A stretch of DNA of 64,000 bases from assembly GCF_001421565.1 (NCBI RefSeq), contig NZ_LMKQ01000001.1, forward strand, positions 1,859,651 to 1,923,650, written 5' to 3'. Made by a program: the position numbers and the translations under genes. The notes below the pieces were generated by a model, which was given only the letters and a program-made list of their open reading frames with translations, did no database searches and was not told where the DNA came from. This stretch comes from Agromyces sp. Leaf222. Its GTDB lineage: Bacteria > Actinomycetota > Actinomycetes > Actinomycetales > Microbacteriaceae. Of this stretch, positions 1 to 64,000 are shown in pieces (position 1 is the stretch's first letter; the number at the start of each line of letters is the position of its first letter).

Positions 1-1
1 G

Positions 2-2224
2 CTCTGCGCGTTCGTCTCGGCGGGCGTGTTCTTCGGCGGCACCGGGCTGCGCGCCCTGCGGGTTCCGTCGGGGCTCGTGCCGGTGCTCGAGGGCGTCGTG
101 CTCCTGCTGCTGCTGACGGTGCTGTTCGGCGGGGCGACGGCGATCGCGTTCATCGTGCCGACGCCGGACACCTTCGCACTGTTCGGCGAGCTCTTCACCG
201 GCTCGCAGCGCACGATCGCGCAGCAGACGGTGCCGGCGGTCGCGGTGCCCGCCCTCACGTTCGCCCTCGCGCTCGGGGTCGGCACGCTCTCGATCCTGCT
301 CGACGTGTTCGTGCAGATCGCGCGGGCCCCGGCGCTCGCGGCCGTTCCGGCCTTCGTGCCCGTGCTCATCCCCGGCTTCCTCGTCGAGGACGGCGTCGAC
401 ATCCCGGTGCTCGTGGCGACGGCTGCGGCGTACCTGTTCCTCCTGCGCGTCGACGTGCGGGTGACGCGGCGCGCCCGCATCGCGCGTGGCGATGACGACG
501 AGGTCGCGACGGTCGCCGCGCCGAAGCGGGTGCCGGTCGCGTCGACCCTCGGGGCCTCGCTCGGTGTCGCCGTCACGGGGCTCATCGTCGCGTCGCTGCT
601 CACCGCCTCGACCCCGAGCATCTCGACCAGCCTGCTCCTCGGCAACGGGTCGCAGGGCGCACTCTTCGCGCGCGGGGTGAGCCCCTTCCTCGACCTGGGC
701 CGCGACCTGCGTCGGCCAGAGGCGAGGCCGGCGTTCCGCTACCTGGCGCGCGACGGCGATCGCCCCAACTTCACGCTGCTGACGCTCGACCGGTTCGAGG
801 GAGACGTGTGGGCGGTGACCGAGAGCCCGGTCGACGGCGACAACACGGTCGATGCACTCGGTGCGCCCGAGGGCCTGGGCGCCGACGTGCAGACCTCCGA
901 GCATCCGATTGACGTGCTGGTGAACGAGGTGCGCACCACCTGGCTGCCGGTGCCCTACCCGTCGACGCGCATCGACGGGCTCTCCGGGTCCTGGTACTGG
1001 GACGACGGCGCACTCACCGTGCGCAGCGTCGACACGAACACCGCCGGCCAGCGGTACGAGGTGACCAGGCTCGAGGTCGAGCCCACGGTCGATCAGCTTC
1101 GGGCCGCAGGGCCCCCGAGCGCGGCGGATCCGCAGTTCCTCGAGCTGCCCGACGAGGTGCCCGAGATCATCACCGCGACGGCCTCCGAACTGGCGGGGTC
1201 GGCGGCGACCCCGTACGACGCGGCGGTCGCGATCCAGGCGTACCTCCGCTCGGCCGACTTCGAGTACTCGACCGATGCCCCCGTCGAGGAGGGCTACGAC
1301 GGCGGCGGATTCGAGGTCATCGCCGCGTTCCTCGAGGCGAAGAGCGGGTACTGCGTGCACTTCGCATCCACGATGGCGGTGCTGGCCCGTGAGGCGGGCA
1401 TCCCGTCGCGCATCTCGGTCGGGTACACCTCCGGCACCCCGACCACCGAGCGGGTCGACGGCGTGCAGCGCGTCGAGGTCGACTCGCACGACCTGCACGC
1501 CTGGCCCGAGCTCTACTTCGAGGGCGTCGGCTGGGTGCCGTTCGAGCCCACCCCCGGTCGTGGAACCGTGCCCGAGTACTCGCGGCCCGGTGCGGGACAG
1601 GCGCAGACGTCGGTGCTGCCTGCGGCCCCGTCGTCGACCGCGCCGGCGACCGGTCGCCCCGAGGTCGACCCCGATCGCGGCCTCGCGGGCGGCGCCGTCG
1701 GTTCGCAGCAGAACGACGCGGCGATTCGGGCGGCCGCGCTGCTGCTCGCCGTGCTCGCGCTGCTGCTGCTGCCCGCGGGGCTGCGCGTGCTCCAGCGTGC
1801 GACGCGACGCCGCCGCATCCGCCTCGGTCAGGGTCCTGCGGATGCCGCGTGGGACGAGCTGATCGCCACGGCGAGCGACCTCGGCATCGAAGGGGTCCAG
1901 GCCACGCCGAGGGTGTTCGCCGCGTACGTCGGGGCGCGACCGGGCTTCCGCGATCCTGCGACGCTCGACGCCCTCGTGCGCCTGCGTGATGCGGTCGAGC
2001 GCGCGCGATACGGACCCGATGGCGTGGGCGTCGACGCCGGCCCGGCGACCGAAGGAGCCGGTCCGAACCCGCGATCGGGACTGCTGGCCGACCTCGACCT
2101 GGCGTGTCGCGCGATGATCCGCGACGCGAGTCCGCGCGACCGCGCGATCGCCGTGCTGATTCCCAAGTCGCTCGCAGACCGCGTTCGGCGCGCATCCGGC
2201 ATTCGCACAGCGGACGGCGCGTAG
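2..2224 (+). CDS. Transglutaminase-like membrane protein (TgpA/DUF3488 type), 5' partial
   Basis: The reading frame is already open at the first bases, so the true start lies upstream; about 740 residues are visible. The N-terminal part holds several hydrophobic segments, consistent with the multi-spanning DUF3488 region. A long extracytoplasmic domain follows, with the transglutaminase core: the nucleophile Cys in SGYCVHFAST (codon at 1352) and His in DSHDLHAWPELYF (about nt 1490). After a Pro/Thr/Ala linker comes one more membrane segment (about nt 1725-1790) and a cytoplasmic DUF4129-like tail. The family is usually encoded beside a MoxR ATPase and a DUF58 protein; those genes would be just outside the window. 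Substrate unknown; a role in cell-envelope protein crosslinking or hydrolysis is inference. The stop codon TAG is also the first half of the -10 box of the next gene. Confidence 0.85.
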   Translation, partial: LCAFVSAGVFFGGTGLRALRVPSGLVPVLEGVVLLLLLTVLFGGATAIAFIVPTPDTFALFGELFTGSQRTIAQQTVPAVAVPALTFALALGVGTLSILLDVFVQIARAPALAAVPAFVPVLIPGFLVEDGVDIPVLVATAAAYLFLLRVDVRVTRRARIARGDDDEVATVAAPKRVPVASTLGASLGVAVTGLIVASLLTASTPSISTSLLLGNGSQGALFARGVSPFLDLGRDLRRPEARPAFRYLARDGDRPNFTLLTLDRFEGDVWAVTESPVDGDNTVDALGAPEGLGADVQTSEHPIDVLVNEVRTTWLPVPYPSTRIDGLSGSWYWDDGALTVRSVDTNTAGQRYEVTRLEVEPTVDQLRAAGPPSAADPQFLELPDEVPEIITATASELAGSAATPYDAAVAIQAYLRSADFEYSTDAPVEEGYDGGGFEVIAAFLEAKSGYCVHFASTMAVLAREAGIPSRISVGYTSGTPTTERVDGVQRVEVDSHDLHAWPELYFEGVGWVPFEPTPGRGTVPEYSRPGAGQAQTSVLPAAPSSTAPATGRPEVDPDRGLAGGAVGSQQNDAAIRAAALLLAVLALLLLPAGLRVLQRATRRRRIRLGQGPADAAWDELIATASDLGIEGVQATPRVFAAYVGARPGFRDPATLDALVRLRDAVERARYGPDGVGVDAGPATEGAGPNPRSGLLADLDLACRAMIRDASPRDRAIAVLIPKSLADRVRRASGIRTADGA

Positions 2225-2227
2225 AAT
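2222..2227 (+). promoter_or_regulatory. -10 box (TAGAAT) for leaderless yceD-rpmF
   Basis: TAGAAT lies 8 bp before the GTG of yceD and overlaps the TAG stop of the preceding gene. With a start site about 7 bp downstream of the hexamer, the mRNA would begin at or beside the GTG, and no Shine-Dalgarno sequence is present. No convincing -35 box is visible. Inferred from sequence only. Confidence 0.5.
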
Positions 2228-2235
2228 CATCGCTT

Positions 2236-2799
2236 GTGGCCATTCAGTATTCGCCGTTCCGCGTGAACGTGCGCGACCTCCTCAACCGACCTGGCGAGAT
2301 GCGCGAGCATCAGTTCCGGGTGCCGGTGCGCGAACCCCTCGGTGAGGGGCTCGTCGCCGTTCGCGAGGGGTCCGAGCTCGATCTCGACGTGCGGCTGGAG
2401 TCCGTCCACGAGGGCATCCTCGTGTCGACGAGCATCGATACGGTCGCCGATGGCGAGTGCGGTCGATGCCTGATCGACGTGTCGCTGCCCGTCGAAGTCG
2501 AGTTCCAGGAGCTTTTCGCGTATCATTCTGGAGAAGCTTTCGAGTTTGAGGTTCAAGACGACCACGTGGATCTTGAACCGCTCATCCGAGATGCGGTGGT
2601 GCTGTCACTGCCGTTCCAGCCGGTCTGCCGGCCGGACTGCCCTGGTCTCGACCCAGAGACCGGGCTGCGACTGGCTGATCATCCTGAACTCGACACCCCG
2701 ACCGAGCACGACCCGCGATGGGCCGCGCTCGCAGGGCTGCAAGCTTCCGAAGACCAGGGCACGGATGTCGCATCCGACGCCGACCCGAAGAGAGATTGA
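2236..2799 (+). CDS. yceD: YceD family protein (DUF177)
   Basis: 187 residues from GTG at 2236. The start was chosen because homology-like sequence begins here (AIQYSPFRVNVRDLLNRPGE) and a -10 box sits just upstream. It carries the family's Cys pair in ECGRCLIDVSLPVEVEFQELF near the middle and a second CRPDCPGL motif near the C-terminus, typical of actinobacterial YceD. YceD is almost always encoded immediately before rpmF, as here (9-bp gap). In bacteria and plastids the family is linked to 23S rRNA accumulation and large-subunit biogenesis. Co-transcription with rpmF and probably rnc is likely. Confidence 0.88.
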   Translation: MAIQYSPFRVNVRDLLNRPGEMREHQFRVPVREPLGEGLVAVREGSELDLDVRLESVHEGILVSTSIDTVADGECGRCLIDVSLPVEVEFQELFAYHSGEAFEFEVQDDHVDLEPLIRDAVVLSLPFQPVCRPDCPGLDPETGLRLADHPELDTPTEHDPRWAALAGLQASEDQGTDVASDADPKRD

Positions 2800-2808
2800 G
2801 AGAACGTC

Positions 2809-3012
2809 ATGGCTGTTCCGAAGCGGAAGAAGTCGCGAGCAAACACCCACGCGCGTCGTTCGCAGTGGAAGGCTGAGGCCCCCACGCTGGTGAAGACCGT
2901 CGAGAACGGCAAGGTCACGTACAGCCTGCCGCACCGCGCGAAGGTCGTCGAGGACTCTGCGGGCACCCCGCTGTTCCTCGAGTACAAGGGCCGTAAGGTC
3001 GCCGACGTCTAG
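2809..3012 (+). CDS. rpmF: 50S ribosomal protein L32 (zinc-free form)
   Basis: 67 residues, starting [20 protein letters not shown], the standard L32 N-terminus. The four zinc-binding cysteines of the C+ form are absent (there is no Cys at all), so this is a C- (zinc-independent) L32. It lies between yceD and rnc, the common bacterial arrangement. Start ATG at 2809 follows a GAGA-rich Shine-Dalgarno-like stretch. Confidence 0.97.
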
Positions 3013-3043
3013 TCGACGCCCCTCGCAGCAGCAACGACCGGTC

Positions 3044-3754
3044 GTGACGCGCACGGAGCGCACAGGGCTCGCGGAGCCGAATCTCGTTGAGCTGCAGCAA
3101 TTGCTGCAGATCGAGATCGATCCCGAGCTCCTGCTCCTGGCGCTCACGCACCGGTCGTTCGCGTACGAGAACGGCGCCATTCCGACCAACGAACGCCTCG
3201 AGTTCCTCGGCGATTCGATCCTCGGCCAGGCGGTCACGGTGCGGTTGTTCCGCGACCACCCAGAACTCGACGAGGGCGAGCTCGCCAAACGGCGCGCGAG
3301 CCTCGTGTCGAGTGCGGCATTGGCCGAGGTGGCGCGCAGGCTGGCGCTCGGCCGGTACATCCGGCTCGGGCGCGGCGAGACGCTCACCGGTGGGGCCGAC
3401 AAGCCGTCGATCCTGGCCGACACCGTCGAGGCCATCATCGGCGCCGTCTACCTCGATGCGGGCGGCGATGTCGCGACCGCGTTCGTGCTGAGCCTGATCA
3501 CGCCGTTGATGCGCGACCCCGAACGGTTCGGCGCCTCGATGGACCCCAAGACGAGCCTGCAGGAGATCGCGGCCAAGCGCAGCGCCCCGCCGCCCGTCTA
3601 CACGCTCACCGAGAGCGGCCCCGACCATCACAAGCACTTCGTTGCGACGGTCGTCGTCGGCACGCTGGTGGAGGCCTCCGGCGAGGGTTCGAGCAAGAAG
3701 CAGGCCGAGATGGCCGCGGCGCTCGAGGCCTGGACCGCGCTCACCGCGTCCTGA
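3044..3754 (+). CDS. rnc: Ribonuclease III
   Basis: 236 residues from GTG. The N-terminal catalytic domain has the RNase III signature NERLEFLGDSILG (about residues 47-59), including the acidic residues that bind Mg2+, and a second acidic cluster in DTVEAIIGAVYLDAGG. The C-terminal third is a double-stranded RNA-binding domain (DPKTSLQEIAAK ... GSSKKQAEMAAALEAW). The enzyme cleaves double-stranded RNA in rRNA processing and mRNA decay. It is followed 1 bp after its stop by mutM, an arrangement conserved in actinobacteria (rpmF-rnc-mutM-smc). Confidence 0.97.
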   Translation: MTRTERTGLAEPNLVELQQLLQIEIDPELLLLALTHRSFAYENGAIPTNERLEFLGDSILGQAVTVRLFRDHPELDEGELAKRRASLVSSAALAEVARRLALGRYIRLGRGETLTGGADKPSILADTVEAIIGAVYLDAGGDVATAFVLSLITPLMRDPERFGASMDPKTSLQEIAAKRSAPPPVYTLTESGPDHHKHFVATVVVGTLVEASGEGSSKKQAEMAAALEAWTALTAS

Positions 3755-3755
3755 C

Positions 3756-4682
3756 GTGCCCGAGCTCCCCGAGGTCGAGGTCGTGCGCGCGGGCCTGGCG
3801 CCGGCGGTGACCGGTGCCCGCATCGCGGCGGTCGACGTGCTCGATGCACGTGCGCTCACACGGCACGACGCGGCATCCGGCGACTTCGAGGCCCTCACGA
3901 CGGGTGCGACGATCGCCGCGGCAGTGCGTCGTGGCAAGTTCCTCTGGCTGCCGCTCGGTCGCGACCGGGCGATCGTCGGGCATCTCGGCATGAGCGGTCA
4001 GATGCTGCTCCGGTCGCCTGAGCACCCGGGCGACGACCGCCATGCACGCGTGCGCATCCACCTCGAGCACCCCGATCACGGTGAGCTGCGCATCGACTTC
4101 CTCGACCAGCGCACCTTCGGTTCGCTCGCCGTCGACCGCATGCTGCCGACGCCCGATGGCGCGGTGGCCGGGTTCAGCGGCGACGTCACGGGGGAGTGGG
4201 CACGGAGCATCCCGACGCAGGTCGCGCACATCGCCCGCGATCCGCTCGATCCGGCGTTCGACGACGGGCTGTTCCTCGAGCGGATGTCGCGGCGCGCGTC
4301 GGGCGTCAAGCGGGTGCTCCTCGACCAGGGGCTCGTGAGCGGCGTCGGCAACATCTACGCCGACGAGTCGCTGTGGGCGGTGCGCCTGCACGGAGAGCAG
4401 CCGGCGTCGTCCATCTCGCGGCGTCGGGCGAAGGACCTGCTCGGAGCCGTGCGCGACGTGCTCGGCAAGGCGCTCGACGAGGGCGGCACGAGCTTCGATG
4501 CGCAGTACGTGAACGTCAACGGCGCGTCTGGCTACTTCGCGCACTCGCTCAACGCCTACGGGCGGAGCGGCCTGCCGTGCCCGCGCTGCGGCACGCCGAT
4601 GGTGCGGGAGGCGTTCATGAACCGGTCGTCGCACCGCTGTCCGCGGTGCCAGCGCCTGCGTCGAGCTGCCACAGCGCGCTGA
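3756..4682 (+). CDS. mutM: Formamidopyrimidine-DNA glycosylase
   Basis: 308 residues from GTG at 3756, so the mature protein begins PELPEVEVV with the catalytic Pro2 and Glu3 required for the beta-lyase reaction. Lys in VRRGKFLWLPL is the conserved DNA-contacting lysine. The helix-two-turn-helix region (QGLVSGVGNIYADE) and the C-terminal Cys4 zinc finger (CPRCG ... CPRCQ) are present. It excises 8-oxoguanine and other oxidised purines. Its last 68 bp overlap the 3' end of the convergent GNAT gene. Confidence 0.96.
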   Translation: MPELPEVEVVRAGLAPAVTGARIAAVDVLDARALTRHDAASGDFEALTTGATIAAAVRRGKFLWLPLGRDRAIVGHLGMSGQMLLRSPEHPGDDRHARVRIHLEHPDHGELRIDFLDQRTFGSLAVDRMLPTPDGAVAGFSGDVTGEWARSIPTQVAHIARDPLDPAFDDGLFLERMSRRASGVKRVLLDQGLVSGVGNIYADESLWAVRLHGEQPASSISRRRAKDLLGAVRDVLGKALDEGGTSFDAQYVNVNGASGYFAHSLNAYGRSGLPCPRCGTPMVREAFMNRSSHRCPRCQRLRRAATAR

Positions 4683-5727
4683 GTCCGCGCACGGTGAAGC
4701 CGAGGGCGACGTTGATGGCCAGCATGTGCTCGTTCTCGTCGGCGTTCCAGGTGTAGACATCGGTGCGGTCGGGAGCGACGCGTCCGAGCAGGACGAGGTT
4801 CGCGAGTTTCACGCGCATGCCGAGGCGGTGCCCTCGGTGCTCCTTCAGCACGATCGTGTCCCACTGGAACGCGGAGGCGGATTCGGCCGGCAGCGAGAGC
4901 TCCGTGTATCCGGCGACCCGTCCGTCGGTCGAGACGGCGGCGGTCACTAGGGTCGTGCGGCGGCCGTCGAGCGCTTCGTCCTCGGTGGCGCGCACGCGCG
5001 CGGCATCCCAGATCTCCTCATCGAAGGTCGCCGTGCCGGCCGGCGGGTCGGTCGACATCGCGGCGTGCGCCACCGCGAGTTCGTCGAGGAGTTCGTCTGG
5101 CGCACGGTCGACCCAGCTCACGAGCCGGTACGCGCTCGCGCGGGCCTCGTGCTCGACGGATGCCTCGGCGAACGCGTCGGCACGGCCGGTGACGGTGAGG
5201 CCGCTGACGCGTTCGAGCTGCGCGAGCCGGAAGCCGTGGTGCACGGCGAACGCCGCGCCGGGGTCGGATGCGGGGATCGAGCCGCTGCCGTCGCGCGCCT
5301 CGAGCCGCTCGCCCGGCGCGTCGAGGGCGGAGGCGGGCACGTCGGACATCGCGGTCAGGGTCGGCCGCCCGAGGCCCGCGGCCAGGTCGAGGGCAGCGTC
5401 GAGCAGTGCGGTGCCGACGCCCGCGCGTCGATGCTCGGGAATCACCCCCAGCACCAGGTCGACGGTCTCGGCGCCGTCGGACCGTTCCCACTCGCATTCG
5501 ACGCGGCCGACGCAGCGGTCGCCGTCCCAGGCGGCGAACGCCCGCATGCCGTGATAGGTCTCGTCGCGATACCGGGGCAGCAGCTCGTACGTGTCCCAGG
5601 CGAACTTGCGGTGGCCCCAGACCGACTCCTCCACGATGGCGACGGCTTCGGCCGCGGCCTCGAACTCGACGGCCTCGGGGACCCCGAGCCGCTCGGGCAC
5701 GGGCACCGGCCTGATCTCGATCGTCAT
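4615..5727 (-). CDS. Double-domain GNAT N-acetyltransferase
   Basis: 370 residues from ATG at 5727, chosen because AGGAGG lies about 6 bp upstream. Two GNAT domains are visible. The first has the acetyl-CoA loop EHRRAGVGTALLD (about residues 120-132); the second has KEHRGHRLGMRVK (about residues 310-322). Two-domain GNATs of this size are common in actinobacteria (mycothiol-synthase-like and Eis-like proteins), but the substrate cannot be predicted. The gene converges on mutM with a 68-bp overlap and diverges from smc. Confidence 0.8.
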   Translation of the reverse strand: MTIEIRPVPVPERLGVPEAVEFEAAAEAVAIVEESVWGHRKFAWDTYELLPRYRDETYHGMRAFAAWDGDRCVGRVECEWERSDGAETVDLVLGVIPEHRRAGVGTALLDAALDLAAGLGRPTLTAMSDVPASALDAPGERLEARDGSGSIPASDPGAAFAVHHGFRLAQLERVSGLTVTGRADAFAEASVEHEARASAYRLVSWVDRAPDELLDELAVAHAAMSTDPPAGTATFDEEIWDAARVRATEDEALDGRRTTLVTAAVSTDGRVAGYTELSLPAESASAFQWDTIVLKEHRGHRLGMRVKLANLVLLGRVAPDRTDVYTWNADENEHMLAINVALGFTVRGLSALWQLDAGAGTADSGATTGS

Positions 5728-5869
5728 CACGTCCTCCTCGTCTGGGGCCGCTCGGGTTCGGGATCGGAGCCGGAGGCAGCCGATCAGGCTATCGCGGGGG
5801 TTCCGAGCCGGCAACCGACGGATCCGGCGAAGCCCGGCGGGGAAGTCCGTTCGACGTGCCGACCTCGAC

Positions 5870-5904
5870 TACGCTCGTCGCAGCGCTCTCGCGAGTCGGA
5901 AGGG
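5870..5904 (+). promoter_or_regulatory. Probable smc promoter -10 and Shine-Dalgarno
   Basis: TACGCT at 5870-5875 fits the TAnnnT -10 pattern seen elsewhere in the window. GGAAGGG at 5898-5904 lies 6 bp before the smc GTG (5911) and supports that start. No clear -35 is seen. Confidence 0.45.
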
Positions 5905-5910
5905 TGGGAC

Positions 5911-8900
5911 GTGTACCTCAAGAGCCTGACGCTGAAGGGCTTCAAGTCCTTCGCACAGCCGACCACCTTCGCCTTCGAACAGGGCGTGACCTGCATCGTC
6001 GGCCCCAACGGCTCCGGCAAGTCGAACGTCGTCGACGCGCTCGCCTGGGTCATGGGCGAGCAGGGGGCGAAGACGCTCCGCGGCGGCAAGATGGAGGACG
6101 TCATCTTCGCGGGCACCTCCACGCGGGGGCCGCTCGGCCGCGCCGAGGTCAGCCTCACGATCGACAACTCCGACGGCGCGCTGCCGATCGAGTACAGCGA
6201 GGTGTCGATCTCCCGCACGCTGTTCCGCAACGGGTCGAGCGAGTACGCCATCAACGGCGAGACCTGTCGCCTGCTCGACGTGCAGGAACTCCTCTCGGAC
6301 TCGGGCCTCGGCCGCGAGATGCACGTCATCGTCGGCCAGGGCCAGCTCGACGCGGTGCTCAGGGCCACGCCCGAGGACCGGCGCGGCTTCATCGAGGAGG
6401 CCGCGGGCATCCTGAAGCACCGTCGACGCAAAGAGAAGACGATCCGCAAGCTCGACGCGATGCAGGCCAACCTCACGCGCCTGTCCGACCTGGCCGGCGA
6501 GATCCGCCGCCAGTTGAAGCCGCTCGGTCGTCAGGCCGAGGTGGCCAGGGAGGCGGCGACCATCGCGGCCGTCGTGCGCGACGCTCGGGCGCGCCTGCTC
6601 GCCGACGACGTCATCGGCCTCCGCCGCGCGCTCGAGGACCATGGCCGCAACGAGCAGCAGCGCCATGCCGAGCGGCTCGTGCTGCAGGACCATCTCGAGC
6701 AGCGGCAGGCCCGGGTCACAGCACTCGAGCAGTCGCACCTCGGCGACGACGTCGACGCGGCACGGGCCACGAGCTTCGCCCTCGAGCAGGCGCGCACGGC
6801 GCTGCGATCGCTCGACTCGCTCGCGAACCAGCGCATCGCGCTGCTCTCCGTCGCCGACGACGCATCGGATGCGGCGCCCACCGTGACGCGTTCGATGATC
6901 GACGACGCGCTGGCCGAACTCGACGACATCCGCGAGGGCATCGACGTCGCGGCCTCCGCGCTCGACGACGCCCAGCAGGCGACCCACGATGCCCGCTCCG
7001 AACTCGATTCGGTCGACGTCGAGATCTCCCGACGCAGCGCCGAGGTGCAGGCGTACGACCTCGGCCTCTCGAAGCTCACGGGCCAGGCGGACTCCGAGGC
7101 GTCCAAGCTCGCGGCCGTGCGCGGCGAGGTGCTGCGGCACGCGAACGCCCTCGAGGCCTCCGCCGAGCGACGCGAAGCCGCGTCGCGGGCACTCGCCGAG
7201 GCCCAGGCCGAGGCCGAGATCGAGCAGTCGGCCGAGACCGACCTCGACGAGGCGTACGAACTCGCGCAGGCGGCCGTGTTCGAGGCCGAGGGCGAGATGG
7301 AACGCCTCCGCGAGGAGCTGCACGAGCGCGAACGCGAACAGGGCGCGCTCGCCGCCCGCACGCAGGCGCTGTCGCTCGCGCTCGACCAGCGCGACGGGTC
7401 GGCCGCCCTCGCTGGAGCGCGCCTGGACGGCGTGCGCGGCCTGCTCGCCGAGTCGCTCCAGGTGCAGCCGGGATTCGAGGCGGCCGTATCGGCCGCGCTC
7501 GGCTCGCTGAGCGACGCCGTGCTCGTCGACGACCTCGGTGCCGCGCATCGCGCACTCGTGCACGCCGAGCAGGGCGACCTCGGCCGCGTGGCACTCGTGC
7601 TCGCCGAGACCTCCGGGTCGCCCGCTCCGGCCGGCGACCACGTGCCAGACGGCCTCGTCGCCGCAGCCGACGTGGTCACCGCGCCCGCGGGAGTGCTCGG
7701 CCTCCTGGCCGAGGTGCTCATCGCCGACGACCTCGACGCCGTGCGCGCCGCCGAGTCCGAGCTCGCGGCACGCCCCGTTCCCGCCACCGTGATCACGCGC
7801 GACGGCACCGTCGTGGGCCGGTTCGTGGTGCGAGGCGGCACCGGTCGCAAGCAGAGCCGTATCGAGCTGCTCGCCGAACGCGATCGGGCCGCGGCCCGCC
7901 TCGACGAGGTGCGGAGCGAGATCGAACGACGTCGCGCCGAGCTCGGCGAGCAGCGGGAGCTGCACGCCCGCGCGAAGGACGCCTCGAAGCTCGCCCTGAC
8001 GGCGCTCCGGGAGTTCGACGCCCAGCTCGCACAGCGCACCGAGCGCCTGAACCGCGCACGCGTGCAGGCCGAGGCGGCCGAGTCGGAGTCCGAGCGCCTG
8101 CAGCTCGCATCCGCCAACGCCGAGGAGCGCGTCGCCACCGCCGAGACCGCTGCTGCGACCGCGAAGGATGCGCTCGAAGCCGCCCGCGCGGTGCCGCGAC
8201 CGGTGCTCGACCCGAGCGCCCGCGACGCGGCATCCGCTCGACTCGAACGCGCCCGCGAGGCCGAGGTCGAGGCCAGGCTGCGACTCGAGACCGCCCGCGA
8301 GCGCGTGCGTGCCGAGGAGGCGCGCATCCGCGCGATGCAGGCCCAGCACGACGCCGAGCGACGGGCGGCTGCCGAGGCCGCGCGGCGTGCCGTGGTTCGT
8401 CGATCGCAGCTCGAGGCCGCGACCGCGGTGGCCGCGTGGCTGCCCGCGGCCCTCGCATCGGTCGATGCGTCGGTGGGCGAGGCGGGGCTCGCACTCGGGC
8501 GTGCCGAGGCAGAGCGATCGGCGCGAAACGAGGAGCTCCAGGCGCTCAGGCGCGACGAGAGCAGCGTGCGCGAGCGCCTGCACGCCGTCACCGAAGACGT
8601 GCACGGGCTCGAGCTGCGCATCTACGAGAAGAAGCTGCAGGTCGGCAGCCTGGTCGAGCGCGCCGAGTCCGAGCTCGGGCTCGAGGAGGCGGTGCTCGTC
8701 GCCGAGTACGGGCCCGACGTGCCGATCCCGCCCGACGACGCGGACGACCCCGATGCCGAGCCCCGCCCGTACCGTCGCGAGGAGCAGCAGCGCCGCTACA
8801 CCGCCGCCGAGCGCAAGCTGGCGCAGCTGGGCCGCGTGAACCCGCTCGCCCTCGAGGAGTTCGCCGCGCTCGAGCAGCGGCACAAGTTCCTCACCGAGCA

Positions 8901-9444
8901 GCTCACCGACCTCGCGAACACCCGCAAGGACCTCCTCACGATCATCGAGGAGATCGACGGCAAGATGTCGACGATCTTCCGCGACGCCTTCGACGACACC
9001 CAGGAGGCGTTCACGAAGGTCTTCCCGGTGCTCTTCCCCGGCGGCGCGGGCAGCATCACGCTGACGAACCCCGACGACATGCTGACCACCGGCATCGAGG
9101 TGGCGGTCCGCCCCGCCGGCAAGAAGATCGAGCGGCTCTCGCTGCTCTCGGGCGGCGAGCGATCGCTCGCCGCGGTCGCGCTGCTGCTCGCGATCTTCAA
9201 GGCCCGCCCCAGCCCGTTCTACATCATGGACGAGGTCGAGGCGGCGCTCGACGACGCGAACCTCGGGCGACTGCTGACCACCCTCGAGGACCTGCGCGAG
9301 AACAGCCAGCTCATCGTGATCACCCACCAGAAGCGCACGATGGAGATCGCCGACGCGCTCTACGGCGTCTCGATGCGGCAGGACGGCGTGTCGGCGGTCG
9401 TCGGCCAGCGCGTGCGCGAGGAGCCCGCGGCGAAGGCGAGCTGA
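5911..9444 (+). CDS. smc: Chromosome segregation protein SMC
   Basis: 1177 residues from GTG, the usual SMC length. Walker A is GPNGSGKSN at residues 31-39. Then come an N-terminal coiled coil, a hinge domain around residues 500-640 (GVRGLLAESLQVQPGFEAAV onward, followed by a Gly-rich stretch) and a C-terminal coiled coil. The ABC signature LSGGERSL sits at about residue 1080 and Walker B at YIMDEVEAALDDAN. SMC forms the ATP-dependent condensin ring with ScpA/ScpB that aligns and segregates chromosome arms. The rnc-mutM-smc-ftsY-ffh neighbourhood is typical, here with an intervening minus-strand pair before ftsY. Confidence 0.98.
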   Translation: MYLKSLTLKGFKSFAQPTTFAFEQGVTCIVGPNGSGKSNVVDALAWVMGEQGAKTLRGGKMEDVIFAGTSTRGPLGRAEVSLTIDNSDGALPIEYSEVSISRTLFRNGSSEYAINGETCRLLDVQELLSDSGLGREMHVIVGQGQLDAVLRATPEDRRGFIEEAAGILKHRRRKEKTIRKLDAMQANLTRLSDLAGEIRRQLKPLGRQAEVAREAATIAAVVRDARARLLADDVIGLRRALEDHGRNEQQRHAERLVLQDHLEQRQARVTALEQSHLGDDVDAARATSFALEQARTALRSLDSLANQRIALLSVADDASDAAPTVTRSMIDDALAELDDIREGIDVAASALDDAQQATHDARSELDSVDVEISRRSAEVQAYDLGLSKLTGQADSEASKLAAVRGEVLRHANALEASAERREAASRALAEAQAEAEIEQSAETDLDEAYELAQAAVFEAEGEMERLREELHEREREQGALAARTQALSLALDQRDGSAALAGARLDGVRGLLAESLQVQPGFEAAVSAALGSLSDAVLVDDLGAAHRALVHAEQGDLGRVALVLAETSGSPAPAGDHVPDGLVAAADVVTAPAGVLGLLAEVLIADDLDAVRAAESELAARPVPATVITRDGTVVGRFVVRGGTGRKQSRIELLAERDRAAARLDEVRSEIERRRAELGEQRELHARAKDASKLALTALREFDAQLAQRTERLNRARVQAEAAESESERLQLASANAEERVATAETAAATAKDALEAARAVPRPVLDPSARDAASARLERAREAEVEARLRLETARERVRAEEARIRAMQAQHDAERRAAAEAARRAVVRRSQLEAATAVAAWLPAALASVDASVGEAGLALGRAEAERSARNEELQALRRDESSVRERLHAVTEDVHGLELRIYEKKLQVGSLVERAESELGLEEAVLVAEYGPDVPIPPDDADDPDAEPRPYRREEQQRRYTAAERKLAQLGRVNPLALEEFAALEQRHKFLTEQLTDLANTRKDLLTIIEEIDGKMSTIFRDAFDDTQEAFTKVFPVLFPGGAGSITLTNPDDMLTTGIEVAVRPAGKKIERLSLLSGGERSLAAVALLLAIFKARPSPFYIMDEVEAALDDANLGRLLTTLEDLRENSQLIVITHQKRTMEIADALYGVSMRQDGVSAVVGQRVREEPAAKAS

Positions 9445-9459
9445 GCAGGACTCGCCTCC

Positions 9460-11121
9460 TCAGGTCAGCCGACGGTCGTCGGGTTCGACGATGCGGAACC
9501 AGCGGTAGCCGTACGCGTCGAGGTGCACGTCGACGCGTCCCCGTTCATCCAGTGGCGTCGTCGCGACGTCGAACAGGTCGGAGAGCACGCTGTCGGGCGC
9601 CACCGGGCCGAGGTCGAGGGAGACGAGGGCGGGCGCCGGCGCGAAGTTGTGCACGGCGACGAATCGGCCGACATCGGCGGTGATGCGATGGGCGAGGATC
9701 GCGTCGTCCTCCGTCGCGAGGATGTCGAGCTCGCCCCAGCCGATCTCGGGCGAGCTCCGGTACCGCACCGCGAGGCGCTTGACGAAGGAGAGCAGCGAGT
9801 CCGGGTCGTGCATCTGCGCCTCGACGTTGACGTGCTCAGGCGCGGTGCCGTCGCCCGGCGGCGTGGCGACGAGCCTCGACGGCGTCGCCCGCGAGAAGCC
9901 GCCGTTGGCGCCGCTCGTCCACTGCATGGGCGTGCGCACGGCCTGGCGGCCCTCCTGCGCCGCGTTCTCGCCCATGCCGATCTCCTCGCCGTAGAACAGC
10001 ACCGGTGTTCCGGGCAGGGAGAAGAGCAGGCTGTAGACCATGCGCACGCGGCGAGGGTCCCCGTCGAGCATCGGGGGCAGCCTGCGCACGATGCCCCGGT
10101 CGTAGACCCGCATCCGCTCCTCGGGCGCGAACGCCGCGAAGACCTCCTCGCGCTCCGCATCCGAGAGCTTGTCGAGCGTGAGCTCGTCGTGATTGCGCAC
10201 GAAGTTCGCCCACTGGGCCTCCGGCTCGAGCACCGGGCGCTTCGCGAGCGTCTCGGCGAGGGGCCGGGCGTCCTCGCGCGCGAGCGAGAGGTAGAGCGCC
10301 TGCATGCCGAGGAAGTCGAACTGCATCGTGAGTTCGGCGGGGGCGCCGGTGCGGCCGAAGAACTCCAGCTGCTCGTCATACGGGAGGTTCACCTCGCCGA
10401 GCAGTACGGCCTCGCTCGAACGGCGCTGCAGGAAGCGTCGGATGTCGCGGAGGAACTCGTGCGGATCGCCGATGTCGACGCCATCCGGCGGTTCGATGAG
10501 GAACGGCACCGCATCGACCCGGAACCCCGAGATGCCCAGTTGGAGCCAGTACCCGATCGTCTTCGCGATCTCGTCGCGCACGGCCGGATTGGCGATGTTC
10601 AGGTCGGGTTGCTGACGGTAGAAGCTGTGCAGGTAGTACTGGCCGGTGCGTTCGTCGAGCTCCCAGATCGAGTCCTCCTCGCCGGGGAACACGGCGTTCG
10701 GCGTCTTCGGCGGGTCGTCCCGCCACACGTACCAGTCGCGGTACGGCGAGGTGCGGCTCCGCCTGGCCGACTTGAACCACGGATGCTTCTCCGAGGTGTG
10801 GTTCATCACGAAGTCGATGATCACCCGCATGCCGCGATCCCGCGCGGTGCGGGTGAACTCGGCGACGTCGCCCAGCGAGCCGAGCCGCGGGTCGACGCCG
10901 AAGAAGTCGGTGATGTCGTAGCCGTCGTCGCGTTCGGGCGTCGGCTGGAAGGGCATCAGCCAGATGCACGTGACCCCGAGTTCAGCGAGGTGGTCGAGGC
11001 GGTGCGCGAGGCCCTCGAAGTCGCCGGAACCGTCGTCGTTCCAGTCCATGTAGGTCTCGACGTCGAGGCAGTAGACGACCGCCGTCTTCCACCACAGGTC
11101 GCTGCGGTCGGTGATCTTCAT
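9460..11121 (-). CDS. GH13 alpha-amylase family protein, trehalose-synthase-like
   Basis: 553 residues from ATG at 11121, preceded by AAGGAGG. It is a GH13 (beta/alpha)8 barrel beginning WWKTAVVYCLDVETYMDWN. Catalytic residues are visible: nucleophile Asp in GFRVDAVPF, acid/base Glu in AVLLGEVNL, and the transition-state Asp in FVRNHDEL. The layout resembles trehalose synthase (TreS) but with divergent N-terminal motifs, so isomerase, hydrolase or transglycosidase activity is undecided. The start codon overlaps the stop of the upstream oxidoreductase gene (ATGA), so the two are co-translated. I recall this pairing with a flavin oxidoreductase in other actinobacteria (TIGR03885-type), which suggests a shared but unknown pathway. 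Confidence 0.8.
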   Translation of the reverse strand: MKITDRSDLWWKTAVVYCLDVETYMDWNDDGSGDFEGLAHRLDHLAELGVTCIWLMPFQPTPERDDGYDITDFFGVDPRLGSLGDVAEFTRTARDRGMRVIIDFVMNHTSEKHPWFKSARRSRTSPYRDWYVWRDDPPKTPNAVFPGEEDSIWELDERTGQYYLHSFYRQQPDLNIANPAVRDEIAKTIGYWLQLGISGFRVDAVPFLIEPPDGVDIGDPHEFLRDIRRFLQRRSSEAVLLGEVNLPYDEQLEFFGRTGAPAELTMQFDFLGMQALYLSLAREDARPLAETLAKRPVLEPEAQWANFVRNHDELTLDKLSDAEREEVFAAFAPEERMRVYDRGIVRRLPPMLDGDPRRVRMVYSLLFSLPGTPVLFYGEEIGMGENAAQEGRQAVRTPMQWTSGANGGFSRATPSRLVATPPGDGTAPEHVNVEAQMHDPDSLLSFVKRLAVRYRSSPEIGWGELDILATEDDAILAHRITADVGRFVAVHNFAPAPALVSLDLGPVAPDSVLSDLFDVATTPLDERGRVDVHLDAYGYRWFRIVEPDDRRLT

Positions 11122-12086
11122 CGTGCGGCCTCCTTCAGCTGGGGGAGCACCCGTTCGCCGAACGTGTCGATGAACGCGTCCTGCTTCGTGCCGACGTGGT
11201 GCAGGAAGATGCGGTCGACGCCGAGCTCGGCGATGCCGGCGAGGTGGTCGAGGTGGCGACCGGTGTCGGCCGAGGCGATCAGGGTGCCCGCCACCTGCTC
11301 CGGCGTGGCATCGGCGGTACGGGCGTCGAAGTCCTCCGGTCGGTCGAGCTCCCAGGCGAGGTGCGGGGGCACGAGGCTCTGCCGCCATTGGTCGTGGGCG
11401 ATCTCGATCGCCTCGACGTCGGTGGGCGCCCAGCTCAGGTGCACCTGCACCGCGACGGGTCCCTCACCGCCGGCGTCGCGGTATGCGGCGATGAACGCAC
11501 GGAGGTCCTCACGTGGCTGGTCGACGGTGATGACGCCGTCGGCCCACGCCGCGACCTCCCGGGCGGTCTCGGTGCTCACCGCCGCGGCGAGGAGCGGGGG
11601 AGGGATGTCGGGGAGACTCCAGATGCGGGCGCGATCCACCGTGACCCGGCCGTCCACCGACACCTCCTCACCGGCGAGGAGCCGGCGGATGACGTCGACC
11701 GTCTCGGTCAGCCGCGCGTCGCGCTCCTCCTTCGACGGCCACGGATCGCCGGTGACGTGCTCGTTGATCGCCTCGCCGCTGCCGAGGGCGGCCCAGAACC
11801 GTTGCGGGTACATCTCGGCGAGCGTCGCCAGCTTCTGCGCGGCGATCGCCGGGTGGTAGCGCTGTCCGGGGGCGGTCACCACGCCCAGCGGGAACCCGGT
11901 GGACTCGAGCGCCGCGCCGAGCCAGCTCCACGCGTACCCGGAGTGCCCCTGTCTGGCGCTCCACGGTTCGAAGTGGTCGCTGCACATCGCGGCGTCGAAG
12001 CCCGCCTCCTCGGCCTGCTTCACGGCCCGGAGCAGGCGGCTGGGCGGGAGCTGTTCGTGCGAGGCGTGGAATCCCACGATCGTCAT
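11118..12086 (-). CDS. LLM-class flavin-dependent oxidoreductase (TIGR03885-like)
   Basis: 322 residues from ATG at 12086, selected over an ATG 18 bp upstream because GGAAGGAG lies about 5 bp before it. It is a bacterial-luciferase-like TIM barrel: VGFHASHEQLPPSRLL at the N-terminus, then EEAGFDAAMCSDHFEPW and GSGEAINEHVTGDPWP. The sequence resembles the family described as a probable non-F420 flavin oxidoreductase. It is the first gene of a two-gene operon with the GH13 enzyme (4-bp ATGA overlap). Substrate unknown. Confidence 0.78.
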   Translation of the reverse strand: MTIVGFHASHEQLPPSRLLRAVKQAEEAGFDAAMCSDHFEPWSARQGHSGYAWSWLGAALESTGFPLGVVTAPGQRYHPAIAAQKLATLAEMYPQRFWAALGSGEAINEHVTGDPWPSKEERDARLTETVDVIRRLLAGEEVSVDGRVTVDRARIWSLPDIPPPLLAAAVSTETAREVAAWADGVITVDQPREDLRAFIAAYRDAGGEGPVAVQVHLSWAPTDVEAIEIAHDQWRQSLVPPHLAWELDRPEDFDARTADATPEQVAGTLIASADTGRHLDHLAGIAELGVDRIFLHHVGTKQDAFIDTFGERVLPQLKEAAR

Positions 12087-12176
12087 TCGCACTCCTTCCG
12101 TCATTCAGAGGCTCGCGTGCCCGGCTCCGGCGGACAACCCCTTGCCCGCGCGCCGCCCGCCGTGTACCGGGCGCTC

Positions 12177-12182
12177 TAGGCT
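12177..12182 (+). promoter_or_regulatory. -10 box (TAGGCT) for ftsY
   Basis: TAGGCT ends 6 bp before the ftsY ATG; the intervening GGAGGC could act as Shine-Dalgarno only if transcription starts further upstream. The spacing fits a leaderless transcript. Sequence inference only. Confidence 0.4.
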
Positions 12183-12188
12183 GGAGGC

Positions 12189-13064
12189 ATGGCAGAACGC
12201 GCATCCTGGTCGCTCGGCGCGGCCCTCCGTGGGGTCTTCGGAGCGAAGACCATCGACGAGGACACCTGGGACGACCTCGAGGCCGCCCTGATCCGCGCCG
12301 ACTTCGGACCGGCGATCACCGAGGAGATCGTCGACCAGATCAAGGCGCAGGTCGAGCGCTACCGCACGACCGACCCGAAGGACGTGCAGCGCATGCTCCG
12401 CGAGATCGTCGAGGAGCGGCTCGTCAAGTACGACCCGACGCTGAAGCTCACCGAGCGCCCGGCGGTCGTGCTCGTCGTCGGCGTCAACGGCGTCGGCAAG
12501 ACGACGACCATCGGCAAGTTCGCGCGCTTCCTCCGCACGTTCGACCGCACCGTGGTCGTCGGCGCGGCCGACACCTTCCGCGCGGCGGCCGTCGACCAGC
12601 TGGCCACGTGGGCCGGGCGGGCCGGCGTCGAGATCGTGCGCCCCGAGCGCGAAGGCCAGGACCCGGCATCCGTCGCCTTCCAGACCGTCGACCGCGCCAA
12701 GCGCGAGGGCATCGAGATCGTCATCATCGACACCGCCGGTCGCCTGCACACCAAGGGCGGGCTCATGGACGAGCTCGGCAAGATCCGCCGCGTCATCGAG
12801 AAGCAGGCCCCCATCAGCGAGGTGCTGCTCGTGCTCGACGCGACCACCGGGCAGAACGGGCTCGCGCAGGCCGAGGCGTTCATCGAGCACGGCGGGGTCA
12901 CCGGCCTCGTGCTCACGAAGCTCGACGGCAGTGCGAAGGGCGGCTTCGTGCTCGCCGTGCAGGAGAAGACGGGCCTGCCGATCAAGCTCATCGGCCAGGG
13001 CGAGGGCATCAACGACCTCACCGGCTTCACCCCCCACGTCTTCGCGCAGAAACTCGTCGGCTGA
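12189..13064 (+). CDS. ftsY: Signal recognition particle receptor FtsY
   Basis: 291 residues. The NG domain is complete: a four-helix N domain, the GTPase P-loop GVNGVGKTTTIGKFA (about residues 98-112), DTAGRLHTKGG (G3) and LTKLDGSAKGG (G4). The acidic A domain of E. coli FtsY is missing; the protein starts almost directly at the N domain, which is normal for many actinobacteria. FtsY receives SRP-ribosome complexes at the membrane. It stands upstream of a DUF2004-like gene and ffh, so both SRP GTPases are in one neighbourhood. Confidence 0.97.
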   Translation: MAERASWSLGAALRGVFGAKTIDEDTWDDLEAALIRADFGPAITEEIVDQIKAQVERYRTTDPKDVQRMLREIVEERLVKYDPTLKLTERPAVVLVVGVNGVGKTTTIGKFARFLRTFDRTVVVGAADTFRAAAVDQLATWAGRAGVEIVRPEREGQDPASVAFQTVDRAKREGIEIVIIDTAGRLHTKGGLMDELGKIRRVIEKQAPISEVLLVLDATTGQNGLAQAEAFIEHGGVTGLVLTKLDGSAKGGFVLAVQEKTGLPIKLIGQGEGINDLTGFTPHVFAQKLVG

Positions 13065-13092
13065 CGCCGGCCACACCAGAGGAGGGCGGCCC

Positions 13093-13581
13093 ATGGCCAC
13101 CGAGCACGACTACTTCGGCATCGTCGGCGACTACTGGTCCGAGATGATCGAGTACGCCGACCAGCGGGTCGAGGTCGTCCTCGAGACCGAAGACGACGAG
13201 GTGCCGATTCCGGCGCTCGATTCCGCGGCGGCACTCGTGAGTGAGCTCGAGCTCGCCGACGACGAGGTTCGCAACGCGTTCGTCAGCCAGCTCGACTCGG
13301 GAAGCTCCCCGGCCGTGCAGTTCCTCAACGTGCTGCTCGACCCCGAGTCCGAGCTCGCCGAAGAGATCGAGGACGCGATCGGACGCGACTCCGGCGACCG
13401 GCAGATCGACGCGCTGCGGTCGATGACGCTCGTGCGCGTCGACCTCCGCCCCGAGCTCTTCGGCGAGGGCGAGGCCTTCGCGGAGTTCGAGTACGCGCTC
13501 GCGCCCGACGAGACCGACGAGCGGCTCATCGCGACGATCGACGTCGGACGCGAGGTCGTCGACGTGCGGTTCGAGGGCTGA
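13093..13581 (+). CDS. Small acidic DUF2004-like protein
   Basis: 162 residues from ATG at 13093 with GAGGAGGG upstream. Strongly acidic, no membrane segment and no Cys; it starts MATEHDYFGIVGDYWSEMIEY and carries a DDEVPIPALDSAA stretch followed by an Asp/Glu-rich all-alpha/beta region. It resembles what is annotated as DUF2004 in actinobacteria; I am moderately sure of that label. It sits 28 bp after ftsY and 59 bp before ffh, which suggests co-expression with the SRP genes, but no function is known. Confidence 0.65.
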   Translation: MATEHDYFGIVGDYWSEMIEYADQRVEVVLETEDDEVPIPALDSAAALVSELELADDEVRNAFVSQLDSGSSPAVQFLNVLLDPESELAEEIEDAIGRDSGDRQIDALRSMTLVRVDLRPELFGEGEAFAEFEYALAPDETDERLIATIDVGREVVDVRFEG

Positions 13582-13625
13582 CCCCGTTCCTCCAGGGCGC
13601 GCGCAGCGAGGCATCCGCGGTCGCT

Positions 13626-13631
13626 TAGAAT
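13626..13631 (+). promoter_or_regulatory. -10 box (TAGAAT) for ffh
   Basis: TAGAAT lies 9 bp before the ATG of ffh, which has no Shine-Dalgarno, so a leaderless mRNA is likely. The same TAGAAT-to-start geometry is seen at yceD. Confidence 0.5.
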
Positions 13632-13640
13632 CGAAGCACC

Positions 13641-15224
13641 ATGGCTACCTTCGGAAACCTGTCTGACCGCCTCGCCGAGACCTTCAAGAATCTCCGCACC
13701 AAGGGCAAGCTCTCTGCGGCCGACGTCGACGGCACCGTGCGCGAGATCCGTCGCGCGCTGCTCGATGCCGACGTCTCGCTCGACGTGGTCAAGGAGTTCA
13801 CGGCGCATGTGCGCGAACGCGCCCTCGGCGACGAGGTCAACAAGGCGCTGAACCCCGCACAGCAGGTCGTGCAGATCGTCAACGACGAGCTCGTCGCGAT
13901 CCTCGGCGGACAGCAGCGGCGCCTGCAGTTCGCGAAGAACCCGCCGACCGTCATCATGCTCGCGGGCCTCCAGGGCGCCGGCAAGACGACGCTCGCGGGC
14001 AAGCTCGCGAAGTGGCTCGTGAAAGAGGGGCACACGCCGCTCCTCGTCGCGAGCGACCTGCAGCGCCCGAACGCCGTCAACCAGCTCCAGGTCGTCGGCG
14101 GTCAGGCCGGCGTGCCGGTCTACGCTCCCGAGCCCGGCAACGGCGTCGGCGACCCCGTGAAGGTCGCGAAGGACGGCGTGGCCCAGGCTCAGCGCGCCCA
14201 GCACGACGTCGTCATCATCGACACGGCCGGCCGCCTCGGCGTCGACGCCGAGATGATGAAGCAGGCCGCGAACATCCGCAAGGCGACGAACCCCGACGAG
14301 GTGCTCTTCGTCATCGACGCGATGATCGGCCAAGACGCGGTCACCACGGCCAAGGCCTTCCAGGCCGGCGTGGACTTCACCGGCGTGGTGCTCTCCAAGC
14401 TCGACGGCGATGCGCGCGGCGGTGCCGCGCTCTCGGTCGCCTCGGTCACCGGGCGCCCGATCATCTTCGCCTCGACCGGTGAGGGTCTCGACGACTTCGA
14501 GGCGTTCCACCCCGATCGCATGGCGAGTCGAATCCTCGACCTCGGCGACATCCTGACCCTCATCGAGCAGGCCCAGTCCGCCTTCGATGAAGAAGAGGCG
14601 ATGAAGGTCGCCGAGAAGCTCGCGACCGAGCAGTTCACCCTCGAGGACTTCCTCGCGCAGATGCAGCAGCTCCGCGGCGCCGGCTCGATCAAGAAGATGC
14701 TCGGCATGCTCCCGGGCGCCGGCGGCATGAAGCAGCAGCTCGAGAACTTCGACGAGCGCGAGATCGTGCGCACCGAGGCGATCATTCAGTCGATGACGCC
14801 GGCCGAGCGCAAGAACACGAAACTCCTCAACGGCTCGCGACGCCTGCGCATCGCCCGCGGTGCCGGCATGACCGTCACCGACGTGAACCAGCTCGTGCAG
14901 CGGTTCGAGCAGGCCGCGAAGATGATGAAGACCGTGGCGCGCGGCGGCATGCCGCAGATCCCCGGCATGGGGCCGATGCCCGGCGGCGGCGCGCACGGCG
15001 GCGGCAAGCGCCAGGCGGCCAAGGGCAAGAAGAAGTCGTCGGGCTCGCGCTCGGGCAACCCGGCCAAGCGGGCGACCGAGAATGCGGCGATCGCCGAGGG
15101 GCGTCCGGTCGCCGGGGCGCAGGCGCCGGCCGGCTCGGGCTTCGGCCTCGGCGCGAAGGGCGGCGCTGCGCCGACGCCCTCTGCCGAAGACCTCGCGAAG
15201 ATGCAGAAGCTGCTCGGTCGCTGA
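13641..15224 (+). CDS. ffh: Signal recognition particle protein Ffh
   Basis: 527 residues. NG domain: GLQGAGKTTLAGKLAKW (P-loop, about residues 107-123), DTAGRLGVDAEMM (G3), SKLDGDARGGAALS (G4). The methionine-rich M domain runs from about residue 325 with MQQLRGAGSIKKMLGMLPG and an RLRIARGAG helix that binds 4.5S RNA. It ends with a long Gly/Met/Lys-rich disordered tail (about 80 residues) common in actinobacterial Ffh. It binds signal sequences on ribosomes and docks to FtsY. No 4.5S RNA gene is seen in the window. Confidence 0.97.
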   Translation: MATFGNLSDRLAETFKNLRTKGKLSAADVDGTVREIRRALLDADVSLDVVKEFTAHVRERALGDEVNKALNPAQQVVQIVNDELVAILGGQQRRLQFAKNPPTVIMLAGLQGAGKTTLAGKLAKWLVKEGHTPLLVASDLQRPNAVNQLQVVGGQAGVPVYAPEPGNGVGDPVKVAKDGVAQAQRAQHDVVIIDTAGRLGVDAEMMKQAANIRKATNPDEVLFVIDAMIGQDAVTTAKAFQAGVDFTGVVLSKLDGDARGGAALSVASVTGRPIIFASTGEGLDDFEAFHPDRMASRILDLGDILTLIEQAQSAFDEEEAMKVAEKLATEQFTLEDFLAQMQQLRGAGSIKKMLGMLPGAGGMKQQLENFDEREIVRTEAIIQSMTPAERKNTKLLNGSRRLRIARGAGMTVTDVNQLVQRFEQAAKMMKTVARGGMPQIPGMGPMPGGGAHGGGKRQAAKGKKKSSGSRSGNPAKRATENAAIAEGRPVAGAQAPAGSGFGLGAKGGAAPTPSAEDLAKMQKLLGR

Positions 15225-15228
15225 TCGC

Positions 15229-16026
15229 TCAGTCGTGGCGCGTTCGCGCCTGACCGAGGTAGTCGGCGAGTGACGGCCCGTCGAGCAGTTCGATGCGCCG
15301 GTGGGTCTGATCCAGGCGGCGACGGATGCGGCGGCGCGGCAGTTCGTCGTTCGAGGCCGCGAACACCACGTTGCCGAGGCCCGCGTCGGCGATGACCGTG
15401 GGGGACGCCACCGCCGCGACCTCGTCGAACCCGTCGACGAGGGTGGCCCCGACCTCGCGCGAGGTGCCGAGCCCGACCGTGGCGATCGTGTTCACGACCA
15501 GGACTCCGCCGGGGGCGAGCAGCCGACCGAGGTCGTCGAAGAACTCGGCCGTCGAGAGGTGGTCCGGCGTGCGGCTGCCCGCGAAGAGGTCGGCGATCAC
15601 GAGGTCGAACGAGGCGGAGTGGGTCACCGCGCGCTCGACGGCCTCGCGGGCGTCGTCGAACTCGAACGTGATCTCGATCGCGGGGTCGAGCGGCAGCGCG
15701 TCGAGCACGAACTCCACCAGCGACCGGTGCAGTTCGACGACATGATGCACGGATGCCGGGCGCGTCGCGCCGAGGTACCTCGCGATGGTCAGGGCGCCCG
15801 CGCCGAGGTGCAGCACGTGCACGGGCTCGTCGGGCTCGTGGCATCCGTCGACGATGGCCGCCACGAAGCGCGTGTACTCGAGTTGCAGGTCGCGGGCGTC
15901 GATCGGGTTGACGTGCGACTGGGTGACGCCGTCGATGACGAGCGAGACGCCGCCGTTCCTGCCGCGGCCGGGCAGCAGCTCGGCTCGCACGTCGGGGGAG
16001 TCGAGTTCGAGGGGCTGCGCGTCCAT
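15229..16026 (-). CDS. Spermidine-synthase-like methyltransferase-fold protein
   Basis: 265 residues from ATG at 16026. It has the polyamine-synthase/SAM-methyltransferase Rossmann fold: VHVLHLGAGALTIARYLGATRP (nucleotide-binding loop), VELHRSLVEFVLDALPL, EFDDAREAV and LVIADLFAGSRTP. The N-terminal tetramerisation/active-site segment of true SpeE is short, so activity as a spermidine synthase is uncertain; family members in actinobacteria are often annotated only as 'fused MFS/spermidine synthase-like'. It is convergent with ffh (4-bp gap) and divergent from the beta-glucosidase, with the shared palindromic operator at 16058-16073. Confidence 0.75.
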   Translation of the reverse strand: MDAQPLELDSPDVRAELLPGRGRNGGVSLVIDGVTQSHVNPIDARDLQLEYTRFVAAIVDGCHEPDEPVHVLHLGAGALTIARYLGATRPASVHHVVELHRSLVEFVLDALPLDPAIEITFEFDDAREAVERAVTHSASFDLVIADLFAGSRTPDHLSTAEFFDDLGRLLAPGGVLVVNTIATVGLGTSREVGATLVDGFDEVAAVASPTVIADAGLGNVVFAASNDELPRRRIRRRLDQTHRRIELLDGPSLADYLGQARTRHD

Positions 16027-16033
16027 GGGTTCC

Positions 16034-16039
16034 ACTCTA
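16034..16039 (-). promoter_or_regulatory. -10 box (TAGAGT, minus strand) for the spermidine-synthase-like gene
   Basis: On the minus strand TAGAGT ends 7 bp before the ATG at 16026, which implies a leaderless transcript. The -35 region 18 bp upstream is TGTAAG, one arm of the palindrome at 16058-16073. Confidence 0.45.
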
Positions 16040-16057
16040 GGACGGACGACGGATTTA

Positions 16058-16073
16058 CTTACAGGCCTGTAAG
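16058..16073. promoter_or_regulatory. Perfect 16-bp palindromic operator (CTTACAGG/CCTGTAAG)
   Basis: Both strands read CTTACAGGCCTGTAAG. Each arm supplies TGTAAG at the -35 position of one divergent promoter: plus strand with TACAGT at 16091-16096 (17-bp spacer), minus strand with TAGAGT at 16039-16034 (18-bp spacer). This is the expected geometry of a repressor site that shuts both genes. The form (TTACA-n4-TGTAA) is like TetR-family operators; no regulator gene is adjacent. Confidence 0.65.
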
Positions 16074-16090
16074 CAACGGCTTCGGCGCGA

Positions 16091-16096
16091 TACAGT
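16091..16096 (+). promoter_or_regulatory. -10 box (TACAGT) for the beta-glucosidase
   Basis: TACAGT stands 17 bp after the TGTAAG arm of the palindrome and about 50 bp before the start codon. It is inferred to be the bgl promoter under the palindrome-binding regulator. Confidence 0.45.
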
Positions 16097-16145
16097 GATC
16101 CGTGGCGGCCGACTGCCGCCATCTCGTATTGGGGAGCCTCACATC

Positions 16146-17609
16146 ATGACCATCGGTTCGGCGGACTACCGCGACTCCGGCCTCGCCTTCGGCCCCGACT
16201 TCCTGTTCGGATCGGCCACCGCCTCGTACCAGATCGAGGGTGCCGCCGGCGAAGACGGCCGGGGCGCCTCGATCTGGGACACGTTCAGCCACACGCCGGG
16301 CAAGGTCTGGAACGGCGACACCGGCGACCGCGCCTGCGACCACTACCACCGGCTCGACGAGGACCTCGACCTCATGGCGCGCCTCGGCCTCGAGGCCTAC
16401 CGCTTCTCGATCGCGTGGCCGCGCATCCAGCCGACCGGCCGGGGCCCCGCGAACGAGGCTGGCCTCTCGTTCTACGAGCGACTCGTCGACGGGCTCATCG
16501 CCCGCGGCATCCGCCCGATCGCGACCCTCTACCACTGGGATCTCCCGCAGGCGCTCGAAGACGAGGGCGGATGGGCCAATCGCGCGACGGCCGAGGCCTT
16601 CGCCGACTATGCGCGCATCCTGGGTGAACGCCTCGGCGACCGGGTGGCCGTCTGGACCACGCTCAACGAGCCGTGGTGCTCCGCGTACCTCGGCTACGGC
16701 TCCGGTGCGCACGCGCCCGGCCTCATGGACGGTGCGAAGGCCCTCGCGGCCGTGCACCACCTGAACCTCGCCCACGGCCTCGCGATCGAGGCGCTGCGCG
16801 GGGTCGTCACCAACGACCCCGGCTACTCGATCACCCTGAACCTGCACGTGATCCGCCCCTCCGGACCGACCGGCGCCGAGGCGGCGCGACGCATCGACGG
16901 ACTCGCGAACCGCGTGTTCCTCGGCCCGCTGCTCGACGGCGAGTACCCGGCCGACGTCATCGCCGACACGGCCCACGTCACCGACTGGGCCTTCGTGAAG
17001 CCGGGCGACACCGAGCTGATCCACCAGCCGATCAGCCTGCTCGGCGTCAACTACTACTCCACCGTCACGGTGCGCATGTGGGACGGCGAGAGCCCCCGCG
17101 TCAACGCCGACGGGCACAAGGACATGGGCGGCACGGCGTGGCCCGGTTCGGAGCAGGTGGAGTTCCTCGAGCAGCCCGGCCCGTACACCGAGATGGGCTG
17201 GAACATCGACCCCTCCGGCCTCGAGGACCTGCTCGTGTCGCTCCACGACGCGTACCCCGAGCTGCCCCTCATGGTCACCGAGAACGGCGCCGCCTTCGCG
17301 GACGTCGTCGTCGACGGGCCCGACGGCCCTGCGGTGCACGACGTCGACCGCACCGACTACCTGCGGCGCCACTTCACGGCGGCGCACCGCGCGATCCAGC
17401 GCGGCGTCGACCTGCGCGGCTACCAGGTCTGGTCGCTCATGGACAACTTCGAGTGGGGCTACGGCTACTCGAAGCGGTTCGGCATCGTGCGCGTCGACTA
17501 CGACACGTTCGAGCGCCTCCCGAAGGACTCCGCGCTCTGGTACGCCGAGCTCATCCGCACGCGCGCGATCCCGGATGCGCCCGTGTCGTCGCAGGTCGCG
17601 GGCGCGTGA
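16146..17609 (+). CDS. GH1 family beta-glucosidase
   Basis: 487 residues from ATG at 16146. The GH1 N-terminal signature [20 protein letters not shown], acid/base Glu in [17 protein letters not shown] and nucleophile Glu in [10 protein letters not shown] are all present, as is the substrate-binding [17 protein letters not shown] near the end. It hydrolyses beta-linked glucosides; no signal peptide, so it acts in the cytoplasm on imported cello-oligosaccharides or aryl glucosides. No sugar transporter gene is adjacent, so the substrate is open. Confidence 0.95.
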
Positions 17610-17663
17610 CGAGCGCGAGCTGACCGGCTGCGTGTCACGGCCGCCGCTGCCGACCGATCGGCT

Positions 17664-18836
17664 TCAGCGGGCGGATGCCTCGGCATCCGTCCGCGAGGCG
17701 CGGTCGACGCCGCGCAGCTCCCGCGCGAGGTGGGCGACGACCGACGGGAGGTCGCCGTCGTTGGCCGCGGCGACCGCGAGCTGCCGCTGGTAGCTGCCGC
17801 CTCGGTCGAGGATGCCGCGCACGAGCTGGAGTTCCTGCGCGCAGCCGAGCCGCTCGGCCACGGGCACGAGGGTGGTGACCAGGTCGCGGAGGTCGTCGGA
17901 GACGAGACGCTCGGTGCCCGCGACATCCGTGATCACCTCGGCGTCGAGGCCGTACCGCGCGGCGCGCCACTTGTTCTCGCGCACGTACCAGGGCTGGAGC
18001 ACCGTCAGGGTCTCGCCGTCGTCGAGGCGCGTCGACATCCACTCGACGAGGCACTGCACGAGCGCGCCGATCGCGGCGAGCTCCTCTGCCGTCGAGACGC
18101 CGTCGCAGACGCGCACCTCGACCGTGCCCCACTTCGCCGACGGACGGATGTCCCAGCGCACCTCGCTGTAGTCCTCGATGACGCCGGTGCGCACGAGGTC
18201 GTCGACGTAGCGCTCGTAGGCGGCCCAGTCGGCAAGCGGGTACGGCAGGCCGGCGGTCGGCAGCTGCTGGAACATGAGCGCGCGGTTCGAGGCGTAGCCG
18301 GTGTCGACGCCCGCCCAGAACGGGCTCGAGGCCGAGAGCGCCTGCAGGTGAGGGAGGTAGGCGAGCAGGCCGTCGAGGATCGGCAGCGCCTTGGCCTGGT
18401 CTTCGATGCCGACGTGCACGTGCACGCCCCAGATCATCATGTTGCGACCCCACCAGCGCGTGCGGTCGACGAGCTTGTGGTACCTGGGCTTGTCGGTCAG
18501 GTGCTGGTCGTACCACTGGCTGAAGGGGTGCGATCCGCTGCAGATGAGCTCGTACTCGCCGAGCTCGTCGACGACCGTGCGCACCTCGTCGAGCTGACCC
18601 TGCAGGTCGGCGACCGCATCGGCGACGCGCTCGTGGACCCCGCTCACGAGTTCGACCGTGTTCGTCAGCATCTCGGCGGTGATGGTCGGATGCGTCCCGC
18701 CATCGCTTCGAGAGTGCAGCACGTCGAGCACCCGGTCGCCGACCGAGGCGAGTTCGCCGGTGGCGCGATCCACGATGGCGATCTCCCACTCGATGCCGAC
18801 GGTCGAACGGGCGGATCGGGCGAACTCGATCGGCAT
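17664..18836 (-). CDS. YbdK-type carboxylate-amine ligase (glutamate-cysteine ligase family 2)
   Basis: 390 residues from ATG at 18836, chosen by homology-like sequence and a purine-rich AAGGGGG upstream. It carries the GCS2 N-terminal pattern [18 protein letters not shown], then [45 protein letters not shown] and [19 protein letters not shown]. YbdK proteins show weak glutamate-cysteine ligase activity in vitro; actinobacteria mostly use mycothiol, so the physiological product is uncertain. It is convergent with the beta-glucosidase; the 54 bp between them show no clear terminator. Confidence 0.85.
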
Positions 18837-19057
18837 TCCCAGGCCCCCTTCGCACGGCGCATCGGGCACCGTCGGCCCATCATGGCATGCAGAGGTGGCG
18901 ATTATCCTTCCGGCGCGAAATCTGCAAGAATGGTCAGTCGAGTTCCGTAGCGCCCGACCCTCTATCCGGCGCGCAGAACTACTCAGAGCTTCCGCCGAGT
19001 GTGCACCCCACGCTCACGGCTGTCAGTTCGCCCAACTCACAACATTTCAGGAGAATT

Positions 19058-19471
19058 GTGGCTGTCAAGATTCGTCTCAAGCGCCTCGGCAAGATCCGTG
19101 CGCCGTACTACCGCATCGTCGTCGCCGACTCGCGCACCAAGCGCGACGGTCGCGTGATCGAGGAGATCGGCAAGTACCACCCCACCGAGAACCCCTCGTT
19201 CATCGAGGTCGACTCGGACCGCGCCCAGTACTGGCTCTCCGTCGGCGCGCAGCCGACCGAGCAGGTCGAGGCCATCCTCAAGCTCACGGGCGACTGGGGC
19301 AAGTTCAAGGGCGACAAGAACGCGGTCTCGACCGTTCAGGTTCGCGAGCCCAAGGCCGCCTTCGTCGCCGACGACAAGAAGAAGCCGGTGCTCAAGCCCA
19401 AGGCCGAGAAGCCGGCTCCGAAGGCCGAAGAGGCCGAGGTCGCAGCCGACGCGTCGACGGACGAGGCGTAA
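19058..19471 (+). CDS. rpsP: 30S ribosomal protein S16
   Basis: 137 residues from GTG at 19058 with AGGAG 4-6 bp upstream. The S16 core [25 protein letters not shown] is at the N-terminus. A roughly 50-residue Lys/Ala/Glu-rich C-terminal extension follows, common in actinobacteria. First gene of rpsP-khpA-rimM-trmD. The 221-bp upstream region holds a possible extended -10 (TGCAAGAAT around 18924-18932) and no other gene that I can see. Confidence 0.97.
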
Positions 19472-19474
19472 GTC

Positions 19475-19711
19475 TTGCTCCAGTCCGCGCTCGAACACCT
19501 CGTCAAGGGGATCGTCGATCACCCTGACGAGGTGAAGGTCGTCTCCGCGTCGAGCGCACGCGGCGAGGTCCTCGAGGTTCACGTGAACCCCGAGGACCTC
19601 GGTCGCGTCATCGGCCGCGCCGGTCGCACCGCGAAGTCGCTGCGCACGCTCGTCACGGCTCTCGCCGACGGTCGCCGCGTTCGCGTCGACGTCGTCGACA
19701 CCGACGACTGA
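19475..19711 (+). CDS. khpA: KH-domain RNA-binding protein KhpA
   Basis: 78 residues from TTG, 3 bp after rpsP. A single type-II KH domain with the motif VIGRAGRTAKSLRTLV (GxxG loop GRAG) at about residues 45-60. In Gram-positives KhpA partners KhpB and binds many RNAs, affecting cell division and translation. Its position between rpsP and rimM is conserved. Confidence 0.95.
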   Translation: MLQSALEHLVKGIVDHPDEVKVVSASSARGEVLEVHVNPEDLGRVIGRAGRTAKSLRTLVTALADGRRVRVDVVDTDD

Positions 19712-19712
19712 C

Positions 19713-20327
19713 GTGTCAGACGCACCTCGAACCCAGCTGCGGGTCGGTCGCCTCACCAAGGCGCACGGCCTGAAGGGCGCGATCAAGCTCGAGCTCTACA
19801 CCGATGACCCCGAGCGACGGTTCGTTCCGGGCGCGGCGTTCTCGCTGCAGGTCCCGGCCGATTCGCCGTGGCACGGCAAGCACCTCGTGCTGCGCGAGCT
19901 GCGGTGGTACAACGGCATGCCGGTCGGATTCTTCGACGGCGTCGACGACCGCTCGGCGGCGGAGGCGCTGTTGAAGGCCATCCTCTGGGTCGAGAACGTC
20001 GACCAGGAGGAGGCCGAGCCCGACGCGTGGTACGACCACCAGCTGGTCGGCCTCGCGGTCGTGCGCGAGGGCGCGAAGGTCGGCGAGGTCGTGCGCGTCG
20101 ACCACTTCCCCGCGCAGGACCTGCTCATCGTGAAGACGGCGACAGGCGAGGTCATGGTGCCGTTCGTGCAGGCGATCGTGCCCGAGGTCGACGTCGTAGC
20201 CGGTGTCGTCACCGTCACGCCGCCCGCCGGTCTCTTCGAGGAGCTCGTCGACGACGAGCCCTCGGCGGATGCCGGGGGTGAGGCCGGTGCGTCCGGCTCC
20301 GCCTCGGCCGACGCACCCGCCGAGTAA
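19713..20327 (+). CDS. rimM: Ribosome maturation factor RimM
   Basis: 204 residues from GTG, 1 bp after khpA. N-terminal beta-barrel LRVGRLTKAHGLKGAIKLELYTDDPERRF and C-terminal PRC-barrel (DAWYDHQLVGLAVV ... TGEVMVPFVQAIVPEVD), then an Asp/Ala/Gly-rich tail. It assists 30S head assembly around S19. Translationally coupled to its neighbours. Confidence 0.96.
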   Translation: MSDAPRTQLRVGRLTKAHGLKGAIKLELYTDDPERRFVPGAAFSLQVPADSPWHGKHLVLRELRWYNGMPVGFFDGVDDRSAAEALLKAILWVENVDQEEAEPDAWYDHQLVGLAVVREGAKVGEVVRVDHFPAQDLLIVKTATGEVMVPFVQAIVPEVDVVAGVVTVTPPAGLFEELVDDEPSADAGGEAGASGSASADAPAE

Positions 20328-20336
20328 GGCGCGCAT

Positions 20337-21026
20337 ATGCGGATCGACATCGTCACGATCTTCCCCGAGTTCTTCTCGGTGCTCGATATCTCGCTGCTCG
20401 GCAAGGCCAGGCAGGCGGGCATCATCGAGGTCGTGGCGCACGATCTGCGCTCGTTCACCCACGACCGTCATCGCACGGTCGACGACACCCCGTACGGCGG
20501 CGGCGCCGGCATGGTCATGAAGCCCGAACCGTGGGGCGAGGCGATCGACTCGATCGTCGGCCCCGGTTCGTCGGAGGCCGTGCTCGTCGTGCCGTCGCCT
20601 GCGGGCGAACCGTTCACGCAGGCCGTCGCGCGCGAGCTCGCGGCCGAGTCGCACCTCGTGTTCGCCTGCGGGCGCTACGAGGGCATCGACCAGCGCGTGT
20701 CCGACCACTACGAGGGCCGCATGCGCGTGCGCCTCATCAGCCTCGGCGACTACGTGCTGAACGGCGGCGAGGTCGCCGTCATGGCCATGATCGAGGCCGC
20801 CGGCCGTCTCGTGCCCGGGGTCGTCGGCAACCCCGAGAGCCTCGTCGAGGAGTCCCACGAAGACGGCCTGCTCGAGTATCCGAGCTACACCAAGCCGTCG
20901 GTGTGGCGCGACCTCGAGGTCCCGCCCGTGCTGCTCTCGGGCAACCACGGCGCCGTCGCCGCGTGGCGCCGCGAGCAGCAGGTCGAGCGCACGCGCCGGG
21001 TGCGCCCGGAGCTCCTCGACGACTGA
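20337..21026 (+). CDS. trmD: tRNA (guanine37-N1)-methyltransferase
   Basis: 229 residues. [13 protein letters not shown] start, [13 protein letters not shown], the active-site loop [12 protein letters not shown] and the SPOUT trefoil-knot segment [22 protein letters not shown] that binds S-adenosylmethionine. It makes m1G37 and prevents +1 frameshifting. It is the last gene of its operon here; rplS, its usual downstream neighbour, is 13 kb away. Confidence 0.97.
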
Positions 21027-21111
21027 CCGTTCGCACCAGCGCCGGCGTCAGGTCGATCTCGTGGTCCGCCCCCCGGCTCCGATGGCCGAACGTCGCGCCG
21101 CATCGGGGTGC

Positions 21112-21176
21112 GTGAGGTCTTCTTCACGTCCCCGAAACAGACGGGGGCACGTCGCGAAACACGCCGTTTATAACGT
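21112..21176 (+). promoter_or_regulatory. GlnR-like box array and promoter of the sirohydrochlorin chelatase-like gene
   Basis: Half-sites on an 11-bp grid: GTGAG 21112, TTCAC 21123, GAAAC 21134 and GAAAC 21156 (22 bp after the previous). A TAnnnT hexamer (TAACGT, 21171-21176) begins exactly 10 bp after the last GAAAC. This is the GTnAC-n6-GAAAC pattern known for actinobacterial GlnR. The same arrangement, including spacings, is found at nirD. Confidence 0.65.
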
Positions 21177-21225
21177 CGATACCGGCGGCATCGAGCGAGA
21201 CCCCGCCGGAGAGTGCGGGTTGTCG

Positions 21226-21987
21226 ATGGCTGGGCCGAGTGGCGATGACCCCCTGTCGGGACGCGACGAGCGACCGCCGCTGAGACTGATCGCCGTCACG
21301 CACGGCTCCCCGTCGACCGCGAACCGCAAGGCCGTGATGCGCCTGGTCGACCGCGTCGCGATGGTCGAGCCCGGCATCGAGGTCGCGATCGACTTCGTCG
21401 ACGCGAAGAGCGCCGACGTCGCCGCGGCCGTCGCGGCGGCGGGCCAGACCGACGCGGTCATCGTGCCGCTGACGCTGTCGGCGGGCTACCACGTGCGCAC
21501 CGGCCTCGCGTTCGGTCTCGAGCGCATCGGCGGGGGAGTACGACTCGCGGCCGAGCTCGGCCCCGACGACCGGCTCGTCGGCATCCTCGCCGAGCGTCTC
21601 GTCGATGCCGGGCTCGAGGACGGCGACGCGGTGCTGCTCGCCGCGGCCGGGTCGAATGATCCCCGTGCCGTGCGCGAGTGCTTCGAGACGGCCCGTCGAC
21701 TCGGGCACCGCCTCGGGCGCCCCGTCACGGTCGGGTTCATCGCCTCGGCGATCCCGCGGCTGCCCGACGCGATGGAGATGATCCGCGAGGTGCATCCCGG
21801 CACCCGCATCGCCGTGGCGGCGTACGTGCTCGCCCCCGGCACCTTCTACGACGCTGCCGTCGCGATGGGTGCCGACCTCATCGCCGAGCCGCTCATCGCA
21901 CCCGGAAGGGCGGTGCCGTCGGCACTCGTCGAGGTGGTGCTCGATCGGTACGAGGCCGTCGAGTCCGAGCGGCACCACTACGCCTGA
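21226..21987 (+). CDS. Sirohydrochlorin chelatase-like protein (CbiX/SirB family)
   Basis: 253 residues from ATG at 21226; an in-frame TTG at 21220 is better spaced from GGAGAG (21208-21213) and may be the true start. It has two CbiX-like halves: LIAVTHGSPSTANRKAVMRLV with the metal-binding His, and a second half with PVTVGFIASAIPRLPDAMEMI. The family inserts Fe2+ (or Co2+) into sirohydrochlorin. With SUMT (cobA) in the same block and sirohaem-dependent NirB nearby, ferrochelation for sirohaem is the likely role. Preceded by a GlnR-like promoter. Confidence 0.82.
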   Translation: MAGPSGDDPLSGRDERPPLRLIAVTHGSPSTANRKAVMRLVDRVAMVEPGIEVAIDFVDAKSADVAAAVAAAGQTDAVIVPLTLSAGYHVRTGLAFGLERIGGGVRLAAELGPDDRLVGILAERLVDAGLEDGDAVLLAAAGSNDPRAVRECFETARRLGHRLGRPVTVGFIASAIPRLPDAMEMIREVHPGTRIAVAAYVLAPGTFYDAAVAMGADLIAEPLIAPGRAVPSALVEVVLDRYEAVESERHHYA

Positions 21988-21995
21988 CCCCCTGA

Positions 21996-22013
21996 CCCCG
22001 CGGCGACGCGGGG
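21996..22013. terminator. Short GC hairpin between convergent genes
   Basis: CCCCGCG-GCGA-CGCGGGG: a 7-bp stem with a 4-nt loop in the 45-bp gap between the chelatase gene and the convergent FAD reductase. There is no U-tract, so it is only a possible terminator. Confidence 0.35.
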
Positions 22014-22032
22014 GCGCGGCGCGCGGGGCGGA

Positions 22033-23640
22033 TCAGACCGCGAGCGTCGGCGTGCCGTCGGCGTCGGCGACCCGTGCCAGCACCTCGGCGATGCGGCCGC
22101 GGCAGCCGCCGCAGCCGGTGCCGGCGCGGGTGTCGCGGCTGACGCACTCGACGGTCGTGTTGCCGCAGGCCGCGGATTCCTCGATGCGGCCGACCGTGAC
22201 GGCGTTGCACCAGCAGACGGTGGTCGCAGGGGCGAACGCGTCGGCGTCGGCTGCGGGATCGTAGTCGGGGCCGTCGAAGCGCAGCAGCAGCGACCGGTCG
22301 GCGGGCAGCTCGCCGCCCCGCTCGAACAGCAGGGTGAGCTCGGCGGCCGTGCGCGGCATCCCGACGCTCACGAAGCCCGTCAGCACGCCCTCCTCGGTGA
22401 CCATCTTCACGTAGCGGAGGTGCTCGGGGTCGGCCCACTGCGCGATGCGCCGCCGAGGGTGCAGGCCGTCGTCGTCCCACGGGTCGCCTGAGATGTCGCC
22501 GACGGCGACGACGTCGATGTGCTCGGCCTTCAGCATGACGAGCGCATCCCGCTCGACGGGCGTCACGATGTCGTGCTCGCGGCGTTCGGCCTCGGCGAGG
22601 AACGACCCGGCGAGCCACGCGGCCTGACGCCAGCCGGGCCCGATGAGCCCCGAGGGCGCGCCGGGGAGCGTGCGCTGGCCGGCCAGCTCGTCGGTGCGCT
22701 CGACGACCTGCGCGCAGTCGCCGATCGCGAAGATCGACGAGTCGGTCCAGGAGGCGAGGTTCGGGTGCACGACGATGCCCGCGGCGGTGCGGAGCCCGGC
22801 GAGCACGGCGAGCTCGGTGCGGGCGCTGACTCCGCACGAGAGCACGAGCAGGTCGCCTCGCAACTGCTTGCCGTCGGCGGTCACGAGCATGTCGAAGCGG
22901 CGCACGCCGTCGTCGTCGGTGCGGAAGGCGACCGCCTCTGCGCGGCTGTGCGCGATCACCTGGATGCCGGTGCGCCGCAGCGCCGCTCGCAGCACCTGGC
23001 CTCCGCCGCGGTCGAGGTTGCGCGGCATGGGGTGCGGTCCGTGGTGCACGACGCACACCTGGGCGCCGGCGTGCGCAGCCGCCAGCGCGAGCTCGAGGCC
23101 GAGCACCCCGGCACCGAGCACGATGATGCGCCGCCGCCCGCGCACGGCCTCGAGCACGCGTTCGGCGTCGGCGAGGTCTCGGAGGGCGGTGATGCCCGTG
23201 GGGAGCTCGTCGTCACGGGCGACCAGCTGCCGCCCGTACTTCTCGAGCGAGGCGAGGTCGCGGCGGTGGCGCTCGACGCCGTCGAGGGTCGGCACGTTCG
23301 CGCGGGCGCCGGTGGCCAGCACGAGCCGGTCGTACGGCAGGGTCTCGCCCGTGTCGAGGCGCACCGAGCGGGCCTGGCGGTCGACGGCCGTCACGGCGAC
23401 GCCGAGCAGCACGCGGGCGCCGGCCTCCTCGGCGGTCAGGCGGTCGCCGACGAGCATGGTCTCGAGGTCGGCGTTGCCGACGGCGTACTCGGCGACGAGC
23501 ACCCGGTTGTAGGCCTCGACGTCCTCACCGGCGATCACCGTGAGTTCGACATCGCCGCGCAGCACGCCGGGGAGGAGTTCCTCGACGAACCGGGCGCCGA
23601 CCGGACCGTAGCCGACGAGGACGATCTTGAGCGGGCTCAT
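22033..23640 (-). CDS. FAD/NAD(P)-dependent reductase with C-terminal [2Fe-2S] domain (nitrate reductase electron-transfer partner)
   Basis: 535 residues from ATG at 23640, overlapping the nitrate reductase stop (ATGA). It begins LKIVLVGYGPVGARFVEELL (FAD Rossmann), has the NAD(P)-binding segment IIVLGAGVLGLELALAAAHAGA around residue 180, and ends with a BFD-like [2Fe-2S] domain: VCWCNAVTVG then GTGCGGCRGR (four Cys). The layout equals the N-terminal half of NirB and resembles NasB-type NADH:nitrate reductase subunits. It most likely passes electrons from NAD(P)H to the molybdenum subunit encoded just upstream. Confidence 0.85.
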   Translation of the reverse strand: MSPLKIVLVGYGPVGARFVEELLPGVLRGDVELTVIAGEDVEAYNRVLVAEYAVGNADLETMLVGDRLTAEEAGARVLLGVAVTAVDRQARSVRLDTGETLPYDRLVLATGARANVPTLDGVERHRRDLASLEKYGRQLVARDDELPTGITALRDLADAERVLEAVRGRRRIIVLGAGVLGLELALAAAHAGAQVCVVHHGPHPMPRNLDRGGGQVLRAALRRTGIQVIAHSRAEAVAFRTDDDGVRRFDMLVTADGKQLRGDLLVLSCGVSARTELAVLAGLRTAAGIVVHPNLASWTDSSIFAIGDCAQVVERTDELAGQRTLPGAPSGLIGPGWRQAAWLAGSFLAEAERREHDIVTPVERDALVMLKAEHIDVVAVGDISGDPWDDDGLHPRRRIAQWADPEHLRYVKMVTEEGVLTGFVSVGMPRTAAELTLLFERGGELPADRSLLLRFDGPDYDPAADADAFAPATTVCWCNAVTVGRIEESAACGNTTVECVSRDTRAGTGCGGCRGRIAEVLARVADADGTPTLAV

Positions 23641-25814
23641 GCGAGGACTCCGGTCTCTTCGGCACGGCGGATCGACGCGGCATCCGCGATGCTGCGCATG
23701 CGCACGACGTTCGTCTTGAACTCGGGCATCGACGAGATCGGGTCGACCGCGTCGGAGGTGAGGAGGTTCGCGGCCTGGTCGTCGCCGTAATGGAACGGCA
23801 GGAACACCGCATCGGGTCGGATGTCGGGGGTGTGCCTCGCCCGGCACCGCACGACGCCGCGGTGGTTGGAGATCTCGACCTCGTCGCCGTCGCCGATGCC
23901 CAGGCGCTCGGCGGTCGCCGGGTGGATCGAGGCGAGCGCCTCGGGCTGCGATGCCAGCAGTTCGGGCACGCGACGGGTCTGCGCACCGCTCTGGTAGTGC
24001 TCGAGGAGGCGCCCGGTGACGAGCGTGATCTCGTCGGTCCCCGGAGTGGGCGCGGGCCTGGCCGACTCGCGCACGGTCACGGGCACGAGACGTGCGAGGC
24101 CGTCGGCATGGGCGAACCGGTCGGCGAACAGGCGCGGCGTGCCACCGCTGTCGCGCGGGAACGGCCAGTACGCGGCATCCCCGCGATCGAGCATCGCGTA
24201 GTCGATGCCGGAGTAGTCGGCGAGGCCGCCCTCGGAGGCCAGGCGCAGCTCCTCGAACACCTGCTCGGGATCGGTGTCGAACGCGGCCGTGCAGCCGAGG
24301 CGCTCGGCGAGCTCGTGCAGGATCCACAGCTCGTCGCGCACCCCGGCGGGAGGCGTCACGGCGCGACGGCGACGGATGACGCGGCCCTCGAGCGACGTCA
24401 TCGTGCCTTCCTCCTCGGCCCACTGCGTGATGGGCAGCACGACGTCGGCGAGCGCGGCGGTCTCGGAGAGGAAGAAGTCGCAGACCACGAGGAGGTCGAG
24501 CCGGCCGAGCCCCTCGCGCACCTCGCGCACGTTGGGGGAGGAGACGACGAGGTTCGAGCCGTGCACCATGAGGGCGCGCACACCGCCGTCGACGCCGAGC
24601 AGCTTCAGCAGCTCGATCGCGGGCACGCCGGGGCCGGGCAGGTCGGCCGGGTCGACGCCCCACACGCCCGCCACGTGCGCACGTGCCTCGGGGTCGACGA
24701 TCTTGCGGTATCCGGGCAACTGGTCGCACTTCTGTCCGTGTTCGCGCCCGCCCTGGCCGTTGCCCTGGCCGGTGAGGGTGCCGTAGCCGCTGCCCGCCCG
24801 ACCGGGGAGGCCGAGCAGCAACGCCAGGTTGATCGCGGCGGTCGCGGTGTCGGTGCCGTCGACGTGCTGCTCGACGCCGCGCCCGGTGAGGAGGTACGTG
24901 GTGCCGCCGGCGGCGAGCCTCCGGGCCAGCCGCCTGATCGTGAGCGCCGCGACGCCGGTCACCGACTGCACGCGCTCGGGCCACCAGGCTGCGACGCTGC
25001 GACGCACCCGGTCGAACCCGACCGTGCGGGACTCGACGTAGTCGACGTCGACGAGGCGCTCGGCGATCACGACGTGGATGAGCCCGAGCAGCAGCGGCAG
25101 GTCGGTGCCGGGAGCCGGCTGCAGGTGCAGACCCTTGCCGTCGTCGGTCAGGCGCGCGGTCGCCGTGCGTCGGGGGTCGACCACGACGAGGCCGCCGGCG
25201 GCCTGCGCGCCGGCGAGGTGGCCGATGAACGGGGGCATGGTCTCGGCGACGTTCGTGCCGAGCAGCAGGATCGTCTCGGCACCGTCGAGGTCCTCGAGCG
25301 GGAACGGCAGCCCGCGGTCGACGCCGAACGCCCGGTTGCCCGCTGCGGCCGCCGACGACATGCAGTACCGGCCGTTGTAGTCGATGCGGCTCGTGCCGAG
25401 GGCGAGCCGCGCGAACTTGCCGAGCAGGTACGACTTCTCGTTCGTGAGGCCGCCGCCGCCGAACACGCCGACCGCGTCGGCTCCGTACTCCGAGCGGATG
25501 CCGCGCAGCGACGTCGCGATCAGGTCGAGCGCCTCATCCCACGACGCCTCGTGCAGTGCGCCGTCGGCGCCCCGCACGAGCGGGGCGCCGAGACGCGAGG
25601 GCGATCGCAGGAGTTCCGCCGAGGTCCACCCCTTCTTGCACAGGCCGCCCCGGTTCGTCGGGAAGTCGCGGCCCTCGACCGTGACCGGCGCCGAGTGCAC
25701 GTGGGCATCGGGCGCCGCGTTCGCCGCGGCATCCGTCGTGCCGGTCGTCGGGGTGAGGGTCATCGCGCACTGCAGGGCGCAGTACGGGCAGTGCGTGTCG
25801 GCGGGGTGGGTCAA
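23637..25814 (-). CDS. nasC: Assimilatory nitrate reductase, molybdopterin subunit
   Basis: 725 residues. N-terminal [4Fe-4S] ligands C9, C12, C16 (HCPYCALQC) and a fourth Cys in GGLCKKGWTS. Mo-bisMGD domains follow: GVFGGGGLTNEKSYLLGKFAR, YCMSSAAAAGNRAFG, LLLGTNVAETMPPF and the C-terminal molydopterin dinucleotide domain (TLVTGRLLEHYQSGAQTRRVPEL). No C-terminal [2Fe-2S] domain is fused; that function is in the next gene. It reduces nitrate to nitrite in the cytoplasm. It starts 11 bp after the narK stop, in one operon narK-nasC-reductase. Confidence 0.9.
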   Translation of the reverse strand: MTHPADTHCPYCALQCAMTLTPTTGTTDAAANAAPDAHVHSAPVTVEGRDFPTNRGGLCKKGWTSAELLRSPSRLGAPLVRGADGALHEASWDEALDLIATSLRGIRSEYGADAVGVFGGGGLTNEKSYLLGKFARLALGTSRIDYNGRYCMSSAAAAGNRAFGVDRGLPFPLEDLDGAETILLLGTNVAETMPPFIGHLAGAQAAGGLVVVDPRRTATARLTDDGKGLHLQPAPGTDLPLLLGLIHVVIAERLVDVDYVESRTVGFDRVRRSVAAWWPERVQSVTGVAALTIRRLARRLAAGGTTYLLTGRGVEQHVDGTDTATAAINLALLLGLPGRAGSGYGTLTGQGNGQGGREHGQKCDQLPGYRKIVDPEARAHVAGVWGVDPADLPGPGVPAIELLKLLGVDGGVRALMVHGSNLVVSSPNVREVREGLGRLDLLVVCDFFLSETAALADVVLPITQWAEEEGTMTSLEGRVIRRRRAVTPPAGVRDELWILHELAERLGCTAAFDTDPEQVFEELRLASEGGLADYSGIDYAMLDRGDAAYWPFPRDSGGTPRLFADRFAHADGLARLVPVTVRESARPAPTPGTDEITLVTGRLLEHYQSGAQTRRVPELLASQPEALASIHPATAERLGIGDGDEVEISNHRGVVRCRARHTPDIRPDAVFLPFHYGDDQAANLLTSDAVDPISSMPEFKTNVVRMRSIADAASIRRAEETGVLA

Positions 25815-25825
25815 TGGGGCTCGAT

Positions 25826-27244
25826 TCAGATCTTGTGGGCGCTGAGGCGGCCGGAGCGCACGTACACGGCCCAGGTGAGCACGAGGAGCACGACGTAGGC
25901 CGCGATGAAGCCGGCGAACGCGGCACCGTATCCGCCGGTCGACTGGAACGAGAGGTTCAGCGCCTGCGGAATGAGGAACCCGCCGTAGGCGCCGATCGCG
26001 GAGATCAGGCCGAGGGCCGCCGCGGCCTTCCGCTGCGTCGACACGTCACCGGTGCCGCCGCCGCGGACGGCGAACACGACGGGCACCATGCGGTACGTCG
26101 AGCCGTTGCCGATGCCGGCCGAGGCGAAGAGCAGCAGGAACAGGCCGAGGAACAGCCAGAAGTTGCCGAGCGGGAGCGTCGCGAGCACGGCGATCGTGAC
26201 GAGGGCCATCGAGGCGAAGGCGCACATCGTGATGCGGGCACCGCCGAAGCGGTCGGAGAGGCGCCCGCCGTACGGGCGGGCGAGCGAGCCGACGAGCGCA
26301 CCGAGGAAGGCGAGCGGCACCGCGGCCCCGCCGATGGCGATCGCCGAGAACTCCGGGAACTGGTCGGCGATGAGCTTCGGGAACACGCTCGCGAAGCCGA
26401 TGAACGAGCCGAACGTGCCGATGTAGAGCAGCGACAGCAGCCAGAGGTGCGGCTCCTTCAGCGCTGCGGCCGATCCGCTGAAGTCCGCCTTCGCGTTCGA
26501 GAGGTTGTTCATGTACCGGGCGGCGCCGAGCATCGCGACGAGGATCAACGGGATCCAGATCCACCCGGCGACCGGCAGGTTGAGGGTGGCGCCGGCGCCG
26601 ATGGTGATCGCGATCGGCACGACGAACTGCGCGACCGCGGCGCCGAGGTTTCCGCCGGCCGCGTTCAGGCCGAGGGCCCAGCCCTTCTCGCGCTGGGGGT
26701 AGAAGAAGGTGATGTTCGACATCGAGCTGGCGAAGTTGCCGCCGCCGAAGCCTGCGAGCGCGGCGGCGCCGAGCAGCACCGGGAACGGCGTCTCGGGGTT
26801 CGACACGCACACGACCATCGCGATCGTCGGCGCGAGCAGCAGCGCGGCCGAGATGATGGTCCAGTTGCGGCCGCCGAACTTGGGCACGAGGAACGAGTAC
26901 GGGATCCGCAGGGTCGCGCCGACCAGGCTCGGAATCGAGATGAGCCAGAAGATCTCGCCGGTGGTCAGGTCGAAGCCGGCGGCGGGGAGCGCGACGGCGA
27001 CGACGCTCCAGAGCTGCCAGACCACGAACCCGAGGAATTCGGCGAAGATCGACCAGTTGAGGTTGCGCCGCGCGATCGAGCGCCCCTGCGACTCCCACTG
27101 ATCGGTGTTCTCGGGGTCCCAGCCGTCGATCCACCGGCCTGGCCGGGTCGTCAGCTCGGGGGCCGTCGTCGCCGTCGTGGTCGCGGACGTCGCCGTCGCG
27201 GATGTCGCGGCGACCGGGGGAGCGGTGCTCGTCGTCTGGGTCAT
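25826..27244 (-). CDS. narK: Nitrate/nitrite transporter NarK (NNP family MFS)
   Basis: 472 residues from ATG at 27244, chosen over an ATG 24 bp upstream because GGAGG lies 5 bp before it. After a roughly 35-residue Ala/Thr-rich N-terminus come twelve predicted hydrophobic helices. Family motifs seen: FAEFLGFVVWQLWSVV (helix 1), GAAALAGFGGGNFASSMSNITFFYPQREKGWALGLNAAGGNLG (NNP signature, in helices 4-5) and GSLARPYGGRLSDRFGG. It imports nitrate (and possibly exports nitrite). First gene of its operon, behind the GlnR-like/dyad promoter at 27289-27376. Confidence 0.93.
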   Translation of the reverse strand: MTQTTSTAPPVAATSATATSATTTATTAPELTTRPGRWIDGWDPENTDQWESQGRSIARRNLNWSIFAEFLGFVVWQLWSVVAVALPAAGFDLTTGEIFWLISIPSLVGATLRIPYSFLVPKFGGRNWTIISAALLLAPTIAMVVCVSNPETPFPVLLGAAALAGFGGGNFASSMSNITFFYPQREKGWALGLNAAGGNLGAAVAQFVVPIAITIGAGATLNLPVAGWIWIPLILVAMLGAARYMNNLSNAKADFSGSAAALKEPHLWLLSLLYIGTFGSFIGFASVFPKLIADQFPEFSAIAIGGAAVPLAFLGALVGSLARPYGGRLSDRFGGARITMCAFASMALVTIAVLATLPLGNFWLFLGLFLLLFASAGIGNGSTYRMVPVVFAVRGGGTGDVSTQRKAAAALGLISAIGAYGGFLIPQALNLSFQSTGGYGAAFAGFIAAYVVLLVLTWAVYVRSGRLSAHKI

Positions 27245-27288
27245 GGGTGCCTCCGAGGTGTGGATCACGTGGTGGAGCCTTCGACTCG

Positions 27289-27331
27289 AAGCTATTGAGG
27301 TCGTGTTTCCGCGGATCGGCCCGGTCGTAAA
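27289..27331 (-). promoter_or_regulatory. GlnR-like box and promoter of the narK operon
   Basis: Reading the minus strand: TTTAC (27331-27327), six bases, a degenerate GCCGA, six bases, GAAAC (27309-27305), exactly 10 bp, then TAGCTT (27294-27289, TAnnnT). Period 11 bp throughout. The box ends 61 bp before the narK ATG. The middle half-site is weak compared with the nirB box. Confidence 0.6.
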
Positions 27332-27347
27332 CCCTGCGTCTCCACCT

Positions 27348-27376
27348 CCTCACCCAGGCGAGGGCCCGGTGTGAGG
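27348..27376. promoter_or_regulatory. Dyad CCTCACC-N13-GGTGTGAGG upstream of narK
   Basis: This 29-bp interrupted inverted repeat lies between the end of the HemD/winged-helix gene and the narK GlnR-like box, separated from the latter by 16 bp. An identical arrangement with the same N13 and 16-bp spacings occurs at 32026-32054. Candidate site for the NnaR-like regulator encoded next door (inference). Confidence 0.6.
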
Positions 27377-27382
27377 CGGACG

Positions 27383-28513
27383 TCACACGTCGATGCGGTA
27401 CCCCCGCTTCACCACCGTGGCGATCAGCCCCGGCACGGCGAGCGTCTGGCGCAGGCGGCTCAGGGCGACCTCGAGGGCATGCTCGTCGTTCGTGCCCGGC
27501 AACCCGGCGGCGAGCCGATCGCGGGCGACCACCGAGCCGCGCGCGAGCACGAGCGTGCGGAGGATCATGAGCGCGACCGGCGCAAGGGAGACCCTGCGGT
27601 CGGCGATGTCGACGACGCTTCCGCGCAGTGCGAGCGGCCCGTGCAACGTCTCGAGTCGGATCACCCGGTTCGTCTCCAGGTGCTCGCACACGAGCCTGAT
27701 GAGCGCGCCCATGCGGTACCGGTCGGGCTGGATCGGCGTGATGCCCGCCGCGATCAGCGGGAGCGCGGTGACCGGGCCCACCGCCGCGGCGACGACCGGG
27801 CCGCACATGGCGTCGACGAGGTCGTCGTAGCGCCCGAGCTCCTCCGCGGCGCCGAAGAGCGCGTGCACGGCCGGTGCACTGGTGAATGTGATGGCGTCCA
27901 GGCCTCCGGTGCACGCCGCCTCGATGAGGCGCTCGACGCGATCATCTGCCTTGTCGACCTCGACCCAGCGGTACGGGGCGACGGTGAGCACGCGGTCGTG
28001 CGCGTCGCTCAAGCGCTGGAGTTGCGACGACTCGAGGAACCCGTGCAGCTGCACGGCCACCGTGAGGTCTGCCGGATAGTGCTCGAGCACATGGTCGATG
28101 AGCGACTCGGTGGTCTCCTCGGAGCTCATGCCCACGTCGTTCAGGCCCGCGGCACGGATGCCGCCACGGGCCTTCGGCCCGCGCACGAGGATCGAGGTGT
28201 CGGCGAGCGCGTCGAGCAGGTCCTCGCCGAGGCCCGCGGCGTCGGCGACCTCGAACCAGCGGCGCACGCCGTACGCGGTGGTCGCGAGCAGCACCTCGGG
28301 CCGTGCCGCGATGATCGCCCGGGTGTCGGCGATCACCGGATCGTCGGAGAGGGCGTTCGTCATGCGCAGCGTCGGCGCGTGCACGACGGTCGCACCGCGG
28401 CGGGCGAGCGCGTCGATGAGGTCGGCCGAGCGGCGATCGCTCGTGACGCCGATGCGGAACCCGACGAGCTGGTCGACGCGGAACCCGGGAGCGAACTCGA
28501 GGAGGTCGGTCAT
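27383..28513 (-). CDS. nnaR: HemD-domain/winged-helix transcriptional regulator, NnaR-like (uroporphyrinogen-III synthase fold)
   Basis: 376 residues; ATG overlaps the cobA stop (ATGA). Residues 1 to about 265 have the two-lobed uroporphyrinogen-III synthase fold (GFRIGVTSDRRSADLIDAL ... AITFTSAPAVHALFGAA). Residues from about 285 to the end form an OmpR-type winged helix (LRGSVVDIADRRVSLAPVALMILRTL ... VVKRGYRIDV). This architecture is that of NnaR, described in Streptomyces and mycobacteria as a co-activator with GlnR of nitrate/nitrite genes. Residual synthase activity for haem or sirohaem supply cannot be excluded. Third gene of nirB-cobA-nnaR. Confidence 0.8.
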   Translation of the reverse strand: MTDLLEFAPGFRVDQLVGFRIGVTSDRRSADLIDALARRGATVVHAPTLRMTNALSDDPVIADTRAIIAARPEVLLATTAYGVRRWFEVADAAGLGEDLLDALADTSILVRGPKARGGIRAAGLNDVGMSSEETTESLIDHVLEHYPADLTVAVQLHGFLESSQLQRLSDAHDRVLTVAPYRWVEVDKADDRVERLIEAACTGGLDAITFTSAPAVHALFGAAEELGRYDDLVDAMCGPVVAAAVGPVTALPLIAAGITPIQPDRYRMGALIRLVCEHLETNRVIRLETLHGPLALRGSVVDIADRRVSLAPVALMILRTLVLARGSVVARDRLAAGLPGTNDEHALEVALSRLRQTLAVPGLIATVVKRGYRIDV

Positions 28514-29334
28514 CCGGCCACCGCCGCGAAGCCGGCCGCGCGCTCCATGAGCTCGGCGGCGCTCGCGTCGCCGTCGTGGGCGAGGCGCACGACCTCGCCG
28601 ATGACGACGACCGCCGGGGAGGACACGCGCGCGCGTCCGGCCGTCGTGACGATGTCGGCGAGTTCGCCGATGGTCGTGCGCTGCTCCGACGAGAACCCGC
28701 GTTCGACGATGGCCACCGGCATCCGCCCGACCATGCCGGCCCGGGCGAGGCCCGCGGTGAGCGAGGGCAGGGTGTTCACGCCCATGAGCACCACGATGGT
28801 GCCGCCGAGGCCCGCGAGGTGCTCCAATTCGGATGCCGTGAGCGGCTGGTGCCCCGACACGACCGTGAACAGGTGGCTGACGCCGCGATGCGTGAGGGGG
28901 ATGCCGGCGGCCCCTGGCACCGAGATCGCACTCGTGACGCCGGGAATCACCTCGACCGGCACGCCGGCGGCGTGGCAGGCGAGCACCTCTTCGCCACCGC
29001 GGCCGAGCACGTACGGGTCGCCGCCCTTGAGCCGCACGACCCTGGATCCGGCGAGGGCGTGCTCGACGAGCAGCGCCTCGATCGCGGACTGGGAGATCGC
29101 GTGGTGGCCCGGTCGCTTGCCCACGTCGATGAGCAGCGCACCGGGGGCGAGCTCGTCGAGGCGGTCGTGCGGGGCGAGCCGGTCGTAGAGCACGACGTCG
29201 GCGTGGCGAAGAGCCCGCACCGCGGCGAGCGTGAGGAGGTCCTCGCGGCCGGGGCCTCCGCCGACGAGCGTCACGCTGCCGGTCGCACGGCCGTCGCCGG
29301 TCGCACGGCCGTCGCCGGTCAGGTCGGCGCTCAC
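28510..29334 (-). CDS. cobA: Uroporphyrinogen-III C-methyltransferase (SUMT)
   Basis: 274 residues; GTG overlaps the nirB stop (GTGA). Tetrapyrrole methylase fold: VTLVGGGPGREDLLTLAAVRAL, VVLYDRLAPHDRL, VRLKGGDPYVLGRGGEE and PGVTSAISVPGAAGIPLTHRG, all SUMT signatures. It turns uroporphyrinogen III into precorrin-2, the first step to sirohaem needed by NirB. It has no fused precorrin-2 dehydrogenase domain. The first 20 codons contain an in-frame tandem repeat (TGDGRA twice), so a start a few codons later is possible. Confidence 0.93.
   Translation of the reverse strand: MSADLTGDGRATGDGRATGSVTLVGGGPGREDLLTLAAVRALRHADVVLYDRLAPHDRLDELAPGALLIDVGKRPGHHAISQSAIEALLVEHALAGSRVVRLKGGDPYVLGRGGEEVLACHAAGVPVEVIPGVTSAISVPGAAGIPLTHRGVSHLFTVVSGHQPLTASELEHLAGLGGTIVVLMGVNTLPSLTAGLARAGMVGRMPVAIVERGFSSEQRTTIGELADIVTTAGRARVSSPAVVVIGEVVRLAHDGDASAAELMERAAGFAAVAG
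29281..29316. repeat. Two tandem 18-bp repeats at the 5' end of cobA
   Basis: GGTCGCACGGCCGTCGCC occurs twice head-to-tail and a third copy begins (GGTC). In the cobA frame it encodes TGDGRA repeats upstream of the conserved SUMT fold. Copy-number slippage would stay in frame. Confidence 0.9.
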
Positions 29335-31940
29335 GCGTCCACCCCGCGAACCGGGATCGTCATGCCGGCCACCAGCACGGCCTCGCCGCGCTCGCGCTCC
29401 TCGGCGGTCGCGGGTCGCATCTGGCCGCGACCGTCAGGCACCTGGGCGACCGACGGATCCGGCACGTGCGGCGCGTTCACGAAGGACCGGAACCGGCGCA
29501 GGCGCTCGGGGTCGGCCAGCGTCGCCGCCCACTCGTCCTCGTAGCCGTCGACGTGTCGGTCGACGGCCCGCTCGAGCTCGTCTGCGAGGCCGAGCGAGTC
29601 GTGCACGACGACGTCGCGCACGTGGTCGAGTCCGCCCTCGATGTCCTCGATCCAGCGTGCGGTGCGCTGCAGCCGGTCGGCCGTGCGCACGTAGTACATG
29701 ATGTAGCGGTCGATGTACTTCAGCAGGGTCTCGTCGTCGAGGTCGCTCGCGAGCAGTTGCGCGTGGGCCGGCTGGAATCCGCCGTTACCGCCGACGTACA
29801 TGTTCCACCCCTGGTCGGTGGCGATCACGCCGACGTCCTTGCCCCTGGCCTCCGCGCATTCACGGGCGCAGCCCGAGACACCGAACTTGAGCTTGTGCGG
29901 CGAGCGGAGGCCGCGGTAGCGCAGCTCGAGCTGCACGGCCATCGCGACCGAGTCCTGCACGCCGTAGCGGCACCAGGTCGAGCCGACGCAGCTCTTCACG
30001 TTGCGGAGCGCCTTGCCGTATGCCTGGCCCGACTCGAAGCCGGCGTCCACGAGCCGCTTCCAGATGTCGGGCAGTTGGTCGAGCCGTGCACCGAAGAGGT
30101 CGATGCGCTGGCCGCCCGTGATCTTCGTGTAGAGGCCGTAGTCGGTCGCGACCTGGGCGATGACGAGGAGCTTCTCGGGCGTGATCTCGCCGGCGGGGAT
30201 GCGCGGCACGACCGAGTACGTGCCGTCCTTCTGCATGTTCGCCATGGCACGGTCGTTCGTGTCCTGCAGGCCGCCGCGGCCGCCGTCGAGGATGTAGGAG
30301 CCGTGCTGGGTGGCGAGGATCGACCCGACGACCGGCTTGCAGACGTCGCAGCCGCGGCCGGTTCCGAGGCGCGCGATGATCTCGTCGAACGAGGTGAGCT
30401 CGAGCACCCGGATCGACTCGAAGAGCTCCTGCCGCGAGAGCTCGAAGTGCTCGCAGAGGGCCCGCGAGGGCGTGATGCCCGATTTCGTGAGCTCGGCCTC
30501 GAGCAGCTTCTTCACGAGCGGCACGCACGAGCCGCACTGCGTGCCGGCGCGGGTGCAGGCCTTCAGCTCGCCGAGGTCGGTGCACCCCTCGGCGTGCTCG
30601 GTTCCGTTCACGGCATCGCGGATGGTGCCGGCCGCGACGTTGTTGCAGGCGCACACGAGCGCCGAGGCGGGCAACTCGTCGCCGGCCGGCGCCTCCATGC
30701 CCGAGGCCGACAGGTACGCAGCGGGCTCGGACGAGAGCTGCATGCCGAGCATCGGCCTGAGCGAGGCGTACGGCGACGCGTCGCCGACGAAGATGCCGCC
30801 GAGCAGCGTCTTCGCATCGTCGGTCATGACGAGCTTCTGGTAGAGCCCGCGTGCCGGATCGGCGTAGACGATCTCGAGCGCCTGCTCCGTGCGGGCGAGC
30901 GCGTCGCCGAAGCTCGCGACGTCGACGCCCGAGAGCTTCAGCTTGGTCGCGTCGTCGATGGTCGTGAACTCGGCGGCCCCGCCGAGCAGGCGGTCGGCGA
31001 CGACCTCGGCCATGGCGTTCGCGGGGGCGACGAGGCCGGTGCATCGGCCCTCGAAGCTCGCGACCTCGCCGATCGCCCAGATACCGGGCGCGGATGTCGC
31101 GCACGCCCCGTCGATCGCCACCCCGCCGCGGGGTCCGAGCTCGAGCCCGAGATCGCGGGCGAGTTCGTCGCGCGGGCTGATGCCGATCGCGAAGATGACG
31201 AGGTCGGCCTCGATCACGCGCTCGTTCGTGAGCTCGACCGCCGTGACGGCGCCGTCGTCGACGCGAACCGCGGAGGGCCTGGCCCCGAGGTGCAGGCCGA
31301 TGCCCTGCGCCGAGATGATGCGGCCGAGCGCCCGGCCGGCGCCCTCGTCGAGCTGCGCCGACATGAGCCATCCGCCCGAGTGCACGACGGCGACGTGCGC
31401 GCCGAGCTTCGCGAGCCCCCCTGCGGCCTCGAGGCCGAGCAGGCCGCCGCCCGCGACGACGACGCGCGCCGGGCGTCCGTGCCGCTCGGCGAGCTGCGCG
31501 GCCTCGGCGACGAGGTTGTCGACGTCCTCGATCGTGCGGTACACGCGGGCGTTCTCGGCACCGGGAATGGCGGGCACCGGCGCGCTCGAACCGGTCGCGA
31601 GCACGAGCTCGTCCCAATGCAGCACCGTGCCCGTCGAGGTCGTCGCGGTCCGCAGCCCGGCGTCGATCGAGTCGACCAGCTCGCCCGTGATCAGCCGCAC
31701 CTGCGACGGATCCCACATCGCGGTCGGCTGCAGCGTCAGGTCGGCGGAGCCGTCGGCGAGGCGCGTGCTGAGCGCCACGCGGTCGTAGGGGAGGTGGGGC
31801 TCGTCGCCGATCACGGTGACGCGGAGCGTGCGCTCCTCGTCGCGCATGTGCAGGCTGTCGGCGAGTCGATGGGCGGCGGGTCCGCCGCCGACGATGACGA
31901 CGTCGCGCGTGCGGATGCCGGCCGGGCTGTTCTCGGTCAT
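29331..31940 (-). CDS. nirB: Nitrite reductase (NADH) large subunit
   Basis: 869 residues from ATG at 31940. Order of domains: FAD-binding Rossmann (DVVIVGGGPAAHRLADSLH), NAD-binding (RVVVAGGGLLGLEAAGGLAKLG, about residue 160), BFD-like [2Fe-2S] domain (VCACNNVAAG ... TQCGSCVPLVKKLL, about residues 430-480), then the ferredoxin-like and sirohaem/[4Fe-4S] nitrite reductase domains with Cys ligands in SCVGSTWC and SGCAREC (about residues 640-690). It reduces nitrite to ammonium with NADH. First gene of nirB-cobA-nnaR; the partner nirD is transcribed divergently from the same regulatory region, not downstream as in enterobacteria. Confidence 0.96.
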   Translation of the reverse strand: MTENSPAGIRTRDVVIVGGGPAAHRLADSLHMRDEERTLRVTVIGDEPHLPYDRVALSTRLADGSADLTLQPTAMWDPSQVRLITGELVDSIDAGLRTATTSTGTVLHWDELVLATGSSAPVPAIPGAENARVYRTIEDVDNLVAEAAQLAERHGRPARVVVAGGGLLGLEAAGGLAKLGAHVAVVHSGGWLMSAQLDEGAGRALGRIISAQGIGLHLGARPSAVRVDDGAVTAVELTNERVIEADLVIFAIGISPRDELARDLGLELGPRGGVAIDGACATSAPGIWAIGEVASFEGRCTGLVAPANAMAEVVADRLLGGAAEFTTIDDATKLKLSGVDVASFGDALARTEQALEIVYADPARGLYQKLVMTDDAKTLLGGIFVGDASPYASLRPMLGMQLSSEPAAYLSASGMEAPAGDELPASALVCACNNVAAGTIRDAVNGTEHAEGCTDLGELKACTRAGTQCGSCVPLVKKLLEAELTKSGITPSRALCEHFELSRQELFESIRVLELTSFDEIIARLGTGRGCDVCKPVVGSILATQHGSYILDGGRGGLQDTNDRAMANMQKDGTYSVVPRIPAGEITPEKLLVIAQVATDYGLYTKITGGQRIDLFGARLDQLPDIWKRLVDAGFESGQAYGKALRNVKSCVGSTWCRYGVQDSVAMAVQLELRYRGLRSPHKLKFGVSGCARECAEARGKDVGVIATDQGWNMYVGGNGGFQPAHAQLLASDLDDETLLKYIDRYIMYYVRTADRLQRTARWIEDIEGGLDHVRDVVVHDSLGLADELERAVDRHVDGYEDEWAATLADPERLRRFRSFVNAPHVPDPSVAQVPDGRGQMRPATAEERERGEAVLVAGMTIPVRGVDA

Positions 31941-31966
31941 GGTGCCTCCGTGGCTCGAATGCTGCC

Positions 31967-32009
31967 AACGTACGACCGAGCGGTTTCGGCCCTGTTACGT
32001 GGGCGTAAC
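31967..32009 (-). promoter_or_regulatory. GlnR-like box and promoter of nirB-cobA-nnaR
   Basis: Minus strand: GTTAC (32009-32005), GCCCAC, GTAAC (31998-31994), AGGGCC, GAAAC (31987-31983), 10 bp, TACGTT (31972-31967). Two GTnAC half-sites and one GAAAC on a perfect 11-bp period make this the best GlnR-consensus site in the window. The -10-like hexamer ends 26 bp before the nirB ATG. Confidence 0.75.
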
Positions 32010-32025
32010 CGCTCCCGCAACCGCG

Positions 32026-32054
32026 CCTCACCTTCGGGGCGCCACGGTGTGAGG
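32026..32054. promoter_or_regulatory. Shared dyad CCTCACC-N13-GGTGTGAGG between nirB and nirD
   Basis: It lies 16 bp from the nirB GlnR-like box and directly abuts the nirD box (TTCAC starts 11 bp after GTGAG). Same sequence, same N13 gap and same 16-bp offset as the dyad at narK. Candidate co-activator site serving both divergent genes (inference). Confidence 0.62.
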
Positions 32055-32059
32055 CGGGT

Positions 32060-32113
32060 TTCACGTCGGGGAAACACCCGCAGCCGCGCACGGAAACACC
32101 GGCCCCGTACGTT
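32060..32113 (+). promoter_or_regulatory. GlnR-like box array and promoter of nirD
   Basis: TTCAC 32060, GAAAC 32071 and GAAAC 32093 on an 11/22-bp grid, then 10 bp and TACGTT at 32108-32113. The arrangement matches the chelatase promoter at 21123-21176 position for position. GTGAG of the adjacent dyad (32049) is in phase with the grid. Confidence 0.67.
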
Positions 32114-32141
32114 CGGAGGCACCGAACGGGAGGAGCGAGAC

Positions 32142-32501
32142 ATGACGATCACGATCGAGGCGACCACGACCTGGGTTCGGGTCTGCGAGGTCCGGGAACT
32201 CGAGCCCGGGTGGGGCGAGGTGGCCCTGCTCGGAACCGACCAGGTCGCGCTCGTGCGCCTCGGCGACGACGAGGTCTACGCGGTCGACCACCGGGACCCG
32301 CACACCGGCGCACCCGTCATGGCCCGCGGCATCACGGGTTCACGTGGCGACCGGCTCACGATCGCCTCGCCACTGCACAAGGAGGTCTACGACCTCGTCA
32401 CGGGCGAGTGCCTCACGAACGGGGAGCTCTCGCTCCGCGTCTTCGGGGCGCGCGTCCTCGACGGCATGGTCGAGGTCGAGGTGCTCAGCCCCGCTTCGTG
32501 A
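32142..32501 (+). CDS. nirD: Nitrite reductase (NADH) small subunit
   Basis: 119 residues from ATG with GGGAGGAG 5-8 bp upstream. Rieske-fold protein (WVRVCEVRELEPGWGEVALLG ... YAVDHRDPHTGAPVMARGI ... SPLHKEVYDLVTGECL) without the Cys/His iron-sulfur ligands, which is normal for NirD. It pairs with NirB. It is transcribed away from nirB, and its last 17 bp overlap the 3' end of the convergent map gene. Confidence 0.94.
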   Translation: MTITIEATTTWVRVCEVRELEPGWGEVALLGTDQVALVRLGDDEVYAVDHRDPHTGAPVMARGITGSRGDRLTIASPLHKEVYDLVTGECLTNGELSLRVFGARVLDGMVEVEVLSPAS

Positions 32502-33252
32502 GCACGATGGGGTCGCCGTCGGTGATGGCGATCGTGTGCTCGGAGTGCGCGCCGCGCGAGCCGTCGGCGCTGCGGAGGGTCCAGCCGTCGGGATCGGTGA
32601 AGATGCGATCGGTCGTCGCGAGGAACCACGGCTCGATCGCGATGACGAGTCCCGGCTTGAGCGGCAGCCCTCGGCCGGGGCGGCCGTTGTTCGGGATGTG
32701 CGGGTCGCCGTGCATGGTGCGGCCGACGCCGTGGCCGCCGAAGTCGGTGTTGATCGTGTAGCCCTCGGCCTTCGCGACATCCGCGATGGCCCGGGAGATG
32801 TCGCCGATGCGGTTGCCCGTGCGCGCCGCGGCGATGCCGGCGTCGAGCGCGCGCTGCGTCGTGTCGATCAGGCGGAGGTCGCCCTCGCGCGGGGTGCCGA
32901 CGACGATCGAGCGCGCCGAGTCGCAGACCCAGCCGTTCACCGAAGCGGCGAAGTCGAGGCTCAGCAGGTCGCCGTCGCGCAGCGTGTAGTCGTGGGGGAG
33001 TCCGTGCAGCACCGCGTCGTTGACCGAGGTGCAGATGACCTTGCCGAACGGGCTCGCGCCGAACGAGGGGTGGTAGTCGATGTAGCAGCTCTCGGCGCCC
33101 GCCTTGCGGATCATCTCGTGCGCGAGGGCGTCGAGCTCGAGCAGGTTCACGCCGACGGCCGCAGCCTGCGACGTGGCCTCGATGACGCTCGCGACGAAGC
33201 GCCCGGCGGCGCGCATCTCGTCGATCTCGGCGGTGGTCCTCAGTTCGATCAC
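32485..33252 (-). CDS. map: Methionine aminopeptidase type I
   Basis: 255 residues. The five metal ligands are visible: Asp in LLSLDFAASV, Asp in VCDSARS, His in FGGHGVGRTMH, Glu in VIAIEPWF and Glu in GAHSEHTI. It removes the initiator Met from nascent proteins. It is divergent from the small membrane protein gene at 33340 and convergent with nirD. In many bacteria map sits near secY or rpsB; here it lies at the edge of the nitrate block. Confidence 0.96.
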   Translation of the reverse strand: MIELRTTAEIDEMRAAGRFVASVIEATSQAAAVGVNLLELDALAHEMIRKAGAESCYIDYHPSFGASPFGKVICTSVNDAVLHGLPHDYTLRDGDLLSLDFAASVNGWVCDSARSIVVGTPREGDLRLIDTTQRALDAGIAAARTGNRIGDISRAIADVAKAEGYTINTDFGGHGVGRTMHGDPHIPNNGRPGRGLPLKPGLVIAIEPWFLATTDRIFTDPDGWTLRSADGSRGAHSEHTIAITDGDPIVLTKRG

Positions 33253-33327
33253 GGTTGTTCCTCTCCTCGTCCATTCTGGCGGCTCCGCCCTGAGTGAACA
33301 CCCGGCATCCGCGCACGAGGGCCGCGT

Positions 33328-33333
33328 TATCCT
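33328..33333 (+). promoter_or_regulatory. -10 box (TATCCT) for the small membrane protein gene
   Basis: TATCCT ends 6 bp before the ATG at 33340, the spacing of a leaderless start. It argues against the in-frame GTG at 33334, which would lie upstream of the expected transcription start. Confidence 0.45.
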
Positions 33334-33339
33334 GTGACC

Positions 33340-33852
33340 ATGCTCTTCCGGCGCATCTTCTTCCGATGGATCCAGGCCGCAACGATCGTGCTTCCGGTCT
33401 GGCTCGTGGTCGGCTGGGCCGTGTTCGGCGGCGGCGGATGGGGCACGCTGGGCCTGGTCATCACCGTACCGGTGACCTTCCTCTCACTTGCGGTCATCGC
33501 GCTGCTCACGTCGATGCGTCCGACCGTGCGCGAGACCCGAGCGGTCTCGTGGATGGACGTCGGCATCCTCGGCGCGTGGCACGCGGCGATCATCGGGTTC
33601 GGCTTCTCGGGGCCGTCGATGGCCTCGTTCGCGGTGCTCGCGATCGCCCTCGCGCTCGTGGCCTTCTGGTACGCGATCGTGCAACTCGTGCGCGATGGCG
33701 CCAAGCGCATGCAGGAGCAGATGGCCGAGTACGAGCGGGCCGCGCAGGCCGGTGCGGTTCCCCGAACGGATGCCGGTGGTAGGCCCTCCATGCAGCAGCC
33801 CCTCGACCTCGGCGAGGTCATCGTCGTCGAAGAGCGTCGCGAACGCGACTGA
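33340..33852 (+). CDS. Small hypothetical membrane protein
   Basis: 170 residues from ATG at 33340. Four hydrophobic segments: roughly residues 12-30, 38-58, 73-93 and 95-118 (TIVLPVWLVVGWAVFG, LGLVITVPVTFLSLAVIALL, ILGAWHAAIIGFGF, SFAVLAIALALVAFWYAIVQLV). A charged C-terminal tail of about 50 residues ends LGEVIVVEERRERD. Resembles conserved Microbacteriaceae membrane proteins without a named function. It lies upstream of rplS with a 236-bp gap. Confidence 0.75.
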   Translation: MLFRRIFFRWIQAATIVLPVWLVVGWAVFGGGGWGTLGLVITVPVTFLSLAVIALLTSMRPTVRETRAVSWMDVGILGAWHAAIIGFGFSGPSMASFAVLAIALALVAFWYAIVQLVRDGAKRMQEQMAEYERAAQAGAVPRTDAGGRPSMQQPLDLGEVIVVEERRERD

Positions 33853-33949
33853 TCGCGGTCTCCCGGCCGTGATCGGCGGCGCGGCGACCGTCCGCAGCAC
33901 GCGCCGGCGCGGCATCCGACCCTCGCTTTGGCGCAGCGCGCCTGAACAT

Positions 33950-33970
33950 GGCACAATAGAGGATTGTGCC
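33950..33970. promoter_or_regulatory. Inverted repeat GGCACAAT-N5-ATTGTGCC at the rplS promoter
   Basis: Perfect 8-bp arms with a 5-bp centre (AGAGG). The left arm contains CACAAT, a possible -10 preceded by TTGGCG (33928-33933) at 18 bp. The element could thus be an operator over the rplS promoter. If transcription starts further upstream, it would form an RNA hairpin. Confidence 0.55.
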
Positions 33971-34088
33971 GCCGCGGGACTCTGCCTCCGGGGAGCATGC
34001 ACAGCGCGAGTGATCGCGCGGGCGGCACCAGATTCTTCCATTCATTGATCCGCGTTCGACCGGTTGCGGGCGCAGAGAGCGAACCATT
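33964..34088 (+). ncRNA. Candidate structured 5' leader of rplS (L19)
   Basis: About 125 nt precede the L19 start. GTGCCGCC (33966-33973) pairs perfectly with GGCGGCAC (34021-34028), closing a domain that contains a second hairpin GCGCGA-GTGA-TCGCGC. The first strand overlaps the right arm of the inverted repeat at 33950-33970, so the two pairings exclude each other. This suggests an autoregulatory ribosomal-protein leader, but there is no comparative evidence. Confidence 0.35.
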
Positions 34089-34436
34089 ATGCACATCCTC
34101 GACCACGTCGACGCTGCGAGCCTGCGGTCGGACGTCCCCGACTTCCGCGCGGGCGACACCGTCAAGGTGCACGTCAACATCATCGAAGGTACGCGCTCGC
34201 GTATCCAGGTCTTCCAGGGCGTCGTCATCGGCCGTTCGGGCGAAGGCGTCCGCGAGACCTTCACGGTCCGCAAGGTCAGCTTCCAGGTCGGCGTCGAGCG
34301 CAAGTTCCCGGTGCACTCCCCGGTCATCGACCACATCGAGGTCGTCACCCGCGGTGACGTCCGTCGCGCGAAGCTTTACTACCTGCGTAAGCTCCGCGGC
34401 AAGAAGGCGAAGATCAAGGAGAAGCGCGACGCCTGA
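34089..34436 (+). CDS. rplS: 50S ribosomal protein L19
   Basis: 115 residues: [32 protein letters not shown] and [37 protein letters not shown] are the L19 core. L19 sits at the 30S-50S interface. Normally next to trmD; here it has its own promoter region after a 13-kb separation. Followed by a strong hairpin and lepB. Confidence 0.98.
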
Positions 34437-34479
34437 TCCGGCTTCGCGGCCCGCGCGTCGCACGGGCCACGGCCTTCGA

Positions 34480-34520
34480 CCTGAGCTCCTCACCCCTACA
34501 CTTGGGGTGAGGAGCTCAGG
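34480..34520. terminator. 17-bp perfect inverted repeat between rplS and lepB (terminator and/or promoter element)
   Basis: CCTGAGCTCCTCACCCC (34480-34496), 7-nt loop TACACTT, exact reverse complement at 34504-34520. There is no U-tract after it, but the stem is strong enough to act as a terminator-like or mRNA-protecting 3' hairpin for rplS. The loop spells TACACT (34497-34502), a TAnnnT -10, with TTCGAC (34475-34480) 16 bp upstream as a possible -35; the lepB ATG follows at 34528. Confidence 0.7.
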
Positions 34521-34527
34521 CGGTTAA

Positions 34528-35283
34528 ATGACAGAAGAAATCAGCACCACTCGTATCGACGACGAGCGGTCCTCGTCGAACCGCCGCAAGCGAGGGGCCC
34601 TGCTCTTCCTGCGAGATCTTCTGGTCATCTTCGTGGTGGCCGTCCTCGTCTCGTTCCTGATCAAGACGTTCCTGATCCGGTCGTTCTTCATTCCGTCGGA
34701 GTCGATGGAGTTGACGCTCGTCAAGGACGACCGCATCATCGTCAACCAGCTCGTGCCGGGCGTCACGCCCCTCGAGCGCGGCGACGTCGTCGTGTTCAAG
34801 GATCCCGGCGGATGGCTGCCGGCGCGCGTCGAGCCCGAGACCCCGCCGCTCGCGGCCGCGGTCGACTGGTTCCTCGCGTTCGTCGGGCTCTCCGCCCCCG
34901 ACTCGAACGACCACCTCGTCAAGCGCGTCATCGGACTGCCGGGCGATCACGTCACGTGCTGCAACGCGCTGGGCCAGATGAGCGTCAACGGCGTGCCGCT
35001 CGACGAACCGTACGTGGTGCTGCCCGCCGGCGACACCAAGGTCTCGCGCGACGACTTCGACCAGGTCGTGCCAGAGGGCTCGCTCTGGGTCATGGGCGAC
35101 AATCGCTACAACTCCAAGGACTCGCGCTACAACGCCGACACGCCCCTCAAGGGCTTCGTGCCCATCGAGAACGTCGTCGGCCGAGCGTTCGTCGTGAGCT
35201 GGCCGGTGTCGCACTGGGCGTGGCTCGGCAACTACCCCGAGACGTTCGACGGCGTCGACGAGGCCGCAGAGGGCGGCGACTGA
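34528..35283 (+). CDS. lepB: Signal peptidase I
   Basis: 251 residues. One N-terminal membrane segment (LLVILFVVAVLVSFLIKTFLI region, about residues 28-50). Catalytic Ser in FFIPSESMELTL, catalytic Lys in KRVIGLPGDHV, and box E MGDNRYNSKDSR. It cleaves Sec and Tat signal peptides at the outer face of the membrane. It starts the lepB-rnhB-DUF2469 run. There is no Shine-Dalgarno of note; the promoter is probably inside the inverted repeat just upstream. Confidence 0.96.
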   Translation: MTEEISTTRIDDERSSSNRRKRGALLFLRDLLVIFVVAVLVSFLIKTFLIRSFFIPSESMELTLVKDDRIIVNQLVPGVTPLERGDVVVFKDPGGWLPARVEPETPPLAAAVDWFLAFVGLSAPDSNDHLVKRVIGLPGDHVTCCNALGQMSVNGVPLDEPYVVLPAGDTKVSRDDFDQVVPEGSLWVMGDNRYNSKDSRYNADTPLKGFVPIENVVGRAFVVSWPVSHWAWLGNYPETFDGVDEAAEGGD

Positions 35284-35284
35284 C

Positions 35285-35986
35285 GTGGCTCCGGCCGCCA
35301 TCCCGAACCTCAAGGTCGAACGCGAGCTCTTCGAGTCCGGAGCTCCGGTCGTGCTCGCCTGCGACGAGGTGGGGCGCGGCGCGCTCGCCGGGCCGGTCGC
35401 GGTGGGCCTCGTCGTCATCGATCCGTCGGTGCGGCGCATGCCGACGGGCCTCCGCGACTCGAAGCTGCTCACCGAGCCCAAGCGCGAGCTCATGGCGCCG
35501 CGCGCCGGGGCGTGGGTACGCGCCTGGGCGGTCGGCGAGGCATCCGCTGCCGAGATCGACGAGCTCGGCATCATGGCCTGCCTCGGCCTGGCGGGTGCCA
35601 GGGCGCTCACCGCGCTCCGAGCAACCGAAGAGGCTGCGGGCACCGGGGGCGAACTCGACGACGCGCCGCTCGTGCTCGACGGCAATCACGACTGGCTGAG
35701 CCGGGCGATCGACCACCGCGCGCGCGTCAGCACCCGCATCAAGGCCGACCGCGACTGCGCGTCGGTCGCCGCGGCATCCGTGCTCGCGAAGGTGCACCGC
35801 GACCGACTCATGCACACGGCCCATCACGAGCTGCCGCTGTACGCCTGGAACGAGAACAAGGGCTACTCCAGTCGCGCGCACTTCGACGCGATCGCCGAGC
35901 ACGGGCCGAGCGGCCTGCATCGGCGAACCTGGCTGCACGAGCGTCCCGTCGAGGCGCCCGCGCTCTTCGACCTCGGCGTAGGATGA
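35285..35986 (+). CDS. rnhB: Ribonuclease HII
   Basis: 233 residues from GTG, 1 bp after lepB. Catalytic acidic motif ACDEVGRGALAGPV near residue 25, the GLRDSKLL segment, the KADRDCASVAAASVLAKVHRD motif and the C-terminal NKGYSSRAHFDAI. It cleaves RNA in RNA-DNA hybrids and at single ribonucleotides. Its stop overlaps the next gene (ATGA). Confidence 0.96.
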   Translation: MAPAAIPNLKVERELFESGAPVVLACDEVGRGALAGPVAVGLVVIDPSVRRMPTGLRDSKLLTEPKRELMAPRAGAWVRAWAVGEASAAEIDELGIMACLGLAGARALTALRATEEAAGTGGELDDAPLVLDGNHDWLSRAIDHRARVSTRIKADRDCASVAAASVLAKVHRDRLMHTAHHELPLYAWNENKGYSSRAHFDAIAEHGPSGLHRRTWLHERPVEAPALFDLGVG

Positions 35987-36315
35987 ATCCGATGGATGAC
36001 GACGAATTCGAAGACTACGACCGCGAGGTCGAGCTTGCCCTGTACCGCGAGTACCGCGACATCGTTTCGCAGTTCAAGTTCGTGGTCGAGACCGAGCGTC
36101 GCTTCTACCTCGCGAACGAGGTCGAGCTCGTCCGTCGCGACACCGAGCACGACTTCTACTTCGAGCTCACCATGAAAGACGTCTGGGTCTGGGACGTCTA
36201 CCGGGCCGATCGCTTCGTCAAGTCCGTGCGCGTGCTCACCTTCAAGGACGTCAACGTCGAAGAGCTCGCGACGCGCGAGTTCGAGCTGCCGAAGGAACTC
36301 GCGCTCGACGAGTAG
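35983..36315 (+). CDS. DUF2469 family protein
   Basis: 110 residues from ATG at 35983 (ATGA overlap with rnhB); ATG at 35992 is an alternative. ELALYREYRDIVSQFKFVVETERRFYLANEVEL is the actinobacterial DUF2469 signature, followed by an FYFELTMKDVWVWDVYRADRFVKSVRV strand-rich part. Always found between rnhB and yraN in actinobacteria; function unknown, with an RNA or nucleic-acid context suggested only by neighbours. Confidence 0.9.
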   Translation: MNPMDDDEFEDYDREVELALYREYRDIVSQFKFVVETERRFYLANEVELVRRDTEHDFYFELTMKDVWVWDVYRADRFVKSVRVLTFKDVNVEELATREFELPKELALDE

Positions 36316-36446
36316 TCCGGTCGGGCCCCGAGCGTCCTGACACCCGCCCTCCACAGGCGCGCTGAACGAGCGGTTCGTGCACCTCGCGTCGATCCCCGGA
36401 TTCGCTCCTCGCCGCCACCGCCACGCTGGTCGTGGAGGTGGTGCTG

Positions 36447-36803
36447 GTGGCCCACAATGCAGAACTCGGTCGGCGAGGCGAACAACTCGCGGTCGACCAT
36501 CTGGAATCGCGCGGACTGCGCGTGATCGACCGCAACTGGCGATGCTCGGTCGGCGAGATCGACATCGTCGCGCGCGACGGCGACGCGACGGTCTTCATCG
36601 AGGTGAAGACCCGCACGTCGCACGACTACGGGCATCCGTTCGAGGCGATCACGCCCGCGAAGCTGTCGCGGTTGCGGCGGCTGGCGGTCGCCTGGTGCGA
36701 GGCGACGGATGCCGCGGCTCCGCGCATCCGCATCGACGCCGTCGCCGTGCTCGCCCCCGACGACGCGCCCGCGCTGATCGAGCATCTCGAGGGCGTCTGC
36801 TGA
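36447..36803 (+). CDS. yraN: YraN family putative endonuclease (UPF0102)
   Basis: 118 residues from GTG at 36447, chosen because GGAGG (36434-36438) is 8 bp upstream. The nuclease-like core GEIDIVARDGDATVFIEVKTRTS (Asp-...-Glu-x-Lys, PD-(D/E)xK type) is intact. It overlaps comM (TGATG). The yraN-comM-dprA order suggests a role in DNA uptake or recombination. The 131 bp before it show nothing I can assign. Confidence 0.92.
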   Translation: MAHNAELGRRGEQLAVDHLESRGLRVIDRNWRCSVGEIDIVARDGDATVFIEVKTRTSHDYGHPFEAITPAKLSRLRRLAVAWCEATDAAAPRIRIDAVAVLAPDDAPALIEHLEGVC

Positions 36804-38341
36804 TGACCGTCGCCAGAACCCACGCCGTCGCGCTGCTCGGCCTCACGGGGTCCATCGTCGAGGTCGAAGCCGACCTGTCCGCCCAACTCCCGGGATTCTC
36901 GATCATCGGCCTGCCCGACGCCGCCCTCGCCGAGGCGAGGGAGCGCGTGCGCGCCGCGGCCGTCAACGCCGGGTGCCCGCTGCCGCAGCGCAAGCTCACC
37001 GTGAACCTCTCGCCCGCCGCGCTTCCGAAGCACGGGTCGGGGTTCGATCTCGCGATCGCCGTCGCGTGCCTTGCTGCCGCTGGTGAGGTCTCGATCGAGT
37101 CGGTCGCCCGCGTGGTGCACCTCGGCGAGCTCGGCCTCGACGGGCGGCTGCGGCCGATCGACGGCATCCTGCCGGCCGTGCTCGCGGCCGTCAGGGCGGG
37201 CCACCGCACGGTCATGGTGCCGAAGGCCAACGCCGACGAGGCGTCGCTGGTGCCCGAGGTCGAGATCATCGGCGTCGTCTCGCTGCTCGATGCGGCGATC
37301 CACCACGGCGGGGCGTTCGAGGTGCGCGACGTCGCGGCCGTTCCGCTGGTGCGGGTCGAGCAGGTCGGCACCGTCGAGGCCTCGGGCGACCTCGCCGACG
37401 TCGCGGGCAACACCGACGCGATCGATGCGCTCCTCACCGCCGCCGCCGGCGGGCACCATCTGTCGCTGATCGGCCCGCCCGGAGCGGGCAAGACCATGCT
37501 CGCGTCGAGGCTGCCCGGCATCCTGCCCGACCTCGACGCCGATGCCGCGCTCGAGGTGTCCTGCTTGCGCTCGCTCTCGGGGCGGCCGGTCGGGTCGGGG
37601 CTGTCGTTCCGTCCGCCCTTCGAGGCGCCCCACCACACGGCGACCGCCGCGGCCATGGTCGGCGGCGGCAGCCGGCTCATCCGGCCCGGGGCCGCCGCGC
37701 GGGCGTCGCACGGAGTGCTCTTCCTCGACGAGGCCCCCGAGTTCCCGTCGGCCGTGCTCGACGTACTGCGACAGCCGCTCGAGTCCGGCACGATCAGCAT
37801 CCACCGGGCGAACGCGGTCGCGAGCTTTCCCGCCCGCTTCCAGCTCGTGATCGCGGCCAACCCCTGCCCGTGCGGGCTCGACGGCACGGCCGAGTGCACC
37901 TGCCCGCCGAACATGCGTCGCCGGTACCTCGGGCGCATCTCCGGGCCGCTGCTCGACCGCATCGACCTGCAACTGAGGGTGCCGAGGGTCACCGCGCCGA
38001 GTCTCCGCCTCGCCCGAGAGCAGCCGGGCATGACCAGTGCCGAGGCGAGGGCGAAGGTCGCCGCGGCCCGAGCCGTCGCCGCGGAACGACTCCGCGGCAC
38101 GCCGTGGCGCACGAATGCGCAGATGCCCGGGCCGTGGCTCAGGGGAGCGGGTGGACTCCATCCCGGCGGCCGTGCCACGGTGTCGCTGGATCGCTCGCTC
38201 GAGCGCGGCGGCATCACGATGCGCGGCTACGACCGAGTGCTGAAGACCGCGTGGACCCTGGCGGACCTCGACGGCGCGGGCACGCCCGACGCGAACCACA
38301 TCGGCCACGCGCTCTACTTCCGACAGGGCATCGCCCGATGA
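36803..38341 (+). CDS. comM: YifB/ComM family Mg-chelatase-like AAA+ ATPase
   Basis: 512 residues. N-terminal Lon-protease-like domain (IVEVEADLSAQLPGFSIIGLPD ... NLSPAALPKHGSGFDLAIA), Walker A GPPGAGKTMLASRLPG (about residue 220), Walker B VLFLDEAPEF, zinc-binding NPCPCGLDGTAECTCPP and a C-terminal helical domain. In transformable bacteria ComM is a helicase that extends branch migration during integration of incoming DNA. Coupled to dprA by an ATGA overlap. Confidence 0.94.
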   Translation: MTVARTHAVALLGLTGSIVEVEADLSAQLPGFSIIGLPDAALAEARERVRAAAVNAGCPLPQRKLTVNLSPAALPKHGSGFDLAIAVACLAAAGEVSIESVARVVHLGELGLDGRLRPIDGILPAVLAAVRAGHRTVMVPKANADEASLVPEVEIIGVVSLLDAAIHHGGAFEVRDVAAVPLVRVEQVGTVEASGDLADVAGNTDAIDALLTAAAGGHHLSLIGPPGAGKTMLASRLPGILPDLDADAALEVSCLRSLSGRPVGSGLSFRPPFEAPHHTATAAAMVGGGSRLIRPGAAARASHGVLFLDEAPEFPSAVLDVLRQPLESGTISIHRANAVASFPARFQLVIAANPCPCGLDGTAECTCPPNMRRRYLGRISGPLLDRIDLQLRVPRVTAPSLRLAREQPGMTSAEARAKVAAARAVAAERLRGTPWRTNAQMPGPWLRGAGGLHPGGRATVSLDRSLERGGITMRGYDRVLKTAWTLADLDGAGTPDANHIGHALYFRQGIAR

Positions 38342-39672
38342 GTGCGGTCGAGCGCGCCGCGCGGCACCTGCGGCAGGAGTTCTCCGCGGTCCGGCGCGGT
38401 GTGCTGCGTTCCGGCGACGAAACGGTCGGGCACCTCGACGATGAGCCGGTCACACCGCAAGAGGAGCCGAGCACGGCGGCCTTCGCCCGGGCCCTGCTCG
38501 GCACGCTCGCCGAGCCCGGTGACGGAACCCTCGGCCGCATCGTCGCCGCACTCGGCGCGGTGCGAACGGCCGACCTCCTGCTCGGCACTGCGTCCGCCGA
38601 CCTGGTGGCGGTGGACCGCCTCGTCGCCGAGACCCGTGACGCTGGGGAGTCGCTCTCGGCGAGCGACCTCGAGAACGGCCTTGCACGTTGGACCCCGCGC
38701 ATCGACCACGGCGCCTTCGTGCGCGGCATCGCCCAGGCGCAGCGCGTCGGAGCGGTGTTCATCGCGCCCGGCGACGCATGCTGGCCGGTCGGCGTCGACG
38801 ACCTGGGCGTTCACGCACCGCTCGGCCTCTGGGTTCGCGGCGATCCGTGGCACCTGCGGTCGCGGATCCCGTCGGTCGCCCTGGTCGGGGCGCGCGCCGC
38901 GACCGGGTACGGCGAGCACATGACGATGGAGCTCTCGGCCGGACTCGTCGATCGGGGGTTCGCCGTCGTCTCCGGCGGCGCCTACGGCATCGACGGCATG
39001 GCCCACCGATCCGCGCTGGCGAGCGGCGGAACGACCATCGCCTTCCTCGCGGGCGGCGTCGATCGGTTCTACCCCGTCGGACACGACGGGCTCCTGCAGC
39101 GCATCACCGAGACCGGAGCGGTCGTCTCCGAGTTGCCGTGCGGCGCTTCGCCGACGAAATGGCGCTTCCTCCAACGCAACCGGCTCATCGCGGCAGCCAG
39201 CGCGGCGACGGTCGTGCTCGAGGCGGGCGCACGTTCGGGATCGCTCAACACGGCGGCGCACGCGGCGGCGCTCGGGCGTCCGCTCGGCGCGCTGCCCGGG
39301 CCGGTCACGAGTCCGGCGTCGGCAGGATGCCACCGGCTCCTGCGCGAGTTCGACGCGGTGTGCATCGTGAACGCCGAGCAGGTCGTCGAGCTGGTCGGCG
39401 CCATCGAGCCGCCGACGATCGACGAGTCGACGACCCGTGATGCCCGGGCGACCCGAGACCGGGATGCCGGCCCCGACTCGGGGAGTGCCGCTCCGGAGGA
39501 GCTGCGTGTGCTCGACGCGCTCAGCACTCGGGCGCAGCGCGACGTCGCAGACCTGGCACGGCGCAGCGGACTCGGAACAGGGGAGGTCATGGCGGTGCTC
39601 GGCGTGCTCGAACTCGACGGCATCGCGGTGCACCGGGCCGACGGCTGGGTGCGTCGGCGACGCGCCTCATGA
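38338..39672 (+). CDS. dprA: DNA-processing protein DprA
   Basis: 444 residues from ATG at 38338. The N-terminal SAM-like region is followed by the Rossmann core: VALVGARAATGYGEHMT, SGGAYGIDGMAHRSALASGG, AGGVDRFYPVGHDGL, ELPCGASPTKWRFLQRNRLIAAAS, VLEAGARSGSLNTAAHAAALGRPLGALPGPVTSP. A C-terminal winged-helix-like region (LDALSTRAQRDVADLARRSG...) ends the protein. It loads RecA on single-stranded DNA; in non-competent species it is retained with unclear function. Confidence 0.94.
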   Translation: MSAVERAARHLRQEFSAVRRGVLRSGDETVGHLDDEPVTPQEEPSTAAFARALLGTLAEPGDGTLGRIVAALGAVRTADLLLGTASADLVAVDRLVAETRDAGESLSASDLENGLARWTPRIDHGAFVRGIAQAQRVGAVFIAPGDACWPVGVDDLGVHAPLGLWVRGDPWHLRSRIPSVALVGARAATGYGEHMTMELSAGLVDRGFAVVSGGAYGIDGMAHRSALASGGTTIAFLAGGVDRFYPVGHDGLLQRITETGAVVSELPCGASPTKWRFLQRNRLIAAASAATVVLEAGARSGSLNTAAHAAALGRPLGALPGPVTSPASAGCHRLLREFDAVCIVNAEQVVELVGAIEPPTIDESTTRDARATRDRDAGPDSGSAAPEELRVLDALSTRAQRDVADLARRSGLGTGEVMAVLGVLELDGIAVHRADGWVRRRRAS

Positions 39673-39723
39673 CGCGCGGGCACGGTGACGGAGGCAGGCC
39701 GTAGGCTTTCGACGGAGGTGGCC

Positions 39724-40629
39724 ATGGCCGTACAGCTCGGCAGGTATCCCGAGGCGAGGCACGTCATCGCCCACGTCAGCGACACGCATCTGCTCGACGG
39801 TGGCGCCCTGCTCGGCGGCGAGGCCGACACCGTCGAGGCCCTCGCGCACACTGCGTCGCAGCTCGCCCTGCTCGGCACCGACCTCGACGCGATCGTCGTC
39901 ACCGGCGACGTCGCCGACCTCGGCGAGCCCGACGCCTACCGGCGCGTGCGAGCAGTGCTCGAGCCGCTCGCCGCCGACGCCGAGGCCGAGCTCGTCTGGG
40001 TCATGGGCAACCACGACGAGCGAGATGCCTTCCGTGTCGCCCTGCTCGACGTCGCCCCGCAGGGCGACACGCCCGTCAACCACGTCGTCGACGTCGGCGG
40101 CGTCCGGGTCATCGCGCTCGACTCGAGCGTCCCGGGCTACCATCACGGGGCGCTCGAGCCGCAGACCCTCGAATGGCTCGACGCGGTGCTCTGCGAACCC
40201 GCCCCGTTCGGCACGGTCCTCGCCCTGCATCACGCGCCGATCCCCACGCCGATCGCGCTCATGGACGTGCTCGAGCTCCAAGGGCAAGACGGGCTCGCCG
40301 AGGTCGTTCGCGGGCGCGAGGTCAGGCTCATCCTCGGCGGGCACCTCCACTACGCGACGAACGGCAGTTTCGCCGGCATCCCGGTGGCCGTCGCCGGGGC
40401 CACCGCGTACACCCTCGACGTCGCAGCCTCGGCTCGCAAGCTCGTGGGCGTCGACGGCGGGCGGTCATTCACCCTCGTGCACCTCTTCGACGAGCACGTG
40501 GTGACCTCCGTCGTGCCGGTCGGCCCGCATCGGGTCGTCGCCGGCTTCGGCGAGGAATTCCTCGACGAGATCGAGGCCCTCGGCCCGGCAGAGCGCCTCG
40601 AGCGCTTCTCACGGAAGCGCTCGGGCTGA
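39724..40629 (+). CDS. Calcineurin-like metallophosphoesterase (CpdA-like)
   Basis: 301 residues from ATG at 39724 with GGAGG 6 bp upstream and TAGGCT (39702-39707) as a probable -10. Metal-binding motifs: HVSDTHLLDGG, VVTGDVADLGEPDAY, WVMGNHDERDAF, ALHHAPIPTP and ILGGHLHYATNG. Class III cyclic-nucleotide phosphodiesterase-like; 3',5'-cAMP or another phosphoester is the likely substrate. Followed by xerC. Confidence 0.88.
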   Translation: MAVQLGRYPEARHVIAHVSDTHLLDGGALLGGEADTVEALAHTASQLALLGTDLDAIVVTGDVADLGEPDAYRRVRAVLEPLAADAEAELVWVMGNHDERDAFRVALLDVAPQGDTPVNHVVDVGGVRVIALDSSVPGYHHGALEPQTLEWLDAVLCEPAPFGTVLALHHAPIPTPIALMDVLELQGQDGLAEVVRGREVRLILGGHLHYATNGSFAGIPVAVAGATAYTLDVAASARKLVGVDGGRSFTLVHLFDEHVVTSVVPVGPHRVVAGFGEEFLDEIEALGPAERLERFSRKRSG

Positions 40630-40684
40630 TCCGCCGTTCTGGCGCGCCTTCGCATCCGCCGCGCGCGGGGCGGTGCAGGCTGGC

Positions 40685-41677
40685 ATGGTGATGGGGCTCG
40701 ACGCCGTCCTCGCGGACTACCTCGCGCACGTGAAGACGGAGCGCGGATACTCGGCGCACACGCTCGCCGCCTATGCGGGCGACCTCGGCGATCTCCTCTC
40801 CTTCGCCGAGTCGCGCGGCGTGACCGACCCGGTCGGCATCGACCTCGCGCTCCTCCGCGACTGGCTGTGGGTGGCGACCGAGCGCGACCTCGCGCGAGCC
40901 AGCATCGCCAGGCGTGCGGCATCCGCTCGCGGCTTCACCTCGTGGCTCTCGAGGCAGGGCATCGTCGAGGTCGACCACGGAACACGGTTGAAGGCGCCAC
41001 GGGCGTTGCGCACGCTGCCGCGGGTCGTCTCGCAGACGGCACTCGAAGGGGCGATCGCCCGCCTCGAGGGGCGGGCGGCCGACGGCGATCCGATCGCCGA
41101 GCGGGATGTCGCGATCGCCGAACTTCTCTACGCGTCGGCCCTGCGCGTCTCGGAGCTCGTCGGACTCGACCTCCCCGACGTCGATCGCGAGCGTCGAACG
41201 GTCCGCGTCATGGGCAAGGGCTCGAAGGAGCGAGTGGTGCCGTACGGGGCTCCGGCCGCGCGAGCGATCGACCGCTATCTCGAGCATGCGCGACCCGCCA
41301 TCGTCGCGGGGCTCGCCGCGCAGCTTCCGGCAGCCGATCAGGTCGGCCGCGAACGAGTTCCCGCCGCGTCCGCGACGACGCCTCGACGTGAGCCCGACCG
41401 GGCCGCGATGCTGCTCGGCATCCGCGGCGCGCGCATGGGGGTGCGCAGCGTGTACCGGCTCGTCGCCGGCATGCTCGAGGAGATCCCGGGCACCGGTCCG
41501 AGCGGGCCGCACGCACTGCGGCACACGGCGGCGACGCACCTGCTCGACGGGGGCGCTGACCTCCGAGCGGTGCAGGAGTTCCTCGGCCACGCGAGCCTCG
41601 GCACGACGCAGATCTACACGCACGTCTCCGCCGAGCGACTGAAGCAGAGCTACCGCACGGCGCATCCGCGCGCCTGA
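40685..41677 (+). CDS. xerC: Tyrosine recombinase XerC
   Basis: 330 residues. N-terminal SAM-like core-binding domain (LADYLAHVKTERGYSAHTLAAYAGDLG), catalytic Arg in ASALRVSELVGLDL, Lys in VMGKGSKERVVP, HxxR in GPHALRHTAATHLLDGG, His in EFLGHASLGTTQIYTHV with the nucleophilic Tyr. An insertion of about 30 residues (around nt 41330-41400) between the Lys region and the HxxR box is longer than in E. coli. It resolves chromosome dimers at dif with XerD. Position before rpsB is common in actinobacteria. Confidence 0.94.
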   Translation: MVMGLDAVLADYLAHVKTERGYSAHTLAAYAGDLGDLLSFAESRGVTDPVGIDLALLRDWLWVATERDLARASIARRAASARGFTSWLSRQGIVEVDHGTRLKAPRALRTLPRVVSQTALEGAIARLEGRAADGDPIAERDVAIAELLYASALRVSELVGLDLPDVDRERRTVRVMGKGSKERVVPYGAPAARAIDRYLEHARPAIVAGLAAQLPAADQVGRERVPAASATTPRREPDRAAMLLGIRGARMGVRSVYRLVAGMLEEIPGTGPSGPHALRHTAATHLLDGGADLRAVQEFLGHASLGTTQIYTHVSAERLKQSYRTAHPRA

Positions 41678-41699
41678 GCCACCGCGCGGGCCGCAGCGA

Positions 41700-42359
41700 T
41701 CACTGCGGAAGCAGCACGGCCCTCGGAACGCCGCCGAGGTAGAGCATGGGCGAGACGTACTCGCCGTGCAGGCGCACCCCGAGGTGCACGCAGCGATCTT
41801 CGCAGTGGCCGCCCGATGCCACCGCACCGATCGCCGAGCCGGCCGTGACGGCGTCTCCCTCGACGACGCTCGCGTCGACCGGCTCCATCGAACTCACGAG
41901 GCCGGCTCCGTGGTCGATCGAGACGACGGGGCGTCCGGCGACCATGCCCGCGAACGAGACGACCCCCTCGGCCGGCGCACGAACGGGTTCGCCGGACGAC
42001 GCTCGGAGGTCGACTCCGCGATGACCGGCCGCATACGGGGTCGCCGGGGCCCGGAACGGCGCCTCGACGAGGATCGGGGCCTCGGTGGGCCAGGCCCAGT
42101 CATCGCGGACGACCAACCCGTCTGCGTCGTCGGTCGCTCGCTCGGGCCCGAGCGCCACGATGGGCGCGATCGCGGAATGAGGCCGGCCCGCGGCATCCGT
42201 CACTCCCCGGTGTACGGGATCCGCGAACGCCCCACTGCCGGCGGGGGCGGTGATGGCGCAGACCACGGCCGTCGCGGTCAGGCGGAGCGCCATCGAGCGC
42301 CACCGACCGCGGGCAGTGCGGCGACCGGACCGTCGAACGGCGGGATCGGGCATCGTCAT
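41700..42359 (-). CDS. M23 family peptidase-like protein (LytM fold), probable secreted
   Basis: 219 residues from ATG at 42359 (a second ATG lies 6 bp on). A basic N-terminus and one hydrophobic stretch (LRLTATAVVCAITAPAG) give a signal peptide or anchor. The LytM core has HRGVDLRASSGEPVRAPAEGVVSFAG with the H-x3-D zinc ligands. The usual C-terminal HxH is changed: CVHLGVRL, where the second His is Gly. Such HxG forms occur in actinobacteria and may be inactive activators of amidases. It is divergent from rpsB and convergent with xerC. Confidence 0.82.
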   Translation of the reverse strand: MTMPDPAVRRSGRRTARGRWRSMALRLTATAVVCAITAPAGSGAFADPVHRGVTDAAGRPHSAIAPIVALGPERATDDADGLVVRDDWAWPTEAPILVEAPFRAPATPYAAGHRGVDLRASSGEPVRAPAEGVVSFAGMVAGRPVVSIDHGAGLVSSMEPVDASVVEGDAVTAGSAIGAVASGGHCEDRCVHLGVRLHGEYVSPMLYLGGVPRAVLLPQ

Positions 42360-42436
42360 GCCCCGATCGTCAGTGATCCCGAACGGCCGAGCGGCGTGCG
42401 CGGGCCGGTGCGGCACGCGTCGGCCCCCGCGCCGGG

Positions 42437-42465
42437 TTGGGGAGGACCGGTGCCGGTGCTAGACT
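42437..42465 (+). promoter_or_regulatory. Promoter of rpsB-tsf
   Basis: TTGGGG (42437-42442), 17-bp spacer, TAGACT (42460-42465): the clearest -35/-10 pair in the window. Predicted start about 42472, giving a leader of about 160 nt. Confidence 0.6.
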
Positions 42466-42471
42466 TTCGAG

Positions 42472-42630
42472 AGCACCCCGCGCGTCGGGGTGACTACGCG
42501 TGCCATTTCGGCAGACGACTCCACTCAGTCCAACTTCGGCTCTCACGAGCAGGAGGCGGCGGAGCCGTGCCGGGCACCAGGGCTCCGACCGCCGGTCGAA
42601 GCGTCAACTGAGAACAAAGGAGTACGGCTC
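42472..42630 (+). ncRNA. Structured 5' leader of rpsB
   Basis: Two hairpins are visible: CACCCCG-N5-CGGGGTG (42474-42492) and CGGAGCC ... GGCTCCG (42560-42566 with 42581-42587), the latter extended by GGCGG/CCGCC around it. AAAGGAG lies about 10 bp before the ATG. An autoregulatory S2 leader is possible but unproven for this phylum. Confidence 0.35.
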
Positions 42631-43554
42631 ATGGCCGTCGTCACCATTCGCCAGCTGCTCGACAGCGGCGTGCACTTCGGGCACCAGACCCGCCGTTGGA
42701 ACCCGAAGATGAAGCGGTTCATCTTCACCGAGCGTTCCGGCATCTACATCATCGACCTGCAGCAGTCGCTCGCCTTCATCGACAAGGCGTACGACTTCGT
42801 CCGCGAGACGGTCGCCCACGGCGGCACCATCCTCTTCGTCGGCACGAAGAAGCAGGCACAGGAGTCCATCGCCGAGCAGGCGACCCGCGTCGGCCAGCCC
42901 TACGTCAACCAGCGTTGGCTCGGTGGCCTCCTCACCAACTTCCAGACGGTCTCCAAGCGCCTCGCGCGCATGAAGGAGCTCGAGGAGCTCGACTTCGAAG
43001 GCACCACGAGTGGCTTCACCAAGAAGGAACTCCTCATCAAGAAGCGCGAGCTCGACAAGCTGCACAAGTCGCTCGGCGGCATCCGCAACCTGTCGAAGAC
43101 GCCCTCGGCGCTCTGGGTGGTCGACACCAAGAAGGAGCACCTGGCGATCGACGAGGCCAAGAAGCTCGGCATCCCCGTCATCGGCATCCTCGACACCAAC
43201 TGCGACCCCGACGAGGTCCAGTACCCGATCCCGGGCAACGACGACGCCATCCGTTCGGTCGCGCTGCTGACCCGCATCATCGCCGACGCCGCCGCTGAGG
43301 GCCTCATCGAGCGCCACCAGAAGCCCGAAGAGGCCGGCAACGTCTCCGCCGTCGAGCCGCTCGCCGAGTGGGAGCAGGAGCTCCTCCAGGCCGGTTCCGC
43401 GACGACCCCGGAGCAGGCTTCGGCCGAGACCGAGAAGGTCGCCGAGACCGAGGCAGAGGCGAAGGCCGAAGCTGCAGAGGTCGTCGAAGAGGCTGACGCT
43501 CCCGAGGCCGCAGAGGTCGTCGAAGAGGCCGCCCCCGAGGCTGCTGCAGAGTAA
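42631..43554 (+). CDS. rpsB: 30S ribosomal protein S2
   Basis: 307 residues from ATG at 42631. Core: [49 protein letters not shown] and [32 protein letters not shown] roughly 55-residue Glu/Ala-rich acidic tail follows, as in other actinobacteria. Followed 39 bp later by tsf. Confidence 0.98.
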
Positions 43555-43593
43555 TTCCGCCGCTCAACTCGAACTCAAAGGAGAATGCCGGAA

Positions 43594-44418
43594 ATGGCAA
43601 TCAGCATCGCCGACATCAAGGCCCTGCGCGAGCAGCTCGGCACGGGCATGGTCGACACCAAGAAGGCGCTCGAGGAAGCCGACGGCGACCTCGAGAAGGC
43701 CACTGAGATCCTCCGCCTCAAGGGTGCGAAGGGCAACGCGAAGCGTGCCGACCGCTCGACCAGCGAAGGCCTCGTCGCGGCCAAGGAGTCGCCCTCGGGC
43801 TACACCCTGATCCAGCTCGCATGCGAGACCGACTTCGTCGCGAAGAACGACAAGTTCGTCGCCCTCTCGGAGCGCGTGCTCGACGCGGTCGCCGCTGCCG
43901 GCGCCGCAGACGTCGACGCCGCCCTCGCGGCGCCGCTCGACGGCAAGACCGTCGGCGAGGTCATCGACGAGCAGGCCGCCGTCCTCGGCGAGAAGGTCGC
44001 GCTCACGCGCGCCGTCACGCTGCCGGGCGACCAGTTCGCGGTCTACCTGCACAAGACCTCGAAGGACCTCCCGCCGCAGATCGGCGTCGTGGTGTCCTAC
44101 TCGGGTGAAGACGCCGAGACCGCTCGTGCGATCGCACAGCACATCGCGATGTTCGACCCCACGTACCTGACGCGCGACGAGGTTCCGGCCGACGTCGTCG
44201 AGAAGGAGCGCGAGATCGTCACCGAGATCAGCCGCAACGAGGGCAAGCCCGAGGCTGCCCTGCCGAAGATCATCGAGGGTCGCCTGACGTCGTTCTTCAA
44301 GCAGGTCGCCCTGCTCGAGCAGGACTACGCCCGCGACAACAAGCAGCAGGTCCAGAAGGTCCTGGCCGACGCCGGCATCACCGTGTCGTCGTTCGCCCGC
44401 TTCAAGGCCACGGCGTAA
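43594..44418 (+). CDS. tsf: Elongation factor Ts
   Basis: 274 residues from ATG at 43594; AAGGAG (43578-43583) is 10 bp away, while an ATG at 43585 would be too close. N-terminal UBA-like domain (DIKALREQLGTGMVDTKKALEEADGDLEKATEILRLKG) with the EF-Tu contact, then ACETDFVAKNDKF and the dimerisation domains. It regenerates EF-Tu-GTP. Ends at a strong terminator. Confidence 0.98.
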   Translation: MAISIADIKALREQLGTGMVDTKKALEEADGDLEKATEILRLKGAKGNAKRADRSTSEGLVAAKESPSGYTLIQLACETDFVAKNDKFVALSERVLDAVAAAGAADVDAALAAPLDGKTVGEVIDEQAAVLGEKVALTRAVTLPGDQFAVYLHKTSKDLPPQIGVVVSYSGEDAETARAIAQHIAMFDPTYLTRDEVPADVVEKEREIVTEISRNEGKPEAALPKIIEGRLTSFFKQVALLEQDYARDNKQQVQKVLADAGITVSSFARFKATA

Positions 44419-44427
44419 GTCGTTGTG

Positions 44428-44463
44428 AAGGAGTCCGGATCGCCTCGCGATCCGGACTCCTTT
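44428..44463 (+). terminator. Rho-independent terminator after tsf
   Basis: AAGGAGTCCGGATCG pairs exactly with the stretch ending at 44462 (15-bp stem, 5-nt loop CCTCG), followed by TTTGCTGT. Separates rpsB-tsf from pyrH. Confidence 0.85.
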
Positions 44464-44584
44464 GCTGTGTCCGGGGCATCCCGGCCGGCCGACGAAGGAT
44501 CCATCGAGGATCGACCCGTGTTCGGCACGCGCCGCAGCACGAGAAGCACTAACTTTGACTCCCAAGGGGAAGGAACGGTCGGGG

Positions 44585-45316
44585 ATGACGGAACGTAGAC
44601 GCAGGGTCATGCTCAAGCTCTCGGGCGAGGCGTTCGGCGGAGGCTCGCTCGGCGTGAACCCCGACGTGGTGAGCGCACTCGCACGAGAGATCGCCGATGC
44701 CGCACGAACGGTCGAGATCGCGATCGTCGTCGGCGGCGGGAACTTCTTCCGCGGTGCAGAGCTCTCCCAGCGCGGCATGGACCGCGGGCGCGCCGACTAC
44801 ATGGGCATGCTCGGCACGGTCATGAACTCGCTGGCGCTCCAGGACTTCCTCGAGCAGGCCGGCGCCGAGACCCGCGTGCAGTCGGCGATCTCGATGACGC
44901 AGGTCGCCGAGCCGTACATCCCGCGCCGCGCGGAGCGCCACCTCGAGAAGGGCCGCGTCGTCATCTTCGGTGCCGGTGCCGGACTCCCGTACTTCTCCAC
45001 CGACACCGTCGCAGCCCAGCGTGCGCTCGAGATCGACGCGGAGGTCGTGCTCGTCGCGAAGAACGGCGTCGACGGTGTCTACTCCGACGACCCGCGCACC
45101 AACCCCGACGCGCACAAGATCGACCGGATCACCTACCAGGAGGCGCTCCAGCGCGGCCTCAAGGTGGTCGACTCGACGGCGTTCAGCCTGTGCATGGACA
45201 ACGGCATGCCCATGCAGGTCTTCGGCATGGAGCCGGGCGGCAACGTCACCGCGGCGATCCTGGGCGCCGACCTCGGCACCATCGTCAGCAACAGCGAGTC
45301 CCCGGCGACTCGATAG
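44585..45316 (+). CDS. pyrH: Uridylate kinase
   Basis: 243 residues. [30 protein letters not shown] and the [15 protein letters not shown] / [19 protein letters not shown] segments are UMP-kinase signatures. It phosphorylates UMP to UDP. The stop codon TAG is also the start of the probable frr -10 (TAGACT, 45314-45319). Confidence 0.97.
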
Positions 45317-45342
45317 ACTGATCCGAGCAGCGAACGAAGGAG
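45314..45342 (+). promoter_or_regulatory. frr -10 (TAGACT) and Shine-Dalgarno
   Basis: TAGACT at 45314-45319 overlaps the pyrH stop; GAAGGAG at 45336-45342 is 5 bp before the frr GTG and fixes that start. Confidence 0.5.
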
Positions 45343-45347
45343 CCCCC

Positions 45348-45902
45348 GTGATCGCGGATGTACTGTCCGATGCCAATGCACGCATGCAGAAGGCGGTCGA
45401 GGTCGCCAAAGACGACTTCGCGTCCGTCCGCACCGGCCGTGCCAATCCCCAGCTCTTCCAGAAGATCCTGGTGAACTACTACGGAACGCCCACGCCGCTC
45501 GCGCAGCTCGCGTCGCTGGCGAACCCCGAGGCTCGCACGCTCGTCGTGACGCCCTACGACAAGAGCGCCCTCCGCGACATCGAGCAGGCCATCCGCGACA
45601 CCCCGAACCTCGGCGCGAACCCGAGCAACGACGGCAACATCATTCGCGTGACGCTTCCCGAGCTCACCGAGGAGCGCCGTCGCGAGTACGTCAAGATCGT
45701 CAAGTCCAAGGCCGAAGACGCCAAGGTCTCCGTTCGCAACATCCGTCGCAAGGCGAAGGACGACCTCGACGCGCTGAAGGGCGAGGTCGGTGACGACGAG
45801 GTCGGTCGCGGCGAGAAGGAGCTCGAGCAGGTCACGAAGTCGAACATCGACGCGATCGACGACGCGCTCAAGCGCAAGGAAGCCGAACTCCTCGAGGTCT
45901 GA
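45348..45902 (+). CDS. frr: Ribosome recycling factor
   Basis: 184 residues from GTG at 45348. [34 protein letters not shown] and [37 protein letters not shown] are the two conserved RRF blocks; the length is standard. It splits post-termination ribosomes with EF-G. Confidence 0.98.
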
Positions 45903-45911
45903 GAGAAGACG

Positions 45912-46895
45912 ATGTCGGGCGTCCCTGAACATGACGATGCGGACGCCGCTGGGCGGGATCGCAACGCTCGCGATGAGTTCCGGTCGCAGGTGCATGCGAG
46001 ACGTGTCGATATCGAGCGGCAGTTCGAGGCGTCGAAGGCGCAGTTCGATCAGGCGCAGGAGAAGATCAACGCCCGCACGGGCCGCAATCTGATCCTCGCG
46101 ATCGCCATCGGATTGGGCTTCGGCGGTGCATTGCTGCTCAGCCTCCTGGTGATCAAGGAACTCTTCCTGGTGTTCGCGGTCGCCCTCGTGGCGTTCGCGA
46201 GCTACGAGCTCGCGCAGGCGCTGCGCAAGGGGCGCTTCGACGTTCCACGCATCCCGACGGTGGTCGTGGCCGTGGCCGTCGTGCCGTTCGCGTACTTCGG
46301 CGGCGCGGGTGGGCAGGTCATCGCGGTCCTCGTCGGCATCGTGCTGGTCTCGGCGTGGCGGCTCTGCGAGCAGTTCTTCGCGGGCCGGCGCACCTCGGGT
46401 CGAATGCTGCTGCGCGACCTCGGTGCCACGGCGTTCGTGCAGGGGTACGTGACGTTCCTCGCGACCTTCGCGGTCGTGCTCACCGCAGCCGATGGCGGGC
46501 AGTGGTGGACCCTCGCGTTCGTGATCGTCGCGATCTCGGCCGACACCGGTGCGTACGCATCTGGGCTCATGTTCGGCAAGCACCCGATGGCGCCCGTGAT
46601 CAGTCCGAAGAAGACCTGGGAGGGCTTCGCCGGGGGAGGCCTCGCCAGCGTGATCGCCGGTGTGCTGCTCTCGCTCTTCATGCTCGGCAACACGTGGTGG
46701 TTCGGGCTCATCTTCGGCGTCGCGATCTTCCTGACGGCGACGCTCGGCGATCTCGCGGAGTCGCTCATCAAGCGCGACCTCGGCATCAAGGACATGAGCT
46801 CGTGGCTTCCGGGCCACGGCGGATTCCTCGATCGCCTCGACTCGATCCTGCCGTCTGCGGCGGTCGCGTTCGTGGCGTTCCGCATCTTCGGGTGA
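45912..46895 (+). CDS. cdsA: Phosphatidate cytidylyltransferase
   Basis: 327 residues. A hydrophilic N-terminus of about 60 residues is followed by eight or so membrane segments. The CDS signature is present: SPKKTWEGFAGGGLASVI ... ATLGDLAESLIKRDLGIKDMSSWLPGHGGFLDRLDSIL. It makes CDP-diacylglycerol for phospholipid synthesis. The stop overlaps the in-frame GTG of the next gene region. Confidence 0.95.
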   Translation: MSGVPEHDDADAAGRDRNARDEFRSQVHARRVDIERQFEASKAQFDQAQEKINARTGRNLILAIAIGLGFGGALLLSLLVIKELFLVFAVALVAFASYELAQALRKGRFDVPRIPTVVVAVAVVPFAYFGGAGGQVIAVLVGIVLVSAWRLCEQFFAGRRTSGRMLLRDLGATAFVQGYVTFLATFAVVLTAADGGQWWTLAFVIVAISADTGAYASGLMFGKHPMAPVISPKKTWEGFAGGGLASVIAGVLLSLFMLGNTWWFGLIFGVAIFLTATLGDLAESLIKRDLGIKDMSSWLPGHGGFLDRLDSILPSAAVAFVAFRIFG

Positions 46896-46902
46896 AGCTC
46901 GG

Positions 46903-46908
46903 TGATAA
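46903..46908 (+). promoter_or_regulatory. -10 box (GATAAT) for the DivIVA-domain gene
   Basis: GATAAT ends 7 bp before GTG 46916, the leaderless geometry. It supports 46916 rather than the GTG at 46892 as the start. Confidence 0.45.
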
Positions 46909-46915
46909 TGGGTCG

Positions 46916-47470
46916 GTGGACTCCACCTTCCCCCGCACCCGAAAGCCTCAGCGCGGCTACCACGCCGAGCAGGTCGACGAGTTCCTGCAGGTCGCTCGGC
47001 GGGCCTACGACGGCGTGCCCCTCGCATCCGACCCGCCGTTGAACTCGGAGCGAATCCGCCTGACCGCGTTCGCCCTGCAGAAGGGCGGCTACGTCACGGC
47101 TGACGTCGACGCCGCCATGGAGCGACTCGAAGACGCCTTCGCCGTCGAGGAGCGCCAGGTCGCCGCCCGCCTGCACGGCGACGAGGTCTGGCTCGCCGAG
47201 GCGCGCACGACGGCGCAGGTCGTCTCCAACCGGCTCGCACGGCCCGAAGGACACCGATTCGACCGCATGAGCCCGCTCGCGCTCGGCTACCGGGTGCGTG
47301 ACGTCGACAAGTTCGCGGAGAAGCTCACCCGCTACTTCCGCGACGGATGGCCGATCTCCATCGACGATGTCCGAAGCGTCGTGTTCTCCACGCAACGAGG
47401 CGGATACCGCGAGTCGCAGGTCGACCTCGTGCTCGACGCCGTCGTCGACGTCATGCAGGCCGTCCGCTGA
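46916..47470 (+). CDS. DivIVA-domain protein
   Basis: 184 residues from GTG at 46916 (GTG at 46892 overlapping cdsA is the alternative). Three short DivIVA-like motifs repeat along the chain: RGYHAEQVDEFLQVARRAYDG, QKGGYVTADVDAAMERLEDAF and GYRVRDVDKFAEKLTRYF, plus RGGYRESQVDLVLDAV at the end. Each binds negatively curved membrane in related proteins. No long coiled coil follows, unlike true DivIVA/Wag31. A role at poles or septa is inference. Confidence 0.8.
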   Translation: MDSTFPRTRKPQRGYHAEQVDEFLQVARRAYDGVPLASDPPLNSERIRLTAFALQKGGYVTADVDAAMERLEDAFAVEERQVAARLHGDEVWLAEARTTAQVVSNRLARPEGHRFDRMSPLALGYRVRDVDKFAEKLTRYFRDGWPISIDDVRSVVFSTQRGGYRESQVDLVLDAVVDVMQAVR

Positions 47471-47517
47471 GCGGGCAGGCGCGAGGACGCCGTTCGCTCG
47501 AGCGCGCGGACCTCGGA

Positions 47518-47523
47518 TACACT
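47518..47523 (+). promoter_or_regulatory. -10 box (TACACT) for the secreted transglycosylase-like gene
   Basis: TACACT ends 9 bp before GTG 47533; no Shine-Dalgarno is present, so a leaderless start is likely. Confidence 0.45.
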
Positions 47524-47532
47524 CGACGAATC

Positions 47533-48189
47533 GTGGGCAGGCATACAGGCATCGAGCAGGGCGAGACGCCCGCGACCCCTCCTCGAACGGCCGTCTCCAC
47601 GCGCAGCGCGGTCAAGCAGGGCGTCACCGTCGTCTTCGCGTTCTGCGCGGCGTTGAGCTTCGTCGCCATCAACCTCGTCGACCCGAATGCGGGTGCGACG
47701 GCAACGCCCGACGGCGTGTCCGGCGACCGATTCGGCGGCGCCGCGATCCAGGCTTTCGAGGTCGACGGCGACTACACGCTCGACGCCTCGAAGGAGGGCT
47801 ACGCCGTCGAGGCGAAGCCCGCATACGTGGAGCCCGCGTCCACGAGCGAGGAGAGCGGTTGGGCGCCGCCCGCGGTGACGCCTGATCCCGGTTCCGCGCA
47901 GGCGTACGCCGCGACGGCCGTCGCGGCACGCGGCTGGGCCACGACGGAGTTCGACTGCCTCGTCGCCCTCTGGAACAAGGAGTCCGGCTGGCGGGTCAAC
48001 GCGTACAACGCGGGCAGCGGTGCCTACGGCATCCCGCAGGCACTGCCCGGCTCGAAGATGGCATCGGCGGGCGCCGACTGGGAGACGAACGCGGCGACCC
48101 AGGTCGAATGGGGCCTCGGGTACGTGCAGGGTCGCTACGGAACGCCCTGCGGGGCGTGGGCCCACTCCGAGTCCATCGGCTGGTACTGA
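47533..48189 (+). CDS. Secreted protein with lytic-transglycosylase-like C-terminal domain
   Basis: 218 residues from GTG at 47533. A signal anchor (VKQGVTVVFAFCAALSFVAINLV, about residues 32-54) is followed by an Ala/Glu-rich linker. The C-terminal 90 residues read TEFDCLVALWNKESGWRVNAYNAGSGAYGIPQALPGSKM, the SLT-like fold with catalytic Glu in NKESGW and the AYGIPQ motif. It resembles actinobacterial resuscitation/transglycosylase-like proteins. Probably acts on peptidoglycan outside the membrane. Confidence 0.8.
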   Translation: MGRHTGIEQGETPATPPRTAVSTRSAVKQGVTVVFAFCAALSFVAINLVDPNAGATATPDGVSGDRFGGAAIQAFEVDGDYTLDASKEGYAVEAKPAYVEPASTSEESGWAPPAVTPDPGSAQAYAATAVAARGWATTEFDCLVALWNKESGWRVNAYNAGSGAYGIPQALPGSKMASAGADWETNAATQVEWGLGYVQGRYGTPCGAWAHSESIGWY

Positions 48190-48268
48190 GCCGCGCGCGC
48201 ACGCCCTTCGGCGGCCGCACACGGTGGTGCATGCAGGCCATCGGACCGGCGGATGCCGCATCCGACCG

Positions 48269-48274
48269 TAGACT
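48269..48274 (+). promoter_or_regulatory. -10 box (TAGACT) for the small zinc-ribbon gene
   Basis: TAGACT ends 6 bp before the ATG at 48281; leaderless geometry. Confidence 0.5.
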
Positions 48275-48280
48275 TGTGAC

Positions 48281-48589
48281 ATGCCGCGCTCGAACCGTTC
48301 CCATGGTCGCGCGGCGCGGGCACGCGAACCGCACCCCGAGCTCGACGTCGAGCGCCTGAGCTCAGGCTGGCGACGAACGGAGTCGCGCGGCGGCCGCGAG
48401 TGGAACGTGCAGCCCGTCTCCGAGGCGCAGGCGGTGAAGACCTACGTGTGCCCGGCCTGCGGGCTCGAGGTCGCACCCGGCGTCGCGCACCTCGTCGTCT
48501 GGCGTGCCGACGGCGTGCTCGGCGATGCGGCAGACCTCGCCGCGCGACGGCATTGGCATCAGCACTGTTGGAGGATCGGAACGAGATGA
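48281..48589 (+). CDS. Small conserved actinobacterial protein with CxxC/HxHC motif
   Basis: 102 residues. Basic disordered N-terminus, RRTESRGGREWNVQPVSEAQAVKTY, then YVCPACGLEVAPGVAHLVVWRADG and RRHWHQHCW. The CxxC plus HxHC arrangement looks like a zinc site. Databases often call homologues 'ATP/GTP-binding protein', but no P-loop is present. Overlaps the downstream hydrolase (ATGA), so the two are co-translated. Function unknown. Confidence 0.75.
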   Translation: MPRSNRSHGRAARAREPHPELDVERLSSGWRRTESRGGREWNVQPVSEAQAVKTYVCPACGLEVAPGVAHLVVWRADGVLGDAADLAARRHWHQHCWRIGTR

Positions 48590-49365
48590 CCAACCCCGAA
48601 TCTGCGCCGGTCGAGATCCGCGCCGCGGTCGAACTGCCCGCCGTACGCGAGGAGGTTCGCCTGCACACGGCCGACGGCCTCACCCTCGTCGGCGAACTCG
48701 CGACCCCGGTCGGCGTGGAGCCGGTCGCCACGCTCGTGACGTTGCATCCGCTGCCCACCGCCGGCGGCTTCATGGACTCGCACATCATCCGCAAGGCTGC
48801 GGCGCGGCTGCCGGCGCTCGCGAACCTCGCGGTGCTCCGGTTCAACACCCGGGGCACCACCTCGCCCCGTGGCACGAGCGACGGCTCGTTCGGCGAAGGC
48901 GTCTCGGAGCGCGAGGACGTCGCCGCGGCCATGGCGTTCGTCGCGCAGCGGGGCCTGCCGAACCCCTGGCTCGTTGGCTGGTCGTTCGGCACCGAGCTCG
49001 CGCTCAAGTACGGCCTCGAGCATGACATCTCCGGGGCCGTGCTGCTGTCGCCGCCGCTGCACCGCACCTCGGTCGAGGAACTGCGCCGGTGGAACGACGT
49101 CTCCGTGCCGGTCGTGGCCCTGATCCCCGAGTTCGACGACTACCTCCGACCGGATGCCGCGGCCGAACGGTTCGCGGTCGCTCCGAAGATCGCCCGCATC
49201 GACGTCGAGGGAGGGCGCCACCTGTGGGTGGGGGAGACCCAGACCCGGCGCGTGCTCGACGAGATCGTCGCGGCGGTCCATCCGGCGGCGCTGCCCTTGC
49301 CGACGACGTGGCCGCCGACCGCGGCACCGTCGGGTGGGTCGCCCGAGCCGGCGCATTCGGCCTGA
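48586..49365 (+). CDS. Alpha/beta hydrolase
   Basis: 259 residues. VRLHTADGLTLVGELATP, oxyanion region VTLHPLPTAGGFMDS, nucleophile Ser in LVGWSFGTELALKYG, acidic residue in IPEFDDYLRPDAA and His in EGGRHLWVGE. Similar to the YdjC/CC3-like alpha/beta hydrolases that lack a signal peptide. Substrate unknown. Convergent with the AI-2E-family gene (9-bp gap). Confidence 0.82.
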   Translation: MTNPESAPVEIRAAVELPAVREEVRLHTADGLTLVGELATPVGVEPVATLVTLHPLPTAGGFMDSHIIRKAAARLPALANLAVLRFNTRGTTSPRGTSDGSFGEGVSEREDVAAAMAFVAQRGLPNPWLVGWSFGTELALKYGLEHDISGAVLLSPPLHRTSVEELRRWNDVSVPVVALIPEFDDYLRPDAAAERFAVAPKIARIDVEGGRHLWVGETQTRRVLDEIVAAVHPAALPLPTTWPPTAAPSGGSPEPAHSA

Positions 49366-49374
49366 TGCGGCTCG

Positions 49375-50439
49375 TCAGAGCTCGTTCTGGCGCGGAATGA
49401 CGACCTGCTTGATGATGAGCAGGAACGACGCCGCGACCGGGATCGCGACGAGCGCGCCGAGCAGGCCGAGGAGCGTGCCTCCGGCCAGCGCCGCGATGAC
49501 GACGAGCGCTCCGGGGACCTTCACGGCGCGGTTCATGATGCGGGGGCTCAGCACGTATGCCTCGACCTGCATGTACACCAGGTAGTAGATCGCCGCGACG
49601 AGCGCGGTGAGCGGCGACCCGAGCCCGGGGATCAGGCAGACGAGCACGATGATCACGGATGCCGACAGGGTGCCGACGAGCGGCACCAGCGAGAAGATGA
49701 ACGCGAGGAAGGCCAGCACCGCCGGGAACGGTGCCTGGATGATCGACAGGAAGATGAAGCTCGCGACGCCGTTGCAGGCTGCGAGGCCCGCCTGGCCGAG
49801 CACGTAACGACCGACCGACTGCGTGATCTGCTCGGTCAGGTCGGCGAACCGCGACCGGCGAGATGCTGGGACCAGCTGGTAGGCGGTGTGCTTCATCGCG
49901 CTCAGCGAGGCGGAGAAGTACAGCGTCAGGATGAAGACGATCACGAGGGCGAAGATGCCGGCCCCGAGTGCGATCGCGACCTGGAGCACGCCGCCCGCGA
50001 GTTCACTGAGCTTTTCTGGGTTCGTGAAGAAGTCGGTGATCGCGGCGGTGACCTGCTCGGTGATGTCCTGGATCGGCACCTGGGGGAACTGCCTGGTCAG
50101 GTCCTCGAGCCACTCCAGCGATTGCACGCGGTCGGCGATCGCCGGGATCTCCTCGACGAGCTGTCCCACCTGGTCGACGACGATCGGCACCACGGCGAGC
50201 ACGAGGGCGGCCACGAGGAGCCCGACCCCGGTCATCACGATGAGGATGGACGCCCAACGGGGAAGCCCCCGGCGCTCGAGCCAGCCGATGGCCGGTTCGA
50301 GGCCGAGGGCCAGGAAGAGTGCTGCGCCGACGTACGTCAGCACCGTTGACAGGCTCGCGATCGACGCGAGGATGACGATGCCGACACCGACGCCGAGCGT
50401 GCCGACGAGGCCGATGCGGAACGCGTTCTGGATCTTCAT
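49375..50439 (-). CDS. AI-2E family transporter (PerM/YdiK type)
   Basis: 354 residues with about seven hydrophobic segments. Family features: LGLEPAIGWLERRGLPRWASILIV, PIQDITEQVTAAITDF, the SRFADLTEQITQSVGRYVLGQA loop and the GTLSASVIIVLVCLIPG / GALVAIPVAASFLLIIKQVV ends. Export of small signals or Na+/H+ exchange has been proposed for members. Cotranscribed with the upstream coiled-coil gene (33-bp gap). Confidence 0.88.
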   Translation of the reverse strand: MKIQNAFRIGLVGTLGVGVGIVILASIASLSTVLTYVGAALFLALGLEPAIGWLERRGLPRWASILIVMTGVGLLVAALVLAVVPIVVDQVGQLVEEIPAIADRVQSLEWLEDLTRQFPQVPIQDITEQVTAAITDFFTNPEKLSELAGGVLQVAIALGAGIFALVIVFILTLYFSASLSAMKHTAYQLVPASRRSRFADLTEQITQSVGRYVLGQAGLAACNGVASFIFLSIIQAPFPAVLAFLAFIFSLVPLVGTLSASVIIVLVCLIPGLGSPLTALVAAIYYLVYMQVEAYVLSPRIMNRAVKVPGALVVIAALAGGTLLGLLGALVAIPVAASFLLIIKQVVIPRQNEL

Positions 50440-50472
50440 CGAGCCTCGCCGACCGTCGGATTGAGCGGGGGA

Positions 50473-52089
50473 CTAGCCGCGGCTCGCCGCAGCGACCTGC
50501 TCGGCCTGCGTCAGCACGCCACGGAGGCTCTCGAAGTAGCCGGCCACCGCGTCGCGCTCGATCTTGATCTGCGAGAGGCGGTCTTCAGCGTCGGCGACGA
50601 GCGCGCGAGTGCGCTCCTCGCCGTCGGCGATGAGCTTGCGGGCCTGCGTGTGCGCGGCGGCGATGCGCTCGCGCGCCTCGTCGTCGGCCTTGTCGCGGAG
50701 CTTCGCGATCTCGCCGCGGACCTCGGTCTCGAGGCGGTCGGCCTCGGCGCGGCTCTCGGCCGTGCGAGCGGTCGCCTCGGCGAGCTCGGCGTTCGCGTCC
50801 TCGAGGAACTTCTGCGTCTGCGAGGTCGCCTCCTGGTGGCTCGCGAGGAGCTCCTGCTCGGCCTCGTCGCGCTTGGTGGCGAGCTCGGCCTCGAGGTCGA
50901 GGTGCGCCTTCTCGATCTCACGGCGCATGCGGTTGACCTCGTGCGTGGTCTTCTTGCGCATCGACGTGAGCTGGTTGTCGAGGTCGATGCGGGACTGCTC
51001 GGACTCGGCGTCGAAGTCGGCGCGAGCCTGCTCCTGCTCGAGCGCGAGGTCGGCACGCATCTGCTCGAGGTCTGCGGCGTGCTTGGCCCGCAGGCGGTCG
51101 AGTTCGCTCTGCAGCTTCACGCGTGCGAGTTCGGCCTCGCGGGTGAGGTCGACGCTCGCCTGCTCGCGCTGCTGCTCGAGCTCGGCGCGGCTCGCCGCGA
51201 GTTCGCGGTCGAGGTCGGTGCGGGCCTGCTCGAGCTCGTGCACGAGCGCGGCGCGGCGCTCGGAGATCTCCGCCTCGAGTGCGGCACGACCCTCGTCGCT
51301 CTCGCGTTCGAGGTCGAGACGCGACTGCTCGGTCTCGGAGGCGAGGTCGATGCGCGCCTGCTCGGTCTCCTTCGCGAGCTCGGCGCGTGCGCGGTCGAGC
51401 TCGATCGCGACCTCGGCGCGGGTCTGCTCGGTCTCCTGCGTAAGTCCGGCAGCGGTCGCCCGCGCCTCGGACGCCTCGTTGTTTGCGGAGACGAGGATCT
51501 CGGACGCCTTGCGCTCGGCGCCGGCGATGGCGGCGGCCGCATCGCGCTTGCCGCTCGAACGGAGGTCGGCCGCCTCGGTCGTGGCCGCGCCGCGGATCGC
51601 CGCGGCATCCCGAGCGGCGTCGTTGCGCAGCTGCTCGCTCGACTCATGGGCGCGCGAGACCATGTCGTCGGCCTCGGCACGGGCGTTCTCGAGCATGCGG
51701 GCCGCCTGCGAGCGGGCCTCGGTGAGCGTGCGCTCGGCGAGCTCGTTCGCGTCGGAGCGAAGCAGGTGCACCTCGTCTTCGGCCGCGCGACGGAGCTTCT
51801 CGGCGTCGATGTCGGCCTGGGCGATGAGCCGCGTGGACTGCTCCTCGGCGACGCGCAGGGTGTTCTCGAGCTTGGTGCCGAGCCCCGAGAAGGTCGGGCT
51901 GCCGACCTCTTCGAGCTCTGCGCTCAGCTCTTCGATGCGCGCGAGCAGGCGCTTGTTCTCTTTCGACTGCTCTGCCAGCTGGTTGTTCGCGGTGATGACG
52001 TCACGACGAAGTCCGTTGATGTTCTTGTCGACTTCGTCTTTGTCGTATCCACGGAATACCTGCGTGAACTCGGTCTCTTCGACGGCCAA
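50473..52089 (-). CDS. Long coiled-coil DivIVA/FilP-like cytoskeletal protein
   Basis: 538 residues, almost entirely helical. The first 30 residues (FTQVFRGYDKDEVDKNINGLRRDV) are a DivIVA-type N-terminal motif. Residues 223-376 consist of 14 uninterrupted 11-residue repeats of form xRxDLxxExEQ, with two weaker repeats after. No membrane segment, no Cys, strongly charged. It resembles polar-growth scaffold proteins of actinobacteria (Scy/FilP/DivIVA relatives). Likely assembles filaments at poles or septa (inference). Confidence 0.82.
   Translation of the reverse strand: MAVEETEFTQVFRGYDKDEVDKNINGLRRDVITANNQLAEQSKENKRLLARIEELSAELEEVGSPTFSGLGTKLENTLRVAEEQSTRLIAQADIDAEKLRRAAEDEVHLLRSDANELAERTLTEARSQAARMLENARAEADDMVSRAHESSEQLRNDAARDAAAIRGAATTEAADLRSSGKRDAAAAIAGAERKASEILVSANNEASEARATAAGLTQETEQTRAEVAIELDRARAELAKETEQARIDLASETEQSRLDLERESDEGRAALEAEISERRAALVHELEQARTDLDRELAASRAELEQQREQASVDLTREAELARVKLQSELDRLRAKHAADLEQMRADLALEQEQARADFDAESEQSRIDLDNQLTSMRKKTTHEVNRMRREIEKAHLDLEAELATKRDEAEQELLASHQEATSQTQKFLEDANAELAEATARTAESRAEADRLETEVRGEIAKLRDKADDEARERIAAAHTQARKLIADGEERTRALVADAEDRLSQIKIERDAVAGYFESLRGVLTQAEQVAAASRG
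50962..51423 (-). repeat. Fourteen in-frame hendecad (33-bp) repeats
   Basis: Codons for residues 223-376 of the coiled-coil protein. Each 11-residue unit has Arg at position 2, Leu/Val/Phe/His at 5 and Glu-x-Glu-Gln near the end (for example ARAELAKETEQ, ARIDLASETEQ, SRLDLERESDE). No unit is interrupted. DNA copies are diverged, so it is an old, selected repeat rather than a recent expansion. Confidence 0.9.
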
Positions 52090-52291
52090 TTCTTCCTCCG
52101 GGCTCTGTCCCGCGTCGTGGGGGCTCGTGCGGGATCACATGATTCTACGGGTGCGCGAGGGCGTGTCGGTACGGGTGGTGGAGTGCATCCCCGCGTGACG
52201 GGTCGCGTCGCGGCGGAGCCGACTCTCAGGCTGATGTCGGTAGGCTTGGTTGTCTTTGTTCAATGCCGCCCAGAGCGGTACCGGAGGTAAC

Positions 52292-54298
52292 GTGCGATTC
52301 GTCTTCGCCATCCTGGCGTTCGCCGCCGCAGCCGTGATGATCGGATTCGGCATCGCGCAGCGCACGGTGTTCCTCGAACCCGACCGCGTCTCGCTGACGT
52401 CGACCACCGAGTCGGATGCCGCCTACGTCGTCGTCGAGCCGGGGGCGCTCGCCGCGCATCCGGGCAAGCAGACCCTGACCGTCGCCGGCCCAGACACGGT
52501 GTTCCTCGCCTACGGGCGGTTGAGCGACGTCGAGTCCTGGATCGGGGACGCCCCGTACGTCGCCGTCACCCACGACGCCGACGCCGGCGAGCTGTCCGCG
52601 ATCGACTCGCGTGACGCCGCGGGCGATGACGGCGATGCCGCCACCGAGGGCGACGGCGCAACCGACGGAGACGAGGGCGAGACCGACGCGTCGACCCGCC
52701 CGTCGCCGACCGAGACCCCGGCCCCGACGCCCGAGCCGACGCCGGCCGACGGCGATGCCACCGAGGACGATGCCGCCGACGCCGACGCGGCCGACGGCGA
52801 CGAACTGTTGAAGGTGGTGCCGGCGAACTCGCCGGTCGGCTCCGACCTGTGGCTCGACGAACTCTCGGGCGAGCGCAGCGTCACGACGACCATCGACGTG
52901 CCCGACGACATCGCGGTGCTGATCGCCTCCGACGGCACGAACCCGGCGCCGTCGCGCCTCACCATCACGTGGCCGCTCGACAATTCGACTCCGTGGGCCG
53001 GTCCGCTGCTGCTCGGCGGCGGCGTGCTGTTCCTCATCGGCATCGCGCTCGTGATCTCCGGATTCATGCACCACCGACGTTCGCGCGGCCCGCGCCGCAA
53101 CCTGCCGAAGGGTCGCATGGGCAGCGGCCCCAAGCCGGCGGAGCTCCGTCGCGGCCCGATGGGCGGCGGACGCCGTGCGATCGGGCGATCGAAGCGGGTC
53201 GCACTCGTGCCCGTGCTGCTCCTGCCAGCCCTCGCCCTCACGGCGTGCTCGCCCGACTACTGGCCGAGCTTCGACCAGCCGCCGGCGACGACCGCGCCAG
53301 CGACGACGGCCCCACCGGTCGAGCCCGCGGCGACCGACGACCCCGAAGCCGACGAGCCGGCCGCTGAGCCGCTCGTTCCCGCCGTCACCGTGCCGCAGAT
53401 GGAACGCATCATGGCGCGCGTGGCCGAGAGCACGGCAGCCGCCGACGAGGCGCTCGACGGCGACCTCGCGGCCGACCGGTTCACCGGCCCGGCCCTCGAG
53501 GCCCGCCGCGCGAACTACGCGATCCGCACGTCGCTGCCCGACCAGCCCGGCCCGGTTCCGGTTCCCGCGACGACGCCGACGCTGATCCTGCCGCAGCAGG
53601 TCGCGGGCTGGCCGGCGACCGGTCGAACGGTGCTCGTCATCGAGAAGGCCTCCGACGACCCGACCGTCGCGCCGACCGCGCTGTACCTGCAGCAGGCCTC
53701 GCCCCGCGAGAACTACAAGGTCGTCTACGCGATGGCCCTCGCCCCTGACGCCGACGTGCCCGAGGTGGCTCCGGCGAGCATCGGAGCGCCGCTGATCTCG
53801 CCCGAGTTCAAGGGCCTCGTCATGCAGCCCGACGAGGTCGGCGCGGCCTATGCCGACCTGCTGCTGAAGGGCGACGACTCCGCGTACGCCGAGTTCTTCG
53901 ACCCCGAGGGCGACCTCCTGCGCGAGCAGCTCGGCGTCGCCGGGCAGCAGGTCATCCGCGACGACCTGAAGGCGACATCGCCCACGGCCGACATCGCGTT
54001 CACGAACGCCGTCGGCGACGGGCCGACGATCGCCCTCGCGACGAACGACTCGGGCGCGCTCGTGACGGCGACCATCGAGCAGACCGAGAAGGTGACGCCC
54101 AACGACGGCGGCACGATCGGCTTCCAGGAGGGTGCGCCCGGCGCAGCCCTCTCGGGCTTCACCGGCAAGAGCGCGAAGGGCGTGCAGCGCATCATCGGCA
54201 TCCAGATGGTGTTCTACGTGCCCGCCGTCGGCTCAGACGAACAGATCCGACTCCTCGGGTGGTCCGAGGGACTCGTCGGCGCATCGGAGGTACCGTGA
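52292..54298 (+). CDS. Three-segment membrane protein with internal lipobox-like signal
   Basis: 668 residues from GTG with GGAGG 4-8 bp upstream. Membrane segment 1 at residues 2-22; extracytoplasmic part with an acidic and Pro/Thr linker (95-170); membrane segment 2 at 237-258; a basic cytoplasmic loop (260-302, RRSRGPRRN...RRAIGRSKR); a third segment with a lipobox-like LTAC (Cys319); then a 350-residue extracytoplasmic domain. It looks like two proteins joined: a membrane protein and a lipoprotein. Homologues I recall from Microbacteriaceae are misnamed glycosyltransferase; no such motif is present. Overlaps the thioredoxin gene (GTGA). Confidence 0.75.
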   Translation: MRFVFAILAFAAAAVMIGFGIAQRTVFLEPDRVSLTSTTESDAAYVVVEPGALAAHPGKQTLTVAGPDTVFLAYGRLSDVESWIGDAPYVAVTHDADAGELSAIDSRDAAGDDGDAATEGDGATDGDEGETDASTRPSPTETPAPTPEPTPADGDATEDDAADADAADGDELLKVVPANSPVGSDLWLDELSGERSVTTTIDVPDDIAVLIASDGTNPAPSRLTITWPLDNSTPWAGPLLLGGGVLFLIGIALVISGFMHHRRSRGPRRNLPKGRMGSGPKPAELRRGPMGGGRRAIGRSKRVALVPVLLLPALALTACSPDYWPSFDQPPATTAPATTAPPVEPAATDDPEADEPAAEPLVPAVTVPQMERIMARVAESTAAADEALDGDLAADRFTGPALEARRANYAIRTSLPDQPGPVPVPATTPTLILPQQVAGWPATGRTVLVIEKASDDPTVAPTALYLQQASPRENYKVVYAMALAPDADVPEVAPASIGAPLISPEFKGLVMQPDEVGAAYADLLLKGDDSAYAEFFDPEGDLLREQLGVAGQQVIRDDLKATSPTADIAFTNAVGDGPTIALATNDSGALVTATIEQTEKVTPNDGGTIGFQEGAPGAALSGFTGKSAKGVQRIIGIQMVFYVPAVGSDEQIRLLGWSEGLVGASEVP

Positions 54299-55245
54299 CC
54301 GATCCCACCCCCCACGCCGCGCTCCGCGGCGCCGTCGACCTCTCGTCGCTCGTGCAGCGTCCGCCCCAGGCGGGTGCACCGGCCGGCGCCGCACCGGCTG
54401 CGCCCGCGCCAGGTCAGGTCGTCTTCGCGACCGACGACCAGGGATTCCCGGCCGCGCTCGAGCTCTCGCGCACGGTTCCGGTCGTCGTGGCCGTGTGGGG
54501 TTCGTGGAGCGAGCCCTCGGTCGAGCTCGTCGCGACGCTCGACCGGCTCGTTCGCGCCCGTTCGGGTCGTCTGGTGCTCGCGACGGCCGACGCCGACCGC
54601 AGCCCGCAGCTCGTGCAGGCGTTCCAGGTGCAGTCGGTGCCGACGGTCGTCGCCGTGGTCGCAGGGCAGCCCGTCCCGCTGTTCGCGGGCGTCCAGCCCG
54701 ACGAGGTCATCGACCAGGTCTTCGACCAGCTCCTCGAGCTCGCGTCGCAGCACGGCGTGACCGGCTCGGTCGAGGCGACGGATGACGCGGGCGAGCCCGA
54801 TGCCGAGGCGCAGGCGCCCGCCGAGCCTCCGCTGCCGCCGCTTCATCAAGAGGCGTACGACGCGATCGAGCGCGGCGACTTCGACACGGCCGCCGCGACC
54901 TACCGCAAGGCGATCGCGCAGGACCCCCGCGACCAGATGGCCGTCGCGGGCCTCGCACAGGCGAACCTGCTCGGCCGCCTCAGCGGCAAGACGCTCGACG
55001 CGATCCGCAACGCGGCCGCAGCCGACCCCGACGACCTGTCTGCCCAGCTCGACGTCGCCGACCTCGACCTGTCGGGCGGACACGTCGACGACGCGTTCGA
55101 CCGGCTGCTCACGATGTTCGTGAAGCTCGACGCCGACCAGAAGAAGCTCGTGCGGGAGCGCCTCGTCGAGCTGTTCGAGGTCGTCGGAACCGAGGACCCC
55201 CGGGTCGCGGTCGCTCGCCGTCGACTCACGAACCTGCTGTTCTGA
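54295..55245 (+). CDS. Thioredoxin-fold/TPR protein lacking the CxxC motif (YbbN/CnoX-like)
   Basis: 316 residues from GTG overlapping the previous stop. A Pro/Ala-rich N-terminus, then a thioredoxin fold (VPVVVAVWGSWSEPSVELVATLDRL) in which the CxxC is replaced by SWSEPS, so it is redox-inactive. A C-terminal TPR-like region (EAYDAIERGDFDTAAATYRKAIAQDPRDQMAVAGLAQANLL ...) follows. The layout matches YbbN, called CnoX in E. coli, a holdase chaperone. Ends at a bidirectional terminator. Confidence 0.85.
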   Translation: MTDPTPHAALRGAVDLSSLVQRPPQAGAPAGAAPAAPAPGQVVFATDDQGFPAALELSRTVPVVVAVWGSWSEPSVELVATLDRLVRARSGRLVLATADADRSPQLVQAFQVQSVPTVVAVVAGQPVPLFAGVQPDEVIDQVFDQLLELASQHGVTGSVEATDDAGEPDAEAQAPAEPPLPPLHQEAYDAIERGDFDTAAATYRKAIAQDPRDQMAVAGLAQANLLGRLSGKTLDAIRNAAAADPDDLSAQLDVADLDLSGGHVDDAFDRLLTMFVKLDADQKKLVRERLVELFEVVGTEDPRVAVARRRLTNLLF

Positions 55246-55274
55246 GCGGTCCGACGTCAGCCGTACGCGGTGAT

Positions 55275-55311
55275 CGACGAAGGCCTCGCCGCATCGGCGA
55301 GGCCTTCGTCG
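55275..55311. terminator. Bidirectional terminator between the thioredoxin/TPR gene and glgB
   Basis: CGACGAAGGCCTCGCCG (55275-55291), loop CAT, exact reverse complement at 55295-55311. Seventeen-bp stem between two convergent genes; it can serve both, though U-tracts are short. Confidence 0.8.
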
Positions 55312-55331
55312 TCACGTCGGGGTGACGCCGT

Positions 55332-57536
55332 TCACTCCAGCGTGAACCAGACCGCGCCGAGCGGCGGCAGCGTGAACTCGGCCGAGGCGGGTCGCCCGGC
55401 CCATGGCGTCTCGGTCGCGTCGATCGCGCCGAGGTTGCCGACGCCGGATCCACCCCACTGCGCGGCATCCGAGTTCAGCACCTCGCGCCAGCGCCCCGCG
55501 ACGGGCAGGCCGAGGCGGACCCGTTCGTGCGGCACGCCGGCGAAGTTGACGACGCAGAGCAGCGGGCGGCGATCGCGGTCGTAGCGGAGGAATGCGACGA
55601 CGTTGAGCTGTGCGGCCCCGCCCTCGACCCATTCGAATCCGGCCGAGTCGTCGTCGAGCTGCCAGAGCGCGGAGTGCTCTCGGTAGACGCGGTTCAGGGC
55701 GCCGACGAACTCGGCGAGCTGCTTGTGGCTCGGCTGTTCAAGGATCCACCAGTCGAGGCCGCGTTCCTCGCTCCACTCGGAGAGCTGGCCGAACTCCTGG
55801 CCCATGAAGAGGAGCTGCTTGCCGGGGTGCGCCCACATGAACGAGAGGTAGGCGCGCACGTTGGCGAGCTGCTGCCAGTGGTCGCCCGGCATCTTGCGGA
55901 TCAGCGAGCCCTTGCCGTGCACGACCTCGTCGTGGCTGATCGGCAGCACGAAATGCTCGCTGAACGCATACAGGAACGAGAACGTGAGGTCGTGGTGGTG
56001 GTGCGAGCGGTACATCGGGTCCTTCGAGATGTACTGCAGGGTGTCGTGCATCCAGCCCATGTTCCACTTGTAGCCGAAGCCGAGGCCGCCGCTCGAGGTC
56101 GCGGCGGTGACCCCGGGGAACGACGTGGACTCCTCGGCGATCATGACGACGCCCGGGTTGCGCTTGTAGGCGGTGGCGCTGGCCTCCTGGAGGAATCCGA
56201 TGGCCTCGAGGTGCTCGCGCCCGCCGTGGATGTTCGGCAGCCACTCGCCGTCGGCGCGGGAGTAGTCGAGGTAGATCATCGAGGCGACGGCGTCGACGCG
56301 CAGGCCGTCGACGTGCATCTCCTCGAGCCAGAACAGCGCGTTCGCGACGAGGAAGTTGCGCACGCGCGGGTTGCCGTAGTCGAAGACGTACGTGCCCCAC
56401 TCCTTCTGCTCGCCGCGGCGGGGATCGGGGTGCTCGTAGAGCGCCTCGCCGTCGAAGCGTGCGAGCGCGAACGCGTCCTTCGGGAAGTGGCCGGGCACCC
56501 AGTCCATGATCACGCCGTAGCCGGCCCGGTGCAGGCGGTCGATGAGGTACTTGAGGTCGTCGGGGGAGCCGAACCGGCTGGTCACCGCGTAATAGCCGGT
56601 GACCTGGTAGCCCCACGATCCGCCGAACGGATGCTCCGCCAGCGGCATGAACTCGACGTGCGTGTAACCCAGCCAGCCGAGGTACTCGATGAGCTCGTCG
56701 GCGACGTCTCGGTAGCCGCGTCCGGGACGCCACGAGCCGAGGTGCATCTCGTAGATGCTCATGGGCAGTTCGTGCACGTTGGCGTGCGCCCGGCGCGAGA
56801 TCCACTCGCCGTCGCCCCACTCGTGGGTGGTGGTCGACACGATCGACCCGGTGGCGGGCGCGACCTCGGCCTGCCTGGCCATCGGGTCGGCCTTCATGAT
56901 CCACTCGCCGGAGGCCGTGAGGATCTCGAACTTGTAGACGGTGCCGGGATCGATGCCCGGCACGAACAGCTCCCAGACGCCGGAGGCGCCCATGCTGCGC
57001 ATGGCATGCGACGTGCCGTCCCAGCGGTTGAACCCGCCGACGACCCTCACGGCTCTGGCGCGCGGAGCCCACACCGTGAACGAGGTGCCGTCGAGGGAGC
57101 CGGTGATGCCCCAGTGCGCGCGGTGGTGCGCCCCGAGCACCCTCCAGAGCTCCTCATGCCGGCCCTCGCCGATCAGGTGCAGGTCGAGCTCGCCGATGCT
57201 CGGCGCGAACCGGTACGGCTCGTCGCTCGTCCAGTCGTCTTCACCGTAGACGGCGCGGATGCGGTAGTCGCGTGGCGCGTCGTCGGCGACGCCGGCCCAG
57301 ATGCCGTGCCCGACGTGCTGCAGGGGCAGGGCGGGGGCGCCGTCGAACACGGCCTCGACCGTGTCGGCGAGGGGACGGCGGGTTCGGATCACCGTCTGCG
57401 CCGCGACATCCGCTCGCTCGGGATGCAGCGGATGCTGGCCGAGCACCGAATGCGGATCGGCGTGGCGGCCCTCGGCGACCGCGAGCAGCACGTCGTCGGC
57501 GACGGCCGGACCCGTCTGCGGCGCGCGCTCAGACAT
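55332..57536 (-). CDS. glgB: 1,4-alpha-glucan branching enzyme
   Basis: 734 residues. N-terminal CBM48-type domains, then the GH13 barrel: YTHVEFMPLAEHPFGGSWGYQVTGYYA, nucleophile Asp in DGLRVDAVASMIYLDYSR, Glu in VVMIAEESTSFPG, third acidic residue in PISHDEVVHGKGSL. Ends with a GH13 C-terminal beta domain. It makes alpha-1,6 branches. Its start overlaps the glgE stop by 8 bp, so glgE-glgB are co-translated, as in the GlgE pathway of mycobacteria. Confidence 0.97.
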   Translation of the reverse strand: MSERAPQTGPAVADDVLLAVAEGRHADPHSVLGQHPLHPERADVAAQTVIRTRRPLADTVEAVFDGAPALPLQHVGHGIWAGVADDAPRDYRIRAVYGEDDWTSDEPYRFAPSIGELDLHLIGEGRHEELWRVLGAHHRAHWGITGSLDGTSFTVWAPRARAVRVVGGFNRWDGTSHAMRSMGASGVWELFVPGIDPGTVYKFEILTASGEWIMKADPMARQAEVAPATGSIVSTTTHEWGDGEWISRRAHANVHELPMSIYEMHLGSWRPGRGYRDVADELIEYLGWLGYTHVEFMPLAEHPFGGSWGYQVTGYYAVTSRFGSPDDLKYLIDRLHRAGYGVIMDWVPGHFPKDAFALARFDGEALYEHPDPRRGEQKEWGTYVFDYGNPRVRNFLVANALFWLEEMHVDGLRVDAVASMIYLDYSRADGEWLPNIHGGREHLEAIGFLQEASATAYKRNPGVVMIAEESTSFPGVTAATSSGGLGFGYKWNMGWMHDTLQYISKDPMYRSHHHHDLTFSFLYAFSEHFVLPISHDEVVHGKGSLIRKMPGDHWQQLANVRAYLSFMWAHPGKQLLFMGQEFGQLSEWSEERGLDWWILEQPSHKQLAEFVGALNRVYREHSALWQLDDDSAGFEWVEGGAAQLNVVAFLRYDRDRRPLLCVVNFAGVPHERVRLGLPVAGRWREVLNSDAAQWGGSGVGNLGAIDATETPWAGRPASAEFTLPPLGAVWFTLE

Positions 57537-59550
57537 TCGGCACCCGCACGACGTGCAGGATGTGGGCGGGACGCGTGAACGCGTCGAGCCGCACGTAGTT
57601 CGAGTCGCCCCAGTCCCATCGGTGCCCTGTCACGAGGTCTTCGACGGTGAAGCGCGCGCCGGGTGCGAGCCCGATGGTCTCGAGGTCGAGGTGCACGGTG
57701 GTCTCCCTCACGGAGTGGGGATCCACGTTCGCGATGACGATGATCGTGTCGTCGAGGCCGTCGGGCGTGAAGCGGCCCTCGAGGTGCTTCGAGTACACGA
57801 GCACGGCGTCGTCGTCGCTGGCGTGGAACCTGATGTTGCGCAGCTGCCCGAGCGCGGGGTGGGCGGAACGGATGCCGTTCAGGATGCCGAGGTAGAGGCC
57901 GAGCGAACGGCCCTCGGCCTCTGCGGCGGCGAAGTCGCGCGGCTTGTACTCGAACTTCTCGTTGTCGATGGCCTCTTCGGCACCGGGGCGCGCGACGGAT
58001 TCGAAGAGCTCGAAGCCCGAGTAGACGCCCCAGTTCGGCGCGGCGGTCGCGGCGATCGTCGCCCGCACGGTGAAGGCCGCCGGGCCGCCGAACTGCAGGT
58101 ACTCGGTGAGGATGTCCGGCGTGTTCACGAACAGGTTCGGGCGCATGAAGTCGGCCGTCTCCTGCGAGACGCTCGTGAGGAACTCCTCGAGCTCCTCCTT
58201 CGTGTTGCGCCAGGTGAAGTACGAGTACGACTGCTGGAACCCGACCATTGCGAGCGCCTGCATCATCGAGGGCCTGGTGAAGGCCTCGGCGAGGAACACC
58301 ACGTCGGGGTCGGTCGCGTTGATGTCGCCGATGATCCGCTCCCAGAACGCGAGCGGCTTCGTGTGGGGGTTGTCGACCCTGAAGATGCGCACGCCCTGCT
58401 TCATCCAGTGCCGGATGACGCGCTCGACCTCGACGAGGATGCCCTCGGGGTCGAGGTCGAAGTTGACGGGGTAGATGTCCTGGTACTTCTTCGGCGGGTT
58501 CTCGGCGAAGCGGATGCTGCCGTCGGGCAGCACGGTGAACCACTCGGGATGCTCGGCGACCCACGGGTGGTCGGGGGAGGCCTGCAGTGCGAGGTCGAGG
58601 GCGACCTCGATGCCGAGCGCGTTCGCCCGGCGCACGAAGGCGCGGAAGTCGGCGAGCGTGCCGAGGTCGGGATGCACTGCGTCGTGACCGCCGGCCGTGC
58701 CGTCGGCGAGGGGGCCGCCGATCGCCCACGGCGACCCGGGATCGCCCGGCGCCGGGTCGAGCGTGTTGTTCGGCCCCTTGCGGTTCGTCACGCCGATCGG
58801 GTGGATCGGCGGCAGGTAGAGCACGTCGAAGCCCATGGCCGCGACGCCGTCGAGCCGCTTGGCCGCCGTGCGGAACGTGCCCGACTTCCAGACACCGTTC
58901 CGCTGCCGCCGCGCGCCCTCCGAGCGGGGGAAGAACTCGTACCAGGAGCCGACGCCCGCGCGCCGGCGCTCGACGAGAATCGTGTGCTCGTCGGAGTCGG
59001 TCGCGAGCAGCGCGAGCGGCCGCGTCTCGAACTCGGCGAGCGCCGGGTCGTCGACGAGCGCACGCCGGACGGCGACGGATGCCGCGGTGTCGCGCAGGTG
59101 CGACGAGATCGCCGTCAGCCGCTTGCGCACCGTGGCCGGCCGCGCCTTCTCGGCGACGGCCCGGTCGAGCAGGCGTGCGCCGATCTCGAACATCAGCTCG
59201 ACATCCACTCCCGCGTCGATCTTCAGCGCGGCGTCGTGACGCCACGTGGCGATCTCGTCGTCGAAGCCGGTGACGCGCCAGTGCCACTCGCCGACCTCGT
59301 CGAGACGGACCTTCGCCTCCCACCGGTCGGTTCCGGGCGCGGTGAGCGTCATGCGCTCGCGCCGTTCGACGCCGGACGGGGCGGTGATCACGAGCATCGC
59401 GCCGACCTGGTCGTGCCCCTCGCGGAACACGTTCGCGCGGAACGGCACCACCTCGCCCTCGAACGCCTTCGGATGCCAGCGAGGATCGGGCACGGCGGGG
59501 GAGAGCCGGGTGACGGGGATACGACCGGCGCGAACGGTACGGGTGCTCAC
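57529..59550 (-). CDS. glgE: Alpha-1,4-glucan:maltose-1-phosphate maltosyltransferase GlgE
   Basis: 673 residues from GTG at 59550. N-terminal DUF3416 domain, then a GH13_3 barrel: FDVLYLPPIHPIGVTNRKGPNNTL, GVRIFRVDNPHTKP with nucleophile Asp, VVFLAEAFTRPSMM with the acid Glu and GFQQSYSYFTWRNTKEEL. These are GlgE signatures. It elongates alpha-glucan from maltose-1-phosphate, which TreS-Pep2 or GlgM must supply; neither is next to it here. A minus-strand TACGGT (59563-59558) ends 7 bp before GTG, so the mRNA is probably leaderless. Confidence 0.95.
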   Translation of the reverse strand: MSTRTVRAGRIPVTRLSPAVPDPRWHPKAFEGEVVPFRANVFREGHDQVGAMLVITAPSGVERRERMTLTAPGTDRWEAKVRLDEVGEWHWRVTGFDDEIATWRHDAALKIDAGVDVELMFEIGARLLDRAVAEKARPATVRKRLTAISSHLRDTAASVAVRRALVDDPALAEFETRPLALLATDSDEHTILVERRRAGVGSWYEFFPRSEGARRQRNGVWKSGTFRTAAKRLDGVAAMGFDVLYLPPIHPIGVTNRKGPNNTLDPAPGDPGSPWAIGGPLADGTAGGHDAVHPDLGTLADFRAFVRRANALGIEVALDLALQASPDHPWVAEHPEWFTVLPDGSIRFAENPPKKYQDIYPVNFDLDPEGILVEVERVIRHWMKQGVRIFRVDNPHTKPLAFWERIIGDINATDPDVVFLAEAFTRPSMMQALAMVGFQQSYSYFTWRNTKEELEEFLTSVSQETADFMRPNLFVNTPDILTEYLQFGGPAAFTVRATIAATAAPNWGVYSGFELFESVARPGAEEAIDNEKFEYKPRDFAAAEAEGRSLGLYLGILNGIRSAHPALGQLRNIRFHASDDDAVLVYSKHLEGRFTPDGLDDTIIVIANVDPHSVRETTVHLDLETIGLAPGARFTVEDLVTGHRWDWGDSNYVRLDAFTRPAHILHVVRVPNV

Positions 59551-59557
59551 GTGAACG

Positions 59558-59563
59558 ACCGTA
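59558..59563 (-). promoter_or_regulatory. -10 box (TACGGT, minus strand) for glgE-glgB
   Basis: It ends 7 bp before the GTG of glgE, the leaderless spacing. It lies in the 83-bp region shared with the divergent glgP promoter. Confidence 0.4.
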
Positions 59564-59621
59564 GCGCGGAAATGCCCCGCCCGAGCGCCCCGACGTTCAC
59601 ACATTCGACATGCACGGCACG

Positions 59622-59627
59622 TAGGTT
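59622..59627 (+). promoter_or_regulatory. -10 box (TAGGTT) for glgP
   Basis: TAGGTT ends 6 bp before GTG 59634; no Shine-Dalgarno, so a leaderless transcript is likely. Confidence 0.45.
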
Positions 59628-59633
59628 GGTGCC

Positions 59634-62207
59634 GTGAAGCCCATTCGCAAGTTCACCGTCCGAGCCGTCGTCCCGGCCCCGCTCTCGGCGCTCGAGGAGC
59701 TGGCCGCCAATCTGCGCTGGTCGTGGCACGAGCCGACCCGGCGTCTGTTCGAGGCCATCGATCCCGAGCTGTGGCGGGCGTCGAACCGCGACCCCGTGAC
59801 GTTGCTCGGCGAGGTCGCCCCCGAGCGGCTCGACGAGCTCGCCCGCGACGGCGGGTACGTCGAGTGGGCCGAGCGCGAACGCGCCGGACTGCGCGAGTAC
59901 CTCGAGCAGCCGCGCTGGTTCCAGTCGCTCGGCGCCGACGTGCCGCGCACGATCGCGTACTTCTCGCCCGAGTTCGGCATCACGGCGGCCCTGCCGCAGT
60001 ATTCGGGCGGCCTCGGCATCCTCGCCGGCGACCACCTGAAGGCGGCGTCCGATCTGGGGGTGCCGCTCATCGGCGTCGGCCTGTTCTACAAGGCCGGGTA
60101 CTTCTCGCAGTCGATCACCGACGACGGATGGCAGCAGGAGCGCTACCCGGTGCTCGACCCCGACGGGCTGCCGCTCTCGATGCTGCGCCACCCCGACGGG
60201 TCGCCCGTGCAGGTCACCCTCGCCCTGCCGGACGACGCGGAGCTGCACGCACGCGTGTGGACGGCCGCCGTCGGCCGCATCACGCTGCTCATGCTCGACA
60301 CCGACATCCCGGTGAACTCCGACGCGCTGCGCTCGGTGACCGATCGCCTCTACGGCGGCGGCGGCGAGCACCGCCTGCTGCAGGAGCTGCTGCTCGGCGT
60401 CGGCGGCGCCCGCGCGGTGAAGATGTACACCGAACTCGCATCGCGACCCGCGCCCGACGTGTTCCACATGAACGAGGGGCACGCGGGATTCCTCGGCCTC
60501 GAGCGCATCTCGACGCACATCGGCGAGGGCCTCTCGTTCGCCGAGGCGCTGCAGGTCGTGCGCGCCGGCACCGTGTTCACGACGCACACGCCCGTGCCCG
60601 CCGGCATCGACCGCTTCGACCGGGGTCTCGTCGAGCGCTACCTCACGTCGTCGCTGCTGCCGGGGGTCGAGTTGGAAGACGCCCTCGCCCTCGGCGTCGA
60701 GCCCGGCGCGGATCCGGCGACGAGCGCGTTCAACATGGCCGTCATGGGCCTCCGCCTCGCGCAGCACGCGAACGGCGTCTCGAAGCTGCACGGCGAGGTG
60801 AGCCGGCGCATGTTCGGCGACCTGTGGCCCGGCTTCGACACCGACGAGGTGCCGATCACGTCGATCACGAACGGCGTGCACGCGCCGACCTGGACCGACC
60901 CCGCCCTGCTCGCGCTCGCCGAGTCGAACCTCGGAACCGGCGACACCGAGCACGCCGACTGGCGCAGCGACGCGATCTCCGACGGGGAGTTCTGGGGCGT
61001 CAAGCGCAGCATGCGCCTGCAGCTCGTCGAAGACGCGCGTCGGCGCCTCGCGACCGCGTGGAGCGAGCAGCACGCCGGCGCCCAGCCTCCACGGTGGGTC
61101 GGTCGCGTGCTCGACCCCGACACGCTCACGGTCGGCTTCGCGCGCCGCGTGCCGACCTACAAGCGCCTCACGCTCATGCTGCAGGACCCCGAGCGGCTGA
61201 AGGCGATCCTCACGAATCCCGACCGCCCCGTGCAGTTCGTGATCGCCGGCAAGTCCCACCCCGCCGACGACGAGGGCAAGCGGCTCATCCAGAAGCTCGT
61301 GCAGTTCGCCTCCCAGCCCGAGCTCCGCGAGCGGATCGTGTTCCTGCCCGACTACGACATGGGCATGGCCGAGCTGCTCTACCCCGGCTGCGACGTATGG
61401 CTGAACAACCCGCTGCGCCCGCTCGAGGCATGCGGCACCTCCGGCATGAAGGCCGCGATCAACGGTGCGCTCAACCTGTCGATCCTCGACGGCTGGTGGG
61501 CCGAGTACGAGGGCGAGGACTACGGCTGGGTGATCCCGTCGGCGGATGCGGCGGGCGACGCCGGCGAGCGCGACGCGCTCGAGGCGGCATCCCTCTACGA
61601 ACTGCTCGAGCACCGCGTCGCGACCCGCTACTACGAGCGCGACCACGACGGAGTGCCCGTCGAGTGGGTGCGCCGGGTGCGCACCACGCTGACGGCCCTC
61701 GCGCCCGAACTCGGCGCCGACCGCATGGTGAAGCAGTACGTCGAGGAGCTCTACCGGCCCGCCGCCGAGCAGGCCGAGCGCGTGGCCGCCGACAACGACC
61801 GGGGCGCGAAGGAGCTCGCTGCGTACCGCGCGCGGCTGCGCGAGGCGTGGCCGAGGGTGCAGGTCAGGCACGTCGAGTCGGGCGGCGTCGACGCGCCGCA
61901 CGTCGGCGACGAGCTGCGGTTGCGCGCGCACGTCGACCTCGGCGGGCTCGCGGCCGATGACGTCACGGTCGAGGCCGTGCACGGGCGCAGCCGCTCCGAC
62001 GAGCGCATCGAGCACGCGCAGCGCACGCCGCTGACGCCCGCGGTGTCGGGCACGGATGCCGGGTCCGCCGCCTCGGGGCCGCAGCTGTACACCGGCACCA
62101 TCGTGCTCGACCGGGCGGGCTCGTTCGGGTACACCGTGCGCGTCGTGCCGCGGCATGCGCTGCTCACCTCGCCGGCGGAACTGGGACTCGTCGCCGTCGC
62201 CGGCTGA
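59634..62207 (+). CDS. glgP: Alpha-glucan phosphorylase (DUF3417-containing)
   Basis: 857 residues from GTG. N-terminal DUF3417 (LEELAANLRWSWHEPTRRLFEAIDPELW), active-site strands IAYFSPEFGITAALPQYSGGLGILAGDHLKAASDLG, HMNEGHAGFLGLERI, and the PLP-lysine segment EACGTSGMKAAINGALNLSILDGWW. The GT35 actinobacterial/archaeal type. It releases glucose-1-phosphate from storage glucan. Divergent from glgE-glgB, so synthesis and breakdown genes share a regulatory region. Confidence 0.95.
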   Translation: MKPIRKFTVRAVVPAPLSALEELAANLRWSWHEPTRRLFEAIDPELWRASNRDPVTLLGEVAPERLDELARDGGYVEWAERERAGLREYLEQPRWFQSLGADVPRTIAYFSPEFGITAALPQYSGGLGILAGDHLKAASDLGVPLIGVGLFYKAGYFSQSITDDGWQQERYPVLDPDGLPLSMLRHPDGSPVQVTLALPDDAELHARVWTAAVGRITLLMLDTDIPVNSDALRSVTDRLYGGGGEHRLLQELLLGVGGARAVKMYTELASRPAPDVFHMNEGHAGFLGLERISTHIGEGLSFAEALQVVRAGTVFTTHTPVPAGIDRFDRGLVERYLTSSLLPGVELEDALALGVEPGADPATSAFNMAVMGLRLAQHANGVSKLHGEVSRRMFGDLWPGFDTDEVPITSITNGVHAPTWTDPALLALAESNLGTGDTEHADWRSDAISDGEFWGVKRSMRLQLVEDARRRLATAWSEQHAGAQPPRWVGRVLDPDTLTVGFARRVPTYKRLTLMLQDPERLKAILTNPDRPVQFVIAGKSHPADDEGKRLIQKLVQFASQPELRERIVFLPDYDMGMAELLYPGCDVWLNNPLRPLEACGTSGMKAAINGALNLSILDGWWAEYEGEDYGWVIPSADAAGDAGERDALEAASLYELLEHRVATRYYERDHDGVPVEWVRRVRTTLTALAPELGADRMVKQYVEELYRPAAEQAERVAADNDRGAKELAAYRARLREAWPRVQVRHVESGGVDAPHVGDELRLRAHVDLGGLAADDVTVEAVHGRSRSDERIEHAQRTPLTPAVSGTDAGSAASGPQLYTGTIVLDRAGSFGYTVRVVPRHALLTSPAELGLVAVAG

Positions 62208-62230
62208 GCGCCGCGGCGGCCGTGCGGCCG

Positions 62231-62727
62231 TCAGCGGGCGCGGGCGATGGGCGCGTAGCGGCCCGAGGTGACGGCGATGAGGTCGTCGGGTGCGAGCTCG
62301 AGGTCGAGCCCGCGGCGACCGCCGGACACGTAGACCCGTTCGCAGAGGATGGCCGACTCGTCGAGCACGGTCGGCAGCGGCGTCTTCTGCCCGATGGGAC
62401 TGATGCCGCCGACGACGTACCCGGTCTTGCGTTCGGCGACGGCGGGATCGGCCATCTCTGCCCGCTTGCCGCCCAGGGCCTGTGCGAACGCCTTGAGGTC
62501 GAGCTGCATCGCGACGGGCACGATCGCGACGGCGAGCGAGCCGTCGACGACCGCGAGCAGCGTCTTGAACACGCGGTCGGGGTCGAGGCCGAGCTTCTCG
62601 GCGGCCTCGAGCCCGTATGCGGCGGCGCGGGGGTCATGCTCGTAGGCGTGCGCGCGGAACGCGACGCCCGCCCGGGTCAGCGCGAGGGTCGCGGGCGTGC
62701 CCGCCGCGGCATCCGACCGTCTGGCCA

Positions 62728-62728
<1 letters not shown>
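62231..62728 (-). CDS. ybaK: YbaK-type Cys-tRNA(Pro)/aminoacyl-tRNA deacylase
   Basis: 165 residues from ATG at 62728. YbaK/EbsC signatures: EHDPRAAAYGLEAAEKLGLDPDRVFKTLLAVVDG, GGKRAEMADPAVAERKTGYVVGGISPIGQKTPLPTVLDESA and VYVSGGRRGLDLELAPDDL. It clears mischarged Cys-tRNA(Pro). The TGATG overlap with the glgX stop shows co-translation with a glycogen debranching gene, an unrelated pathway. Confidence 0.93.

Positions 62729-64000
<1,272 letters not shown>

Follow-up and report, generated by a model that had tools for sequence, protein, structure and literature searches.

Which regulators act at the nitrate and nitrite assimilation promoters of Agromyces sp. Leaf222, and in what arrangement? 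In the window, the whole stretch of 64,000 nucleotides analysed here, four promoters, upstream of a sirohydrochlorin chelatase gene, nirB, nirD and narK, had been predicted to carry an 11-bp-phased grid of GlnR-like half-sites, followed at a fixed distance by a TAnnnT -10 hexamer. When the sequence was re-read by script, each half-site and hexamer was located at the predicted coordinate and strand. The window holds 4 copies of the motif GAAAC-N10-TAnnnT, whereas 100 dinucleotide-preserving shuffles gave a mean of 0.05 and a maximum of 2. Features are listed in Table 1; positions are counted from the promoter-proximal GAAAC (position 0), with GlnR boxes at -33, -22, -11 (a2) and 0.

Table 1. 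Promoter elements and genes of the nitrate and nitrite assimilation region (window coordinates)
Feature	Position	Strand	Basis
Chelatase gene, NnaR-type half-site GTGAG at -44, single (ACGTC at -66)	21112..21116	+	sequence
Chelatase gene, -33 GlnR box a1, TTCAC	21123..21127	+	sequence
Chelatase gene, -22 GlnR box b1, GAAAC	21134..21138	+	sequence
Chelatase gene, promoter-proximal GlnR box b2, GAAAC	21156..21160	+	sequence
Chelatase gene, predicted -10, TAACGT	21171..21176	+	sequence
CbiX-type sirohydrochlorin chelatase gene	21226..21987	+	PF01903, 63.2 bits; NCBIfam chelatase models far below cut-off
FAD/NAD(P) reductase with BFD-like domain	22033..23640	-	overlaps stop of nitrate-reductase-like gene
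Molybdopterin nitrate-reductase-like gene downstream of narK, start codon uncertain	23637..25814	-	PF00384, PF01568, PF04879
narK, nitrate/nitrite transporter	25826..27244	-	MFS_1; best NCBIfam models NarU/NarK, both below cut-offs
narK, predicted -10, TAGCTT	27289..27294	-	sequence
narK, promoter-proximal GlnR box, GAAAC	27305..27309	-	sequence
narK, -22 box, TTTAC	27327..27331	-	sequence; conserved
narK, -33 box, GAGAC	27338..27342	-	sequence; conserved
narK, GTGAG at -44	27353	-	sequence; overlooked in the original prediction
narK, NnaR-type palindrome CTCAC-N17-GTGAG, 7 bp past nnaR stop codon	27349..27375	-	sequence
nnaR, HemD-like domain and Trans_reg_C DNA-binding domain	27383..28513	-	PF02602, PF00486; PRK07239 above cut-off
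cobA/sumT, uroporphyrinogen-III C-methyltransferase, overlaps both neighbours	28510..29334	-	TIGR01469 above cut-off
nirB, nitrite reductase large subunit, first in nirB-cobA-nnaR	29331..31940	-	TIGR02374 above cut-off
Bidirectional nirB/nirD promoter element, mirror-symmetric, 147 bp	31967..32113	.	-10 hexamer to -10 hexamer; sequence, whole-genome pattern, spacing in relatives
nirB, predicted -10, TACGTT	31967..31972	-	sequence
nirB, promoter-proximal GlnR box, GAAAC	31983..31987	-	sequence
nirB, -11 GlnR box, GTAAC	31994..31998	-	sequence; conserved in nirB, in contrast to narK and nirD
nirB, -22 GlnR box, GTTAC	32005..32009	-	sequence; conserved
nirB, GTGAG at -44	32031	-	sequence; overlooked in the original prediction
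NnaR-type palindrome CTCAC-N17-GTGAG common to nirB and nirD	32027..32053	.	exact pattern search; published motif (PMC6277429, PMC11162112)
nirD, -33 GlnR box a1, TTCAC	32060..32064	+	sequence; conserved
nirD, -22 GlnR box b1, GAAAC	32071..32075	+	sequence; conserved
nirD, -11 position (a2), AGCCG, degenerate	32082..32086	+	sequence; not conserved
nirD, promoter-proximal GlnR box b2, GAAAC	32093..32097	+	sequence
nirD, predicted -10, TACGTT	32108..32113	+	sequence
nirD, nitrite reductase small subunit	32142..32501	+	TIGR02378 above cut-off

The four are very probably composite promoters for nitrate and nitrite assimilation, activated by NnaR and GlnR together; judged from sequence, they would form a variant of the known GlnR/NnaR system, new in form. 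GTnAC/GAAAC boxes in 11-bp steps are present, as in a GlnR regulon, and a GlnR homologue is encoded in the genome (top PDB matches 8hih, 245.8 bits, and 8hig, 244.8 bits). The predicted grid holds as to phase, but is not fully occupied: the -11 box is degenerate in the chelatase, nirD and narK promoters, the -33 box in nirB. As in an NnaR regulon, nirB, nirD and narK carry a palindrome (N17) near the GlnR motif, and NnaR is encoded, the gene being named from domain layout and gene position; there is also a second, stand-alone HemD match. GTGAG is found exactly 44 bp upstream of GAAAC in all four promoters, and CTCAC-N17-GTGAG is complete in three, the chelatase promoter having half only. The CTCAC at -66 in nirB, nirD and narK, and the single central palindrome that nirB and nirD have in common, had been missed.

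Over the whole 4.43-Mb genome, GAAAC-N10-TAnnnT alone is a weak search model and was rejected (10 matches, versus 6 for the reversed-pattern control). Six of these matches fall outside the window, and four of them were inspected: L002 and L008 have no convincing boxes, L007 has one lone GAAAC, and in L001, where GTGAG is absent at -44, TTCAC and GAAAC are shifted from the phase by one base. With GTGAG added, the model GTGAG-N39-GAAAC-N10-TAnnnT has 4 matches in the genome, which are the four window promoters, and 0 control matches. Exact CTCAC-N17-GTGAG occurs at 3 places, 2 inside the window and the third on another contig. The same palindrome with one mismatch was discarded as uninformative (128 matches per strand vs 68).

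The ladder had been ascribed to one activator. This part is not supported: GTGAG does not end in AC as the other boxes do, it has an inverted CTCAC as partner 22 bp further upstream in all but the chelatase promoter, it fits the published NnaR motif, and it co-occurs with nnaR. It is improbable that GlnR alone binds the entire ladder, GTGAG included, as one extended array, NnaR having no direct part. GTGAG shares the 11-bp phase, a phase scan peaking at 0 mod 11 in the narK, nirD and nirB promoter sets alike, and six GlnR sites are reported in the S. coelicolor amtB promoter (PMC5826061). Yet the -44 box ends in AG and the others in AC, and in M. smegmatis GlnR was reported to depend on AC-n9-AC (PMC3662644); the -66 half-site is inverted; CTCAC/GTGAG agrees with the published NnaR motif (PMC6277429, PMC11162112); and L001, which has further GlnR-like boxes, is without GTGAG at -44. 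In the nirD sequences of relatives the fraction with C as fifth base is 0.02 at -44, but 0.81 for the -33 box and 0.79 for the -22 box.

The composite pattern was found in 58 of 398 genomes of the family, in 27 of 85 genera, with two control matches over the 398 rows (counted by eye). Among 30 loci fetched, the next gene behind the site is nirD, nirB, narK or the chelatase gene in 25, a count that includes the genome studied here. The fixed 10 bp recurs among the best 80 of 126 relatives (spacing not preset, window included): GAAAC-N10-TAnnnT is found upstream of nirB in 60/80, of nirD in 57/79 and of narK in 33/47, counts that are not independent events, since relatives share ancestry. At the same loci it is found upstream of nnaR in 0/78 and of cobA in 0/78. 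Half-sites and flanking sequence are not equally conserved. Boxes carry more information than spacers in narK (1.08 vs 0.39 bits), nirD (0.87 vs 0.19) and nirB (1.02 vs 0.24), with p from 6.6e-7 to 1.5e-8, the anchor columns being conserved by construction because only sequences with GAAAC-N10-TAnnnT were profiled; spacers are near background. At loci with two anchors, preference was given to the anchor that has GTG[AC]G near -44; rows more than 80% alike were removed, which reduced narK from 33 to 19, nirD from 57 to 43 and nirB from 60 to 36.

In relatives, the -44 and -33 positions of nirB hold little information (0.48 and 0.43 bits), because GTGCG frequently takes the place of the half-site there and the step is often 43 instead of 44 bp. 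The nirD step is 45 bp in 9 regions. In the compared loci the distance to the -10 is the fixed part, and the NnaR register differs from group to group by one or two bases. With start codons extrapolated from tblastn, the estimated distance from GAAAC to the start codon ranges from 22 to 146 bp for nirB and from 15 to 180 bp for nirD. A class-wide composite search with free gaps matched at least 175 of 394 genomes, much of it by chance, as control matches were many. In one genus (g117 of family f26) 19 of 21 genomes matched, and TAnnnT lies exactly 10 bp behind GAAAC in 11 of 24 loci fetched; loci were reported only if this distance was 9–11 bp, and all reported have 10. The two gaps are N18/N38 in 7 of the 11, N16/N38 in 3 and N18/N40 in 1.

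Over the 398 family genomes, composite pattern and nnaR occur together in 55, the composite alone in 3, nnaR alone in 36, and neither in 304, an association confounded by the fact that nnaR travels with nitrate genes. The exact composite is thus absent from 36 of 91 nnaR-bearing genomes. Presence of nnaR was defined by a match below 1e-40; at E up to 0.001 the number is 106 of 398, and of the 15 weak matches excluded almost all cover just the DNA-binding domain. At nirB loci of the best 80 of 126 relatives nnaR was seen in 77, the remaining three being on short contigs.

The predicted lack of a -35 element was borne out: 0 of 150 promoters have four or more bases matching TTGACA, against about 6% in shuffles. 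The promoters share two features of PhoB-type promoters: 10 bp separate the final repeat from the -10, and no -35 is recognisable. In the E. coli Pho box, 8-bp direct repeats with a 3-bp linker lie 10 bp upstream of a TAN3T/A -10 (PMC1906773), and the 10-bp distance is thus already known; regulator and motif differ, and the PhoB system has no NnaR-type co-activator. MtrA, or a PhoP-type regulator, may be considered as main owner of the boxes, which would make it a repressor or co-regulator of the promoters in place of GlnR as activator. MtrA is encoded in the genome (333 bits vs PDB 2gwr), its motif is described as nearly identical to that of GlnR (PMC6277429), and in Streptomyces it competes for GlnR boxes, as at the nirB1 cluster promoter of S. 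coelicolor (PMC6988585). This reading has little probability: the genes controlled serve nitrogen use, and the distance of 10 bp and missing -35 suit an activator. A role of MtrA would also be compatible with one of GlnR, since overlap of the two is the reported situation.

In the NnaR and GlnR reading, GlnR at -33, -22, -11 and 0 would occupy a single face of the DNA up to 10 bp before the -10 hexamer, and would substitute for the missing -35. NnaR would bind directly upstream in phase with the 11-bp ladder, at GTGAG (-44) and the inverted CTCAC (-66), two turns (22 bp) apart. Under nitrogen shortage, and with nitrate or nitrite present, the two may jointly recruit RNA polymerase. Four 5-bp boxes in 11-bp steps are known from GlnR a-b-a-b promoters, and the degenerate -11 resembles the degenerate, dispensable a2 site in amtB and nas (PMC5826061); here, in contrast, NnaR-type half-sites extend the ladder upstream. 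The GlnR transcription activation complex holds four head-to-tail GlnR (PMC10704036). In M. smegmatis and S. coelicolor the NnaR palindrome CTCAC...GTGAG stands beside the GlnR motif at a fairly conserved spacing (PMC6277429, PMC10704036), and the nirB, narK and nasA promoters involve the same two regulators and the same kind of targets. The M. smegmatis motif, CTCAC[A/C]-16N-[T/G]GTGAG, corresponds to N18, against N17 (22-bp step) here. Further differences from these systems are the exact -66/-44 register to GlnR array and -10, the divergent nirB and nirD on one palindrome, and a separate chelatase gene that has just the GTGAG half-site.

The chelatase gene had been placed in the nitrogen regulon, and the same promoter type upstream of it in five genomes of the genus supports this assignment. 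CTCAC at -66 was absent in 5/5 of the genomes read, and the promoter lacks the full palindrome of an NnaR regulon. Among the best 80 of 126 relatives (nirB loci and window), the anchor motif precedes the gene in just 2 of 50 regions, because 47 of the 50 chelatase matches sit directly behind nirD. In M. abscessus, a single operon with one predicted NnaR site, narK3-nirBD-nnaR-sirB, encodes a nitrate transporter, nitrite reductase, NnaR and a siroheme chelatase, and sirB goes up, not down, upon nnaR deletion (PMC11162112). In Agromyces the units are divergent and separate, and the chelatase has its own promoter. The frames of nirB-cobA-nnaR overlap and probably form an operon; nnaR within the nirB unit would provide positive feedback.

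What appears new is the single NnaR-type palindrome, common to divergent nirB and nirD, at the centre of a mirror-symmetric element. Its GTGAG halves lie 44 bp from the GAAAC of nirD (32093, plus strand) and from that of nirB (31987, minus strand). The GAAAC 5' ends are 106 bp apart and the -10 hexamers 135 bp, which does not fit an overlapping bidirectional promoter of the E. coli type, with one core serving polymerase either way. In those promoters, likewise pseudo-symmetric DNA with two divergent transcripts, RNA polymerase can, owing to the symmetry, bind either way round, and the two orientations compete (Warman et al. 2026, PMC12825309); here the common part is an activator-type site. 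No operator shared by nirB and nirD was found described in the literature searched on GlnR/NnaR systems, as far as the text of these sources extends, and no literature linking GlnR, NnaR and Microbacteriaceae together was found.

With relaxed anchors (single-base variants of GAAAC, N9–11), the anchors are 105 or 106 bp apart in 70 of 78 nirB/nirD regions, from loci of the best 80 of 126 relatives; of the other eight, three measure 104 or 107, one 84, and four have no pair. In shuffles of these regions, preserving base composition only, any anchor pair at 61–169 bp was found in 2 of 15600. The palindrome was sought in relatives as C[TG]CAC-N17-GTG[AC]G. With the gap left free over 30 values, the mirror pattern matched 45 of 398 family genomes, all 45 at 104–107 bp, and control columns were all 0 by eye. 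That the constant spacing is simply inherited from a recent common ancestor, with no selection on the geometry, is very unlikely, even though the relatives come from one order and several groups are near-identical in the region. Inter-box spacers average just 0.19–0.39 bits, yet the distance is kept; intergenic lengths (185–361 bp in the regions compared) and GAAAC-to-start distances vary widely; and the 44 regions with both exact anchors span ten named genera, Nesterenkonia included, plus MAGs.

A stronger reading is tentative, its chances falling slightly short of even: nirB/nirD would be a rigid two-sided activator element, in which one central NnaR dimer nucleates two GlnR arrays outward, a single binding event turns on the two subunit genes equally strongly, and about 106 bp are kept indel-free by selection across Microbacteriaceae and relatives. 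With the NnaR palindrome at the exact centre, and GlnR array and -10 outward on either side, a single site may switch both subunits of one enzyme together, a possible advantage for stoichiometry. The loosely described co-regulation by an NnaR motif near a GlnR motif would become an exact geometric model, searchable and testable. Being compact, natural and symmetric, the nirB/nirD element may be useful in studies of how a single regulator serves two polymerases and coordinates two enzyme subunits.

Genes and palindromes of the nitrate block are listed in the table. In the nirB, cobA and nnaR frames, each end overlaps the next start. NirB is 96% identical to the Agromyces allii protein. A minus-strand M24 peptidase frame (window 32485-33252) runs towards nirD, the last 17 bp of which it overlaps.

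Features of the nitrate block (window positions)
Feature	Position	Strand	Remarks
CbiX-type chelatase gene	21226-21987	+	separate from other nitrate genes
Reductase gene	22033-23640		after nitrate-reductase-like gene
Molybdopterin nitrate-reductase-like gene	23637-25814		next after narK
narK	25826-27244	-	
CTCAC-N17-GTGAG	27349-27375		narK palindrome
nnaR	27383-28513	-	
cobA	28510-29334	-	
nirB	29331-31940	-	
CTCAC-N17-GTGAG	32027-32053		nirB/nirD palindrome
nirD	32142-32501	+	divergent from nirB

The predicted promoter pattern is real and conserved. All half-sites and -10 hexamers were found in place, by sequence reading and by script. The anchor GAAAC-N10-TAnnnT occurs in four promoters (nirB, nirD, narK, chelatase gene), 4 times in the window against 0.05 expected. 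It is significant in the block, yet alone makes a poor genome-wide model, because it has 10 matches in the whole genome versus 6 for the reversed control. One match (L007:1501-1521; G000:C1:1947924-1947944) is a lone GAAAC-N10-TATCGT immediately upstream of a putative NAD synthetase gene. Another (L001:1467-1521; G000:C1 about 417384-417438) is a further GlnR-like promoter (TTCAC, GAAAC, GAAAC-N10-TAAGTT), with upstream boxes one base out of phase and no GTGAG at -44; it precedes a 249-aa frame with no Pfam match.

Upstream regions were scanned with free spacing in the nirB loci of the best 80 of 126 relatives, plus the window. In this set the anchor marks 60/80 nirB, 57/79 nirD and 33/47 narK regions, 2/50 chelatase regions, and none of the 78 nnaR or 78 cobA regions. 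Other common GAAAC-to-TAnnnT spacings (21, 32, 33) are mostly due to adjacent GAAAC boxes. A -35 element, predicted to be missing, was not seen: TTGACA was matched at 4 or more positions in 0/150 promoters. The 10 bp from the predicted activator site to -10 in the four promoters recall E. coli PhoB, which keeps the same distance to a TAN3T/A -10 (PMC1906773).

Positions are counted from the promoter-proximal GAAAC. In the nirB, nirD and narK alignments alike, boxes are richer in information than spacers and the phase scan has its peak at 0 mod 11. The -11 box (a2) is conserved in nirB, barely in narK and nirD; a2 sites are reported as dispensable in amtB and nas (PMC5826061).

GTGAG, found by script at -44 in 4/4 promoters, had been read as a GlnR-like half-site. 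This reading is unlikely: among the 43 nirD promoters left after dereplication, C is the fifth base in 0.02 of sequences at -44, versus 0.81 at -33 and 0.79 at -22, M. smegmatis GlnR binding needs an AC-n9-AC core (PMC3662644), and the distal partner, CTCAC, is inverted, as in the NnaR palindrome. The published NnaR motif, CTCAC[A/C]-16N-[T/G]GTGAG, adjoins the GlnR motif (PMC6277429; quoted in PMC11162112). By script, CTCAC lies at -66 in the nirB, nirD and narK promoters. Exact CTCAC-N17-GTGAG occurs at only three places in the 4.43-Mb genome, two of them in the window. GlnR is likely one of two regulators; the second, likely NnaR, encoded in the window, had been missed. The nnaR product is a fusion of HemD-like and Trans_reg_C domains; a second HemD match lies elsewhere in the genome, and therefore the product need not serve haem synthesis. 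The narK palindrome lies 7 bp past the nnaR stop codon (window 27349-27385), leaving gene end and control site nearly contiguous.

Among the best 80 of 126 relatives plus the window, the GTGAG-to-GAAAC step is 44 in 46 and 45 in 9 nirD regions, 44 in 27 narK regions, and 43 in 13 and 44 in 3 nirB regions; the CTCAC-to-GTGAG step is 22 in 16 nirB and 24 narK regions, and 20 in 5 nirB regions.

The composite GTGAG-N39-GAAAC-N10-TAnnnT was found in 58/398 family genomes (27/85 genera); the reversed pattern gave 2 matches over the 398 rows, counted by eye. In 25 of 30 fetched loci the site is immediately upstream of nirD, nirB, narK or the chelatase gene; in 2, cobA or nnaR is nearby and the target ambiguous; in 3, none of six query proteins was found. 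The nnaR gene (E below 1e-40) is present in 91/398 family genomes, and in 55 of the 58 bearing the composite, an association rather than evidence of binding, because nnaR adjoins the nitrate genes.

In the window, the nirB GAAAC box lies 106 bp from that of nirD, and the palindrome midway between them. Both exact anchors occur in 44/79 divergent nirB|nirD regions (window included), at 105 bp in 25 and 106 bp in 19; in the 36 of these 44 also having a relaxed palindrome (C[TG]CAC-N17-GTG[AC]G), its centre is 52-54 bp from either GAAAC. With relaxed anchors (single-base GAAAC variants, N9-11), pairs spaced by 105 or 106 bp occur in 70/78 regions (window excluded), the intergenic lengths of these being 185 to 361 bp; of the other eight, three have 104 or 107, one has 84 and four lack a pair. 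Any pair at 61-169 bp was found in 2/15600 shuffled regions. Whole genomes were searched for two outward-facing anchors, with 30 gap values permitted. Matches were found in 45/398 family genomes, one per genome, with every distance within 104-107 bp (3, 20, 21 and 1); 44 of the 45 also have nnaR. Order-wide, 18/376 genomes matched: nine family members already found, seven of one genus of another family (g86) and two others. All seven (loci L237-L243) have divergent nirB|nirD at 107 bp; their central half-sites differ in appearance from those in the window. Controls, read by eye, were 0 throughout both tables. The pair lies between nirB and nirD in 37/39 loci fetched from both searches. Pairs at loci L220 and L235, with none of six query proteins, look like chance.

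CTCAC at -66 of the chelatase promoter is absent in the window and four other genomes of the genus. In these five genomes the chelatase gene is separate, with its own nirD-like promoter. Among nirB loci of the best 80 of 126 relatives, the gene was seen in 50, in 47 immediately behind nirD, and chelatases behind nirD are 37-51% identical to that of the window. The different placement may reflect two lineages or relocation.

By analogy with related systems, the promoters most likely work through GlnR and NnaR. Nitrogen shortage would activate GlnR, which would occupy the boxes and stand in for the -35. NnaR would bind immediately upstream, on the same helix face, and supply the nitrate/nitrite signal, perhaps via its HemD-like domain; S. 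coelicolor NnaR is reported to bind cooperatively with GlnR at the nirB promoter (PMC10704036). The individual parts are already known. No description of the exact composite register or the shared symmetric nirB|nirD element was found in the open literature searched, the main subscription papers being outside its scope. The promoters would be a new variation on the GlnR/NnaR system.
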